This document shows, one piece after another, positions 1 to 64,000 of a DNA stretch of 64,000 nucleotides; the stretch's first letter is position 1; every line of letters begins with the position of its first letter. Origin of the DNA: Cepaea nemoralis (taxonomy: Eukaryota; Mollusca; Gastropoda; Stylommatophora; Helicidae); contig JACEFZ010026862.1 in the NCBI GenBank assembly GCA_014155875.1, positions 186,001 through 250,000 on the forward strand. Reading direction: 5' to 3'. A program made the position numbers and the translations under genes. The notes below the pieces were generated by a model. The model was not told the origin of the DNA. It ran no database searches and saw nothing but the letters and a program-made list of their open reading frames with translations.

Positions 1-531
1 TGAATAAAATATGCACACGTCACATACACGCCCACATGCAACGCTCCGTAAACACACCTACACAAATACTAAATACACAGAACGCATGTAACAACACAAA
101 CATTATAAATGCAACCACTACCCTTTCTGCCTTGTAAACCCCGATACTGTTTACACCTCCCAATCCCACCATCTTGATACTGTTTGTTTGTTGATGCTGC
201 TGCCGCCATCTCCGATCGGTTCAGACATTTTATACTGCCAGTTTCATCATTACCGAGTGGTGGTGATGAAATTGGAGGTTTTAGAGCCGACAGGAGAGGG
301 AGACGGCAGGGGAAATAATATCGGTGCACTATCATCATGCTGTTGTTTCAGTAAGGGGTTACCCTACAACAAATTCAATGTAGAAATGTTAAAATGTATA
401 AAATATTTGTATTTTTTGCGCATATGTCACCTACACGCCCACATGCAACGCTCTGTAAAAACACAAACAATACACTTTGCAACGATTTTAACACTCAATA
501 AAAGATGCTTTTTAAAAAAAAATACATTATT
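1..531 (+). mobile_element. 3' end of a Tx1/L1-like LINE (3' UTR and poly(A))
   Basis: This stretch holds the same 3'-UTR modules as the ends of the LINEs at about 35.5-36.3 kb and 40.9-41.3 kb: a block rich in CACCGAG/TGATGG-type sequence, then a block with GCATATGTCACCTACACG and ATGCAACGCTCTGTAA, then ACACTCAATAAAAG. An AATAAA signal lies at 497-502, followed by an A-rich tail at about 513-522. No coding sequence remains. It is read as the downstream end of a copy that runs in from the left edge of the window. Confidence 0.7.
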
Positions 532-584
532 GTGAGGTTGTGATAGTCACATTATTGTCCGGCCTGTAAAAGGCCAAAGAAGAA

Positions 585-600
585 AAAAAATACATTACTT
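585..600. repeat. Target-site duplication, left copy, of the RPL5 retrocopy
   Basis: AAAAAATACATTACTT is repeated at 931-946, directly flanking the retrocopy. The A-rich start of the right copy merges with the poly(A) tail, so the true TSD may be a few bases shorter. Confidence 0.8.
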
Positions 601-936
601 TTTAGCATTTGATCTGTTTACCTGAGACTGAGCAGAGAAGTTGTAGTGAACACAACACACTTTGATTCTGTCCAAAAATGAGGAAGGATCTGTGCGAGAA
701 GGCCCATGCTGCCATCAGAGCTGACCCAGAAGCCATGACTGCAGTCAAGAAAGAGGTAGAGAAGAAAAGGTGGAACCGTGTGAAACTGTCCAATGCCCAG
801 CGCAAGGCCCGTATTGCACAGAAAAAGGAGGCATTCTTGAAGCCAGTCGAAGACTCTCAACTGACGTTGTTTGACACATACTTTGGTTCAGTGCCATTGA
901 CCTGACTATTAAAACTGAGAAATTCAAAAAAAAAAA
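601..936 (+). pseudogene. RPL5: RPL5 processed pseudogene (5'-truncated retrocopy)
   Basis: An open frame of 75 codons at 678-905 carries the C-terminal tail of 60S ribosomal protein L5 (uL18): HAAIRADP, then KKEVEKKRWNR and AQRKARIAQKKEAFL, which is the basic tail that contacts 5S rRNA in the 60S subunit. Just upstream the D-S-V-Q-K residues expected before this segment are in another frame, so one base is missing near 674-678. The copy has no introns, ends with an ATTAAA-type signal near 907 and an A-run at 926-936. It is flanked by a 16-bp direct repeat, AAAAAATACATTACTT, at 585-600 and 931-946. These are the marks of LINE-made insertion. Only about the last quarter of the protein is present, so it cannot encode L5. 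Confidence 0.88.
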
Positions 937-1140
937 TACATTACTTGGTCGGGCGTCGGCGAGGTTGGGCGAGGAGAGCTCAACATCTCCATCCTTACAA
1001 ACACCTGTTACCACGCTTCCGACCCTCGACAATCACGACTACCCTACACCGCCTGAAGCGCACAGGTCAAACAAAAAGGAATGTGTAAGTAATTATGCTG
1101 AACAGATAACGACCAGCGCCATGACCGGAATAGACAGTGA
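937..1140 (-). mobile_element. 3'-terminal fragment of I-type LINE, family II
   Basis: The sequence matches the 3' ends of the LINE fragments at 6.66-7.34 kb and 54.1-55.7 kb, including GGCGAGGTTGGGCGAG and the block ending GACCGGAATAGACAGTGA. In the sense direction (minus) it ends CCAAGTAATGTA followed by T-rich sequence. Only the 3' UTR is left. The RPL5 retrocopy landed at its 3' end, and at about 1140 it joins the ARPC3 retrocopy abruptly. Confidence 0.75.
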
Positions 1141-1557
1141 GGAATAGAGTGAGGCTGACAGGACACTCATCTACATCACTCTGTACATCAGTGAGTGCCT
1201 TAAGAAGCTACAACGATGCTCATCAAGAAGTCAGGGAGATAAGGAGATGTACACCCTTGGTATCTCCAATTTTCCAACCCCAGGAGAACCAGGGTTTCCA
1301 CTCAATGCCATGTACAGCAAACCAGCCAATAAAGGAGAAGATGATACCATGAGGCAGTATCTCCAACAGCTCAGACAGGAAACAGGGGTGAGACTGCTAG
1401 ACAAAGTCTTTGATCAGAATGATAAACCCAGCAAGTGGTGGCTGTGCTTTGCCAAACGGAGATTTATGGACAAGAGCTTGTCTGCCCCAGGGTTCTGATC
1501 CTTTGTCTTAGAAATTTCGAGAAAGGAGTTGGTATGGTGTTCATGATCTTATCAATT
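1141..1557 (+). pseudogene. ARPC3: ARPC3 retrocopy, 5'-truncated (Arp2/3 complex subunit 3)
   Basis: From 1151 to 1498 a continuous frame of about 115 codons encodes the C-terminal two thirds of ARPC3 (p21-Arc), the Arp2/3 actin-nucleation subunit: [20 protein letters not shown], then [30 protein letters not shown] and KPSKWW, ending KSLSAPGF plus TGA. The usual protein is about 178 residues, so some 60 N-terminal residues are missing. The frame is open but an upstream in-frame TAG at 1145-1147 and the absence of the 5' part make it a pseudogene. No introns are present. Sequence after the stop to about 1557 looks like the start of its 3' UTR, cut off by the 404-bp repeat array. No poly(A) or TSD is visible, so the mechanism is inferred from the lack of introns. 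Confidence 0.85.
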
Positions 1558-1660
1558 ATTGATTATGTGGTTGTTTCGGGATTTGAAATTTAAATATTGA
1601 GCACAACCCACTACTGGCAACGCTGATCGCATTCCGGTATGAACCTAAGGCCTATCCACG

Positions 1661-1730
1661 CCAATATGGAAGCACTAGACTCGAGTTTCGCCCTCATTTG
1701 AGCTCGTCAGTAGTGCACATCCCTGACCGG
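1661..1730 (-). ncRNA. Type I hammerhead ribozyme, monomer 1
   Basis: Read on the minus strand, the core at 1672-1716 has every conserved part: stem I 5' strand GCACTA; CTGACGA; stem II GCTC/GGGC with a 6-nt loop AAATGA (one G-T pair); GAA; stem III ACTCGAGT, which gives 2-3 bp and a very small loop; then C at the cleavage site (GTC) and the stem I 3' strand TAGTGC. The predicted cut is between 1678 and 1677. An outer stem I extension is possible between CCGGT (complement of 1726-1730) and ATTGG (complement of 1661-1665). The weak stem III is like that of animal satellite-DNA and retrozyme hammerheads, which often act as tandem dimers. Confidence 0.85.
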
Positions 1731-2064
1731 ATCCGGAAACAGTCCCGGATCACGCGTGTGAAGCGGGTGTGTAACCACGCGGCACACACTGGACACACCA
1801 AATTATCACAACAGAATACCACAACGCTACCCATCGTAGGCTATGCTCAAGATTGCCCAATCGCCGCGATCGACGTCCGTCAATCGATGGGACCCGAAGG
1901 ATCAGGACTTCTCACTGGCAAGGAACACCAGGCCTCCTGAAATCCAGTGAGCAACAATCAAATTGATTATGTGGTTGTTTCGGGATTTGAAGTTTAACTA
2001 TTGAGCACAACCCACTATTGGCAACGCTGATCGCATTCCGGTATGAACCTAAGGCCTATCCACG

Positions 2065-2134
2065 CCAATATGGAAGCACTAGACTCGAGTTTCGCCCTCA
2101 TTTGAGCTCGTCAGTAGTGCACATCCCTGACCGG
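2065..2134 (-). ncRNA. Type I hammerhead ribozyme, monomer 2
   Basis: The 45-nt core at 2076-2120 is identical to that of monomer 1, including CTGACGA, the 4-bp stem II, GAAA and the GTC cleavage triplet. Predicted cut between 2082 and 2081 on the minus strand. Confidence 0.85.
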
Positions 2135-2468
2135 ATCCGGAAACAGTCCCGGATCATGCGTGTGAAGCGGGTGTGTAACCACGCGGCACACACTGGACAC
2201 ACCAAATTATCACAACAGAATACCACAACGCTACCCATCGTAGGCTATGCTCAAGATTGCCCAATCGCCGCGACCGACGTCCGTCAATCGATGGGACCCG
2301 AACGATCAGGACTTCTCACTGGCAAGGAACACCAGGCCTCCTAAAATCCAGTGAGCAACAATCAAATTGATTATATGGTTGTTTCGGGATTTGAAATTTA
2401 AATATTGAGCACAACCCACTACTGGCAACGCTGATCGCATTCCGGTATGAACCTAAGGCCTATCCACG

Positions 2469-2538
2469 CCAATATGGAAGCACTAGACTCGAGTTTCGCC
2501 CTCATTTGAGCTCGTCAGTAGTGCACATCCCTGACCGG
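2469..2538 (-). ncRNA. Type I hammerhead ribozyme, monomer 3
   Basis: The 45-nt core at 2480-2524 is again unchanged from the other monomers. Predicted cut between 2486 and 2485 on the minus strand. Perfect conservation of this block fits either recent amplification or selection for activity. Confidence 0.85.
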
Positions 2539-2897
2539 ATCCGGAAACAGTCCCGGATCACGCGTGTGAAGCGGGTGTGTAACCACGCGGCACACACTGG
2601 ACACACCAAATTATCACAACAGAATACCACAACGCTACCCATCGTAGGCTATGCTCAAGATTGCCCAATCGCCGCGACCGACGTCCGTCAATCGATGGGA
2701 CCCGAACGATCAGGACTTCTCACTGGCAAGGAACACCAGGCCTCCTAAAATCCAGTGAGCAACAATCAAATTGATTATGTGGTTGTTTCGGGATTTGAAA
2801 TTTAAATATTGAGCACAACCCACTACTGGCAACGCTGATCGCATTCCGGTATGAACCTAAGGCCTATCCACGCCAATATGGAAGCACTAGACTCGAG

Positions 2898-3403
2898 AAT
2901 TGAGCTTGTTTACTAGCAGTTTCTAATTGCATCTTTTTCTCTTCTCTTTCCGCTTGCATCTTTTTATCTTCTCTTTCCGCTTGCATCTTTGTCTCTTCTC
3001 TTTCCGCTTGCATCTTTTTCTCATCTCGTTCCGCTTGCATCTTTTTCTCTTCTCTTTCCACTTGCATCTTTTTCTCTTCTCTTTCCGCTGCCCTATCTTC
3101 TCGTGCTATGTTTTCTAAATGTGTCTTTTGTGCCCATTCTAAAAGTTTATCGGCGGTATAACCTAATTTAACTAATGTTTGACGACTCAATCATGACGTA
3201 GCTATATTTCTGCTGTGTGACCTTGAAGTTTACTGTAACTTAAAATTCCGAAATGGAGCAGAAATGAATCAAATAAACCACTGATCATTTTGTGGCACTA
3301 AAAGGACCAAATGCCATCATAGGGAAACCAATGTGGCACCAGATGATCCCTTGGTAGCGAAAGAGTTAATTCCTAATTCGATGCAGTGTTCTAATGTTGA
3401 CAT
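2898..3403 (-). pseudogene. gag N-terminal fragment with coiled-coil repeats
   Basis: The frame matches the gag N-terminus of LTR-B (GYTADKLLEWAQKTHLENIA followed by a charged region). The charged region has about eight near-identical units of the type MQAEREEKK, predicted to form a long coiled coil. The start codon at 3403-3401 and its first eleven codons are separated from the rest by a ~180-bp insertion (about 3190-3370). The fragment ends inside the 404-bp repeat junction at 2897/2898. Confidence 0.75.
3190..3370. other. Unclassified ~180-bp insertion in gag
   Basis: Alignment by eye to the LTR-B gag start shows that this block is extra. Its plus-strand right end reads GGTAGCGAAAGAGTTAA, which resembles the ends of some piggyBac-type MITEs (TTAACYCTTTCG...). 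I see no matching inverted end on the left, so the class is uncertain. Confidence 0.35.
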
Positions 3404-3569
3404 CTTGTAACTTTAGATAATGTTAAATTTATAGCAATTAAATCCCTTTGGAAAAGTGAGGTGTACAAAAATTGGTTATATCCCTTAATGTTTACATTCA
3501 AACTTTCTAACGAACAAGTTCACATGGTTATTAAATTTGCATATATATATATATATATCAATCAATCAA

Positions 3570-5437
3570 TCATGTGCCATGCCGGAAAGCGTGGGCGGTC
3601 ATGATTCGCCATTTCACTTGATCACCAGAGTCGTGGATCAGCTCAGTGTTCCTGTCTCGTCCATGCCATGTGGCCAAGCCATCCAGGTATTTTCCTCTCG
3701 GTCTTCCTCTTGGTCTGTTCCCTTCGATCTTGCCAGCTGTCACTAAGTTCTCCAGTCCATTTCTTCTCATAACATGTCCAAAAAATTTTGACTGTCTACG
3801 TCTAATTTCTCTAATCAATCTACGATTTTCATTTGTCTCTTGTAGTACTTGGTCATTGGTTTTTCTATCTGTCCATGGTATTCTTTGCATTGTCCTCAGA
3901 AACCACATTTCTGCAGCGATCAGATGTTTTTCAGCTTGACTGCACATTGTCCAAGTTTCACATCCATACAAAATAACAGGCTCTATGTATCCCCTCAACA
4001 CTCTTTTTCTCGTTTCAATTGACATCATTTTATTGGTCAGAATGTTTTTCATCTTGCTAAAGGCTACTTTCGCAATGGCGATTCTTGTTCTAATCTCTTC
4101 AAGGCATCTGCCATCAGATGTTATGACTGTTCCGAGATAATTGAACCGATTCACTTGTTGAAGAATATTCCCATTTACTTGTATATTACATTGTGGTACT
4201 TCGTTCTTCCTAGTGACGACCATAACCTGTGTCTTCCTACAATTTAATTCCAACCCCAGCTGCTCACTGTGTACAACCACAGCGTCTACTAATTGTTGCA
4301 GATCCTGTGCATTGTCTGCAATCAATACTGTATCATCTGCATATCTAATGTTATTTATGTTTCGTCCTCCAATGCTGATTCCATTTAGGTCTTCTACATT
4401 TCTGAAAATATTTTCACTGTATAGGGGAAAAAGATCTGGAGACATTACACATCCCTGCCTAACACCTCTCTTAATAGGTTGGTATTGTCCTACTTCATTA
4501 TCAATTCTTATGGCAGCTTGTTGTTTCCAATATTTGTTTTTTATACGTCTAATGTCTTTCCCATCAATTTGTAGATCTGCAAGCATATCCACAATGTTGA
4601 CATGTCTAACTCTATCAAAAGCCTTTGTGTAGTCAATAAAGCAAAGATGTATATCCTTGTTTACTTCTAAAGCACGTTCAATAACTGTTCGCAGCATATA
4701 CACAGCATTTACTGTACCCTTTCCTTCTACAAAACCACATTGTTCTTCCCTATTTCAGGTTGTATTTTCTTCCTCACTCTTTGCATGATAATTTGTAACA
4801 AAATCTTTGTGATGTGACTCATTATACTAATTGTTCTATGTTGATCACATTCTAAGGTTCCTGATTTCTTTGGGATTGCAATAAATACAGAATTACATAA
4901 TTCAGAAGGTATATCTCCAGTATCATATAATGTGTTCAGCAGTCTAGTGACTTGCTCTAGACCAAATTCTTCTAAAGCTTTAATCATTTCTGTTGTGATG
5001 TTATCTGCACCGGGGGCCTTGCCAGCTTTCATATGCTTAAGAACATTTTGAACCTCCATCTTTAAAATTGCTGGTCCTTCATGATTAAATCTAACAGCAT
5101 ACTGTTCCTCTCTGTTATCATTATACAGGTCTTTCACATAATCTGTCCATACATGTAGAATCTGATCTTTTTCTATTATGATTTTACCATCTTTAGTTTT
5201 TAGACAGCCTGTTGATGTACTTGTTCTTTTATTAGTAAGTTCCTGAATTCTTTTGTGTACTAATTTGGTATTTTGACTGTTGTGTTGTTTTTCAATTTCT
5301 AAGCACTTTTCCTCAAGCCATGATTCTTTTGCCTTCCTACATAATATTCTGACTTGTCTGTGAATTTCTTCATATTTGGCAGGATTATTTTTGTTGAGTC
5401 TTCTTGTTTCCATTAAGTGTAAAATTTCCTCAGTCAT
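3570..5437 (-). pseudogene. LINE ORF2 fragment: reverse transcriptase and C-terminal domain, one frameshift
   Basis: Two open frames, 4727-5437 and 3570-4703 (236 and 377 codons), form one polyprotein. The upstream part covers the linker and RT start (GKAPGADNITTEMIK, FIAIPKKSG). The downstream part carries RT motif A FIDYTKAFDRV (Asp24 of this frame), motif B GVRQGCVMSP and the catalytic YADD at residues 121-124. It continues with the YLGTVITSDGR segment and a C-terminal region GHVMRRNG...GRPRGK. A single extra base near 4735-4745 shifts the frame between the two halves. The endonuclease domain is missing because of 5' truncation. Intact RT motifs with a single lesion suggest a fairly young copy. 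Confidence 0.85.
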
Positions 5438-5445
5438 CCATTTCT

Positions 5446-5446
<1 letters not shown>

Positions 5447-5531
<85 letters not shown>
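5447..5531. repeat. (TA)n microsatellite
   Basis: About 80 bases of uninterrupted TA dinucleotides at the 5' junction of the LINE. Confidence 0.95.
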
Positions 5532-5533
<2 letters not shown>

Positions 5534-5954
5534 TTAATAGCAATACATAGAAAAAATGTTACATCAATGAAAAAAAATGGTGAGTATCGTTTAGGGATAC
5601 AATGAGCATGAAATGGGACTTATCTTATTTACTGGTTTCTTGGCTGTAGTGTTGTTTGGTTCCCCTGTTTTCTCGCCACTGCTGGAGAACAGTTTACAAA
5701 CACACATTCTTTCGCGGAACAATATGATGTTGGAATAAAAAAAAATTAGTAATTGTCACTGTAATTGTCCAGTCATGTCAATGTCAAATTTCATGAACAT
5801 AATTATTTAATACTTTTCTAGAGGGACTACGATAGTTTATGACCAGATAATACGATAGTAGCTACAAAGTTCAACTTTGTTATGTATGAATGTTGATATA
5901 TTTTACTTGGCAAAACCAAGAGCTGTCGGGAAAGTGAAAGCTTGCGCTTGCCAA

Positions 5955-5973
5955 AACCGGCTTGGAGCCCCCA
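5955..5973 (-). other. Primer-binding site of the family-B fragment
   Basis: On the minus strand TGGGGGCTC begins 7 nt inside the LTR end. This matches the 3' end of tRNA-Pro, as in the sister element at 22761. The match decays after nine bases. Confidence 0.55.
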
Positions 5974-5980
5974 AATAGCC

Positions 5981-6507
5981 TGTCAACGTCCTAGATACCT
6001 AGGGGAATGAAACTTGGGTTCATACAGGCAACAACTCCGTTCTGATACTATCTGACATAATTTATTTACAGTAAGCTGGCGAAGAATGGTTTTCGCAGCC
6101 AGCTACGTGGCGAACATGATCATAGGAGTTCACAACACAGCCATCATACATAATCATTACAACAAACTCTATCATCTATCTATGAGTGGGTAACACTCCT
6201 AAATACACTTGTGTACAATCTATCAAGTCCCCCTTAAGTTAAGCCCTGTTGCTTGTTCGATGTCCAGTCGGCGTCTGCCCTCTAACGTGTCTCGGACACG
6301 GGCTGTAACTCTCCTCGAGCTTCTCGTGGAACAGGTCCTGGCACGCGGTCAGCGTGTCCACGGAGCTGTAGGCGAACTGACCTATGCTTCTCGAAGGCTC
6401 TAGATTGTTCGAGCATTCGAGTGTGTCTCCCTTGTATTGGGGTTATGTCCCTTCTCGAGTTCCCTCCTATCTTTATGTTCCTAACGACTCCATGTGAGAC
6501 TCTGACA
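5981..6507 (-). repeat. 5' LTR of the broken family-B element
   Basis: The ends are TGTCAGAGTCTC... and ...GACGTTGACA in the sense direction, the same as the LTRs at 22230 and 28351. Length 527 bp. No partner LTR remains, because the body is truncated at 2898. Confidence 0.8.
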
Positions 6508-6660
6508 CAGAGCAACAACCGTTTGTGATATCAGTTTATCATGAAATTGTTCCTTGAAATTTCCTGCATTTGTTTTTTTCTTGTTTTCTCCATAATCATG
6601 TATTTCTTCTGAATAAATATACTTAATTATCAACAAACAAACAAACAAACAAACAAATAC
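6508..6660. other. Unassigned AT-rich stretch with (CAAA)n
   Basis: No gene seen. It ends in a short (CAAA)n run at about 6631-6657, which is the (TTTG)n tail of the minus-strand LINE that follows. Confidence 0.5.
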
Positions 6661-7345
6661 ATTACTTGGTCGGGCTTTCGGCGAGGTTGGGCGAGGACAG
6701 CTCAACATCTCCATCCTTACAAACACCTGTTACCACGCTTCCGCCCCTCGACAACCACGACTACCCTACACCGCCTGAAGCGGACATGTCAAACAAAAAG
6801 GAATGTGTAAGTAATTATGCTGAACAGATAACGACCAGCGCCATGACCGGAATAGACAGTGATAATATTTCAGTTATCAGTTGGGGTATCTTCATTGCAC
6901 TCCGGACATGTCCATAGGTGCTCAGATCCTCCCCCCCCCCCCCCCCCCCCAGCATATGCATCAGCGTCCGGTGGCTAATAGTGCCAGTTCTGTGTTGGTT
7001 GACGATGCGCCTTGTTTTCCCTATGTACCTCTCGCGTCTGGCCGTGCCGATTCTTACTCCAAAGTCTTTCATCCTGGAGAGCGATGTGGATTCACTGACG
7101 TCAAAGTCCTCTGTTCTCGCCATATCTTTGAGGACGTTAATAACATCGGCACGATCCATGGGCTGGCCATCTACAGGGGGTGCAGAGCCAGCCAGTTTAT
7201 CAGCTCGTTCATTTCCCTCGACTCCCGCATTTCCTGGGACGAAGATGAACGTGACTTTACGGACAACAGATTTCCGCAGCGACTCAGTCCACTGTCTACG
7301 TACAGATCCAGCTTCGACCTTCTGAATCATGCACATTGAATCTGA
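6661..7345 (-). mobile_element. I-type LINE, family II, 5'-truncated fragment
   Basis: Contains the 3' end of the coding region (6815-7336) and the 3' UTR of an RNase-H-bearing LINE. The frame includes FVPGNAGVEGNERADKLAG, the last RNase H motif with its Asp, then the C-terminal tail TGTISHRTLMHML. A run of 20 C at 6931-6950 is read as poly-glycine in the tail and differs in length from the sister copy at 54364 (18 C), so the frame after it is not reliable. The tail of the element is (TTTG)n. Truncation near 7345. Confidence 0.8.
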
Positions 7346-7585
7346 GCACCGGGCATGTGGAATATTTATATAAATAAGTAGACCAACTAGTCACCGGGCA
7401 TCAGGCTTCGAGTTCCAGTCAATGGGGGAAGTGTGTGTGTGTGTGTGCGTCTGTGTGTAGGGGTAGGCCGATGTGAGGGGCGCGAGGGAATAGGCCTCTA
7501 CCTCGAATATTAGCCTTTGCCCCATCAGAGGAAGGCCGCCAACCCAAATGGAGAATGGCGAACCACAAGGTCGATCAAATTTTTT
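7346..7585. other. Unassigned spacer with a motif shared with 15.77 kb
   Basis: No coding region. A short GT-rich run lies at 7431-7448. The segment at about 7551-7580 (AAATGGAGAATGGCGA, then CCACAAGGTCGATCAAA) recurs almost exactly at about 15776-15810, so both are pieces of a dispersed repeat that I cannot classify. Confidence 0.45.
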
Positions 7586-7652
7586 TAACGTTTATTTCAT
7601 GCAAAGCAATGTATATTTACAAGGTGTAATGTGTGTTTCTTTTGTTTGTGTA

Positions 7653-8449
7653 TGTCACACGTTTTCTTGATGATAATATCAATGTTCTTGATGTTCTTTG
7701 CTTGTTATAGTCGTGTGATGGTCGTTGTCTAGGTAACGATGTTCATGGTGTGTCAATTGAGATATCTAACTGTCTCTTAAACCAACTCACCCCCGAAGTG
7801 CACTTTCACCAGTCATGAAACAAGATTCCGTTGGCGCACATAATCATTTATTCCAGAAATAAGACGAACAGACGGAACATATATATATATCCAGAAACAA
7901 TGTACATCCATAGAATATAAATATCCTCCTCACAATTTAACCAGCACACATCAATGCCTTCTCACGGCCTGCTCTTATCTCAATCACAAGACAGGTAATC
8001 CAGCTACTATCCACGGCTGGATCTCCCACAATACAACCCACACATTGGGTTGGAGCCACTGCTCAACTATAGAACCCACTCTGGTTCTAGGCCTACACTC
8101 ACTACAGAACCCACTCTGGGTTCAGGCCTGTCTTCACAACTAGGAGAACAACACAACACGGAGCTCTCTCTCTTAAACGACCTGACTCGCAGTCGGTCTC
8201 TTCTCTCACTCAGACTACCGATCAGTTCGGCATCTACCCATCAACTGTCCTGAAGTCCCTTGACTTCACACAACACACAACTGTCTTTCGACCCATCCCC
8301 CCTGGGGCCACACTCACCCTTCCAATTATTTCTCAGTACTGGCTGTTTTCTCATAGCCAGGTCAGTCGCTTTACTGTCTCCCACTCTCATCTCCATTCTT
8401 CCTCATGCCCGGTCACTCACCTCAATGTCAGTGACCCAGGCTTATGTCA
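7653..8449 (-). repeat. 3' LTR of LTR-A
   Basis: 797 bp. In the sense direction it starts TGACATAAGCC and ends GTGTGACA. It differs from the 5' LTR only by short (AT)n and (CT)n length changes and a few single bases. Confidence 0.9.
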
Positions 8450-8462
8450 TCACCCCCCACTT
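8450..8462 (-). other. Polypurine tract of LTR-A
   Basis: AAGTGGGGGGTGA in the sense direction lies directly next to the 3' LTR, the position expected for the plus-strand primer. Confidence 0.7.
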
Positions 8463-8751
8463 AAAAGAAAACTTCTTTTTCAAATATTGGGAGACTAAAA
8501 CTTACTAAACATGTGACCCAGACATATAGCCTGGGTAGCCCTAAGTATGGCTGCACCTTACTCTAGCTACCACACTACATAATACATCAAATGCTCATAG
8601 TACACTCCTATATTCATCACACATAAATACAACCTTCTATCTTGTGTATCAATGCATACACTAATACAATACATAATAATAATAATACATCATAGAAAAG
8701 CATTATACTTATGTACCCACAGGTCTCTTACTACTTCACGACCACACATTA

Positions 8752-9897
8752 CTATTTGTGTACCGACCCTATATCAGGTGGTTCTGTTCTTGCATTCACC
8801 CTCCTCTGATTCCTGTCGATGCTGTGTCTACCTTTCATGTACCCATGACTCATGGTACCTCTACAATTACAACATCTGTTTGCTATCCCTAGCCCTGGGT
8901 CAGTAATGTCGCGAAAACTCTTTTGACCTGACTCAACTTTCCTATCTGCATATTGCACCGTTACACTTGAGTCTCTGTTTAGTCTGAACTCTTTATTCAA
9001 TCTTGGCCCATATACCTGGCACCTTGCTTTCTGCTGCATACGCCTTATGCCTATGTGCCCTGCACATGCACTATCCTGAGCTGTTCTAGTATATCGGTCT
9101 CTATGTGCTAAAGGTACTGCTCCTTGCCCACGTGCAGTTCTGCTATCTGAAAACCTGCGAGTGAGAACATTGTTCTTCCTCTCGAAGCACCATCTACCTT
9201 TCTTTGACTGCCTATGTTCTACTCTCCTACACCCTTGGGAACATTTGTTCAGAATAGTATCTTGTCTCTGGGAGTCACTAGCACTATATTTGGGATCCAT
9301 TCTCATCTGCTCAGCTGTACTATCCTTGTCCTGATTTCCTGTGTCTCCTTCAAGTGCCTCTTCTACCTCAGCTATACTCTCTAATTTAGGTTCTCTTGTG
9401 GTAACTACCTCGTTACTGCTTACACTATATTTTCGGTCCCAATAAACTACTTCCTCTTCTGTACAATCTTTAACTCCTATAACATTTCCTATGATCAAAT
9501 CAGCCACTGGTGAGTCCAGAACACACGCTGTCACTCTTCCAGTGATATATGGTGTTTTTACTGTTATTATGGCTACTGGGTAGAACTCTACTGTGCCGTT
9601 GAATGTTATGCATCTAATCTTTTTCCCTGTATAATCCGAGGGATCTATTAAACTTCTCCTCACTCCGATAGACGTACATCCGGAATCCCTAATTGTTAAC
9701 GCTGGTCTATCATTGACAAATCCCTGATGCAGCTTCAGACTTCCTCCTTCATGCACTGCTGATCCTGCTTTTACTGTATGACCACATATTAGGACTGGCT
9801 GACTGTCTTTTTCAAAAAGAGGTTTGCACCCACTACAATCTTCATTGTTCAGCGTCTCAATTACTTGCGCTGCATTTGAGTGCTCTGTTTCTCTCAT
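8752..9897 (-). pseudogene. LTR-A pol remnant: retropepsin joined to an integrase N-terminal scrap
   Basis: An open frame of 381 codons. Residues about 30-145 form an aspartic protease: the active site is DSG at 71-73 rather than the usual DTG, followed by a flap-like segment and LDSPVADLIIGN near 128-138 (usual ILG.D helix region). Residues about 255-300 (VPLAHRD..., ACAGHIGIRRMQQKARC) match the HHCC zinc-binding N-terminus of a gypsy integrase and the linker before it. RT and RNase H, normally some 500-600 residues between these parts, are missing. The last 80 residues look out of frame. The protease ATG used here is simply the first Met after the second zinc knuckle; the natural product would be a Gag-Pol fusion. 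Confidence 0.78.
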
Positions 9898-11240
9898 CCT
9901 ACATTGATGGCTGATATGCCCCTTCTTTCCACATTTGAAACAAGTAATCTCCCTTTTAGTGTTGTTCGTTGGTCCATCTGATGGTTGTGCATCACACTCT
10001 GCTGCCTTGTGTCTCCAGCTCCCACAATTCCAACATCCGGCATAATTTGGACGTCTCTGGAAAGTTCCCTCTTCTATATGGGTACCGTCCTACTCTACCA
10101 ACATTGTTTCCTCGGAAACCATTATCTTGAAGTTCTTGCTGCTCACCTTTCTGTGCTGAATCCCCACTTTTCGCCCTGGTCTGATGACTGGATTCTGGTC
10201 CTGTTTAGTGTACGCTGCACAGACTATTTCCTCACTCATTAGTTTCCCAATAGATACGTTAGGATGTGCAGTCATGTAGTTTTGCCCTAACTGAGACATT
10301 GTGTCTATGTCCTTTGGCTTCCGTTCCTCAAAGAACGCCACTAAATTAGAATTGCATGCAGATACTACCTTGTCTCTTAACATTAGATCTACTAATTTAT
10401 TAAAATCTTTCCCTACTTCTGCGAGCTCCATCCATTTGTTAAATGCATTCTTTACAGTGTTAACAAAGTCTGTGAAATCTTGATTTGTCTCTGGCACTAA
10501 CTGTCTAAACTTTGTTCTATATCCATGCTCAGTGAGTTGGAACTTTGTCAGCAAACGTTGACGTAAGATAGTGTAGTTGTTCCTTTCTTCTACAGGTAAA
10601 TTGAACATGGTGTCTAGTGCCTTGCCCGTAAGCAACTCGCCAAGTCTCATCGCATACTCCTTCTCTGGAATACCTAACGCTTTGGCTATGCTTCGAACCT
10701 GGACAAATAATTCTCAAGTTGATCCCGGTCTGTGAAATATGGCAGTTTTAATCTCTGTGACGACTGCGAAGGTCTTCTGCTTTCCTCACTTTGACCCTTC
10801 GATGCAAATTCTAACTTTTTAATAGCAATTTCCGCTTCCATCTTAATCTTCTATTTCTCAATTTCCATTCTCATGTGTGTCTCTCTCTCTTCCTGTAGAC
10901 GCTTGGCTTCCATTTCAGCCTGTCTTTGTTCTCTCTCAGCTAACTTTTCTTCCTGTAGACGTTTGTTTTCCATTTCAGCTAGTTTTACTTGTGTCTCTTC
11001 CTGTAAACGCTTGTTTTCTATTTCAGCTAACTTTACTTCCTGTAGGCGGTTGGCCTCGAGTTCTGCCTGTCTCTGTTCTCTTTCGGCTTGTCTCTGGTCT
11101 CTTTCAATCTGTTGTTGCTCTTTTGCTTCGGCATACTCTTGTAACTCTTTACCCTTCAGGCCTATTCTTTCACCTGCTTCAATATAATCCATTAAAGTAG
11201 GCATCTTGTACTTGTGGACACGTTGCTGTGAATCAGCCAA
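9898..11240 (-). pseudogene. LTR-A gag, frameshifted
   Basis: The N-terminus (11240-10851, 129 codons) begins MADSQQRV, has a segment homologous to the LTR-B gag start (DYIEAGERIGLKGKELQEY), then a long charged coiled coil built of QAEREQR and KRLQEE units. The central capsid-like region (10650-10090) includes LTGKALDTMFNLP and DFTDFVNTVKNAFNKW, the latter clearly related to the LTR-B gag. Two CCHC zinc knuckles follow, at 10035-9994 and 9942-9901 (both C-x2-C-x4-H-x4-C). At least two frameshifts and a stop near 10850 separate these parts, so this copy cannot make a full Gag. Confidence 0.8.
9901..10035 (-). other. Two CCHC zinc knuckles of LTR-A gag
   Basis: CWNCGSWRHKAAEC (10035-9994) and CFKCGKKGHISHQC (9942-9901), both exact C-x2-C-x4-H-x4-C nucleocapsid knuckles and in the same frame. 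Confidence 0.9.
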
Positions 11241-13434
11241 CTATAAATGTACAGACTCTGCTGTTAGTCTTTGTGTCACTTCCCTAAGTACACCCGCGCT
11301 CCCTGTGTACGTAAATCCGTAGTGCTACAATATCACTCTGTACTCACCCAGTCACTCTATAAGCACTAGGTAGTGAGGGGGGAAGTATCACCTATACTCC
11401 CTCGTATATATATCTATGACCACAAGTTCATAAAGTCCCTGGAAATATTGTTAAACATACATATAAATACATATACAAACAAATGGATGATAACACTAAG
11501 TGATGACTATCCAACGCTAGACTTCACAAGCTGAGTACACGGAGACGATGATGACACAGAAATAAACCACAGTAACAAATACAAGCTTGTGTAGGGACAT
11601 CCACAGTGCGCGTAAAATATAAACTGACTCAGATACCACTAGATAGTAGACACGACAAAAGTGCACGATAATAACATCTATCCGAACACAGCAAATATCA
11701 TATGTAAATATAACGAAAAGAAGAAAGAGAAGAAAAAAAATTATAGCATAAAATTATACAGAAATCTGACAGTCAAACACAAACTGGCACGTTATATAAT
11801 TCAGGACCGTCCCTGCAGAACCAAATAAACCGACCTTTCGATTTTCTTCCCAGACATTATATATGGTGCACCTCAGAAAGTAACTTTTCGCCCTGTCTCC
11901 CGGCCTTCGAGAAACAACACAAAAATCCCCTACTCTTGACAAACACTGGACCACATACAAATAATTGCGTAACACCCGACAACAATAAATATGACGATGG
12001 GAGCAAAACAATAAAAAATAATAATGTGTAACTGGTTGGCCGACAAATATGGGCCTATTAATCCGTCGCCAAAAGTTCTTTTTATTCAGTCACCAAAGTT
12101 TTTGTTCGTTTTAATAGTTATTCGCCCTCGGCTGGAAATGTCTACGACGCTGGATTTCAAAGCGACTTGTTGTTTTGTTGAGTGGTTCCTGAATTCACGT
12201 GGTGATCAAAAGTTCCAACTGTCGGAAACGTTGACGGTAATAATAATTATCCAAAGTGTTCTTTCGATATGTTGTTACTCTCGTTGCGGAGATGGCGCTT
12301 TGCTGTATCATATATGTTATAGATTCACCAAAAGAAAAGATCAAAATAATGGCAATAAATGTTCAACGCTTTCACTCTGTACAGTCAGTTCTTTTTGGCA
12401 ACTGTATGCAACTATGTTCGCGGAGATGCCACGTCATCAATCGTTGACAAAATGTTTGCTGATTATAAGGTAATGAACACAAAGGGCTTTTAACAAAGCC
12501 GAACATAAAGTCTTGTTTCACACAAAAACAGCTTGTTTATCCAGTTCCACTATGGAACATCTCAGTAACTTTCCACTGTCCACGGCCTTGACCTTGCCGG
12601 ACACCTCAAGTCAGTACCTGAGTACTCTTTATCACTCTCAGTGAAAAATTCCTCCGTAAAACAGTTTTCACACAAACTTGACAGCCCCACCCGGCTGCGG
12701 TAGGGGTACCGTTACTATCCCCTTCAGTCAACTGTCCGTCAAATCAGCGACTGCCAATTTTTCTCTGTTTTCCAAACATGTACTTCCCCAGTACCTGGAC
12801 GCTGGTGTACCCACCCGTCCTATTTACTGTGTCGAATAATCTTGACCAGTCAACTTGCAACAACACAGTGCGCTTGCCTCCAGCACACACACACCTGTCA
12901 ATTATCTTTGGTTCCCAATCCTGTCATTATCACCGACAGCGGATGTTCTACACACACACACGCTGCCCTCGCCACTCTGGATTCAACACTGGTCTTTTAG
13001 TTTCAGCCCTCCTGCCTGGTATCAAATTTACCTGTCACCGTAATGGACTCTCCCGGTTAGTCTGTATGGCGTGTCTTTATCACCGACTTTTGTGCTGCCG
13101 CTGCACCCCCACTCGCTTTAGCGATATGGTTGGTTCCAAATCACCTGTAGTGGACTTCACTTGAACTGTCTGCTAGCTTGTGATTTCCGCCGCGTACCCT
13201 CCCCGCGCGCTGACAGTTTTTCTTCGATGTGGCGTCTTACACACACAACAGAATTGCTGTTAATCTCTTGACGCAGTACTGTATAAATTGATGGAACGAA
13301 GTCACAGATAATAACTCCTCTCTTTCAGCGAAGAGCCCACAGATATCTCCGTATGACAACAATGTCAATAATGCTCTTGACCGTACGTGGCCTTTCAGAT
13401 ACTCCTTACTAAGCGACGAGCGCCCAGATGTTCT
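11241..13434 (-). other. LTR-A untranslated leader
   Basis: About 2.2 kb between the primer-binding site and gag. I see no conserved coding frame on either strand. It is long for a leader and may hold packaging or internal-ribosome-entry sequences, but nothing in it is recognisable. Confidence 0.55.
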
Positions 13435-13452
13435 TGATCGGACGAGCTCACA
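13435..13452 (-). other. Primer-binding site of LTR-A
   Basis: In the sense direction TGTGAGCTCGTCCGATCA starts 3 nt inside the 5' LTR. It resembles the tRNA-Pro primer site TGGGGGCTCGTCCGGGAT, with two mismatches in the first 14 bases. Confidence 0.6.
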
Positions 13453-13455
13453 GAT

Positions 13456-14258
13456 TGTCACACGTTTTCTTGATGATAATATCAATGTTCTTGATGTTCT
13501 TTGCTTGTTATAGTCGTGTGATGGTCGTTGTCTAGGTAACGATGTTCATGGTGTGTCAATTGAGATATCTAATTGTCTCTTAAACCAACTCACCCCCGAA
13601 GTGCACTTTCACCAGTCATGAAACAAGATTCCGTTGGCGCACATAATCATTTATTCCAGAAATAAGACGAACAGACGGAACATATATATATATATATCCA
13701 GAAACAATGTACATCCATAGAATATAAATATCCTCCTCACAATTTAACCAGCACACATCAATGCCTTCTCACGGCCTGCTCTTATCTCAATCACAAGACA
13801 GGTAATCCAGCTACTATCCACGGCTGGATCTCCCACAATACAACCCACACATTGGGTTGGAGCCACTGCTCAACTATAGAACCCACTCTGGTTCTAGGCC
13901 TACACTCACTGCAGAACCCACTCTGGGTTCAGGCCTGTCTTCACAACTAGGAGAACAACACAACACGGAGCTCTCTCTCTCTTAAACGACCTGACTCGCA
14001 GTCGGTCTCTTCTCTCACTCAGACTACCGATCAGTTCGGCATCTACCCATCAACTGTCCTGAAGTCCCTTGACTTCACACAACACACAACTGTCTTTCGA
14101 CCCATCCCCCCTGGGGCCACACTCACCCTTCCAATTATTTCTCAGTACTGGCTGTTTTCTCATAGCCAGGTCAGTCGCTTTACTGTCTCCCACTCTCATC
14201 TCCATTCTTCCTCATGCCCGGTCACTCACCTCAATGTCAGTGACCCAGGCTTATGTCA
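13456..14258 (-). repeat. 5' LTR of LTR-A
   Basis: 803 bp, the upstream LTR in the minus-strand direction, flanked outside by the GTGTA target duplication at 14259-14263. Confidence 0.9.
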
Positions 14259-14439
14259 GTGTATATTACATAACGTTGCCGTTTGTTAGTGTTAGGTGTC
14301 ACACGTGTGAATGAAACAAACACATACATATATACAGTTATGATAATATGACATTTATGGCATTGTGCATGTAAACAAACATGCCTTGCATATGATTCAT
14401 TTCCACTTACACAAGCGGAATGTATGTAACACCTGTCCA

Positions 14440-14446
<7 letters not shown>

Positions 14447-14507
<61 letters not shown>

Positions 14508-14520
14508 TCGCACACACACA
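14447..14520. repeat. (CT)n and short (CA)n microsatellite
   Basis: About 55 bases of nearly perfect CT repeat, then a short CA run. It matches the inverted (GA)n tract at 53783-53877 in the sister LINE 3' UTR. Confidence 0.9.
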
Positions 14521-15400
14521 CATTTTATCTTGATCTTCCTCATGCTTTCTGGAGACAGCAGTACGTTGAATGCCGTGAGTGAGGGCAATAATCTTTAAAT
14601 TATCATTCCCATTAAAATGAGGCTTCTTTGTAATTTCTGGTCACTTAGCTACCGAGTTGAAGGTTCACATTGTTGGTGTTGTTGGCCTGATGTCAAAATA
14701 CAGGATGGCGCTCTAGTGCCCTGTAAATGTCCATGCCATCTTTTCTTTGGGGGACAAGAATCATGAGTGTCATGTCACTCACACACGGATGTAAGCGTCA
14801 CGTGACTAGCCGCGACTGCGAATAACGCTCAGTATTATTCGCAGCTCACCCTTCCGGAAAACTTCTCGGTGTCACGCGTCCATCTGGAGATCATCTGCCA
14901 CATCCTGCACAAATCTTCTCTTTGACCTTCCTCTTCCTCTCTTCACCCGATGTACCTGTTACATACCAGCAAAAGAAAAGAATAATGAAATCAATCAGAA
15001 ATCCTCAGGACTCCGATGAAATGCCAGACGGACGCATATTCAGACTGCAACTGGTATCTTTAGTATTGGGACTCTGGTTGTTGAAGCATCGCGGGAACTA
15101 CGGAGTTTGTTCTTTGTGCGAAGTTTTGGCACGCCTCTCTGCAGAAAGAGATCTAACCATATGGGGTAATACCCGGTGCAATGAAGTCTGTCCTCTCGTC
15201 TTTTAATCTCTTATTTAAACTATAAGAAAACAGCACCCCTCTCTCCACCCTTTCCCCTCCCCGTTTCTGTCAAGTAATGAGAAGAGGCTATCTCCGTGGC
15301 AAAGGCTTTACCGACGCGATTCGTAAGCCCGCTTACCCGCGTTCCAAACACAACTGCGACCGATTTGTCAGCAGATCGTGTTGCGCTGGGTTTTAACGAG
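14521..15400. other. Unassigned region with a perfect 10-bp hairpin
   Basis: I recognise no gene. CTGCGAATAA at 14816-14825 and TTATTCGCAG at 14835-14844 form a perfect inverted repeat around a 9-nt loop. A 94-codon frame at 14922-15206 has no recognisable family and is not called. Confidence 0.4.
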
Positions 15401-15409
15401 TTGGTATCT

Positions 15410-15530
15410 GATAAGGCCGCTCAGAAAGCAATGGAAAACTACTAAACGTGAAACTTGCTATAGCATCAGCAAAAGCAGTAAAATGCTGGTGGTGACAGCG
15501 ATAGTAGTATGTCAGGTCCTAACTAAGTCT
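15410..15530 (+). mobile_element. SINE central/3' domain fragment
   Basis: GCTCAGAAAGCAATGGAAAA, then CTACTAAACGTGAAACTTGC, AGCA and ATGCTGGTGGTGACAGCGAT match the body of the complete SINE at 55989-56229 and the fragment at 31177-31260. The tRNA-like head is absent or too diverged to see. Confidence 0.7.
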
Positions 15531-16206
15531 TAAATATGGATCCAGATCCACCTGGTGACGTAGTATTTTACTATATAAAAAGTTATGATCCTTCGTGTTG
15601 ACGTCAAAAAGCGGATTTATTCGCGACAACATTTTCATGTTTTTGGCGGGAATGTACTTATGGCTACTCCCGATGTCACTTCCGGTTGACTACATCCGGT
15701 CCCTGGGTACCCCCTCCAACCGCCCAGCCCACAGGTCCCCCGCCGGCCACCTCGGCTTCCCCCGGTCACTATTGCCAAATGGAGAATGGCGAGCCACAAG
15801 GTCGATCAAAGGTAGTATAAACTACACTTTGATCGGACCCAAAAGATAGCTTGGGCATTTTCAGATTTAGGAAAGAAGACTGAAGCTAGATTACGGCTAC
15901 TATATCTATATATGATTGTATTTCCACAATTAATAAACACATAATGAAATATAGACAGTGATTAATTCTAGAGAACATACCACTAGAGACCTGCCTCAAT
16001 AGTATACATGTAATTAAGTTAAGATAAACAGTGAAGTTTGCAAATTAATCATTAAAACAATATTTTTAAAGATAACGCTAGTTACTTCCCTTGTGTATTT
16101 TGGAAATAGTTGTGTCCCCTTATAGCCTGTCTTTACCTATACGTCATGCCCCAAGTCAGCGGAAAGATTATACAGCGTTGATAAGTACATGAGCCCTCTC
16201 TCGCGC
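15531..16206. other. Unassigned region
   Basis: No gene seen. Contains the ~35-bp motif shared with 7.55 kb (about 15776-15810). Confidence 0.4.
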
Positions 16207-16399
16207 TGACAATAACTAACTTAGCGCTCAGCGTTGGTGAAAGCGGGGTAACTGGCCACGGTACACGCCGCGGACAGTCAGCTGGCCAAATAACCCCACC
16301 AGTCCCCACCCGCATGTTTCTGCCAGTACCTGTGGTGGCTAGCCAGCCGCTGAATCTGACAATAACTAACTTAGCGTGCAGCGCTGGTTAAAGCGGGGT
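16207..16399 (+). repeat. Partial ~150-bp tandem duplication, target of a LINE
   Basis: CTGACAATAACTAACTTAGC occurs at 16207 and 16357, each followed by a diverged copy of GCGTTGGTGAAAGCGGGG. The second unit is interrupted by the I-type LINE at 16400 and resumes at 17041 with AACTGG-CACGGTACAC. Confidence 0.65.
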
Positions 16400-17040
16400 T
16401 AGTTAGTTAGTTAGTTAGTCGACAGATCATCCTCGTTGCACATCAAACCATTCAGTCCATAAGTGCTCGGATCCCCTCCTCAGCAAATCCCGCAGCGTGT
16501 AGCGGCTAACGACGCCAGTTCTGTGTTGGTTTATCAATCTTCTTTGGCTTCCTGCGTAGTGTTCTTGTTTGGCCACCCCTCTTTTAATTTGCTGCTCCTG
16601 CAGTCTGGCCATTGTTGTAGATTCACAGTCATCACTTGGTTCTCGCAAAAGTCTCACTTCTCGTAGAACATTCAGAATGTCAGCCTGGTCCATGGCGCGT
16701 CCGTCCTCCACAGTAGCCTCACCTGCGAGCTTGTCAGGCCGCTCATTTCCTTGTACTCCCGCATGCCCTGGTATGAAGATGAAACTAATCTTTGCCAGCC
16801 GAGACCGCTCCAGAGGCAGCAGCCATTCTCTTCGGATCGACCCCTCCTCTATCCTCTTGATCATGTTCATTGAGTCGCTAAGGAAACAAGCCCTAGTGAA
16901 TGTCTGTGTCTCGAGCCATGTTATTGCTCATGGGCCTTTACAGCTCGGGGCGGAGGGAGAATTGTGAAGGAGGACTCTGGTGCTTTCACTGAAACCACAA
17001 GTAGCCTGACCATGGAAGTCATGGCAGTAAGTAAAGCAAT
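16400..17040 (-). mobile_element. I-type LINE, family I, with 5' inversion
   Basis: The part at 16400-16928 is in the minus orientation: a (TTAG)n tail, 3' UTR, and the C-terminal RNase H region (frame 16427-16870). The part at 16929-17040 is the adjoining upstream segment in the opposite orientation (it reads AARAGGRIVKE-type sequence on the plus strand in broken frame). Compared with the intact copy at 43.6-43.8 kb, the two pieces meet with a few bases of overlap. The flanks AAAGCGGGGT at 16390-16399 and 17041-17050 are a 10-bp target duplication. This is the classic product of twin priming. Confidence 0.85.
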
Positions 17041-17269
17041 AAAGCGGGGTAACTGGACACGGTACACACGGGTAAAAATATGTGATCCGATCGAGTATTC
17101 CAAACCAGAAACCGTGTATTGTATGAAACTTTTAATAAGGGTATGCTAATAGGCGATGCAAAAACGAGTGACTGCAATAACGGTATGCTAGCTGCGTGTG
17201 TTTCCGACTGACACTCTTTCCATTTTATAGAAACCAACGCATTCATTAATACTGCCAACTGGTTTGTGC
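17041..17269. other. Unassigned spacer
   Basis: No gene or named repeat seen beyond the right target duplication of the LINE. Confidence 0.4.
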
Positions 17270-18018
17270 TTTAGATTCTCTCTCTCTCTTCTGTCTCTCC
17301 CTCTCTATCTCTCTGTCTGTTTCTCTCTCGCTCTCTCTCTCTTTCTCCCCCTAACTCTCTCTTTGTCTCTCTCTCTCTCTCTTTGTCTCTCTCTTTCTCT
17401 CTGTCTCTTCTCTCTCATTCTATCTCTATCTTTCTCTCTTATTTTCTCCCTCTCTGGCTCTCTGTCTCTTTCCCTCTCGCTCTCTCTCTCTTTCTCTAGC
17501 TCTCTTTCACTCTCTCTCTTTCTCTCTATTTCTCCCTCTCTATCTCTCTTCTTCTCTCTCTATATCTCCCTCGCTCCATCTCTCTCCCTCTCTGTCTCTC
17601 TCCTTCTCTCTCTCGTCACTCTCCCTTTCTCTCTCACCCTCTCTTTCTCGCTCAGTCTCTCTCGCTGTCTCTCTCTGTCTCACTCTCTCTCGCTCCCTCT
17701 CTCTCCCTCTCTGTCTCTTTCTCTGTCTCTCTCTGTCTCTGTCTGTCTGTCTCTCTCGCTATCTCTGTCTCTCTCTCATCACTCTTCCTCTCTCTCTCTC
17801 TCGCTCGCTCTGTCTCTCTCTCTCTTTCCGTCCCTCACTCTCTCCCTCTCTGTCTTTCTCACTCCCTCTATCTCCCTCTCTCTCTCGTTCTCTCTCTCCC
17901 TATCTCTCTCATCCGTGCTCTCTCTCTCTTTTCTCACCCTCCCTCTCTCTGTCTCTCTTTCTGTCTCTCTCTCCCGCACTCTTGCCTGTCTGTCTCTCTC
18001 TGTCTCTCTCGTCGCTCA

Positions 18019-18053
<35 letters not shown>

Positions 18054-18055
18054 TC

Positions 18056-18123
<68 letters not shown>

Positions 18124-18128
18124 GTGTT
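17270..18128. repeat. Long CT-rich (polypyrimidine) simple repeat
   Basis: About 850 bases of imperfect (CT)n with interspersed G, A and T, including a perfect (CT)n stretch at about 18060-18113. A 299-codon Ser/Leu frame across it is an artefact of the repeat. Confidence 0.95.
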
Positions 18129-18385
18129 TCCTTTCCAATGAGTATCACTGTAACAGAAACTAATAACGCATGAATGTGTGGGCACGTGTCATCTTACTGT
18201 ACTCCTTCCGTAACCAATCGAACAGCGCTGGCGTGTCCGGGTACTCCACCGTGGGATGACAACCACTGTATGGTGACCGTATGCCGACTGCTAAGTTCAG
18301 AAAAGTAGTGTCCTTAGTACCGGCAATGTCCCAGTGTGTGAGTACGTGCACGCGCTCGTGTGTGTGTGCATCTATGTGTGTTTGC

Positions 18386-18427
<42 letters not shown>

Positions 18428-18800
18428 GTGTCATCTCACAACCAAATGTATGCTTCGTACTATAGCTATGTGTCTATCTTTTACATATTGCAGTCAAGCT
18501 TTCATGCATTGCATTTACAGGACATCGCAGTCAGCCCCAGCATTCTGTGGATGTTCGTGCTTCCTGCGCAAGTTTGCAGTTGTCTTTCTGAACGGCCGAC
18601 ACCCATGATCTTCTGTAGTGTATGTCATCATGATTACCATCATCATCATCATCATTATACCGTCTTCCGCCGTCGTTGTCAAGCGGAGACATGAAAACCA
18701 GCATTATCCTCTCTTGCGGTGGTGTGAAACAGAGAAATGAGGCTGCTCATCATCACTATCATCATATATTATGGTAGACTGGGACAACATGGAATACAGC
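18129..18800. other. Unassigned region with (GT)n and (CAT)n
   Basis: A (GT)n tract lies at about 18388-18426 and a (CAT)n run near 18640-18656. No gene recognised. Confidence 0.5.
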
Positions 18801-18844
18801 CGGCGATCAACTCCGACTGGCTCAACCCAAACAGCCTTTTAAAA

Positions 18845-19170
18845 AGGGGGTATATGCCATCGGGGACAGAAGAACTGTTTACCGTCAGTCGTATAAACTA
18901 GACCAGTCCGGTGACGTATGTGCTAAAGGATGATTCAGGGGAGGAACTCCAACGCTCATTTTACCGAGAAGAAATACAACTCGTGGGAGACAAGCAAGTG
19001 TATCGCGTCGAAACAGTCTTACAAGAACAACCCAGGTGAGGTGGTGGTAAAGAGTATTTAGTCAAGTGGTTCGGGTATCCCAAGTCAGTCAAAAGTTGGA
19101 TCTCAGACCTAACCAGATACCACTGGAAGAAATCAACGTGGAAACTAACCCACAAAATAACCCAGAGGGG
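18845..19170 (+). pseudogene. Integrase C-terminus with chromodomain (Maverick-type), broken
   Basis: One frame, broken by two in-frame stops (about 18899 and 19036), reads first a segment with EELQRSFYREEIQ, typical of the end of Maverick retroviral-type integrases. It is followed by a chromodomain with VYRVETVLQE, then EYLVKWFGYP and SWISDL. The catalytic DDE core would lie upstream and is missing. Chromodomains direct integration to modified histones in related elements; here that role is only inferred. Confidence 0.6.
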
Positions 19171-19179
19171 GAAAGAAAT

Positions 19180-19377
19180 TCGATCTGGTGCATGTGTGGT
19201 CGGCGAGTGCCGCGACTAGAGATTGTCTTCTTCTGTCAACTGGTCGCTATATACACCGTCACTGGCGTATCACTATTCAATCTGTCTAGAGACAGCGTCG
19301 ACGCAGTCGAGGGCAAGTTGTGGATCGCTCTTCTAAGCAGCTGTCTGGGTTACATGCTACCAAACCCTAAAATATGA
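19180..19377 (+). pseudogene. Small two-pass membrane protein next to the integrase piece
   Basis: The frame ending at 19377 has two hydrophobic segments, FFCQLVAIYTVTGVSLFNL and LWIALLSSCLGYML, separated by a short charged loop. Its stop codon overlaps the next ATG (ATGA at 19374-19377), as in compact virus-like genomes. I recall similar small membrane proteins in invertebrate Maverick-like elements but cannot name the family. The natural start is unclear; the longer frame from 19066 includes out-of-frame integrase sequence. Confidence 0.5.
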
Positions 19378-20095
19378 GCTTCTACGTGATATTACCGAGT
19401 AATGCTTCGCGGAACATGTTTCCCAAGAACACACCAGGTCACTATTTCGCCACGTTACAGCAGACTATTGAGGTGAGTCAACATTTCGAAGTGGGTCTGG
19501 CCGAAATTCAATTCCCCAACTTCTACTGCAATGTGTTAGAGAATGAAGTATGGCTAAGATAAATCCCACCCAACGGTAGAGTGATAAGAAAGGCGTGTCC
19601 CCCGGGCCTTACAGTTCACCAGACGCGTTTATAGCTGCACTGAATCGACTAATGAAAGATCGGAAGGTAGACGATCAGCTCTGTGTTCTATTTCATTTCG
19701 ACAATGCATCAAAGAAAGTCATCTTGAAAATACTCGAACCCTGGGCCACTGTTACATTTAGTGAGAAGTTGCAAGAGATACTAGATACAATTGAAGGTGA
19801 AGGGACGATAGACCTGAATAACGACCTGCAAAATGTCTACGTCTACTGCGAACTCATTGCGGCGAGACCAGTCGGAGACGTCATGGTCCCCTACTAAGGA
19901 CGCTTCCTGTCATGAATCAGCGCTCGACCTCAGTGTTTCGTGCCTACGTTAAACCTCACTAAGTACCGCTGAGTCGTCACTCCTTCGACACAGTGGAAAT
20001 ACTTCTAACCACTGTTACGGGCACAAAGGTCTCATTCACTACCGGGACTTCAGTGCTGACGTTACATTTTCGAGTTCGGAAGATATCAGGTCTAG
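19374..20095 (+). pseudogene. Broken virion-structural-like protein of the Maverick fragment
   Basis: The start MSFYVILPSNAS at 19374 opens a 62-codon frame that stops at 19562. Homologous sequence continues in a 100-codon frame (19595-19897), and a later piece at about 19985-20090 includes FDTVEILL and LTLHFRVRK. The order and motifs (a surface-type N-terminus, SPDAFIAALN, YVYCELI) fit a conserved protein of invertebrate Maverick-like elements, possibly a penton or minor capsid protein. That function is inference. At least two lesions separate the pieces. Confidence 0.5.
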
Positions 20096-20589
20096 AATAA
20101 TGATGAAATAAGTGGCGTTACATCGAAATCCCAGACTGTACGGAGACATGATGTGCCCGACACTCAGATGATTGATGCCCCGGTTATCTACAATACTCAG
20201 ATATCAGCCCACCAAGCAGGAGACCAGTCTTATGACTACATGCTAAGTGACATGTACATACCAGGCTACCAGCTGGAAAAAAACGAACCTACTCAGACAA
20301 TGGTGTGAAGAAATCCAGAAATAACATACAATGTGTATAGCTCTGTATGTGAAAATAAAATGTTGTGATGATACTATGTATACCAGCTCATATCACAGCA
20401 ACCAATTCGTATAATGAGATTATGCATTTTTATTCTTGTAAAATGTACTGAAATACTGTAAAATGTATTGAAATACTGTAAAATAAACAGGCATATTATA
20501 ATTACGTGTTGGTTGTTTAAATTTTTAGTGTTTATGGTGTATATAGTTGTCATGTGATGAGAGAATGAAACGTATTGATGAAAAATTCA

Positions 20590-22229
20590 AGAAATATTTC
20601 AACAAAACTAAGGAAACGGGTTAACCAAAGTAGGAAAAACTGTTCACCATAGTCTGAAATAGCTCAACCAAAATTATGAAAAGTAGGAAACTTTGCAAAA
20701 AGTAGGAAAATCTGTTACCCAAAAGGAAAAAACATATTTGGCCACATTTCAATCAAATTTATGAAAAGTAGGAAAATTTGTTAACCAAATGGCAAAAATC
20801 TTAGCCAAGTAAGAAACATTTGTTAACCAAATGTGAAAGGGTTAGCCAAATTTCAAATTAAACTTATAAAAATCTCAGTCACACATATGAAAAGTAGGAA
20901 AATTTGTTAACCAAACGTGAAAAGTTTGGACATCTTTCACCCAAACTTATGAAAAGTCTGACATTTTGTTGTCCAGATGTGAAAAGTTTGACCAAATTTC
21001 ACCCATACTTATGAAAAGTAGGAAAATCTGTTACCCAAAAGGAAAAAATAATTGGCCACATTTCAATCAAATTTATGAAAAGTAGGAAAATGTGTTAACC
21101 AAATGGTAAAAATCTTGGCCAATTAAGAAAAATTTGTTAACCAAATGTGAAAAGGTTTGCCATATTTCAAACCAAATCTTATAAAAATCTCAGTCAAACA
21201 TATTAAAAGTAGGAAAATTTGTTAACCAAACGTGAAAAGTTTGGACTTCTTTCACCCAAACTTATGAAAAGTGGGAAATTTTGTTGTCCAGATGTGAAGA
21301 GTTTGACCAAATTTCACCCAAACTTATGAAAAGTAGGAAACTTTGTTAACCAAATGTGAAAAGTTTGGGCAAATTTCAACCACACTTATAAAAATCTCAG
21401 TCAAACTTATAAAAAGTAGGAAAATTTTGTTAACCAAAGTGAAAAATGTTGGCTAAATTTCAAAACACACTCATAAAAAGTAGGAAACTTTGTTAACCAT
21501 ATGTGAACAGTTTGGCTAAATTTCAACTAAATCCATAAAAAGTAGGAAATTTTGTTGTCCAATGGTGACAAAAATTGTGGCCAAAGTTCAACCAAACTTA
21601 TAAATATCTTACCCAAACTTATGAAATGTGGGAAATTTTGTTGTCCAGGATGTGAAATGTTTGGCCAAATTTCAAATAAAATTCATAAAAAGTAGGAAGC
21701 TTTGTTAACCAAATGTGAAAATTTTAACCAAATTTCAAACCAAACTCATAAAAAGTAGGAAACTTTGGTAATCAAATGTGAAAAGTTTGGACACATTTCA
21801 TCCAAAACCTATGAAAAAGAGGAAATTTTGTTAACAAAATATGTAAAGTTTGGCCAAATTTCAAACAAAACTCATAAAAAGTAGGAAACTTTGTTAACCA
21901 AAAGGTGAAAAGTTTGGCCAAATTTCAACCAAATCCATAAAAAATAGGAAATTTTGTTGACCAAATGTGAAAAATTGTGACCAATGTTCAACCAAACTTA
22001 TAAATATCTCACCCAAACTTGTGAAAAGTAGGAAATTTTGTTATCCAGATGTGAAAATATTGACCAAATTTCAAACAAACTCATAAAGAAAGTAGGAAAC
22101 TTTGTTAACCAAATAAGAAAAGTTTGGCCAAAGTTCATCGAAACTTATAAAAAGTAGGAAACTTTGTTAACCAAATGTGAAAATTTTTGGACAAGTGAAG
22201 AAATATTTCATCCAAAACTTATGAAAAGT
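20590..22229. repeat. A-rich minisatellite, ~60-65-bp unit, left part
   Basis: Some 25 diverged units of the type AAACTTATGAAAAGTAGGAA, then A(C)TTTGTTAACCAAATG, TGAAAAGTTTGGCCAAATTT and CAACC. Some units are fused or lengthened with CTCAGTCA. The array resumes at 28859 on the other side of LTR-B. Confidence 0.88.
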
Positions 22230-22752
22230 TGTCAGAGTCTCACAGTCATAGTACAAGGGAAACAATACACGGAAAGACCAGCGTCCAAAGAAGGGAGATA
22301 AGAACGACCCGAACGTTCGAAGTCTCGAACGTTCGATAACATAGGGGTCGAATTGCCTACTTCGCAATAGACCCAGGCGGAGTTCGCCTAAAGCGTGAAA
22401 AGCAACTCTCACGAGGTGTGCGAGACACGCCGTGTCCACCGGACACAAGTCGAGGGGCAGACGGCAATTGGACAGCGGACTGAAAGGAGGGTTTAGCTTC
22501 TAGGGACAGAACATATAGATATTGGTTTAGAGTCTAGAGATTGTTGTTAATAGACTAATGCTGTGATGTATAAATTATATGATGCTTTGTCGATGTGTAT
22601 GTAAGATATCGTGAAAGAAAGTGCTAGATGACTGTTCATTATATCTACCTGATATTAAAGTAGATTGATAATGTTTGCACTTGGAGTTATGTTAGATCTT
22701 TGATCGCCTGTCTGAACCCGAGTCTTCTATCCCTAGATCTGAGACGTTGACA
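22230..22752 (+). repeat. 5' LTR of LTR-B
   Basis: 523 bp, TGTCAGAGTC...GACGTTGACA. It carries a 16-bp duplication absent from the 3' LTR (GAACGTTCG repeated near 22310-22337). Confidence 0.92.
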
Positions 22753-22760
22753 GGATTACT

Positions 22761-22778
22761 TGGGGGCTCGTGCCATTT
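22761..22778 (+). other. Primer-binding site of LTR-B (tRNA-Pro type)
   Basis: TGGGGGCTCGTGCCATTT begins 8 nt after the LTR. The first eleven bases match the tRNA-Pro primer site known from gammaretroviruses and other elements; the rest diverges. Confidence 0.65.
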
Positions 22779-23339
22779 TGGCAAGCCCAAGACAATTTAA
22801 ATTAATAGATTGACGGCTCTTGGCTTTGCCAAGTAAAAACGATAAATATACACGACAAATTTAGTCATATTACAGCTATTGTTCTTCTGAACATCTGTTC
22901 TATCTGTCCCTCTGTAGAAGTATAACATAACAATGTTTACTCTCCATGTAACATGACATTGACTAGACATGACAAATAACGGTGACAAATTACTTATGTT
23001 TTCCTTTCCAACAACAGAGTGTGCCACGAGAAAGTTGTCAATGTAAAATCGTTCTCCTGCAGAAGTGAAAGAACCGGAGAACCAAACAGCGATAGTACAG
23101 CAAAGACTACAGTAAACCAGATAAGTCTCATAAATTTCTTACAATTTGTATCTCTAAACGATACTCATTCTTTTTAACATGTAATTTTTCGTATGTATTG
23201 ATATATATTGTACTCATATGCAAATTTTAAGTCTGAATGCTAGAAGTAAATAATTAAGGGACATAACCAAAAGTTGTACATCAAAATTTTTTCTAAGGGA
23301 ATTAATTTCTAAAGATTTAATAGAACTTAAACTTACAAA
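22779..23339 (+). other. LTR-B untranslated leader
   Basis: Non-coding, about 560 nt, collinear with the leader of the broken copy at 3.4-5.95 kb. Confidence 0.65.
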
Positions 23340-24742
23340 ATGTCAACACTACAACAGTGTATTGAACTACGGCAAAAATGAGGATATACAGCAGATAAAC
23401 TGGCAGAATGGAGTCAGAAAACACACGCAGAAAATATAGCGAGGGAGGAACGTGCAGCAGAACGAGAACAAAAGAAACTAGAAATCGACGCCGCCAACAA
23501 AAAGGCGGAAATTGAAGCGGCCAACAAAAAGGCAGAAATTGAAGCGGCTAACAGAAAGGCAGAATTCGACGCAGAAACCAAATTTAGAAATTGAAACCAA
23601 AAAAAAAATAGAAATAGAAGCAGCGATTAAACAGAAAGAAATTGAGTCACAGACACAATTAAAAGTTAAACAATTAGAGATTGACTCAAATATGGAAATC
23701 TCAGTTAACAAATTAAGAAGCAAAGAAGAATAACAGAAGTATAACAAGTATAAAGGGATCATCAAACCCTTCTGTTCTGGCGATTCGGTTAGTGCATGGT
23801 CTCAGAACTTTGAGTATTTAATGGCCTACCATAAAATTCCGAAAGAGGATTGGCCGATGATATACATGAGAAATTTGGCATTGGAGCCATTAAAAGTTAT
23901 TGAAACTATCCCACAGGACATGAGAAAAGACAACGATTACATCAAACGTAGCATTTTTCTTTAGACACAGCAGGATACCAACTGCAATTCTCAAAACTAT
24001 GTCCTAAACCTAACCAAACGTTTATAGATTACGTTTCGACAGTTCAGGATATATTCAATAAATGGATCTCATCAGCTAAAGTCAACAATAGCTTCGAAAA
24101 ATTGAGAGATCTTATGATAATAAATAAAATCATAACATCAGTACCAACAGCATTCTCTAAATTTTTACAGCAGAACGATTGCCAAACTATCGAAGAAGTC
24201 GAAAACAAAGGGGCTGCATTCTATACAGCAAACCGTGACATCTTTCTTCTAAACACTAGTCAAAACGAGGTAGCGGCTGTCACAAACACAAACAGGTTTA
24301 AACCACCTGAAAATAAATATAGATCAAAACCAAAGTTGACACCTTGCCAGTACTGCAAATTAAGACACGTACAGTATGCTATTTGTGATAAATCGCAGAA
24401 TTACAAACACCACCTAAAATGGTGGTGGAGAAGCAGAAAACCAAACGAGATAACTTTAGAAGAGCTGTTAAATGTTACTTCTGTAAAAGTTATGGCCACT
24501 ATTCAGCTGTTTGTGAAGGACGTAAAATGATGAAGCAAGCGAATGCAGTGCTAGTTGACACCTCCAGTGAAGATGAACTAGAAAGTGCAAATCAGAATGA
24601 AAGTGAAAATGATAGTGAAATTGAAATAGTGAATGCCCTAGAAGTCATTGACATCTTTGACTATGATGGTTGTAACACATGTAAAAAGTTTCAGCTTGAC
24701 ACAACCCTCGAATGTGGCCATACAATACCCATATCGAATTAA
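23340..24742 (+). pseudogene. LTR-B gag, broken
   Basis: The start ATG at 23340 gives MSTLQQCIELRQK then a stop caused by a one-base shift; homology goes on with GYTADKLAEWSQKTHAENIA and a coiled coil of AEIEAANKK units. The capsid-like part (about 23750-24290) includes FEYLMAYHKIPKEDWP and is again broken by stops near 23965 and 24030. The nucleocapsid part has one good CCHC knuckle, CYFCKSYGHYSAVC (24473-24514), and a spoiled one, CQYCKLRHVQYAIC (24345-24386). At least four lesions exist in this copy. Confidence 0.8.
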
Positions 24743-25042
24743 ATGGCCAATGACGCCTTGTCATCAAAAGGCAAACTTCAGTTTGTAAAAGGGTTTGTAA
24801 ATAACCAACCATGTAAAGTAATGCGTGACAGCGGCTCGACCCTGGTTGGGGTAAGGAGGCCACTAGTTAAAGACAGTGACTATACAAATGACTATGTAAC
24901 ATGTAGAACATTTGCAGGCACGATTGAAAGATACCCCTTAGCAATGACCGAAATTCGAACACCATTCCTGTCAGGACACGTGCTATGTGCCGTGTTGCAC
25001 AATCCATGTGCTGATGTGATGTTGGGAATCTCCGCAACGTAA
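24743..25042 (+). pseudogene. LTR-B retropepsin
   Basis: A 99-codon frame with the protease active site RDSGST at residues 28-33 (DSG in place of DTG, as in LTR-A), the TFAGTIERYPLA flap region and the closing LHNPCADVMLG motif. The frame shifts at about 25035 so the linker that should follow is read in another phase. Confidence 0.78.
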
Positions 25043-26094
25043 AAGCATGTTCAGAAAAAGAAATTCAAAAATGGGAAAAAGAAAATTGCAAAAATGAAAC
25101 AAGCAATAATCCCACGACAGCTGAACAAAGTGTCGCTTCTCCAACTGCCAAAAGCACAAGGGAGACCACCAATGACAAAATTCGGAAAGAATTTAGTGAG
25201 GTGTACGACACAGGGGCTGTCCAATCTATAAATGAGACCACAGTAACAAAACCTAGAACTGAGTTTACTTCCAACACTCAAAATCCTGCACCTGCAACTG
25301 TACAACATATAACAGAAGACGTTGACGCAGTTACCAGATTAGCAACTGAGAAAACCCATAATTATCAGCTGAACGATTTGGGAAAAATTGATTCCCCTGA
25401 ATCAACCAACAATGATTTCAGGCGAGATAAAAATCAGAAACCAGAAATACCAAAATTTCCAAAGGACACTATCATTGACAAAGTATTACTAAAAACAAAC
25501 AAGTGTCATTATACGTGTTCCACTCCAATCCATCATTTTTCAATGACACATAAAAGAGAAACCAATCTAACACACAAATCTGCAGAAAGTGTTACAAGTA
25601 CCAAAGTAACATCACCATACAACTATCATGCAGACAAACAGTATGCAAATAAGACCACACAAACAAGTAACTATACACAAAATCAAAATACTAAACGACC
25701 GCATACGAACAAACCGCTTTATCGCATAAACAGAAACAACAAACGATGGTTCTCAACACCCATCGGCACGAAAATAATCAACAAAGTTGAAACAAAGTCA
25801 CCATCTATCAATTTGACAAACAAACACAGCAATTTCTCTAAAACATACAACGCAACCAATAGAACAAAACACCCACATTCACCAAATAGTAGAACTGACA
25901 TAGGAAAACTACTGACACTTTTGCTACTTTTGCTATCGACACAACTTGCAACAACACTGCTTATCTATCAAAATATATCTCTGACCACAATCTTGAGAAC
26001 AAACCAGCTATCCATCATAATCACCATATCACTCATGTATCAGTCAACATTGCGCCATATTGAAATTGAAAAAAACCATGATACAGTTCATTGA
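25043..26094 (+). pseudogene. Asn/Thr-rich linker region of LTR-B pol
   Basis: Downstream of the protease, in the phase of the 297-codon frame 25201-26094, lies a long low-complexity region rich in Asn, Thr, Lys and His. It ends in a hydrophobic stretch (LLTLLLLLLSTQLATTLLIY, near residue 240). I recognise no domain. It starts with CSEKEIQKWEKE, matching KDCTEEEVVYWDRK after the LTR-A protease, so it is a continuation of pol. It could be an expanded protease-RT linker or decayed RT sequence; the hydrophobic end may be chance. Confidence 0.5.
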
Positions 26095-26199
26095 CTCCTA
26101 TTGGTGCAAAAGTGTTGATATATTTCTGATATATTGCTATTGTAAATTTAGATCCACTCTTACATTGTTTAGGACTATTATTACATCTATAAGCATACA

Positions 26200-26695
26200 A
26201 TTGTATATTATTTGGAATTGTAAGAGTATCAGTTTAGAAGATGCAATTTGTAAATTGAAATCCATTTTTTTTTCTAATCCACCCATCCTGCGGTTACCAG
26301 ATTTAAAATATCAATTTATATTAAAAACGGATGACAGTACTATCGCCATTGGAGGCTGCCTAATGCAGAGGTATGAAGAAGTAGATCATCCTATCCTGTA
26401 TGTGAGTCGTAAGCTGAAACCAGCTGAGACAAAATACTCGACAGCGGAACTCGAAGCATTAAGTCTGGTTTATTGTGTTCTAAAACTACAGAAATTCCTA
26501 CGAGGCGGCCACTTCCTAGTCCAGACAGATAATTCGCCATTGCTGGTCATCAAAGATGGTAGACTGAATAATAACAGAATCGCCCGCTGATCTCTTATTT
26601 TGCAAGATTTCAGTTTTGAGATCCACCATATTAAGGGCTCTAATAATGTTATACCTGATATTCTATCAAGATTACCGAATACACTAGCTGAGTAA
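26200..26695 (+). pseudogene. LTR-B RNase H remnant
   Basis: The connection and RNase H domains of a Ty3/gypsy pol: ILRLPDLKYQFILKTDDST with the first catalytic Asp, LYVSRKLKPAETKYSTAELE with the catalytic Glu, VQTDNSPL with the second Asp, and after an in-frame TGA at 26588 the end FEIHHIKGSNNVIPDILSRL with the last Asp. The TGA stands where a Trp is usual. The RT catalytic core upstream (YVDD-type motif) is absent. Confidence 0.85.
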
Positions 26696-28328
26696 CGTCA
26701 ACTACTCAACCAGTATGCCATATTATAAGCTGTGATAGTATTTTTAGTAGGACGCATAACAGTCAGTGTATCCGTACACTCACCAGAATACTGCAGCTTA
26801 CGTACCTACAGCAGATCCGACATTATTATACTGTTTCAAACGAAAGGACTTCGAAGCTAAGTTTATTCACTACTGAAGGAACCACCAATCAGTTACATCC
26901 AACAGACATAGAGAACATTGCTATTACTTAATATGAACTCATCACCAACTATAGAATGAAACACGACAGTGGACATGTTCGATCTACACGTCACTATTAA
27001 TGCGACATAGTTGAAAGAACCACACTAACTGTAACAGATTTACTTCTATGTATTAACTGGGACAGGACCATCTACACACAGCGGTAAGGAACGACAACAC
27101 GAGGATCATCGATGGAATTAGTTAGTTTAATTAGTTAAATGTTAAATTAATGTATATATTCTTACCTGTTTAAAATTTATTAACATGTCAATTTTTCGAT
27201 CAATTCTTTCAATTATATATATTTCACATAAAATTCGTTGAACAGGATATCAACGGAAAAGTTCTATATAAAGATTTCGGTTAAACCATTAACTTTTTCT
27301 AAATCACGTTAAACCATGGTATAAACCAATGCAGTGTTGTCGGTACAATCAGTACCCATTTGTCACACTATATTTTTCAAACTTCGCCAAATTTTTCGAA
27401 GGGCGACAACCTGTACCTTAACTTAACTTGTCAATTTTAACGAATAAGATGCTTGAATGAAAGACGAATGAAACAGAGCGTGAATGAAATAAATGAAGGA
27501 ATGATGTACATAGCGTACAAATTGTACGCACAACTAGTTAATTTTCATTTGTTTGCGTCTGATGTAAAATGTAACACTTGTCTAAAGATTTTTATACATG
27601 TTTAGGTAAACTACAAGATATGTAACAGGGTTAGTCTAAGAATCACTGCTCGGATATCCAAGTCATGAATTATACATATTGGGTAACTCAGGACAACGGA
27701 AATTCAAGCTCGTGACGCTTAGAGAAATATTAAACACCACAAACAACACACACACGTACCACACACATTAAACACATCAATTTACAAACACATTCACAAT
27801 ACTTTACAAAAACAGTTAACTTACATACACATTTATAGACTAACAAAAGGGAGATTAGTACACACTGACAGAACAACAGGGACACTAGCAATTAGTCGAT
27901 GAAAACAAAGTATTCAGATATTAGGCACTACATGCAACATACGGAAGTAAAAGTGTATACAAGTACACATGAAGGGGAAAGGGTTTGCATTTATTCTTAA
28001 AGAGGCCAAGGCAATTTGCCTTGATCTAACTCTGTAAAAGGAGTACATTATCCTGGGTATCATATTGGATACTTGAGAAGGGCGTAGTGTGGAAACACAT
28101 GAATCGTCAGGATACTTCGGTCTGGGTAGCTAGAATTTAAGAATAGGAAGAGAAGTGAGGCTCTGTAGCAAACCACCCTAAATCGCAGTACTCAAGATGC
28201 ATGAGTTGCCAGTGTTATAATACAGATAACTGAGTTCCCATCCACTATATTACTATCTCAAAGAAGAGATTTATTCCTGTGATCCCTTGACAGAATTAGT
28301 TCAGACTAATTAAAACATTGAAACCCAT
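26696..28328 (+). other. Non-coding 3' region of LTR-B
   Basis: About 1.6 kb without recognisable integrase or any other coding signal. It may be decayed sequence or an acquired filler. Confidence 0.55.
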
Positions 28329-28347
28329 AAGAGAGGGGGAAGGGAGA
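28329..28347 (+). other. Polypurine tract of LTR-B
   Basis: AAGAGAGGGGGAAGGGAGA ends 3 nt before the 3' LTR. Confidence 0.8.
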
Positions 28348-28350
28348 CCC

Positions 28351-28858
28351 TGTCAGAGTCTCACAGTCATAGTACAAGGGAAACAATACACGGAAAGAAC
28401 CAGCGTCCAAAGAAGGGAGATAAGAACGACCCGAACGTTCGATAACATAGGGGTCGAATTGCCTACTGCGCAATAGACCCAGGCGGAGGTCGCCTAAAGC
28501 GTGAAAAGCAACTCTCACGAGGTGTGCGAGACACGCCGTGTCCACCGGACACAAGTCGAGGGGTAGACGGCAATTGGACAGCGGACTGAAAGGAGGGTTT
28601 AGCTTCTAGGGACAGAACATATAGATATTGGTTTAGAGTCTAGAGATTGTTGTTAATAGACTAATGCTGTGATGTATAAATTATATGATGCTTTGTCGAT
28701 GTGTATGTAAGATATCGTGAAAGAAAGTGCTAGATGACTGTTCATTTGATCTACCTGATATTAAAGTAGATTGATAATGTTTGCACTTGGAGTTATGTTA
28801 GATCTTTGATCGCCTGTCTGAACCCGAGTCTTCTATCCCTAGATCTGAGACGTTGACA
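28351..28858 (+). repeat. 3' LTR of LTR-B
   Basis: 508 bp, same ends as the 5' LTR, followed directly by the AAAGT target duplication. Confidence 0.92.
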
Positions 28859-28965
28859 AAAGTGTGAAATTTTGTTAATAAAATAAGACAAATTTCAGCC
28901 AAATTTCAGCCAAACTTATGAAAAGTAGGAAAATTCCTTAACCAAAGGGGAAAAATATCTCACGT
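28859..28965. repeat. A-rich minisatellite, right part
   Basis: The array split by LTR-B continues here with GTGTGAAATTTTGTTAATAA and AAACTTATGAAAAGTAGGAA. Confidence 0.85.
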
Positions 28966-29096
28966 TGTCATTTTACATCCCCAACCTACTAGAGATATTC
29001 GCCTGTCCCCTATGCAAACAACAGCTGTATTTCAGAAAATTAAATGTATCTTATGTAATAAGTCACTATGGTTGAAGGAAAAAATAAAATTTCAAC

Positions 29097-30460
29097 CTCC
29101 CCCAATGTGTCTCCACCTTGCCGCGGTGGGGGAACTTGAGTGTCCCACTGACCCCAAGCACTGTACCAATGGATATAAACTACATATTAGACAGCTCTTG
29201 GGATAGGAGCCAGACTAAGAGAGACACAGCCTGCTGCTCTGCAGGTAGACTGAGGATAGCAGTCTAAATCAGGCAGACGATGCCAATAATCTCTGTCCGG
29301 ACATAACCTCTAAGGCTTCCAGCCGAGGTGTATGGTTGAACGTCTCTAAGCCATAAACCCTCGGAAGAGAGAGCCTGGCCGACACAAACATACATTATAA
29401 GTGAGGTGAAGTGCTGAGCAAGCTACATGCTTGGTGCAGATACTCGTTCGATGGCTCTTAGCTGGGGGACATGAGGGATCCCCGGATGAGAGGGCCTGGC
29501 ACGGAGGTAAGGTGCTGGGCCGGCAGCACATGTAGCCTACTTCGTGAGCGAGTACTCAAGGTGGGAAAACACCTCCGTCGTACGTTCCGAAGATAGTCTG
29601 TAATTGTACTCATGGAGTGAGTGTAGTCAAAGGTGGACAATTGTCTCGTTGACATGAAATAGAACGCCTGGCTTGCGAATCCATTACGTGGCAGCCCGAA
29701 GCAAAAGCTTGCTGTGTGGAAGTCGAAATAAGAGTCTAACTTGTCTCGAAACCCGAGAAGGCTAACCTCATTAAAAATGCCTGCTGAAGTCGGAAGTGCC
29801 AGCCTACGGGCGGCAAAATAAAAATGGCACTACGCAATCACGTCCGAGTGAAATGTCTTTCGTGACCGGAAAAGCTCTAACTATTCTTCCCTCGTGCTAG
29901 GAACAGCTACCTAGTTTCCGAATGCCGCTCTTGTTCGGAACAGCTCTGACTAGGTAGCTTTCCGAATGTCCGACGTGTCTGGAACAGCTCTGACGGACAC
30001 AACGACAAGCACATGTCCGAAAAACTCGCTGAGTGGATACTGATTGCAGACCAGTCTGGTTTGTGCGGGAACGACCCGGGGCTGACCGAAATGCCCAATA
30101 TATTGAAGTGAGGAATTAAAGCAGCCATGAGCAGGACGTGACGATTCCCTCGGTGAGCCCAGCACCAGGGCGCTATGTGTCGGCCCTGCAATTATGGAAG
30201 CCACCCTGGATGGCGGAAAATGCCATGGACTGCCCCTGCGTTCCTTTGAGGGTCGACCGTTGTCTTCGACCGTTCCAACTTGGCCAGCTGGGTTGTGGAC
30301 GGTACCGCAAAAGTGAGAGTCTCCCAGGAATGCTACCTGGTCAAAAAAGCACGCTAAAGCCGGATGTGTTGGCCTACGGGTTTCGGCCCAAGGGCGCATA
30401 ACAGACACTCCGCAATCACATCTGAAAAAAACACTCCTGATGAACGCAAAGAAGAAGAAG
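29097..30460 (+). mobile_element. Structured retroposon-like repeat, direct copy, (GAA)n-type tail
   Basis: About 1.36 kb without a coding frame, nearly collinear with the reverse complement of 51.82-53.49 kb. It starts near CTCCCCCAATGTGTCTCCAC with a small CCACC/GGTGG hairpin. It contains GACACAGCCTGCTGCTCTGC and several degenerate ~45-bp subrepeats built on CCGAATG and GGAACAGCTCTGAC (29880-30000). It ends GATGAACGCAAAGAAGAAG at about 30460. The A/GAA-rich 3' end suggests a retroposon or the 5' portion of a LINE; I cannot assign a class. Confidence 0.6.
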
Positions 30461-30559
30461 AAATTTCAACAATAAAATTGTACAACAAATTAACAATTAA
30501 ATTTCTCTTTATGTTTCCAAATTGAATATTTCATGTAGAAATTTAATTTAACAATGGCA

Positions 30560-31103
30560 TAGAGGGACATCAGTATCAGAAATGACTGGCAGCAAACGAG
30601 GCAGAAATCTGTGGCACGTGTATACAAACTTGAAGATTGGCGAATCAGTCATGTGCACATGTGGGTTAGCGCTGCAGACCGGAAGACCACATACTCCAAG
30701 ACTGCTCACAGTATGACATATCAAGGTATACCGTCTGGACTAGTAACACAACAGTGGGAGATATACTCTATGGACCACTGAGTGAGCAAAACAAACAAAC
30801 AAAACAAACAGCTAAATTCATACAAAAGACAACATTGCAGATTTAGACAATAAATTTCAAGCGAACGTAAGAAGAAGATATGTATTATGGACCACTGAGA
30901 ATTAAACTAGACAGTAAAATATAGATAAGAGACACCAACCATTGCAGATGTAGACAATAAATTTCAAGCAAACGACAGAAGAAGAAGAAGAAGAAGAAGA
31001 AGAAGAAGAAGAAGAAGAAGAAGAAGAAGAAGAAGAAGAAGAAGAAGAAGAAGAAGAAGAAGAAGAAGAAGAAGAAGAAGAAGAAGAAGAAGAAGAAGAA
31101 GAG
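30560..31103 (+). mobile_element. LINE 3' end with (GAA)n tail
   Basis: A short remnant of a LINE C-terminus is visible at about 30640-30790 (a CTCGLAL piece, then a zinc-ribbon-like segment in a shifted frame, then VWTSNTTVGDILYGPL). Its 3' UTR follows, with a ~125-bp unit (GGACCACTGAG... ACAATAAATTTCAAGCGAAC) present twice. The tail is about 40 GAA repeats at 30977-31100. A related ~70-bp piece is at 46490-46560. Confidence 0.6.
30977..31100. repeat. (GAA)n microsatellite
   Basis: About 124 bases of GAA repeat forming the tail of the LINE. On the minus strand it reads as poly-Leu. Confidence 0.95.
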
Positions 31104-31290
31104 GGCTTTCGAAACGCAGCTGCAGGCGATTTGGCATCAAACCGTCTTGCGTTGGTGTTTTACTAAATGATATGGATGCCGGTCGTTCAGAAAGCAATGG
31201 AAAACTACTGAACGTAAACTTGCCAAGAGATCACAACAGCAAAAAATGGTGTTGATGCGACGCCCCATAAAGAATATGTAACTATGTTTT
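31104..31290 (-). mobile_element. SINE central domain fragment
   Basis: TTCAGAAAGCAATGGAAAAC, TACTGAACGTAAACTTGCCA and AAAAATGGTGTTGATGCGAC match, in plus orientation, the core of the SINE at 56128-56210. No tRNA-like head with A and B boxes is seen here. The strand assignment follows the surrounding text only weakly; the core itself reads on the plus strand. Confidence 0.55.
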
Positions 31291-31786
31291 AATTCTTTTA
31301 TTACAAGGGAAATAATTTCAACTGGTGAATCATATTTCGGCTTTAGCAATCAAGGGGAACAATTATAGATTTGACTATACTTGTACTGATAGCTATTTTG
31401 CAAGAGAAGTATATGTTTATTCCTTTAAGTATTTTATTCATATTTTGTATAGTATTAGTTAAATGTTACCATTATAAAAACTTTACACATTTTTGATTAT
31501 TATTTGAAATTTCAGACACTAAATTGTTGTGTAATAAATATTGTTTAGTACATTATTTCTTTCTTTATCTGCTCGGCCACGTCTGTCCAAACAGACGTTA
31601 GGTTTACTCTGGTTTCTTTTCACAACGTATAAATCTTTCCAAGCCAAAGTAAATATACAAAGACCAATTTTGGACAGCATTTATTAGTTTTTGGCTGGCA
31701 CAAATGATTGTGGCTTCCAATAATAACGAATAATAACGTACATTATGCTAGATCAGTTTCACCAGACCCTCGGTTAACTCTGTATT

Positions 31787-31830
<44 letters not shown>

Positions 31831-31840
31831 AAAGTAAATA
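31291..31840. other. Unassigned AT-rich region with poly(A)
   Basis: No gene. An A-run of about 33 bases (31797-31829) sits just before the LINE that starts at about 31840. A short hairpin, ACGTCTG/CAGACGT, lies near 31580-31600. Confidence 0.5.
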
Positions 31841-31845
31841 TACAG

Positions 31846-33009
31846 AAATCACAGATAATGGGACTAGGAAAGTGGAAACAAAAGTCTGATTTCCCTCCAG
31901 ACCTGAGACACACAGGCACCATGAAGCTGTATGGGATCACATTCCCATGTGATCCCACAAAAACACACAAACAGACATGGCACTCATTGACTGAACAGAT
32001 CACAGACATGTTACACAGGTATAGGTACAAAACATCCACAATATTTGGTAGAAGCACAATAGTCAACACATACATAATACCCAAAATATTATACTTAGCG
32101 ACAGTACTAAACCCTCCCAAACAGACCGTCACAGACATAAACATACAAATCAGACGCTTCATCTTCACCAATACAATACACAGCATACATCACAAAACAC
32201 TCATGCAGGACAAACTGCAGGGGGGGCATTGCACTTCAGGACATCCACACAAAAATACTGTCACTTAGAATCAGTCACATAGGTAAAATCATCAGACATC
32301 CAGAACAACATAGATTAGCTTTATATTATATAGCACACAACATAAAACACCTCACACCTCTTAACAATGCAACTGCACACTACCAGGGAACACTGCCAAC
32401 ATTCTACCAGACATGCATACAGGCAATACAGGGACATGAACAGTTAATACAGCAAACAACACACAAAATATACAAACATTTAGTTAGAGAGCAAGCACCA
32501 TCACTCAAACTTAGGATTAAAAGAGGACACAAATACTTCATGTCTGACTTCACATGCACCTTTTCAAACCTACACAACAAACACATAACACCAAAAGCTA
32601 GAGAGATCACATATAGACTGTTATAAAATATGACACCGACAACACAGACAGAAGCTTACAAATACAAACAAATATCACAGTGCCAGCTATGTAGAAATAA
32701 CACAACAGAGACAGAGGAACACATTTATTATACATGTCCAACAATCACAGCCATACGCGCAACACTCAAACACCTCATACAAACACACACAGGCAAACAA
32801 ACTGACATATATAAAGCAATTTTTCTCAACATTATACCAAAATCAGCAAAAGACACACATACAAAACTACTGACAGCTCTTTCTTACTATAGACAGCTCA
32901 TATGGACATGTAGAAACTCAGCCAGATACAAACACCGCACATATAACACACACTTAATATCATTTATGTTCACGCACAAAATATCACAACTCTTTCCAGA
33001 GTTGGTATA
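31846..33009 (+). pseudogene. LINE ORF2 C-terminal part, copy 1
   Basis: The frames 31858-32268 and 32630-33010 align with the last ~390 residues of the copy-2 protein. Lesions are an expanded G run at about 32220 and a stop at about 32625 (TAA where copy 2 has a sense codon). The C-terminal zinc motif (CQLCRNNTTETEEH plus a later Cys) and the final QLFPELV are present. The RT catalytic motifs lie upstream of the truncation and are missing. Confidence 0.85.
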
Positions 33010-36000
33010 AATGGTATACCAACTCTGGATATTTTTTTGGTAATTTTGGTATACATGAGTGAGAGAAAGAAAAAAGAAACTGGGAGTGAATGATTAAAAA
33101 GATCTCATATGGTCAAAAGACCAATGGAAAATCCCTTATGTAAATCACCCTTATAGATAAGGGGGAAAAGGGAAAAAGAGAAAAGAAAACTTAACTCCTC
33201 CCTTTCCAATGTACAAATTATGAAATGTTTGATACAAATGAATTTGTTGTGCTAAACTACCACCACAACTAAGATTATCATTTTAGTAAAGGAAATCACA
33301 TATCTATTATAGTATTATTATTATTATTTATCATTATTATTGTTTTCATTATTATTATTATTATTATTATCACTATCATCAATTTTTATTTTTTACTATC
33401 ATTACCCAACCCCTTTTATCCTTAGTATCATTAATTTAATAAGTATTAATGTTATCACCTTTATTATTTTACAACTTCATCCCCCATGTCCCCCCCCCCC
33501 CTTTATTAAATGTTTGTTGCTTTTGCTACCACCCGCACTAGTTTGTTTCAAACATTTGCCCTGCCTGTACCATCATTAGTGGTCATGGGGACATTGGTGA
33601 TTGAAACCAATCGGTGGGAGAGTAGAGAGGGAACAACATGTAAAGACTTTCCCCTATCCCTGCAGTCAATACTTACCCCATTATCCTTAGTATCATTGAT
33701 TTTACAAGTATTATTGATATCATCACTATTATTTTACAACTTCATCTCCCCTGCGCCCCCTGTTGCTTATGTTTTGTTACCCTTGCTGCTACCCCAACTG
33801 GTTGGTTCAAACACTTGTCCTGCCTGTACCATCATTAAGAGTTGGCATGAGGGTTTTTGGTGGGGTGAAACCAGTTGAGGAGAGTATAGTGAGGGGGGGG
33901 GGGAAACATGTAAAGATTCCCCCTTTTCTTTGTATTCAGTATCTACCTAAATATCCTTAGTATCATAAATGTTATAAGTATTAGTGATATCATCATTATT
34001 ATTTTACAACTTCATCTCCCCTAGTGCCCCATTTTGCTTAAGGTTTTGTTGCCTTTGCTACCACCCCACTGGTCAGTTCAAACATTTATCCTGCCTGTAC
34101 CATCATTAAGGGTGGTCGGAGGGGCATTGGAGTGAAAGCGGTTAGTGGGAGTGCGGCAAAGTAAACAAAAATGTAAAGATTTCCCTTTCTCCGTGTCACC
34201 CCTTTTGAATCATGTGAGGGAGTGTTGAAGGAATAAATACAAAATCACATATGTTTACCAAATCAATAATACTGAAATAAATTTGTGCAAACACAAATGA
34301 TTGAAGGAATGAGGGGAAAAGAAAAAACACCAACTCCCTGTATTACAACTATTATTAAAAACTATATTTGGCTTGTGTATGTACACTGCTATGCTATGTT
34401 AACACCATCCCAAAGAAAATCATCCTAGCAAATGGAAACCACAATTTGCAAAAAGTTTATCATTTTCATAACCATTATTACTATTGCTAGTTTTTTATAT
34501 TGGCTATTATTACCCTCAGTATGTCTCTTCTTGTCATTATTATTATTGTCATCATTAGTAATAAACAAAATCCCTTTCCCATGTGCCCCCCATCCCCTTG
34601 CTCATGGTTTGTTGCTGCCTTTGCTGATACCCACACCGGTTTGGTTCAAATATCTATCCTGCCTTTACCATCATTGCCCAGAGAGGAGTGGTAGGGCATT
34701 GGTGGAGTGGAACCAAATTGGTGAGAGGGTGGCAAGGGAAACACAAATGTAAAGATTGGAAAATTTTGTGCAAATACTGATGCATGTTTTACTTTTTACA
34801 ATAAGTTTAAAAAAAAAAAAAAAGAATAAAAAAAAAAGGAAGGGAAAAAATGAATGAACCCTTACAAATAAGACCAAAAATAAGCAAGGAGAAAAAGAAA
34901 CCAACTCCTTTTACTTACTGCTACTATTATTTAACATTGCATGTAGCAAGAATATGTATTTAAAAAAAAAAAAAATAAAAAAAAAAAAATAAGCAAGGAG
35001 AAAAAAAGAAAAAGAAAATCAAATCCTTTTTACACCTACTATATTATTAAAGGGTGCAGGATGGAATGTTTATTGTATGTACCTGCCAAAATTTAACACA
35101 ATTTCTAAGAAAATCATTTTAGCAAATGGAATCACATGTTTGGAAAATGTGATCATTATCATAACAAATTTTATCATTGTGATTATTAGCATTGCTGTTA
35201 TCACCCTTAGTAGATTTTTATTCCTAGTAATTATTACTATAAGATGTATTTCATGAAAACACCATTCCTAAGAAAATCAGTTTAACACATGAAATCACAT
35301 GTTTAACTAGTAGTATTATTAATATTATCATTGCTGTTATCATCATTCATTCATTGCCTTCAATTTTATCACCATTAGCAGTTTTATTCCTTGTCATTAT
35401 AATATTATTCATGTATTTGGATGTTATTTGCATTATCATCATTGTAATCATTATTAATATCACATCCCCCTTTCCCACCTTTTGATACTGTGATTGTTAT
35501 TACTTCTGCCGCGCTCACCGTTTTGCTTCAGTTCTGCACCGCCATGTTTATCATCACCGAGGGTGATGGTACTTGGTAGGAGTTTTTGGAGCTGACAGGA
35601 GAGCGGGGCGGCAGGGGGAAAAATATGCAAGAATGAATCACCCAACATAAACGAGAAGTAGATAGTGAGCTTTACTAAAACACGACTACAAGAGACAAAG
35701 AGGGGAAAAAACAACAGCCCGCTACCATCACGCTTTTGATTTAAAATATTTCCTTACAACAATGTCAATGGAGAAATGTTTAAATGTATAAAATATTTGT
35801 AATTTTTGCGCATATGTCACCTACACGCCCACATGCAACGCTCTGTAAAAACACGCACACAAATACTGAACACACAGTACGCATGTAACAACACAAACAA
35901 TACAAATGCAACAACTACCCCTCCTGCATTGTAAACTAGGATACTCCTTGACAACTTCCTCCCACCACCTTTCCGATACTGTTCGTTTTGATGCTGCTGC

Positions 36001-36300
36001 TGCCTTCACCGGTCGGTTTTAACAAGGTTTACTGCCCTTGTCCTCATTACCAGGTAGTGAGGATGGTATTGGTGGGGTTGGAGCTGACAGGTGAAAGGGT
36101 GGCAGAGGGAATAAAATGGTATACTACCGTCTTGTTGTTGTTTGTACTCGTTTTCCGTTTACCTTTCATTTCAAATGTAAATATGTTGAAATAAATGTTG
36201 TAAAAATTTGCGCATATGTCACCTACACTTCCACATGCAACTCTCTGTAACAACACGAACAATACAAATGCAAAGTTTTCTTTAACACTCAATAAAAGTT
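33010..36300 (+). repeat. Modular 3.3-kb LINE 3' UTR, copy 1
   Basis: Built of five or six diverged copies of a ~150-bp block (core: TTTGCTACCACCCCACTGG, TTCAAACATTTGTCCTGCC, ACCATCATTA, then GGCATTGGTGGAGTG and AATGTAAAGATTTCCC), near 33510, 33770, 34040, 34610, 35500 and 36000. They alternate with ATT/ATC-rich blocks. The last block matches the LINE end at 1-531. Confidence 0.75.
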
Positions 36301-36411
36301 AAAAAAAAAAAAAAAAAAACTTCTTACAACTTCTTTTACAATCTTTTACAATCTTCTCCTCAAAGTCTATCATGAAGCCTTTGACAAAAAAATCTTCCAG
36401 ACAGCTGCAAC

Positions 36412-38241
36412 ATGTCTTACATTACACTCATATGCAAGGATAAAACTGACAAAACACAACTGAAGAACTACAGACCAATTTCCTTACTCAACACAGACTA
36501 CAAGATACTCGCCAAATCACTCACCAACAAACTTAAACCTTTCATGCCAACACTAATACACCCAGACCAACAGTGCAGTGTCAAAGACAGAAATATACAC
36601 AAACACACACACCTCATTAGGGACATTATTAACTACACACATGGAAAAGACTGTCCATCCTCCATCTTATCCTTGGATCAAGAGAAGGCCTTCGACAGAA
36701 TTTCCCACACCTACCTACATAGGACACTAGAACACTGTAACATAGGAGAGTACTACAGGCAGTGGATACAGATCTCGTACAAAAATCCTGAGAGCAGAGT
36801 GTTGGTGAACCATTCACTGACAGCTAGCTTCAGGCTCACGAGATCTGTAAGACAAGGATGTCTCTTATCACCACTCCTGTATGTGCTCACTCTAGAACCC
36901 TTATTAGAGAAGATAAGGCAAGACACTAGTATTAAAGGAACCTTCCTGCATGGGATAGGAGAGCAGAAGCTCATCGCCTATGCAGATGACACTGCCTTCT
37001 TTCCCACCAGCAACACATCAATAAGGAATATACTCTACACCTTTACCCATTTTGGAAAAGGCAGTGGAGCCAAAATTAATGTACAGAAATCACAGATAAT
37101 GGGCCTGGGAAAGTGGAAACAAAAGGCTGATTTCCCTCCAGATCTGAAACACATAGACACCATGAAGCTGTATGGGATCACATTTCCATGCGATCCCACA
37201 GAAACACACAGACAGACATGGCACGCACTGACCGAACAGATCACAGACATGTTATACAGGTATAGGTACAAGACATCCACAATATTTGGTAGAAGCACAA
37301 TAGTCAACACATACATATTACCCAAAATAATATATTTAGCGACAGTACTGGACCCTCCTAAACAGACCGTCACAAACATAAACAAACAAATCAGACGCTT
37401 CATCTTCACCAACACGATACACAGCATTAAACACAAAACTCTCATACAAGACAGGAAACAAGGCGGGATTTCACTACAGGACATCCAGACAAAAATACTG
37501 TCACTTAGAATCAGTCACATAGGTAAAATCATCAGACACCCAGAACAGAACAGACTAGCACTATACTACATAGGCCACAACATCAAACATCTCACACCTC
37601 TTAACAATGCAACTGCACACTATCAGGGAAGACTGCCAACATTCTATCAGACATGCATACAGGCAATAAAAGGACATGAACAGTTAATACAGCAAACAAC
37701 ACACACAATATACAAACATTTAGTTAGAGAACAAGCACCATCACTAAGACTTAGGATTAAAAGAGGACACAAATACTTCATGACTGACTTCACATGCACC
37801 TTTTCAAACCTACACAACAAACACATAACACCAAAAGCTAGGGAGATCACATATAGACTGTTATACAGTATGACCCCCACAACACAGGTAGAAGCATACA
37901 TATCCAAACAATGTCAATTATGTAGAAACAACACACAAGAGACAGAGGAACACATTTATTATACGTGTCCAACAATTACTGCCACACGCGCAACACTCAA
38001 ACACCTCATACAAACACACACAGGCAAACAAACCGACATATATAAAGCAATTTTTCTCAATACTATACCAATGACATCTAAGGACATACATACAAAACTA
38101 CTTGTAGCACTTTCTTACTACAGACAACTTATATGGACCTGCAGAAATTTTGCCAGATACAAACACAACACATATAACACACATTTAGTTTCCTTCATGT
38201 ACACGCACAAAATATCACAACTCTTTCCAGAGTTGGTATAA
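36412..38241 (+). CDS. LINE ORF2, RT and C-terminal domain, long open frame
   Basis: A 609-codon frame with no stop. RT landmarks in order: NYRPISLLNTDYK (residues 19-31), motif A SLDQEKAFDR (catalytic Asp89), motif B RQGCLLSPLLY (147-157) and motif C AYADDTAFF (YADD 190-193). The C-terminus has the cysteine/histidine motif C-x2-C-x9-H-x4-C near residues 515-535 and ends QLFPELV. The endonuclease and the first RT blocks are cut off by 5' truncation, so it is not an autonomous source, but the open frame suggests a recent insertion. The ATG at 36412 is simply the first Met in frame; just upstream the sequence is frameshifted. Confidence 0.85.
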   Translation: MSYITLICKDKTDKTQLKNYRPISLLNTDYKILAKSLTNKLKPFMPTLIHPDQQCSVKDRNIHKHTHLIRDIINYTHGKDCPSSILSLDQEKAFDRISHTYLHRTLEHCNIGEYYRQWIQISYKNPESRVLVNHSLTASFRLTRSVRQGCLLSPLLYVLTLEPLLEKIRQDTSIKGTFLHGIGEQKLIAYADDTAFFPTSNTSIRNILYTFTHFGKGSGAKINVQKSQIMGLGKWKQKADFPPDLKHIDTMKLYGITFPCDPTETHRQTWHALTEQITDMLYRYRYKTSTIFGRSTIVNTYILPKIIYLATVLDPPKQTVTNINKQIRRFIFTNTIHSIKHKTLIQDRKQGGISLQDIQTKILSLRISHIGKIIRHPEQNRLALYYIGHNIKHLTPLNNATAHYQGRLPTFYQTCIQAIKGHEQLIQQTTHTIYKHLVREQAPSLRLRIKRGHKYFMTDFTCTFSNLHNKHITPKAREITYRLLYSMTPTTQVEAYISKQCQLCRNNTQETEEHIYYTCPTITATRATLKHLIQTHTGKQTDIYKAIFLNTIPMTSKDIHTKLLVALSYYRQLIWTCRNFARYKHNTYNTHLVSFMYTHKISQLFPELV

Positions 38242-41200
38242 ATGGTATACCAACTCCGAAAATTTTGGAAATTGTTTGGTAATTTTGGTATACATGAGTG
38301 AGAGAATGAAAGAAGAAACTGTGAATGAATGGTGAGTGGATGATTAAAAAGGCCACATATGGTCAAAAGACCAATGGAAAATCCCTTATGTAAAGAATAG
38401 TGGAAGTATAAATGCTTGTTTTATTTGTTTCAAAAATGGTTTCACCCTTATACACAAGGGGGAAAAGAAAAGAGGAGAAAAGAAAATTAAACTCCTCCCA
38501 TTCCAATGTACTATTTATAGAATGTTTGGCTTTGAATGCACTTGTTGTGCTATACTACCACCACTACTAAGGTTATCACTTTAGTAAATAAACTCACATA
38601 TTTGTTATACTATTATCATTATTATTATTATTATTATTTTATTATTATTGTTTATTATAATGATTATCATCATTATTATTATGACTATCTTTATTCTACC
38701 TTTACTATCCTTAGTATCATTAATGTTATAAGTATTGTTGATATCATCATTATCATTTTACAATTTCATCTCCCCCCGCGCCCCCCCCCCCTTTGCTTAC
38801 AGTTTTGTTGCCTTTGCTACTAACCCCACTGGTTGGTTCAAACTTGTGTCCTGCCTGTGCCATCATTACTAGGGTGGTCAGGAGAGCATTGATGGATTTG
38901 AACAATTAGTGGGAGGGTAGCGCGGGAAACAAAAATGTAAAGATTTCCCTTTCGCTTAGTCACCCCCTTTGAATCATGTGAGTGAGTGTTGAATGAATGA
39001 ATACATACAAAAACACATATGGTTATCAAACCAATAATACTGTAACAACTTATGCAAATACAAATGTTTGGTTAATTTTTTATTTAAAAAAAAAGAAAGA
39101 GAAAGCAAAGAGGGAAATATGAATGAACCCCTACATTTAGGGGGAAAAAAAACAAGGAGGAAAATATAACCCACTCCTTTACTCCAAGTATTATTAAAAA
39201 CTGCAGTTTTGCATGTGTATGTACCTGCTAGGCTATGTTTAACACCATTACAAAGAAAATCATCCTAGCAAATGGAATCACATATTGTAAAAATGTTATC
39301 ATTTTCATAACAAATTATTACCATTGCAGTTTTTTTTTAAATTGCTGTTATTACCCTCAGTATGTCTCCTCCTGTCATTATTATTATTATCATCATTAGT
39401 AATAAACCAAAACCCCTTTCCCATGTGCCCCCCCTCCCCTTGCTCATGGTTTGTTGCTGCCTTTGCTGATACCCACACCGGTTTGGTTCAAATATTTATC
39501 CTGCCTTTACCATCATTGCCCAGAGAGGGTGGTAATGGCATTGGTGGAGTGGAACCAAATTGGTGAGAGGGTGGCAAAGGAAACAAAAATGTAAAGATTG
39601 TAAAAATTTGTGCAAATACTGATGCTTGTTTACTTTTTACAATAAGTAATTAAAAATAAAATTTAAAAAAAAAAAAACCACACAAGAGGAAGGGAAAAAA
39701 ATGAATGAACCCTTACAAATAAGACCAAAAAATAAGCAAGGAGGAAAAGAACACCAACTCCTTTTACTTCTACTATGTTGCACCTTATATGTACCTAATA
39801 TGCTATGCTAACACCATTCCTAGGAAAATCATTCTAGCAAATGAAATCACAGCTTTGGAAAGTGGGATCATTATCATAACTATTATCATCATTGCTGTTA
39901 CTGTTACTTTCAGTACTGTTATCACCCTTAGTAGGTAAATGTTAGTCATCATTATCATTGATGTATTTGGTTTTAGTTGCATTATTAATATAGTAACCTT
40001 TATTAATATATAACCTCATCTCCCATGAGACCCCCCCCCCCCCCCCTTCCCTCACTCATAGTTTTGTTTGTTGCCTTTGCTGACACCCTCACCCTTTGGT
40101 TCCAAATTTATCCTGCCTTTACCATCATTACCCATTAGTGTGGTGGGTCAAATGGGTGAGAGTGGGACTATCACTATTTTCATTGAGTATTTATCATTGC
40201 ATTTATTAGCATTGCTGTTTATCACCCTTTAGTAGTTTTATTCCTTGTCATTATTATTTTAGATGCATTTCATGTAAACACCATTCCTAGGATAAGCATT
40301 TTAGCAAATGGAATCACATGATTAACTATTATTATCTTTGCTGTCTATTATCTTTGCTGTTATTGTTATCACCCTTAGCAGTTTTACTCTTTGTCATTAT
40401 TATTATAGATGTATTTAATGTAAACACCATTCCTAAGGAAATCATTTTAGCAAATGGAATCACATGTTTACCTATTATTATCATTGCTGTTACTGTTATC
40501 ACCCTTAGCAGTTTTAGTCCTTGTCATTATTATTATAGATGTATTTCATGTAAACACCATACCTAGGAAAATCATTTTAGCAAATGGAACCACAAGTTTA
40601 ACTATTTATTATCATTGCTGTTTATTACCATTGCTGTTACTGTTATCACCCTTAGCAATTTTATTCTTGTCATTATTATAGATGTATTTCATGTAAACAC
40701 CATTCCTAAGATAATCATTTTAGCAAATGGAATCACAGGTTTAACTATTAATATTATTATCATCGCTGGTTATTATCATTGCTGTTTAACAAAAACAGTG
40801 TTATTGTTATCACCCTTGGCATTTTTAAATTATTCCTTGTCATTATTAATATTATTATTTATGTATTTGGTTGTTATTTGCATTAGTATCATTGTAATCA
40901 TTATAAATATATATGGCTTTGTAAACCCGTAAACTGCACATCCCCCTTTCCCACCTTTTTGATACTGTGATTGTTGTCTTTGCTGCCACCCTCGCCGTTG
41001 GTTCTAAACATGTTGTGCACCGCCATGTTTATCTGTCATCACCGAGGGATAGGGATGGTACTTGGTAGGAGTTTTAGAGCTGGCAGGAGAGCGGGGCGGC
41101 AAGGAAAATAATAACAGCCCACTACCATCACGCTGTTGATATAAAATATTTCCTTACAACAATGTCAATGGAGGAATGTTTAAATGTATAAAATATTTGT

Positions 41201-41300
41201 AATTTTTGCGCATATGTCACCTACACTTCCACATGCAACGCTCTGTAACAACACGAACAATACAAATGCAAATGTTTCTTAACACTCAATAAAAGGTTTA
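38242..41300 (+). repeat. Modular 3-kb LINE 3' UTR, copy 2
   Basis: The same ~150-bp blocks as in copy 1 occur near 38805, 39450, 40070 and 40980. In addition, a ~130-140-bp unit (ACACCATTCCTAAGAAAATC, ATTTTAGCAAATGGAATCAC, ATTATCATTGCTGTTA, CACCCTTAGCAGTTTTA) is repeated four or five times in tandem at about 40265-40800. Confidence 0.75.
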
Positions 41301-41338
41301 TAAAAAAAAATATTTTTTTTTAAAAATACTTTTTACAA

Positions 41339-42277
41339 CTGGTGTTGCAAATACTGCCAGTTGCTCAAGGGAAGGACCAGTGCCAGCTGGGAAACAAATT
41401 TGGCTGCCACCCCAGCAATGTCCACAAACTGCTGCTGAAAGCCAAGGATCTGGACGTGAATGTGATGGGCGTTAACTTTCATGTTGGTAGTGGGGTTGGT
41501 GAGGCTAAAGCATTTGCTTATGCTGTGAAGCAAGCTCATGAGGCCTGGGAGATTGCTACTGAACTTGGCTTTAAGATGACCCTCCTCGACATTGGCGGTG
41601 GATTTCCTGGGCAGTCCAACGCCCCAATCACTTTTGCTGAGATTGCGACTGTGGTGAATGAAGCCTTGGACACCCTATTTCCCTGCCGGGAACGGTGTTC
41701 GCATCATTGCAGATTCAGGGAGGTACATGGTTGCATCTGCTTTCACCTAGCCGTCAACATCATTGCCAAAGGGACGGTGGTGAATGATTCATCTGATGCA
41801 GAGGACAGTAGCCAACCCTCACACATGTACTACGTCAACGATGGAGTCTATGGGTCCTTCAACTACATCATATATGATCATGCTCACCCAGAGCCCAGGG
41901 TTATCTCTGATTCTCCGGATAGATTCATCTCTTCCGTCTGGGGTCCGACCTGTGATGGTCTGGACTGCATTATTCAAGAGTGCAAACTGCCAGAGTTGGA
42001 TGTTGGCCACTGGATGTACTTCACAGATATGGGCGCTTACACCATTGCCGCAGGATCCACTTTCAACGGCATGCCCCGGCCCCAATTCTTCTATGTCTGC
42101 AATGAGGATCTTTGGAACCAAGTGTACCCACAACACAGTGCACCAAAGAGGAGATGTGAAAGCGTATCTTGCGACGCAGATTTCCCTCTACTTATGACAG
42201 GACCAGATATGCGGTCTCTCAGGGAAGCGGCCAGCTCAATTTCCTGCTGTACTGAAGATGAGATTGTTTTTGCATAG
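41339..42277 (+). pseudogene. ODC1: Ornithine decarboxylase processed pseudogene
   Basis: A 311-codon frame matching the C-terminal two thirds of ODC, the PLP enzyme that makes putrescine. Visible are KFGCHPSNVHKLLLKAKDLD, the HVGSG substrate/PLP loop, LDIGGGFPG (glycine-rich phosphate-binding loop), SVWGPTCDGLD with the active-site Cys-Asp, and FNGMPRPQFFYV. The PLP-binding lysine of the N-terminal barrel is lost by 5' truncation. Two compensating one-base changes (an insertion at about 41692 and a deletion at about 41748) scramble some 17 residues at the PLP-contacting E-P-G-R-Y region and then restore the frame. It is intronless with TSD and poly(A). It could not be an active enzyme. The Cys-Asp pair favours ODC over antizyme inhibitor. 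Confidence 0.9.
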
Positions 42278-43145
42278 TGTTTTGGTGACCTTTTAATTTT
42301 CCTTTTGAACTTGTTTTGTGATCCGCCCAGTAGACTGTTTTCCACAGGTTTTTTTTTTTAAAAAGTCTTCATGAAAAGGAATTTGTTAGATAGGGTGGTT
42401 TCAGAGCTGCTGTGCTATGGTGAAAGTGGACAAGCATTACTGAATGAAGACATGAGCAAAAACCGTAACATGCTTTTGATCTAGTCTGCATCGCACTATT
42501 AGTCTAGTCTGTAACACAAGAATTTGGGCCCTCATGCTAGATCATATTTGCACGTCAGAAATTGTTCATGGCATGTGACAATCATTTTGCCAGATTGTAC
42601 CAGTTTTAATTTAATCTTCCTTTATTTATTTCTTTGAAAAAATCGACACCTGCTTGCCTTAAAGAAAATGGACTAGCTTTTCATGTCCTCGGCTCGAAAC
42701 TGGTGCCAAGTGTATTTGTTTTTAAAAAGATGTTATGAACCGTTTACATGCAGAATAACTTCAGGGAAGATAACACGTTGATCTCAGCCATGCTGTGCTA
42801 TGTTACATAACAATGAAACTTGGAAGGACTAGCAGTATTAGTGAGATCCTCAGACAGATGTTCAGTATGAAGGCTACTTTTTTTTTTTTTTTTTTTACAA
42901 ATTGGTGTTGTATATCCAGTTTTAGTGGAAATTCTGACCTTAGGTGTTGTTTGTCTAGTTTTTGTCTGGAAAATCTGGTCATACCAGTGTTGGTGTTGTC
43001 TGGTACTGTTTGTTGTGCGTTTCTATAAACTTTAATGTCCTGGCTGACAAAACTCAATCATGTCCAGTGGCACATGCTTATGTGAATAAAAGTTAAAGGA
43101 ATTGTCTGTCCAAGAGAAACAGTTAAAACAATAAGAAAAGTGTTA

Positions 43146-45539
43146 GTTAGTTAGTCGACAGATCATCCTCGTTGCACATCGGACCATTCAGTCCATAAGT
43201 GCTCGGATCCCCTCCTCAGCAAATCCCGCAGCGTGTAGCGGCTAACGACGCCAGTTCTGTGTTGGTTTATCAATCTTCTTTGGCTTCCTGCGTAGTGTTC
43301 TTGTTTGGCCACCCCTCTTTTAATTTGCTGCTCTCGCAGTCTGGCCATTGTTGTAGATTCACAGTCATCACTTGGTTCTTGCAAAAGTCTCACTTCTCGT
43401 AGAGCATTCAGAATGTCAGCCTGGTCCATGGCGCGTCCGCCCTCAACAGTAGCCTCACCTGCGAGCTTGTCAGCCCGCTCATTTCCTTGTACTCCCGCAT
43501 GCCCTGGCACGAAGATGAAACTAATCTTTGCCAGCCGAGACCGCTTCAGAGGCAGCAACCATTCTCTTCGGATTGACCCCTCCTCTATCCTCTTGATCAT
43601 GTTCATTGAGTCGCTAAGGAAACAAGCCCTAGTGAATGTCTGTGTCTCGAGCCATGTTATTGCTTTACTTACTGCCATGACTTCCATGGTCAGGCTACTT
43701 GTGGTTTCAGTGAAAGCACCAGAGTCCTCCTTCACAATTCTCCCTCCGGCCCGAGCTGTAAAGGCCCATGAGCTTCTCACATGTCGGACGACCGACCCAT
43801 CTGTGTAGATGACCGCGTCACTGTCTAGCGAATTCTCGAAAATCAACGCTTGTACTTCAGCCTCAACAGCAGCCGGATTTTCTTGTCTGCATTTTCTATC
43901 TAGTTGGATGCAAACTGAAAAGGATGTGCAGAAGTCTGTTGGCACTTGCACCCACTCCTCGCCAGGTTCTAAGTCCTCAAGTGAACACACCTGTTGAAGA
44001 ATGTCCTCGGCTTGCCCCATCCACGACCGTCCTCTTTTTAACCTGCTGCCCTTCACCTTCCTAATTTCACTATGCAGTGGATGCTGTGTGTTTGCATTAA
44101 TTCTGAGGTAGGCACGTGCCCTGCAAACTTGCATTCTCTCTTCAATGGTTGGAAAATCAAGGAGGTAGCGCATCGCCCTGCATGCTGTATCTCTTGTACA
44201 TCCAAGAATAATGCGCATAGCTTCATTCTGTATCCTTTCCATCCTTTCTATCTGCTTATGGCTGAGAGTCAGGATTGCCATTGCATACTCCAAAACAGAC
44301 ATGACCAGCCCCTCGTACAGAAGACATAGATGGCGCTGCTCACAGTTTGCTGCCGCCATCACCCGCATCGCTGCCAAACCCCGCTTGGCCTTTGTTATCA
44401 CCTGGTCTATGTGCACATTATAAGCAAGGCTTCGATCAAACCGTATCCCCAGGTAATTCATTGCCTGCGTTCTTTCCACCGTCTCTGAACACAGCATTAC
44501 AGTTGGTGTTGGCTTGTTGACAATATGATTATTCAACGAGAACCAAGTCACTGTTGCCTTTGTTGGGTTGACCATTGCCCCAGCTTCATCACACCAAGTA
44601 CTTATGCGATTGAGTTCGGTTTGTAGTTCCACAGCAACCTCCTCTCTATCCTTACCCTGACGATACACTAAAACATCATCGGCATATGACAATGTCCTGC
44701 CAGGTCCAGTGATCTGCTCACTGGTGATTCTCACTGTGTAGGCGTTGAACAGTACCGGAGATAATGGTGATCCCTGTGGTAGGCCAGGATATATTGTTGT
44801 TGGTTCCGAAGTCCAACTGCCACATCTAAAAACTACTTTCCGTTGGAAGAGAGCTGCAGCGATCCAACTAAGGAGGAATGAACTTACGTTTAGTTCAAGA
44901 AGCTGAAACATTAAAAAATCCAGTGGTACTCTGTTGTATGCGTCCTCAAGATCAATCGCTGCAGCAACGGTTTCAGTGCCTGAGTGGAAACCTTCATAGA
45001 CATCGTGGGCAAAGACTGCTGCATTGGTCCAGGTTTCTCTTTTTGGACGGTACCCACCCAGGGTAGGTGGGAAAACACCTTGCCTCTCTAGTTGGCTTGA
45101 TATTTTCCTGGCAATTACCTTCTCCAGCAGCTTGCCTATTGTATTCTGCATGGTTATAATTCGATATCCCTGAATTTTCTTGTGGTCTTTGTCAGGCTTC
45201 GGCAAGGGAATCAGATAGCTGTGTAACCATTCCTCCTTGATGCTAGCACTCCCTATACTGTTGTTGTACATGTCTGCTAGTTTCTCTAGCTCATTGTCGG
45301 TACACCTATTTATGTCGTCGTATCTTATGCCATCAGGACCTGGAGCACTGTTTTTTGATCGTCGAAGCACAGCCTTGATTTCTTTCACTGTCACTGTGTC
45401 TTCATCCGAAGTGTTCTGGGCCTTGCATCTGTCTGAGGTGACCTCCTTGGCCAGATTCCGGCCTCCCATGTCTGTCTGGTTGCTCTGCTCAAGGTAGCGT
45501 TCAAAGAGGGCTTTGCCCTTGTCCTCGTCAGTCCTCTGC
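43146..45539 (-). mobile_element. I-type LINE, family I, 5'-truncated, young
   Basis: Minus orientation, (TTAG)n tail at 43144-43154 and 5' truncation at about 45537. It is flanked by a 13-bp duplication AAGAAAAGTGTTA at 43133-43145 and 45540-45552. It lies in the 3' UTR of the ODC retrocopy, so it is younger than that retrocopy. Confidence 0.9.
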
Positions 45540-45541
45540 AA
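43163..45541 (-). CDS. I-type LINE RT and RNase H, open frame of 792 codons
   Basis: Nearly identical to the C-terminal 790 residues of the full-length copy at 56346-60023. RT motifs: SAPGPDGIRYDD (65-76), AAIDLEDAYNRV (catalytic Asp197), GLPQGSPLSP (253-262), LSYADDV (YADD 286-289). RNase H: YTDGS (Asp581), ME (Glu620), SDS (Asp644), FVPGHAGVQGNERADKLA (Asp691). The endonuclease is missing because of truncation. The frame runs two bases past the element into the flanking duplication, so the first Met-Gln is not native. Confidence 0.88.
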   Translation of the reverse strand: MQRTDEDKGKALFERYLEQSNQTDMGGRNLAKEVTSDRCKAQNTSDEDTVTVKEIKAVLRRSKNSAPGPDGIRYDDINRCTDNELEKLADMYNNSIGSASIKEEWLHSYLIPLPKPDKDHKKIQGYRIITMQNTIGKLLEKVIARKISSQLERQGVFPPTLGGYRPKRETWTNAAVFAHDVYEGFHSGTETVAAAIDLEDAYNRVPLDFLMFQLLELNVSSFLLSWIAAALFQRKVVFRCGSWTSEPTTIYPGLPQGSPLSPVLFNAYTVRITSEQITGPGRTLSYADDVLVYRQGKDREEVAVELQTELNRISTWCDEAGAMVNPTKATVTWFSLNNHIVNKPTPTVMLCSETVERTQAMNYLGIRFDRSLAYNVHIDQVITKAKRGLAAMRVMAAANCEQRHLCLLYEGLVMSVLEYAMAILTLSHKQIERMERIQNEAMRIILGCTRDTACRAMRYLLDFPTIEERMQVCRARAYLRINANTQHPLHSEIRKVKGSRLKRGRSWMGQAEDILQQVCSLEDLEPGEEWVQVPTDFCTSFSVCIQLDRKCRQENPAAVEAEVQALIFENSLDSDAVIYTDGSVVRHVRSSWAFTARAGGRIVKEDSGAFTETTSSLTMEVMAVSKAITWLETQTFTRACFLSDSMNMIKRIEEGSIRREWLLPLKRSRLAKISFIFVPGHAGVQGNERADKLAGEATVEGGRAMDQADILNALREVRLLQEPSDDCESTTMARLREQQIKRGVAKQEHYAGSQRRLINQHRTGVVSRYTLRDLLRRGSEHLWTEWSDVQRG

Positions 45542-46371
45542 GAAAAGTGTTAAAATCTCTTAAAAAAATTCAGCATAATGCACAGCAAAGCTAGACTTCG
45601 TCAGCTGTACCAGAATTGTTATTTCATCTCTGTACTTCTGGATGTTGATCAGCTGTCAAAGTTATGTTCTATCACAACCATTAGTGAATATCAGAAAAAA
45701 TTAAAGCAAACTGTCAGACAGGTTAGCTAGTTTTTCTAGCTGGAAATTGCATGCTCCTGCTTACATTCACCTCACTGGGACCATGTCAGAACATCAAGTG
45801 ATTGTACCCCATGTGTTCATGTATTGTTTCTTTTAATCAACTTTCAGCTTCATTTTTTGAGAACTCATTACACACCGTTTGGTTATTTAAAAAGTTGTCA
45901 GGATATTTGCACAATTAGCCAGCTTGTTTGTATTTTCTCAAGTTGGTTTGATGTCATTTGGGGATGTTTTCTATCCAATCTTTACGCATATATTTAGAGG
46001 ACTAGTTTGTGTATCAGTATAAAGAGTAGGTTTTAGTTTGGTGATGGTGGTTCTGGAACCCAATGTTATTTAAAATGTCATACCATCATTAACATTGATT
46101 TTACAAGTTAAAGGTTTGGAATAGTGGTCATATTTATGGGCACTGGGTACTCCTAGGCAAGCTGCGTGCATTTGTACAGATGGGGTTGTATAATTGTATG
46201 TTACTGCAGAGTAGAAACAAGCTTGAGTTGTACAAATCATAGGAAACGCCTGCATGTATAGTATTGATGGCCAGCATATTGTGCATTGTACTTCCATGTT
46301 ATTTAAATATACTATTGTCTGAATAACATTTTTGGGTATTTGTAAAAAAAAAAAAAAAAAATACTTTTTAC

Positions 46372-46639
46372 TCTGTTGCACATTGAGCACTTGGGAGGTT
46401 TTTCTTCACAACGTATAACACGTTTCTACTGACCGGAGCAGCAGTGATCATTTTCATAATAAACATAAATAAATAAATTAAATAAAAAAGACTGTTAGAT
46501 TCATACAAGAGACAACATTGCAGTTATAAACATATTTTAGGCGAACGAAAGAAGAAGATAATAAACATTGTGGTTTTCTTTGTGCCGAAAACATATACTG
46601 TGTGAAATTCATTATATACGGAGTTTACGTATTGAAAAG
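46372..46639. other. Unassigned spacer with a dispersed ~70-bp repeat
   Basis: ATTCATACAAGAGACAACATTGC and GGCGAACGAAAGAAGAAGAT at 46497-46560 match the (GAA)n-tailed LINE 3' end at 30.82-31.0 kb. No gene. Confidence 0.5.
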
Positions 46640-46685
46640 AAAGTTTGTTATTCAAGTGTGTTATTCTAAAGGATATTGATAGAAA

Positions 46686-47767
46686 ATGACAAGTTCATCT
46701 CTAACACTGGCGTCAGATGTGCTCAACGGATACCTGCTCAACCGCTCAGGTACAATTGTTGTGTCACTGTCCGGCCCTGGAGCCGCCGCCAAGTCGACGC
46801 CAGCGTTCATAGCGAGCGCACTCGCTGGACTGGCTGGCGTGCCGCTAGGCACAATAGCCAGTCTACACAGGTATGAGTCACCGACACGGTGGTTCCTGAC
46901 TTTAACAGAAGATGTGCATGTCAAACTGTACGATAGGGTACATCGGGTACAGTTACAAGTACCGAATTCGGACATCAATATTTGTCTGGAGCATGTAGAC
47001 AAAGACAGATAAAAACTTACTTTGCATTGGATCCTAGCGGCAATGAAGATAGAGGGTGTTAAGGCAATCGCCGTACATGCCACTGGGGACCCGAATGTGG
47101 AGGTATTTCCACTAAAAAAAACTCTGGAGGTAAATGGGGAGCCTTATGTAACCCCGTCCAGGACATCCCACATTATATAAATCTAAACATAACAGGGGTT
47201 ACCAAAAACACTCACAAAATTCTGATAACATTGCCCAGCAGGAGAACTGCTTGTCATGTGTGGTATGGACGACCACTGGTCCAACAAATGTCCAGCCAAA
47301 CATACAAACAAGCCTGTTGTGGCACAAGAAGATGTAATAAATTTTCCACCTCTGAGAAGGCAAGGACCAGCACAACATCAACAAAACGAACAACGCGGAA
47401 AACAATTTGAACACCAGCCCTCACAACAAGAAAACAACAAACGGATACACCAACAGACAATCAAGAAAACTACATTCTGGAAACGCAAACAGAAGAAACC
47501 ATTACAACTGTTTTCCACTCCAAAACCAGAAAAACACAACTACGAGGATTAAGTCCAAACTCAACAAGCAGTACTAAGGAAGAAGAAGAAGAAGAAAACT
47601 CACCAACCAAATCAACGCCAAAAAAGAAGGAAAGACAAACCGAAAATACTGACGAAACCATCAGCAACGACACCTTTCATGATAAAATTAAATGAGAATT
47701 GACATCTAAGAACACTACTGACACTGACACTGACACTGACACCGAAGAAGATGGCCTACTGTTTTAA
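46686..47767 (+). pseudogene. LINE ORF1 (nucleic-acid chaperone), broken
   Basis: Starts MTSSSLTLASDVLNGYLLNR (46686-47012, 108 codons), continues after frameshifts with an RNA-binding-like segment (about 47040-47170). Then comes a zinc-knuckle remnant (CLSC in one frame and CGMDDHWSNKC in the next, a two-base shift apart, 47243-47290). A basic, Gln-rich tail follows, and an acidic end TDTDTDTDTEEDGLLF with stop at 47765-47767. A CCHC ORF1 is typical of Tx1-clade LINEs. At least three lesions. Confidence 0.6.
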
Positions 47768-47900
47768 CATCTACAATCAGATCACGTCTGCACCAAGACA
47801 ACAAGAAAAAATAACTATCTCAACTAGACAACCTCGTTAGTATCTGATTTCTTATTACTGTTAGTCAAAAATATAATTTGCTTGTTTTGATTAATTTATT

Positions 47901-50900
47901 ATGACTAATGATATTGTTATTATTAGTCTGAACATTTCAGGTTTACGCACAAAACTAAAACACATCATCACACTCATACACAAATACAAACCCGATTTCA
48001 TTCTCCTACAAGAAACAAACATATGCGAATACACACACGCAAAGCAAATCACTACACAATTAGGGTTCAGACACTCATGCTTCAGTCTGTCGACACATCG
48101 TACGGGTTCTGGGACCGCTATATTGCAGACTTCAGATAAATGGGAAATTGCTGGCACACACAAGGACGACCAAAGAGACATTACCATCATACACGTTAGA
48201 AACAACACACACACACATACGGTTTAGTCAACACACATGCCCCAGCAAATTACAGCTACCAACCACAATTCTTCGAACACTTAGAAAACCTATTAGCACA
48301 GACATTCAGATAGAGGCATGTTGTTTTAGCAGGTGATTTTAATTGTTGTTTAGCTTCGGCTGACATAATAGGCGGGGAAATGAAAACGCAGTTAAGAAGA
48401 GTTGGCCGAGACGACAAGAATCAACTCGATACATTGCAATACATAATTGACACACATAACCTAGTAGACGCATTCAGGCACAAACACCCCAACAGTCACG
48501 ATTCAACGCACAGAAACCATGCACATAACAGATCATCTAGGTTAGATAGAATATATGTACCATCAAAACACCACATAAAACAAACTAAACACCTACAAGA
48601 AACTCTCCAGTATACAGACCACAAAGCAATACTTGCACACATCACTATAAACAACACACCCACACAGCCTTTCAAACGATCACCACACTGGAAATTTAAC
48701 AACACATTACTCCAAAACGCAGAATATATACAATATATGACAGACCGGATACATACATATACTGATAGTATACCAACTGACAACATTAGACACTACTGGG
48801 ACTTACTGAAAAACACAATATGGAGCAGGACACAACAACTAGCATCCGTCATACACAAGCGTAGACTACAACAAGAACAGATAATACAAACAGCAATACA
48901 TTTAACAAAGCAAACCGACAGAAACTCACCATACTTGCATGCATTAGAAACGCAACTGGAACAACACCAACAGCACAGATACTTGGGTGCACTAATTAGA
49001 ACAAAACTCAACACCATTACACAAGAGACACCCAGCAAACAATACATGGCAATAGAACAAACCATACAGCGTAGCAAACAGATAAACACAATAATAGACA
49101 TGCAAGGAATCACACAAACAGAAACCACATGTATAACAGAAGCATTCCAGCAATACTATACACACTTATTTACAGCAGAGACAGTAAACACACAAATACA
49201 AGATAGCTTCTTACAATATACAAAAAAGATATCAGACACAGACAAAGAGATATTGGACACACAATTGACATTAGAAAACATAACACATGCACTTAGTAAA
49301 ATGAACAAAGAAAAGACACCAGGACCAGACAGATTAACAGTAGAATTCTATCAACAATTCTTTCCTATCGTAGGTAACCTTCTTCTAAAAGTCTATCAAG
49401 AAGCCTTTGACAAACAAGAACTCCCTGATAGTTGCAACATATCTTATATAACACTTATACAAAAAGCAAAGACAGACAAGACACAACTGAAAAATTACAG
49501 ACCAATTTCACTTCTTAACACAGATTACAAAATTCTGGCCAAATCACTAGCACACACAATCACACAATTCCTACCAAAACTAGTACACCCAAACCAGCAA
49601 TGTAGTGTACAGCACAGGAATATACTAAACCACACACACCTCATTAGAGACATTATAATGCACACACACCAGAAAGACTGTCAATTCTCCCTCTTGTCTT
49701 TGGACCAAGAGAAGGCCTTTGACAGAATCGCACACTCCTATTTGCACAAAACCCTAGAACACTGCAATATAGGACAGTACTACAGAAAGTGGATACAGAT
49801 TTTGTATAACAACCCTGAAAGCAAAATCTTAGTGAACCATTCACTCACTGCTAGCTTCAGACTGACAAGATCTGAAAGACAAGGGTGCCCACTATCACCA
49901 CTTCTGTATATACTGACACTAGAGCCATTATTAGAAAAGATCAGACAAGATACCAGCATTAAAGGCACTTTCATACAGGAGAGCAAAAGGTCATTGCTTA
50001 TGCAGACGATACTGCATTCTTCCCTACAAGCAACACATCCATCAGAAACATATTGCACACCTTCTCCCACTTTGGGAAAGGCAGTGGAGCCAAAATTAAT
50101 ATACAAAAATCACAAATTATGGGCCTGGGAAGGTGGAAACAAAAGTATGATTTCCCTCCAGACCTAACACATACACACAATATGAAACTGTATGGGATCA
50201 CATTTCCATGTGACCCCAGAACAACACACAGAGAAACATGGCTACAACTAACACACCAAATCACAGACATGCTACATAGGTATAAATACAAAACATCAAC
50301 AATATTTGGTAGAAGCATAATAGTTAACACATACATCATACCAAAAACAATATACTTAGTTACAGTGTTAAACCCTCCAAAACAGATAATCACAGATATA
50401 AATAAACAGATAAGACATTTCATATTTAGTAAGACAATACACAGCATACAGCATAAAACTCTCATTCAAGATAAGAAACAAGGAGGATAGCACTTCAGGA
50501 CATACAAACAAAAAAACAAGCACTTAGAATCAGCCACATAGGTAATATTATCAGACATCCAGAACAACATAGATTAGCATTATATTATATAGCACACAAA
50601 ATAAAACATCTCACAAAACTAAACAATGCAGCAGCACATTATCAGGGCATACTACCATCTTTCTATCACACATGTATACAGGCAATACAAGGACATGAAC
50701 ATTTAATAAATGAAACAACACGAGAAATATACAAACAATTAGTTAGTAAACAAGCACCATCGCTTAAGCTGATAATCAAAAGAGGACAAAAATATTTCAT
50801 GTCAGACTACACATCCACCTTTTCCAACTTACACAACAAACACATCACATCTAAGGCGAAAGAAGTAACTTACAGACTGATTTTTAATATAACTCCCATA

Positions 50901-51260
50901 ATACCCAAATTAGCATTCAGATCCAGGCAAATAGGAAAATGCCAATTATGCAGGAACAACACAAAAGAGACAGAAGAACACATATTTTTCACATGTCAAA
51001 CAGTCACAGATGCAGTGGAAACTCTACAACAAATAATACAAACACACACAGGGAAACAAACAGACATTTACAAGGCAATCTTTCTTAACACTCTTCCTAA
51101 AACATCCGAAGACACACACACAAAACTACTTCAAACACTAGCGGAATACAGAAAATTAGTTTGGACTTGCAGAATCAAGGCAAGGTTCAACTCCCTTACA
51201 TACAACAGAAACTTATTTTTACTAATGTTCAAATACAAACTAGCTACTATTTTTTCCTGA
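47901..51260 (+). pseudogene. LINE ORF2, endonuclease and RT, several frameshifts
   Basis: The APE endonuclease begins MTNDIVIISLNISGLRTKLK (47901) with LLQETN and, after a frameshift near 48225, GDFNCC (about 48340). The main frame 48380-50167 (595 codons) has the end of the endonuclease (RLDRIY, TDHKA), a long linker, and RT with GPDRLTVEF, NYRPISLLNTDYK, motif A SLDQEKAFDR and motif B RQGCPLSPLLY. Motif C (about 49995-50010) is out of frame after a small deletion near 49980. The thumb and C-terminal zinc region (C-x2-C-x9-H-x4-C near 50940-51000) are in frames 50053-50490 and 50799-51260. At least four lesions, so it is inactive. Confidence 0.85.
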
Positions 51261-51360
51261 CTGAAATGTGTAAATTTCCTTAATTTCATTTACTCTTGCA
51301 ATTAGATAAAATGTCATTATTTTTAATTTTTTTTTAAATTAATAATATCAAAAACACATA

Positions 51361-51819
51361 ATATGTTTTACACCGATCGTCTTGACAGACGATATTTGGT
51401 TTCTGCTGCAGAGCACAAAATCTACAACCCCTGCTGTGGAAATTTTTTAGAACATGTGTGCGTCTCGCGAGCCCTGTGTGTGGCTTATTTTGTTAATACT
51501 TGGGAGCACTTCTCACTAAGTGGTAGCAAGCATTGGAGAGCACAGATAGTACACGCCGCAATTCTTCCCCAGCGTGCTTTGAATCACAAATCCACTCATC
51601 TCCCCCCAAACACCTTTAAAGAGAGATATATAGCTCCTCTGGCCTAGGCACACAAAGGCTGTGTGAAAACTGGCTGCGTGTCCGCTGTAAGACCGTTTTG
51701 TGGCTGGTGGTCTCTAGGCAATTTTTGCGTTCAGCAGTTTGCTCTTTGCCTAAATTCAACACAATTTCCCAGTACGAATATAAACATTGTTGTAGAATAC
51801 AGAAGACTAACATGTATGG
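51361..51819. other. Unassigned spacer
   Basis: No gene recognised. ATCGTCTTGACAGACGAT at 51375-51392 is a small hairpin similar in form to ACGTCTGTCCAAACAGACGT at about 31582-31601, both near LINE boundaries. Confidence 0.4.
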
Positions 51820-53490
51820 TATTCTTGTTCTTCTTCTTTTCGTTCATCCGGAGTGTTTTTTTTTTTCAGATGTCATTGCGGTGTGCGTTAGGCACCCTTG
51901 GGTTGAAAACCCTTAGATCAACACATCCGGCTTATGCGTGCATTTTTGACCAGGTTAGCATTCCTGGGAGACTCTCACTTTTGTGGTACCGTCCACATCT
52001 CAGCTGGTCAAGTTGGAACAGTCGAGGACTTCGGTCATCCCTCAAGAGAAGGAAGGGACAGTCTATAGCATTTTCCGCCATCCAAGGTTGCTTCCATAGA
52101 TGCAGGGCCGACACATAACGCCCTGGTACTGGGCTCACCGTGAATCGTCACGTCCTGCTCATGGCTGCTTTAATTCCTCACTTCAATATATTGGGCATTT
52201 CGTTCGCCCCGGGCCGTTCCCGCACAAAACCAGACAGGTCTGCAAACGGTATCCACTCAGCGAGTTTTCGGACATGTGCTTGTCGTTGCGGCCGTCAGAG
52301 CTGTTCCAGGCACGACAGACATTCGGAAAACTCCCTAGTAAGAGCTGTTCCGAACAAGAGCGGCATTCGGAAACTAGGTAGTCAGAGCTGTTCCTAGCAC
52401 GAGAGACATTCGGACGAGACATTTCACTCGGACGTAATTGCGTAGTGTCAATTTTTAGTTTACCACCCGTAGTACGACACTTCCGTCTTCCGGCGGGCAT
52501 TTTTTAATGAGGTTTGCCTTCCTCTGGTTTCGAGGCACGTTAGACTGTTGTGATGTCGACCACATCTCAGCTGGTCAAGATAGAACGATCAACGACATCG
52601 CGGTTGGCCCTCAAGGGAAGGCAGGGGCAGACCATGGGCATTCCCTCGCTATCCAAGGAGGCTTCCATAATTGCAGAGCCGGCACATATTGCTCTGAGAC
52701 TGGGCTCACCCGAGGAGTTGCCACGTCCTGCTCATGGCTGCTTTAGTTCCTCACCTCCATGTGTTGGGCATCCCACTTGCCACTGGTCGCTCAAGCACAC
52801 ACCAGGAGCGGTCAGACTGCCAGCGACATCCACACGGTAAGCGTTTGCTTTTGACTTCAGACCACGCAATAGGTTCGCTCGCCGTGCGTTCCATTTCGCG
52901 TCATTGGGACGTTCTTCCACTTTTGTCTACACTCTGTATGAGTTAGATACAGACAGTTTTCGCAACCTTTTCCTTCGACTGGGGCACTTTTCTTACTTTT
53001 TGTACTCGCTCACGGGGTAGGCTACATGTGTTGCCGGCTCAGCACCTTACCTTCGTGTAGCAGTGAACGAGAAACGGCCAGGCCCTCTCATCCGGGAATC
53101 CCTCATATCCCTCAGCTGAGAGCCTTCGAACATGTATCAGACCTGAGCATGTAGCTTGCTTAGTATCTCGCCTCTATTTTTCGATAGGTGGGTATCGGCC
53201 CGGCTCTCAGATCCGCGGGTTTGTGGCTTAGAGGCGTTCAGCCACAGCCCTCGACAGAGAGCCTTAGAGTATTGTCCAGACCAAGGTCTTCTGCCTTCGT
53301 GTACCTGATTTAATCTTTTGACTGTTATCCTCAGTCTACCTGCAGAGCAGCAGGTTGTGTCTCTCTTAGTCTGGCCCCTATCCCATAAGCTGTCCGATAT
53401 GTAGTTTTCACCCATCGGCAAGCAAATGGGGTCGATGGGACACGCAAACTCCCCACCACGGCACGGTGGAGACACATCGGGGGAGGTATA
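51820..53490 (-). mobile_element. Structured retroposon-like repeat, inverted copy
   Basis: The reverse complement of this stretch follows 29097-30460 closely: the CTCCCCCGATGTGTCTCCAC start, GACACAACCTGCTGCTCTGC, the CCGAATG/GGAACAGCTCTGAC subrepeats and the end GATGAACGAAAAGAAGAAG. It is about 300 bp longer, partly because a block around 52540-52960 (GCTGGTCAAGATAGAACG..., repeat of the 51960-52150 block) is partly duplicated. No coding frame is consistent between the two copies. Confidence 0.62.
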
Positions 53491-54115
<625 letters not shown>

Positions 54116-55716
54116 TTACTTGGGCGAGGAGAGCTCAACATCTCCATCCTTACAAACACCTGTTACCATGCTTCCGCCCCTCGACAACCACGACTACCCT
54201 ACACCGCCTGAAGCGGACAGGTCAAACAAAAAGGAATGTGTAAGTAATTATGCTGAACAGATAACGACCAGCGCCATGACCGGAATAGACAGTGATAATA
54301 TTTCAGTTATCAGTTGGGGTATCTTCATTGCACTCCGGACATGTCCATAGGTGCTCAGATCCTCCCCCCCCCCCCCCCCCCAGCATATGCATCAGCGTCC
54401 GGTGGCTAATAGTGCCAGTTCTGTGTTGGTTGACGAGGTGCCTTGTTTTCCCGATGTACCTCTCGCGTCTGGCCGTGCCGATTCTTACTCCCAAGTCTTT
54501 CATCCTGGACAGCGATGTGGTTTCACTGACGTCAAAGTCCTCTGTTCTCGCCATATCTTTAAGGACGTTAATAACATCGGCACGATCCATGGGCTGGCCA
54601 TCTGCAGGGAGTGCAGAGCCAGCCAGTTTATCAACTCGTTCATTTCCCTCGATTCCCGCATGTTCCGGGACGAAGATGAAGGTGACTTTACGGACAGACT
54701 TTCGCAGCGACTCAGTCCACTGTCTACGTACAGATCCAGCTTCGACCTTCCGAATCATGCTCATTGAATCACTTAGTACACACCCGTTGGTATAATGCTG
54801 TGATTCCAGCCATATGAAAGGCTGTGTAACTGCCATCACCTCCATCGTCATGCTGCTCGTGGTCATAGAGTGGGCACCACTGGATTCTTGAACGGTTCAG
54901 CCCGCTGAACGGGCTTTAAATGCCCACGAACTTCTCTGCTGCTTTACAACAGATCCATCTGTATAGATGAGCACTTCGGGGCTATCTGAGTGTTCATAGA
55001 TGAGCGCGTTAACCTCTGCATTGACAGCGGCAGGGTTCTGCTCTCTGCACCGTCTGTGAGTGTGATAATGCAGGAGAAAGTGCACTTAAAAGCTGGAGGC
55101 ACTGGCACCCATTCCTTGCCGGGGTTGATACTGGTAATACTGCAGACCTGTCTGACGACATCTTCCGCCCGACCCATCCATGATTTGCCCCTCTTTAGCC
55201 TGTCACCCTTTTCTCTGAATATAGCGTCATGCAGAGGGTGCTGCTCATCTGCACTTATTTTTTAAGTGTGCACGAGTTCTCCAGATCTTGATCCTGTGTT
55301 CTATTGTCGGGAAGTCAAGGAGGTATCTCATTGCTACACAGCTGGGTCTCTCGTGCAGCCCAAAATGATGCTCAAGGCTTCGTTTTGTACCTTTTCAAGT
55401 CTTCCAATCTGTGTAGGGCTGACAGTGAGGATGGCCAGGGCATACTCGATGCGTGAAAGCACCAGTCCTTGACAAAGAAATTAGCAGTCTTTGCTCGATA
55501 TTGGCAGTCGCCATGACTCTCATTGCTGACAAACCTTTTCGAGCTTTCGTTATGACATAATCGACATGATCTCTGAAGGACAGGCTACGATCAAGCCTCA
55601 CGCCAAGATATGTCATTGTCTGGGTTCTATTCAAAATGCTCCCATCCATTCTTACTGCTGGCAGGTCTGTGTTCACAATATGGTTGTTTAGTGAGAACCA
55701 TGTAACAATATGTAAT
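54116..55716 (-). mobile_element. I-type LINE, family II, 5'-truncated copy
   Basis: 3' end at about 54116 next to the poly(A) of the preceding element; 5' truncation near 55716. It shows the same 3' UTR as the fragments at 0.95 and 6.66 kb and holds the RT-thumb to RNase H coding region, frameshifted. Confidence 0.82.
54303..55710 (-). pseudogene. I-type LINE RT end and RNase H (family II), broken
   Basis: Pieces in order on the minus strand: WFSLNNHIVN and LGVRLDRSLSF (RT thumb, frame 55395-55751), then a connection with GRAEDVVRQVCSI (55177-54944 in another frame), IYTDGSVVK (first RNase H Asp, frame 54897-55085) and the frame 54303-54866 with MEVMAV (Glu), LSDSMSM (Asp) and FVPEHAGIEGNERVDKLA (last Asp). 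The 18-C run at 54364-54381 is read as poly-Gly near the C-terminus. At least four frameshifts. About half of the residues agree with the family I protein. Confidence 0.82.
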
Positions 55717-55910
55717 AATACAGTGATAATATTTACACACCACCACGACAAAGAAACCTGTGCGATTCTTCTTCACGCCTCGTTATTGACTTAGAGATTC
55801 CAAGCCCGGCGAATGAATCTACTGACTATCTCCAGAAATGATAACATGAACACAGACAGTTTGAACAAGAAACATAATTATGCTCAACCGTTTCTTATAT
55901 TACAACAAAA
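55717..55910. other. Probable ORF1-ORF2 spacer of Tx1/L1-like copy 4
   Basis: No coding frame. It directly precedes the ORF2 start at 55911 and is the expected place of the inter-ORF region. Confidence 0.4.
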
Positions 55911-55988
55911 ATGGCAGCGGAAATTAAAATAATGAGTATTAACATTCGAGGTATAAGATCCAAAATTAATCATCTTATACCACTCATA

Positions 55989-56229
55989 GCCGGCTTCGTG
56001 GTTTAGAGGTTATGACTTTTCTCCGTAATCTCGTATACTCTCGTAGGTAACGTGATGACTGTGAGAATCAGCAGTGGTTCGAATCGTATCGGTAACTTAC
56101 GGGGTATGTGAGCCGGCAGCTCAGAAAGCAATGGCAAACTACTGAGCGTAATCTTGCCAAGAAATCAACATACAGCTGAAAGATGCTGGTGTTGACAGCG
56201 ATGTCATGTAAAGGCTATGCAAAAATGGG
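55989..56229 (+). mobile_element. Full-length tRNA-derived SINE
   Basis: About 241 bp with a 12-bp target duplication ATACCACTCATA at 55977-55988 and 56230-56241. The head has an A box TGGTTTAGAGG (55999-56009) and a B box GGTTCGAATC (56076-56085), the RNA polymerase III promoter. The body contains GCTCAGAAAGCAATGGCAAA, CTACTGAGCGTAATCTTGCC and GATGCTGGTGTTGACAGCGA, shared with the fragments at 15.42 and 31.18 kb, and probably is a conserved central domain. The tail is short and A-rich. Confidence 0.88.
55999..56085 (+). promoter_or_regulatory. Pol III internal promoter (A and B boxes) of the SINE
   Basis: TGGTTTAGAGG fits the A-box consensus TRGYNNARNNG at every position, and GGTTCGAATC fits the B box. 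The spacing of about 67 bases is somewhat long. Confidence 0.85.
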
Positions 56230-56321
56230 ATACCACTCATACACAAATATAAACCTGATTTTATACTCATACAGGAAACTAACGTTAACACCGACGAACA
56301 CGCATCATATATCACAACATG

Positions 56322-59300
56322 TTAGTTAGTTAGTTAGTCGACAGATCATCCTCGTTGCACATCGGACCATTCAGTCCATAAGTGTTCGGATCCCCTCCTC
56401 AGCAAATCCCGCAGCGTGTAGCGGCTAACGACGCCAGTTCTGTGTTGGTTTATCAATCTTCTTTGGCTTCCTGCGTAGTGTTCTTGTTTGGCCACCCCTC
56501 TTTTAATTTGCTGCTCTCGCAGTCTGGCCATTGTTGTAGATTCACAGTCATCACTTGGTTCTTGCAAAAGTCTCACTTCTCGTAGAGCATTCAGAATGTC
56601 AGCCTGGTCCATGGCGCGTCCGCCCTCCACAGTAGCCTCACCTGCGAGCTTGTCAGCCCGCTCATTTCCTTGTACTCCCGCATGACCTGGCACGAAGATG
56701 AAACTAATCTTTGCCAGCCGAGACCGCTCCAGAGGCAGCAACCATTCTCTTCGGATCGACCCCTCCTCTATCCTCTTGATCATGTTCATTGAGTCGCTAA
56801 GGAAACAAGCCCTAGTGAATGTCTGTGTCTCGAGCCATGTTATTGCTTTACTTACTGCCATGACTTCCATGGTCAGGCTACTTGTGGTTTCAGTGAAAGC
56901 ACCAGAGTCCTCCTTCACAATTCTCCCTCCGGCCCGAGCTGTAAAGGCCCATGAGCTTCTCACATGTCGGACGACCGACCCATCTGTGTAGATGACCGCG
57001 TCACTGTCTAGCGAATTCTCGAAAATCAACGCTTGTACTTCAGCCTCCACAGCAGCCGGATTTTCTTGTCTGCATTTTCTATCTAGTTGGATGCAAACTG
57101 AAAAGGATGTGCAGAAGTCTGTTGGCACTTGCACCCACTCCTCGCCAGGTTCTAAGTCCTCAAGTGAACACACCTGTTGAAGAATGTCTTCGGCTTGACC
57201 GATCCACGACCGTCCTCTTTTTAACCTGCTGCCCTTCACCTTCCTAATTTCACTATGCAGTGGATGCTGTGTGTTTGCGTTAATTCTGAGGTAGGAGCGT
57301 GCCCTGCAAACTTGCATTCTCTCTTCAATGGTTGGAAAATCAAGAAGGTAGCGCATCGCCCTGCATGCTGTATCTCTTGTACATCCAAGAATAATGCGCA
57401 TAGCTTCATTCTGTATCCTTTCCATCCTTTCTATCTGCTTATGGCTGAGAATCAGGATTGCCATTGCATACTCCAAAACAGACATGACCAGCCCCTCGTA
57501 CAGAAGACATAGATGGCGCTGCTCACAGTTTGCTGCCGCCATCACCCGCATCGCTGCCAAGCCCCGCTTGGCCTTTGTTATCACCTGGTCTATGTGCACA
57601 TTATAAGCAAGGCTTCGATCAAACCGTATCCCCAGGTAATTCATTGCCTGCGTTCTTTCCACCGTCTCTGAACACAGCATTACAGTTGGTGTTGGATTGT
57701 TGACAATATGATTATTCAACGAGAACCAAGTCACTGTTGCCTTTGTTGGGTTGACCATTGACCCAGCTTCATCACACCAAGTACTTATGCGATTGAGTTC
57801 GGTTTGTAGTTCCACAGCAACCTCCTCTCTATCCTTACCCTGACGATACACTAAAACATCATCGGCATATGACAATGTTCTGCCAGGTCCAGTGATCTGC
57901 TCACTGGTGATTCTCACTGTGTAGGCGTTGAACAGTTCCGGAGATAATGGTGATCCCTGTGGTAGGCCAGGATATATTGTTGTTGGTTCCGAAGTCCAAC
58001 TGCCACATCTAAAAACTACTTTCCGTTGGAAGAGGGCTGCAGCGATCCAACTAAGGAGGAATGGACTTACGTTTAGTTCAAGAAGCTGAAACATTAAAAA
58101 ATCCAGTGGTACTCTGTTGTATGCGTCCTCAAGATCAATCGCTGCAGCAACAGTTTCAGTGCCTGAGTGGAAACCTTCATAGACATCATGGTCAAAGACT
58201 GCTGCATTGGTCCAGGTTTCTCTTTTTGGACGGTACCCACCCAGGGTAGGTGGGAAAACACCTTGCCTCTCTAGTTGGCTTGATATTTTCCTGGCAATTA
58301 CTTTCTCCAGCAGCTTGCCTACTGTATTCTGCATGGTTATAATTCGATATCCCTGAATTTTTTTGTGGTCTTTGTCAGGCTTCGGCAAGGGAATCAGATA
58401 GCTATGTAACCATTCCTCCTTGATGCTAGCACTCCCTATACTGTTGTTGTACATGTCTGCTAGTTTCTCTAGCTCATTGTCGGTACACCTATTTATGTCG
58501 TCGTATCTTATGCCATCAGGACCTGGAGCACTGTTTTTTGATCGTCGAAGCACAGCCTTGATTTCTTTCACTGTCACTGTGTCTTCATCCGAAGTGTTCT
58601 GGGCCTTGCATCTGTCTGAGGTGACCTCCTTGGCCAGATTCCGGCCTCCCATGTCTGTCTGGTTGCTCTGCTCAAGGTAGCGTTCAAAGAGGGCTTTGCC
58701 CTTGTCCTCGTCAGTCCTCTTCCAGTTGAGGTCAGCACCTTGGAAGTCTGAAATGCTCTTATTCTTGACTACACCACTCATGCTTTTATGTAGTCGCCAG
58801 AACAATTTCAGTGACTTGTCTGTGCTTACTCTTTGACACACCTCTGCCCATTTTTCGCTTTTAACCACCTTGACCAGTTTTTTGAAATAGCTTACTTTTG
58901 TGTGCATCTCTCTTTCTAAGTGCAAGTAGGGACTAGGACGACCAGCTCTGTTCTTCTTGGCATTTTGCCATCTCCTTACAGCACTACGCTTATCCACCCA
59001 AGCCTTCTCCACCTCGAAACTCCACCACGGTGGCTGCTCCCAGCTTTTTCTCCTGCCCTGAAGCGTTCTGCGCTTGTCACGTCTTATTTTGCTCACCACA
59101 TCTTGCCCTGTACTGTCATACTGGAACGTCTTTACCTTTAGCTTGTGCTGCCTGGTTCTGCCTTTCTCCACCAATATGCTGCAAGGGTGGTGGTCGCTGC
59201 CATGGTGTCCTAGGACACCCCATCTACACACTGTAGTGAGTGAAGGTGAAACAAGCGCCAGATCAATAGCACTGTCCTCATCGCCTGGACGGCTTGCTGT

Positions 59301-60070
59301 CCTGGTGACACAGCCACTGTTGATACAAACCAGGTCGATGGTTTCCAGTGCAGTCTCGAGCTCCTCCCCTTGTGTATTGGAGGAAGTGTTTCCCCATGAT
59401 CTGCCTTTAGCGTTGAAGTCACCACAGAAAATAACATTTCTCTCGTGGCCTAATATGCCACTTAAGCACTGCCACTTCTGGGCGTCCACACTCGCATTGC
59501 GGGCATAAACATTAACCAACACGAATGGTATACTGGAATGAACTCTCAACGCCTGTATTTGTATATTGTCACTGTCCCAACTGGACATGTCTAGCTCTGA
59601 CGCCACCATGCTGTCGCGAACGAGAATCGCCGTTCCCAGATGTCGTCTGTTGTAGAAACATTTGAAGCCGGCAATTCGGAGTAGCTGATCGCCCAGTCTC
59701 GTCTCCTGGAGTCCTACACTGTCGTTCCTGTAAACTAGGGTTTCTAAAATAGAGCCCCGTTGTTTTACACTGGCACAGTTCCAATATAGAATACGGATGT
59801 TCCTGAGTCCTAGACGGTGACACTTGAGTCTAAAACGTCTCAAACCCCCGCGCTTACCTTGCTTCTTTGTCCCTGCGCGGCTACCACGCCGCTTCGTTAT
59901 GTTGACTGCTGATCGCTCGGAAAGAAGACGTTCTTCCGCCATGTTGAAAAAACGTAAACACAGACTGCTGATAACCACACACGCTGCTGAAAATTCACTC
60001 AAGGATGGCTTCGCTCGATGCACGAACTCCGTAGCACCCGCGCAGATCTTGAGTAGAAACTCCTGGTTTA
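56322..60070 (-). mobile_element. Full-length I-type LINE, family I, intact
   Basis: 3749 bp on the minus strand between a perfect 14-bp duplication TATATCACAACATG (56308-56321 and 60071-60084). It has a (TTAG)n tail in plus-strand reading (56321-56338), a 3' UTR of only about 10-20 bp, one ORF of 1225 codons and a 47-nt 5' leader. The RNase H domain and simple-repeat tail place it in the I superfamily (I/Nimb-like clades are common in molluscs). No separate ORF1 is present. Confidence 0.9.
56346..60023 (-). CDS. I-type LINE polyprotein: APE endonuclease, RT, RNase H (1225 aa)
   Basis: A single intact frame. Residues 40-75 are very basic. The APE-type endonuclease covers about 75-285: LYWNCASV (79-86), LQETRL (105-110), GDFNAKGRSWG (201-211), DLALVSP (254-260) and SDHHP (276-280), so all catalytic landmarks are present. 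The RT covers about 480-800: motif A IDLEDAYNRV (Asp630), GLPQGSPLSP, YADD (719-722). RNase H covers about 1008-1130: YTDGS (Asp1014), Glu1053, Asp1077 and GNERADKLA (Asp1124). A second Met at residue 28 (59942, MAEERLLSE) is an alternative start. The protein should nick target DNA and copy its own RNA there. Intact domains plus a clean TSD suggest recent, perhaps ongoing activity. Confidence 0.92.
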   Translation of the reverse strand: MHRAKPSLSEFSAACVVISSLCLRFFNMAEERLLSERSAVNITKRRGSRAGTKKQGKRGGLRRFRLKCHRLGLRNIRILYWNCASVKQRGSILETLVYRNDSVGLQETRLGDQLLRIAGFKCFYNRRHLGTAILVRDSMVASELDMSSWDSDNIQIQALRVHSSIPFVLVNVYARNASVDAQKWQCLSGILGHERNVIFCGDFNAKGRSWGNTSSNTQGEELETALETIDLVCINSGCVTRTASRPGDEDSAIDLALVSPSLTTVCRWGVLGHHGSDHHPCSILVEKGRTRQHKLKVKTFQYDSTGQDVVSKIRRDKRRTLQGRRKSWEQPPWWSFEVEKAWVDKRSAVRRWQNAKKNRAGRPSPYLHLEREMHTKVSYFKKLVKVVKSEKWAEVCQRVSTDKSLKLFWRLHKSMSGVVKNKSISDFQGADLNWKRTDEDKGKALFERYLEQSNQTDMGGRNLAKEVTSDRCKAQNTSDEDTVTVKEIKAVLRRSKNSAPGPDGIRYDDINRCTDNELEKLADMYNNSIGSASIKEEWLHSYLIPLPKPDKDHKKIQGYRIITMQNTVGKLLEKVIARKISSQLERQGVFPPTLGGYRPKRETWTNAAVFDHDVYEGFHSGTETVAAAIDLEDAYNRVPLDFLMFQLLELNVSPFLLSWIAAALFQRKVVFRCGSWTSEPTTIYPGLPQGSPLSPELFNAYTVRITSEQITGPGRTLSYADDVLVYRQGKDREEVAVELQTELNRISTWCDEAGSMVNPTKATVTWFSLNNHIVNNPTPTVMLCSETVERTQAMNYLGIRFDRSLAYNVHIDQVITKAKRGLAAMRVMAAANCEQRHLCLLYEGLVMSVLEYAMAILILSHKQIERMERIQNEAMRIILGCTRDTACRAMRYLLDFPTIEERMQVCRARSYLRINANTQHPLHSEIRKVKGSRLKRGRSWIGQAEDILQQVCSLEDLEPGEEWVQVPTDFCTSFSVCIQLDRKCRQENPAAVEAEVQALIFENSLDSDAVIYTDGSVVRHVRSSWAFTARAGGRIVKEDSGAFTETTSSLTMEVMAVSKAITWLETQTFTRACFLSDSMNMIKRIEEGSIRREWLLPLERSRLAKISFIFVPGHAGVQGNERADKLAGEATVEGGRAMDQADILNALREVRLLQEPSDDCESTTMARLREQQIKRGVAKQEHYAGSQRRLINQHRTGVVSRYTLRDLLRRGSEHLWTEWSDVQRG

Positions 60071-60275
60071 TATATCACAACATGCATAGGTCTAAGACAC
60101 TCATGTTTTAGTCTTAGTACTCAACATATCGGATTGGGTACAGCAATAATACAGACATCGGACAGGTGGCAGATTATAGAGAAGGACAGGGACTGCCAGG
60201 GTAGGATACCTTTAGTACAGGTGGGAAATAACATAAATAAATACAAAATTGTCAACATACACGCACCGCCTGACT

Positions 60276-62389
60276 TGTCGTGTCCTCCTTTAAAGTGTCG
60301 TCCCTGGAGTGAGGAGAGTCAACACCCACATTATAATTTTTCTTTCCTATCAATATCCTGGAGAATCCACCAGCCTCCGTCCAACACACTCCATCAGCCC
60401 GTGGACACCTTTTCCTATCACTCTCTCACTGTCGTACTATGCCCCCTCTCATACTTCCCCAACGCAACATACTCAACAACTCTTGCTTCTAAAAATTAAT
60501 AAAGATTAATTTATTAAAAGAAAAGTGTAACGTATATGAGACGTGTCTGTGAAGAAAATGTGTGTCGTGTATTCTGATGCAAATGTATAGGTCAGCCTTC
60601 AAAGTTCAGGATCAGAGTCCACTCATCATGGCAAGGATTACACGACATCACACGAGTCAGTACAATAGACCTCACCAATTGCCGCTTCTTTTCCGCCAGA
60701 CTTGTTATCCTCCATGAACCTTGATAACCATGAAATCTGAGTCCCATTCGAAACTACAGTCCGGGAACACTATTAATGTTTGTTCCTAACAAAAACTGTT
60801 CCTAATAGTTTGTAGAAAACTGAGATCTCATAATTCCTGCACAGTACAATAAAAAAAAATAGAACACTGTCCCATGAACATGGCGTTTGTCCTTCTTGCG
60901 AAATGTTCTATGGATTTCCTTATTTTCTCGTTATTGTCTTAAAGTTATAATGTTCTTGATATGTGGAACAACTACACTTAAATGTTATCTTTCCTCCAAT
61001 GTGACCTCAATCACTATTGGTGTGTTAAAGACTGGTATGACCTACAACTCATTCGGTACTTATCCTGTAGGGTACTTCTATCATTCAGCTCCCCTGAGCA
61101 ATGTTGATCATCTTCCTCTAGCATAGGCTCATTGATAAAGTTGCGGGCCAATCTTCCTGCGCCAAACTTTATCCGGGATCGGATTTTTCCTTGGTTCCGT
61201 GTTCTTCCTTCCAACCAGAGGGAACCTGTAAAATAGATCATACAACTGGTGATAGCCTCCCCGTCACTGAACTCTATTAGATGATCGTGGTCATTGGCCC
61301 TTGCTCAGCAAAATACAATGAACCTAATTATGTCAGGGACAGATGAACTGAACACATAGGCTTTCATCAGGCCCAGACAAGAAGAAAAAAACACAACCAA
61401 CAGCGTGCGGAACCCCCCCACCAGGGAGCACCCACTGGAAGATCCCAATTATTGCCCATTACTCAATTCTCAACTAGTAGAGCTTATCAACACTACACTA
61501 ATCTATTTTCAACTAACAGAGCCAAGTATCACTTCCCTACTCTAGCTAGTTTTCCACTAACAGTGCTAATCATCACACTCTAGTTTTAACAAGGCTACAG
61601 CCTATATTAATTAGAACTAATTATAATAGGTTCTACCTTAGGCAACACCGCAGTTAGATCAAATCACATCTACTCTTGCCATGACAGGCACGTGTAAAAT
61701 TAAATTAACTCAATTCGCACACGGTAGACATATTTCCAATCAGAACCGCAGTGCCGAAGCACGTCCGCCTCAATCAACGGTTTTAGTTCAACTCCCTTCT
61801 CCAATCATGGTTTTTGGCAAAACCAAAAATTGGTCACGTGACGGTATTCATTATGTCCACACAGGTGTTATTTGGGCATATCATCCATTGTCAAGAATCT
61901 ATCCTCCCTGGCTTAGTCACTGTCAGAGTTGTCATCACTTGTTTTGACATCCCCAACAAGCTTGCGAGTTACTGTATGATCCCAACAACAGTTGTCGATA
62001 GCAATCTGCCAATCTGCGTGATGTCCGGAAACTCTAAATGACAGACGGACTGTTTTTTTCCCGAGCTGAGTACTTCCGCTTTCAATCCGACCTGTTTATA
62101 AACTATCAAAGAGGTGTATTGAGTCATCTCACTCACTTCCCCTACACATCTGCAGCTGTTAACTTTGCCCGACCTGTGATGGTTGACATCTGATTGTAAC
62201 CAGGATCTGACGGGTTCTATCTGTATTCGAATGTTGATAAACTGTCAAAGCGATGCAGGGATTTTGACATCCAATTTGTTTTTTGTCTTTCTGTTAGTTA
62301 AAATAGTTTTGGCTTTGCAGATAGGCCGGTTAATCAGAAAGTCTCTATAGTAATCAACTGGTTAAACGCAGGGTTTTATTTTTGTGACA
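60276..62389. mobile_element. LTR-like insertion of 2.1 kb (LTR-C), no genes
   Basis: The ends are TGTCGTGTCC and TTTTGTGACA (TG...CA), and the 5-bp target duplication TGACT lies at 60271-60275 and 62390-62394. Removing it rejoins the host LINE frame (HAPPD then YRNQPLFYQTL). No recognisable protein and no internal direct terminal repeat are seen. A solo LTR of unusual length or a TRIM-like element are the main options; a DNA transposon with very short inverted ends (TGTC/GACA) cannot be excluded. Strand unknown. Confidence 0.6.
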
Positions 62390-64000
62390 TGACTACAGAA
62401 ATCAGCCGCTCTTCTACCAAACACTGGACAATTTATTATCACGCTCATATCAGGGTCACAACATCATTTTAGGGGTGATTTTAATTGCGTACTTTCGGCG
62501 CACGACCTTATAAATGGAGATGTAAGAATGCAAATTAGAAACACAACGGGGGAGGAGGAACATCAATTAGACACATTGCAAACAATTTTAGATATCCATG
62601 GGCTAACATACGCATACAGGCAGATGCATCCCCATGGAACAGATACAACACACACAAACAATGCGCATGACAGAGCAGCGCGATTAGATAGAATTTATGG
62701 GCCCAGAGTACATCATATAACACAAGTCAAGCATTTACAGGAGACACTGAACTTCACAGACCATAAAGCTGTAGTTGCAACTATAAACACAGTACAAGCC
62801 ACACCACATCTTAGAAGGTCTCCCCATTGGAAACTTAACAGCACACTTTTACAAAATCAGGACTATGTAGATTGCATAACACAACTCATCCTCACATACA
62901 CAAGCGATATACCAGAGGGTAATGCACGAGAACTCTGGGAAACACTTAAACAAACAATACGAGAGAGAACACAAACACTAGCAGCTGTAATACATAAGCA
63001 AAAACTACAACAAGAAAAAGTATTGGAAAATGCAATTAAGTTCTTACTACAGACAGACAAAAATTCACCACACATCATAGCATTACAGGAAGAATTAGAT
63101 CCCCACAGACATCATCGATTTCAGGGGGCTTTACTGCAAACAAAGTTACAAACTATAACACAAGAGATACCGAGTAAACAATACCTAGCTTTAGAACAAA
63201 ACATACAGCACAGAAGACAGATCGGTCACATAACTGACAGGGAAGGAAATATACAAGTCGAGCCACAATCAATAGCCTTAACCTTTGAAGATTATTATAA
63301 GAACCTTTACACAGAGGAAACACACAGACGCACGTACAACAACACTTTATGAAATTCACAAAACAACTCACAGAGGAACAGAAACTAACACTAGATACTG
63401 AATTAACACTAACAGATATAACACAAGCGGTTCACGGAATGCAGAAGAGCAAATCGCCTGGCCCTGACGGTATTACCGCTGAATTCTATCAGTTTTTATT
63501 TCCTCTTCTAGGTCCCCTTTTACTATCAGTATTCTCTGGATCTTTCCAAAAACATGAACTCCCATCCAGTTTCAACACGTCTTACATCACTCTTATACCA
63601 AAGGAGAACACCGACAAGACACTTTTAAAGAGTTACAGACCGATCTCGCTGTTAAATGTAGACTACAAGATTTTAACAAAGGCTTTGACGAATAAATTGA
63701 AACCAGTAATGGCATCTCTCATTCATGAAGACCAGCAATGTAGTGTACAACACTGGAATATCCAGCAACACACACACTTCATAAGGGCATCATCAACTAC
63801 ACACATCTGAATAACTGTCAGTCCTCAATTCTCTCTTTAGATCAAGAGAAAGAATTCGACAGAATATCTCACTCATACCTCCACAAAACTCTCTCACACT
63901 GCAACGTGGGAAATTATTTTCGGACATGGGTCAAAATTTTATATTTTAAACCGGAAAATCGGATTCTATTAAACCATACCCTAACCAATTATTTCACGTT

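Follow-up and report, generated by a model that had tools for sequence, protein, structure and literature searches.

Inverted arrays with two fixed ends point to Penelope-type insertion of a hammerhead retrozyme in Cepaea nemoralis

Introduction

Close to the start of a 64,000-nucleotide stretch of Cepaea nemoralis DNA (hereafter the window) lies an array of 404-bp units in which every full unit contains a hammerhead ribozyme. An initial sequence-only reading took this array for an animal retrozyme, which raises the question of how a repeat that encodes no protein is inserted at new genomic sites. Penelope-like elements (PLEs) have been named as a strong candidate for the retrozyme helper (PMC7229834, in the passage concerned), and the relevant sections of two reviews and a curation guide grade such help as likely, as possible or as something that may occur. 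In these accounts the suggestion was drawn from shared hammerheads and from the co-occurrence of the two kinds of element. We found no demonstration that PLEs mobilise retrozymes in the open-access literature covered by our search.

Results

The window array and its hammerheads

Tandem Repeats Finder described the window array with a period of 404, 3.3 copies, 98% matches and 0% indels, in agreement with the head-to-tail monomers that had been claimed (Table 1). The three full units differ from one another at 7, 4 and 5 of 404 sites, and the partial fourth unit (2770-2897) comprises 128 bases that are identical to the start of copy 1; of the 45-nt hammerhead block it has kept just 14. The claim of a type I hammerhead in each full monomer was borne out by cmscan, which returned RF00163 (Hammerhead_1) three times, always on the minus strand and, in a check set beforehand, above the gathering score of 34. 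For the first copy the predicted cleavage position agrees with that named earlier, between 1678 and 1677. Each hammerhead has a stem I of six pairs, a stem II of four pairs, one of them G-U, with a hexaloop, and a stem III of two pairs with a closing UCGA tetraloop. The unit has stops in all six frames, as expected from the claim that the array carries no protein, and possesses no reverse transcriptase (RT)/GIY-YIG frame of its own. The sense RNA corresponds to the minus strand. The array has its A end (Table 1) at 1558 and its variable end, the 5' end of the RNA, at 2897, which is unit position 128.

Table 1. Features of the retrozyme array in the window.
Feature	Position	Strand	Remarks
Retrozyme array, 3.3 units of 404 bp	1558..2897	-	One arm; Tandem Repeats Finder
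Type I hammerhead, copy 1	1672..1716	-	RF00163, 38.1 bits; predicted cut 1678/1677
Type I hammerhead, copy 2	2076..2120	-	RF00163, 38.1 bits; predicted cut 2082/2081
Type I hammerhead, copy 3	2480..2524	-	RF00163, 38.1 bits; predicted cut 2486/2485
A end, unit positions 1-3	1558..1560	-	Outer end of the window copy; recurs at other loci
B site, unit positions 29-34	1586..1591	-	Internal in the window; the other outer end at paired loci
A-to-B stretch, about 30 bp	1558..1589	-	Placed like the PLE tail, to which it may be equivalent

Judged from the type of its hammerhead, the size and tandem order of its units and the absence of protein, metazoan non-LTR retrozymes appear to be the right class for this element, as far as genomic DNA can tell. 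The unit lies inside the 150-450 bp range of tandem units in these retrozymes. Searches of phage records yielded no match.

Several other features of the window were recorded. A minisatellite of 27 bp adjoins the array (2927-3089; 6 copies, 92% matches by Tandem Repeats Finder). An open frame at 41324-42277 on the plus strand contains both ornithine decarboxylase domains (PF02784, PF00278), with a best protein match that is 58% identical. On the minus strand, a LINE frame of 1,242 codons (56346-60074) has endonuclease, RT and RNase H domains and a shorter relative at 43163-45559.

Copies elsewhere in the genome

When one 404-bp unit was used to query the 3.47-Gb host assembly, at least 203 matches with E <= 0.001 were obtained from the best 39 of 1,875 candidate places, so that copies exist well beyond the window locus. 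These counts are lower bounds because it was the best-scoring 39 of the 1,875 places that were scored, and the loci are for the same reason not a random sample. All 38 places besides the window were examined; two of them (L048 and L052) duplicate others (L033 and L051), leaving 37 distinct loci with the window included. A simple rule scores 173 of the 180 hammerhead copies as intact, and each of the 39 places has one or more of these. The arrays at the loci examined end at one of two sites, A or B, and have no flanking LTRs. We conclude that the retrozyme family is a dispersed genome repeat and that, among the places examined, it occurs mostly as inverted pairs.

Two inverted arms with unlike fixed ends

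An inverted pair of arrays is found at 25 of the 37 distinct loci and a single arm at nine, among them the window, whose copy is an A arm only. The three loci left out of both classes are L042, L062 and L051. At L042 (G000:C10822, 1278-10000) an array of more than 20 units in one orientation continues past the stretch examined, and this locus has a more satellite-like appearance than the others; at L051, with its duplicate L052 (G000:C17138), only 14 opposite-strand bases are seen at the edge of the stretch examined, and the stop of this opposite arm apparently lies next to the hammerhead cut, at unit position 118. The description of the element as an animal retrozyme stands as to its class, given the type I hammerhead, a tandem unit of about 400 bp, the lack of protein and the many loci. 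The words 'tandem array', correct for the window, proved incomplete at most places read, where the insertion consists of two inverted arrays.

The arms have their outer ends either at A, which covers unit positions 1-3, or at B, positions 29-34; in L034 the B end is at position 32 with a mismatch. Both ends are visible at 23 paired loci, and of these 20 are A/B, one is A/A (L036, in which one arm has only 26 bases), none is B/B and two (L056 and L060) have an odd end, at unit positions 320 and 377. Unlike ends at 20 of 21 loci would be expected with a probability of 1e-5 if ends were drawn independently and evenly. Measured 3' of the hammerhead cut, B lies at 87-92 nt and A at 118-120 nt. Neither a poly-A nor any other LINE-type 3' tail was seen at the ends of the loci examined, and the lengths of A and B arms did not differ significantly (p 0.09). 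The unit folds better than 100 of 100 shuffles (z -5.5); when the majority unit was folded as a circle, the hammerhead was predicted to form at +4.9 kcal/mol over the best fold, with an unpaired probability of at least 0.96 for positions 32-35 (B end) and 1-2 (A end). It is this arrangement, inverted arrays whose fixed outer ends are of two kinds, that gives a pointer to the mobilising machinery, and such inverted insertion from two fixed starts is the part that is new beyond the earlier retrozyme reading.

Target duplications

A duplicated string of at least 8 bp, microhomology included, was found at all 21 A/B or A/A loci, compared with 64 of 1,122 mismatched flank pairs under the same scoring. 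As L044, L059 and L067 lie in local repeats they were not counted, which leaves duplications at 18 of 18 usable loci; no target duplication was found at the two odd-ended paired loci. Among one-armed loci, L057 has a duplication of 9 bp, L066 one of 8 bp and L068 one of 11 bp that is offset by 9 filler bases, a length of 8 bp being reached by 12 of 992 mismatched pairs in the corresponding control. The duplication at L065 is doubtful, and at the remaining one-armed loci none stands out. The window copy, which is one of these, has AATT only, a string equalled or beaten in 417 of 1,122 mismatched pairs, and hence no clear duplication. Target duplications of metazoan non-LTR retrozymes, when present, are longer than 4 bp, which holds for the 18 usable paired loci and not for the window copy. 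At their edges most of the duplicated strings are rich in A and T, which agrees with the preference for ATT given for purified PLE protein in the relevant part of PMC11167929.

Template strand, shared variants and stops

On the hammerhead-sense RNA the fixed ends are 3' and the variable ends 5'. This is the prediction of target-primed copying of the hammerhead strand; a template of the opposite strand would require fixed 5' and variable 3' ends.

The source of the two arms was addressed with sites variable in at least three loci, leaving out L042, L048 and L052. Units differ at a rate of 0.057 within the same arm and 0.056 between opposite arms of a locus, as against 0.141 between loci, and the likeness within loci was reached by none of 200 label permutations. 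At positions 75, 78, 133 and 284 the loci with mixed variants numbered 3/34, 8/34, 3/34 and 4/32, each count lying below every one of 2,000 permutations for its position. This sharing within loci indicates that both arms were mostly copied from one kind of unit, alongside a minority of loci with mixed variants. A template of one kind fits one circle, and would fit a uniform multimer or later gene conversion as well.

Where the arms meet, the joints show overlaps of up to 10 bases or fillers of up to 17 (an overlap of 33 at L046 reflects poor alignment), and at most loci the facing stops are unrelated for the most part and far apart. Stops were counted after exclusion of L042, L061 and L062, whose ends are out of view, and of L048 and L052, giving n = 58; one end of L053 lies beyond the stretch examined. 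Four of the 58 fall at 118-122, where run-off at the hammerhead cut would be expected (p 0.006). Both arms of L064 stop exactly at 120, the first nucleotide after the hammerhead cut, and the stop at 121 in L060 belongs to the odd, rearranged arm. Stops at 367-404/1-31, near the start sites, number 28 of 58 against 9.9 expected, in an interval picked post hoc. A Rayleigh test of clustering gave p 0.051, and arm lengths modulo 404 were not significant (A 0.21, B 0.18, arms over 430 0.34). With a post hoc interval and no support from circular statistics, the clustering near the start sites, suggestive as it is, was dropped as evidence.

The search for a helper

Searching the genome for GIY-YIG domains gave at least 107 matches in the best 150 of 2,019 candidates, and at one place a PLE-like RT/GIY-YIG frame of 909 codons, with an RT score of 27.9 bits (below the Pfam threshold of 29.6) and a GIY-YIG score of 26.6 (above 22.6). 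Two PLE frames, L069 and L070, were rejected as helpers, having neither a hammerhead match nor a sequence match to the unit. Among at least 120 relatives listed for the PLE, four bear organism names, every one a gastropod, which is no more than a hint at the host. A further candidate, C283, has two hammerheads lying 5,285 bp from each other within direct repeats that are 98.5% alike over 787 bp. Each of its repeats comprises unit positions 206-1, ending exactly at A, and a 1,501-base piece between them showed no helper frame and matches other repeats; given this repeat content and the frameless piece, C283 was read as a 5'-truncated copy duplicated with its surroundings and was likewise rejected. 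A pattern with GGGC before the core gave two matches, against none in the control, and this lead failed. No PLE with ends matching A and B was found among the two PLE copies examined. A helper PLE is what we infer from the shape of the insertions.

In the same genome, a pattern for hammerheads of the minimal type that PLEs are reported to carry, which lack stem III, gave 795 matches of at least three forms against 28 in a reversed control, and other type I hammerheads score up to 47.9 bits. These matches suggest that the genome contains several further ribozyme families.

Discussion

The insertion of this family has a shape that points to PLE-type machinery, in so far as shape can be judged by analogy and from genomic DNA. 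Purified PLE protein of Anolis cuts and extends both target strands and carries out reverse transcription from two adjacent internal sites, and the stretch between the two starts, 30-40 bp, constitutes the genomic tail (PMC11167929, in the parts describing these reactions). The start is given there as 111-118 nt into the frame, which on the printed RNA amounts to a distance of 82-89 nt in the 3' direction from where the GUC triplet ends. For Adineta, the corresponding part of PMC3846280 describes Penelope copies with inverted pLTRs, one of which may bear a tail of 31 bp, and with duplications of 8-10 bp. We conclude that the element is probably an animal retrozyme, non-autonomous and of the non-LTR kind, whose insertion proceeds by reverse transcription of the PLE type.

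The course of insertion may be pictured as follows. The minus strand of an array would be transcribed and the RNA cut by its hammerheads into 404-nt units, which would then be closed into circles, as in published retrozymes. A PLE protein would bind this RNA and cut both strands of an AT-rich target, an event that would leave the duplications observed. On the hammerhead-sense RNA, reverse transcription would be primed by both cut strands, from B (87-92 nt 3' of the hammerhead cut) in one case and from A (118-120 nt) in the other, in line with the fixed ends. Each reverse transcriptase would copy a variable number of units, possibly as laps of a circle, producing the arrays seen, and the two DNA ends would be joined through the few shared or filler bases of the joints, to give inverted arrays. 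We put at about an even chance the full version of this course, in which PLEs are the retrozyme helpers and one small circular ribozyme RNA is copied simultaneously by two reverse transcriptases, one per cut target strand, from sites about 30 nt apart and for several laps each, with the products joined mid-way. If it is true, each insertion records in readable form a target-primed reaction of the two-strand, rolling-circle kind. The two-start signature that was reported for a purified PLE protein is seen here in the retrozyme insertions. As the unit is short and repeated, every locus shows where each of the two primings took place, which strand served as template and how many units were copied. 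The helper, and the way in which PLEs integrate, thereby become accessible to tests with a very short RNA.

The second arm might arise differently within the same machinery, if the first cDNA snapped back or primed its own copying; alternatively, the template might be a linear multimer and no circle be involved. Self-priming has been proposed for Adineta PLEs (PMC3846280, in its section on these elements), the arms of L034 and L044 stop at nearly the same place, and a linear template would account for the run-off-like stops at 118-122, with both arms of L064 ending right after the cut, and for uniform variants per locus just as well as a circle. Snap-back, however, predicts like outer ends and close facing stops, and neither is what most loci display; we regard these variants as possible, though on balance doubtful. 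Some other target-primed retrotransposon could also mobilise the RNA. LINE frames are common in the window, and twin priming, which would give the inversion, is known for L1. To our knowledge, no LINE has two such starts together with the hammerhead spacing. The ends lack LINE-type tails, and two fixed starts about 30 nt apart, one per arm, at this distance from the cut are PLE features in the part of PMC11167929 that treats them, so that mobilisation by a LINE seems improbable.

Explanations at the DNA level fare less well. Inverted arms with flanking target duplications could be those of a fold-back DNA transposon whose terminal inverted repeats enclose the units, yet here one end reaches about 30 bp further than the other, the joint in the middle varies between loci, and at nine of the 37 loci there is a single arm whose inner end is variable, which makes such a transposon very improbable. 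A plain satellite, in which unequal crossing-over or circles of DNA cause the spread and the hammerhead is a passenger, would suit L042, a long array of more than 20 units in one orientation with mixed variants, and is hard to reconcile with fixed ends, target duplications and variant sharing within dispersed loci; it is disfavoured, and we consider it scarcely credible for the family. PLE-type insertion of a retrozyme thus remains the reading that we prefer.

Among known systems, the metazoan retrozymes (Cervera and de la Pena 2020, PMC7229834) share with the present family, in the sections compared, a type I hammerhead, a non-coding unit of a few hundred bp, tandem order, many copies and PLEs in the same genome. 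They are described there as tandem repeats and not as inverted pairs with two fixed ends, and a term search of that text did not find the word 'inverted'. The G+C content of 50.7% (window unit) and 50.5% (majority unit) is just above the value of under 50% reported for them in that source, which is a tendency and not a defining feature. Plant LTR retrozymes, as outlined in parts of PMC7761336 and PMC7229834, are likewise non-coding hammerhead elements thought to move via circular RNA; they have a type III hammerhead, LTRs, a primer-binding site and 4-bp duplications. The family described here is not one of them, since it matches the type I model and has no LTRs at the loci examined.

With Poseidon of Anolis (PMC11167929) and Penelope of Adineta (PMC3846280), as portrayed in the sections used here, the retrozyme has in common a hammerhead, inverted copies, two starts about 30 nt apart, an optional tail at one end, short target duplications and AT-rich targets. 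It differs from PLEs in having no open frame, the whole element being a repeated 404-bp unit, and in a hammerhead with stem III, PLE hammerheads being reported as minimal. As the unit has no RT/GIY-YIG frame, we do not class it as a PLE. The likeness, as far as the analogy extends, is one of anatomy and spacing and not of start-region sequence, in which no similarity to the Anolis PLE beyond that of shuffles was detected (228 of 500 reached the score). In one respect the retrozyme is more regular than these PLE accounts, in the parts compared: in almost all paired insertions each of the two starts serves one arm.
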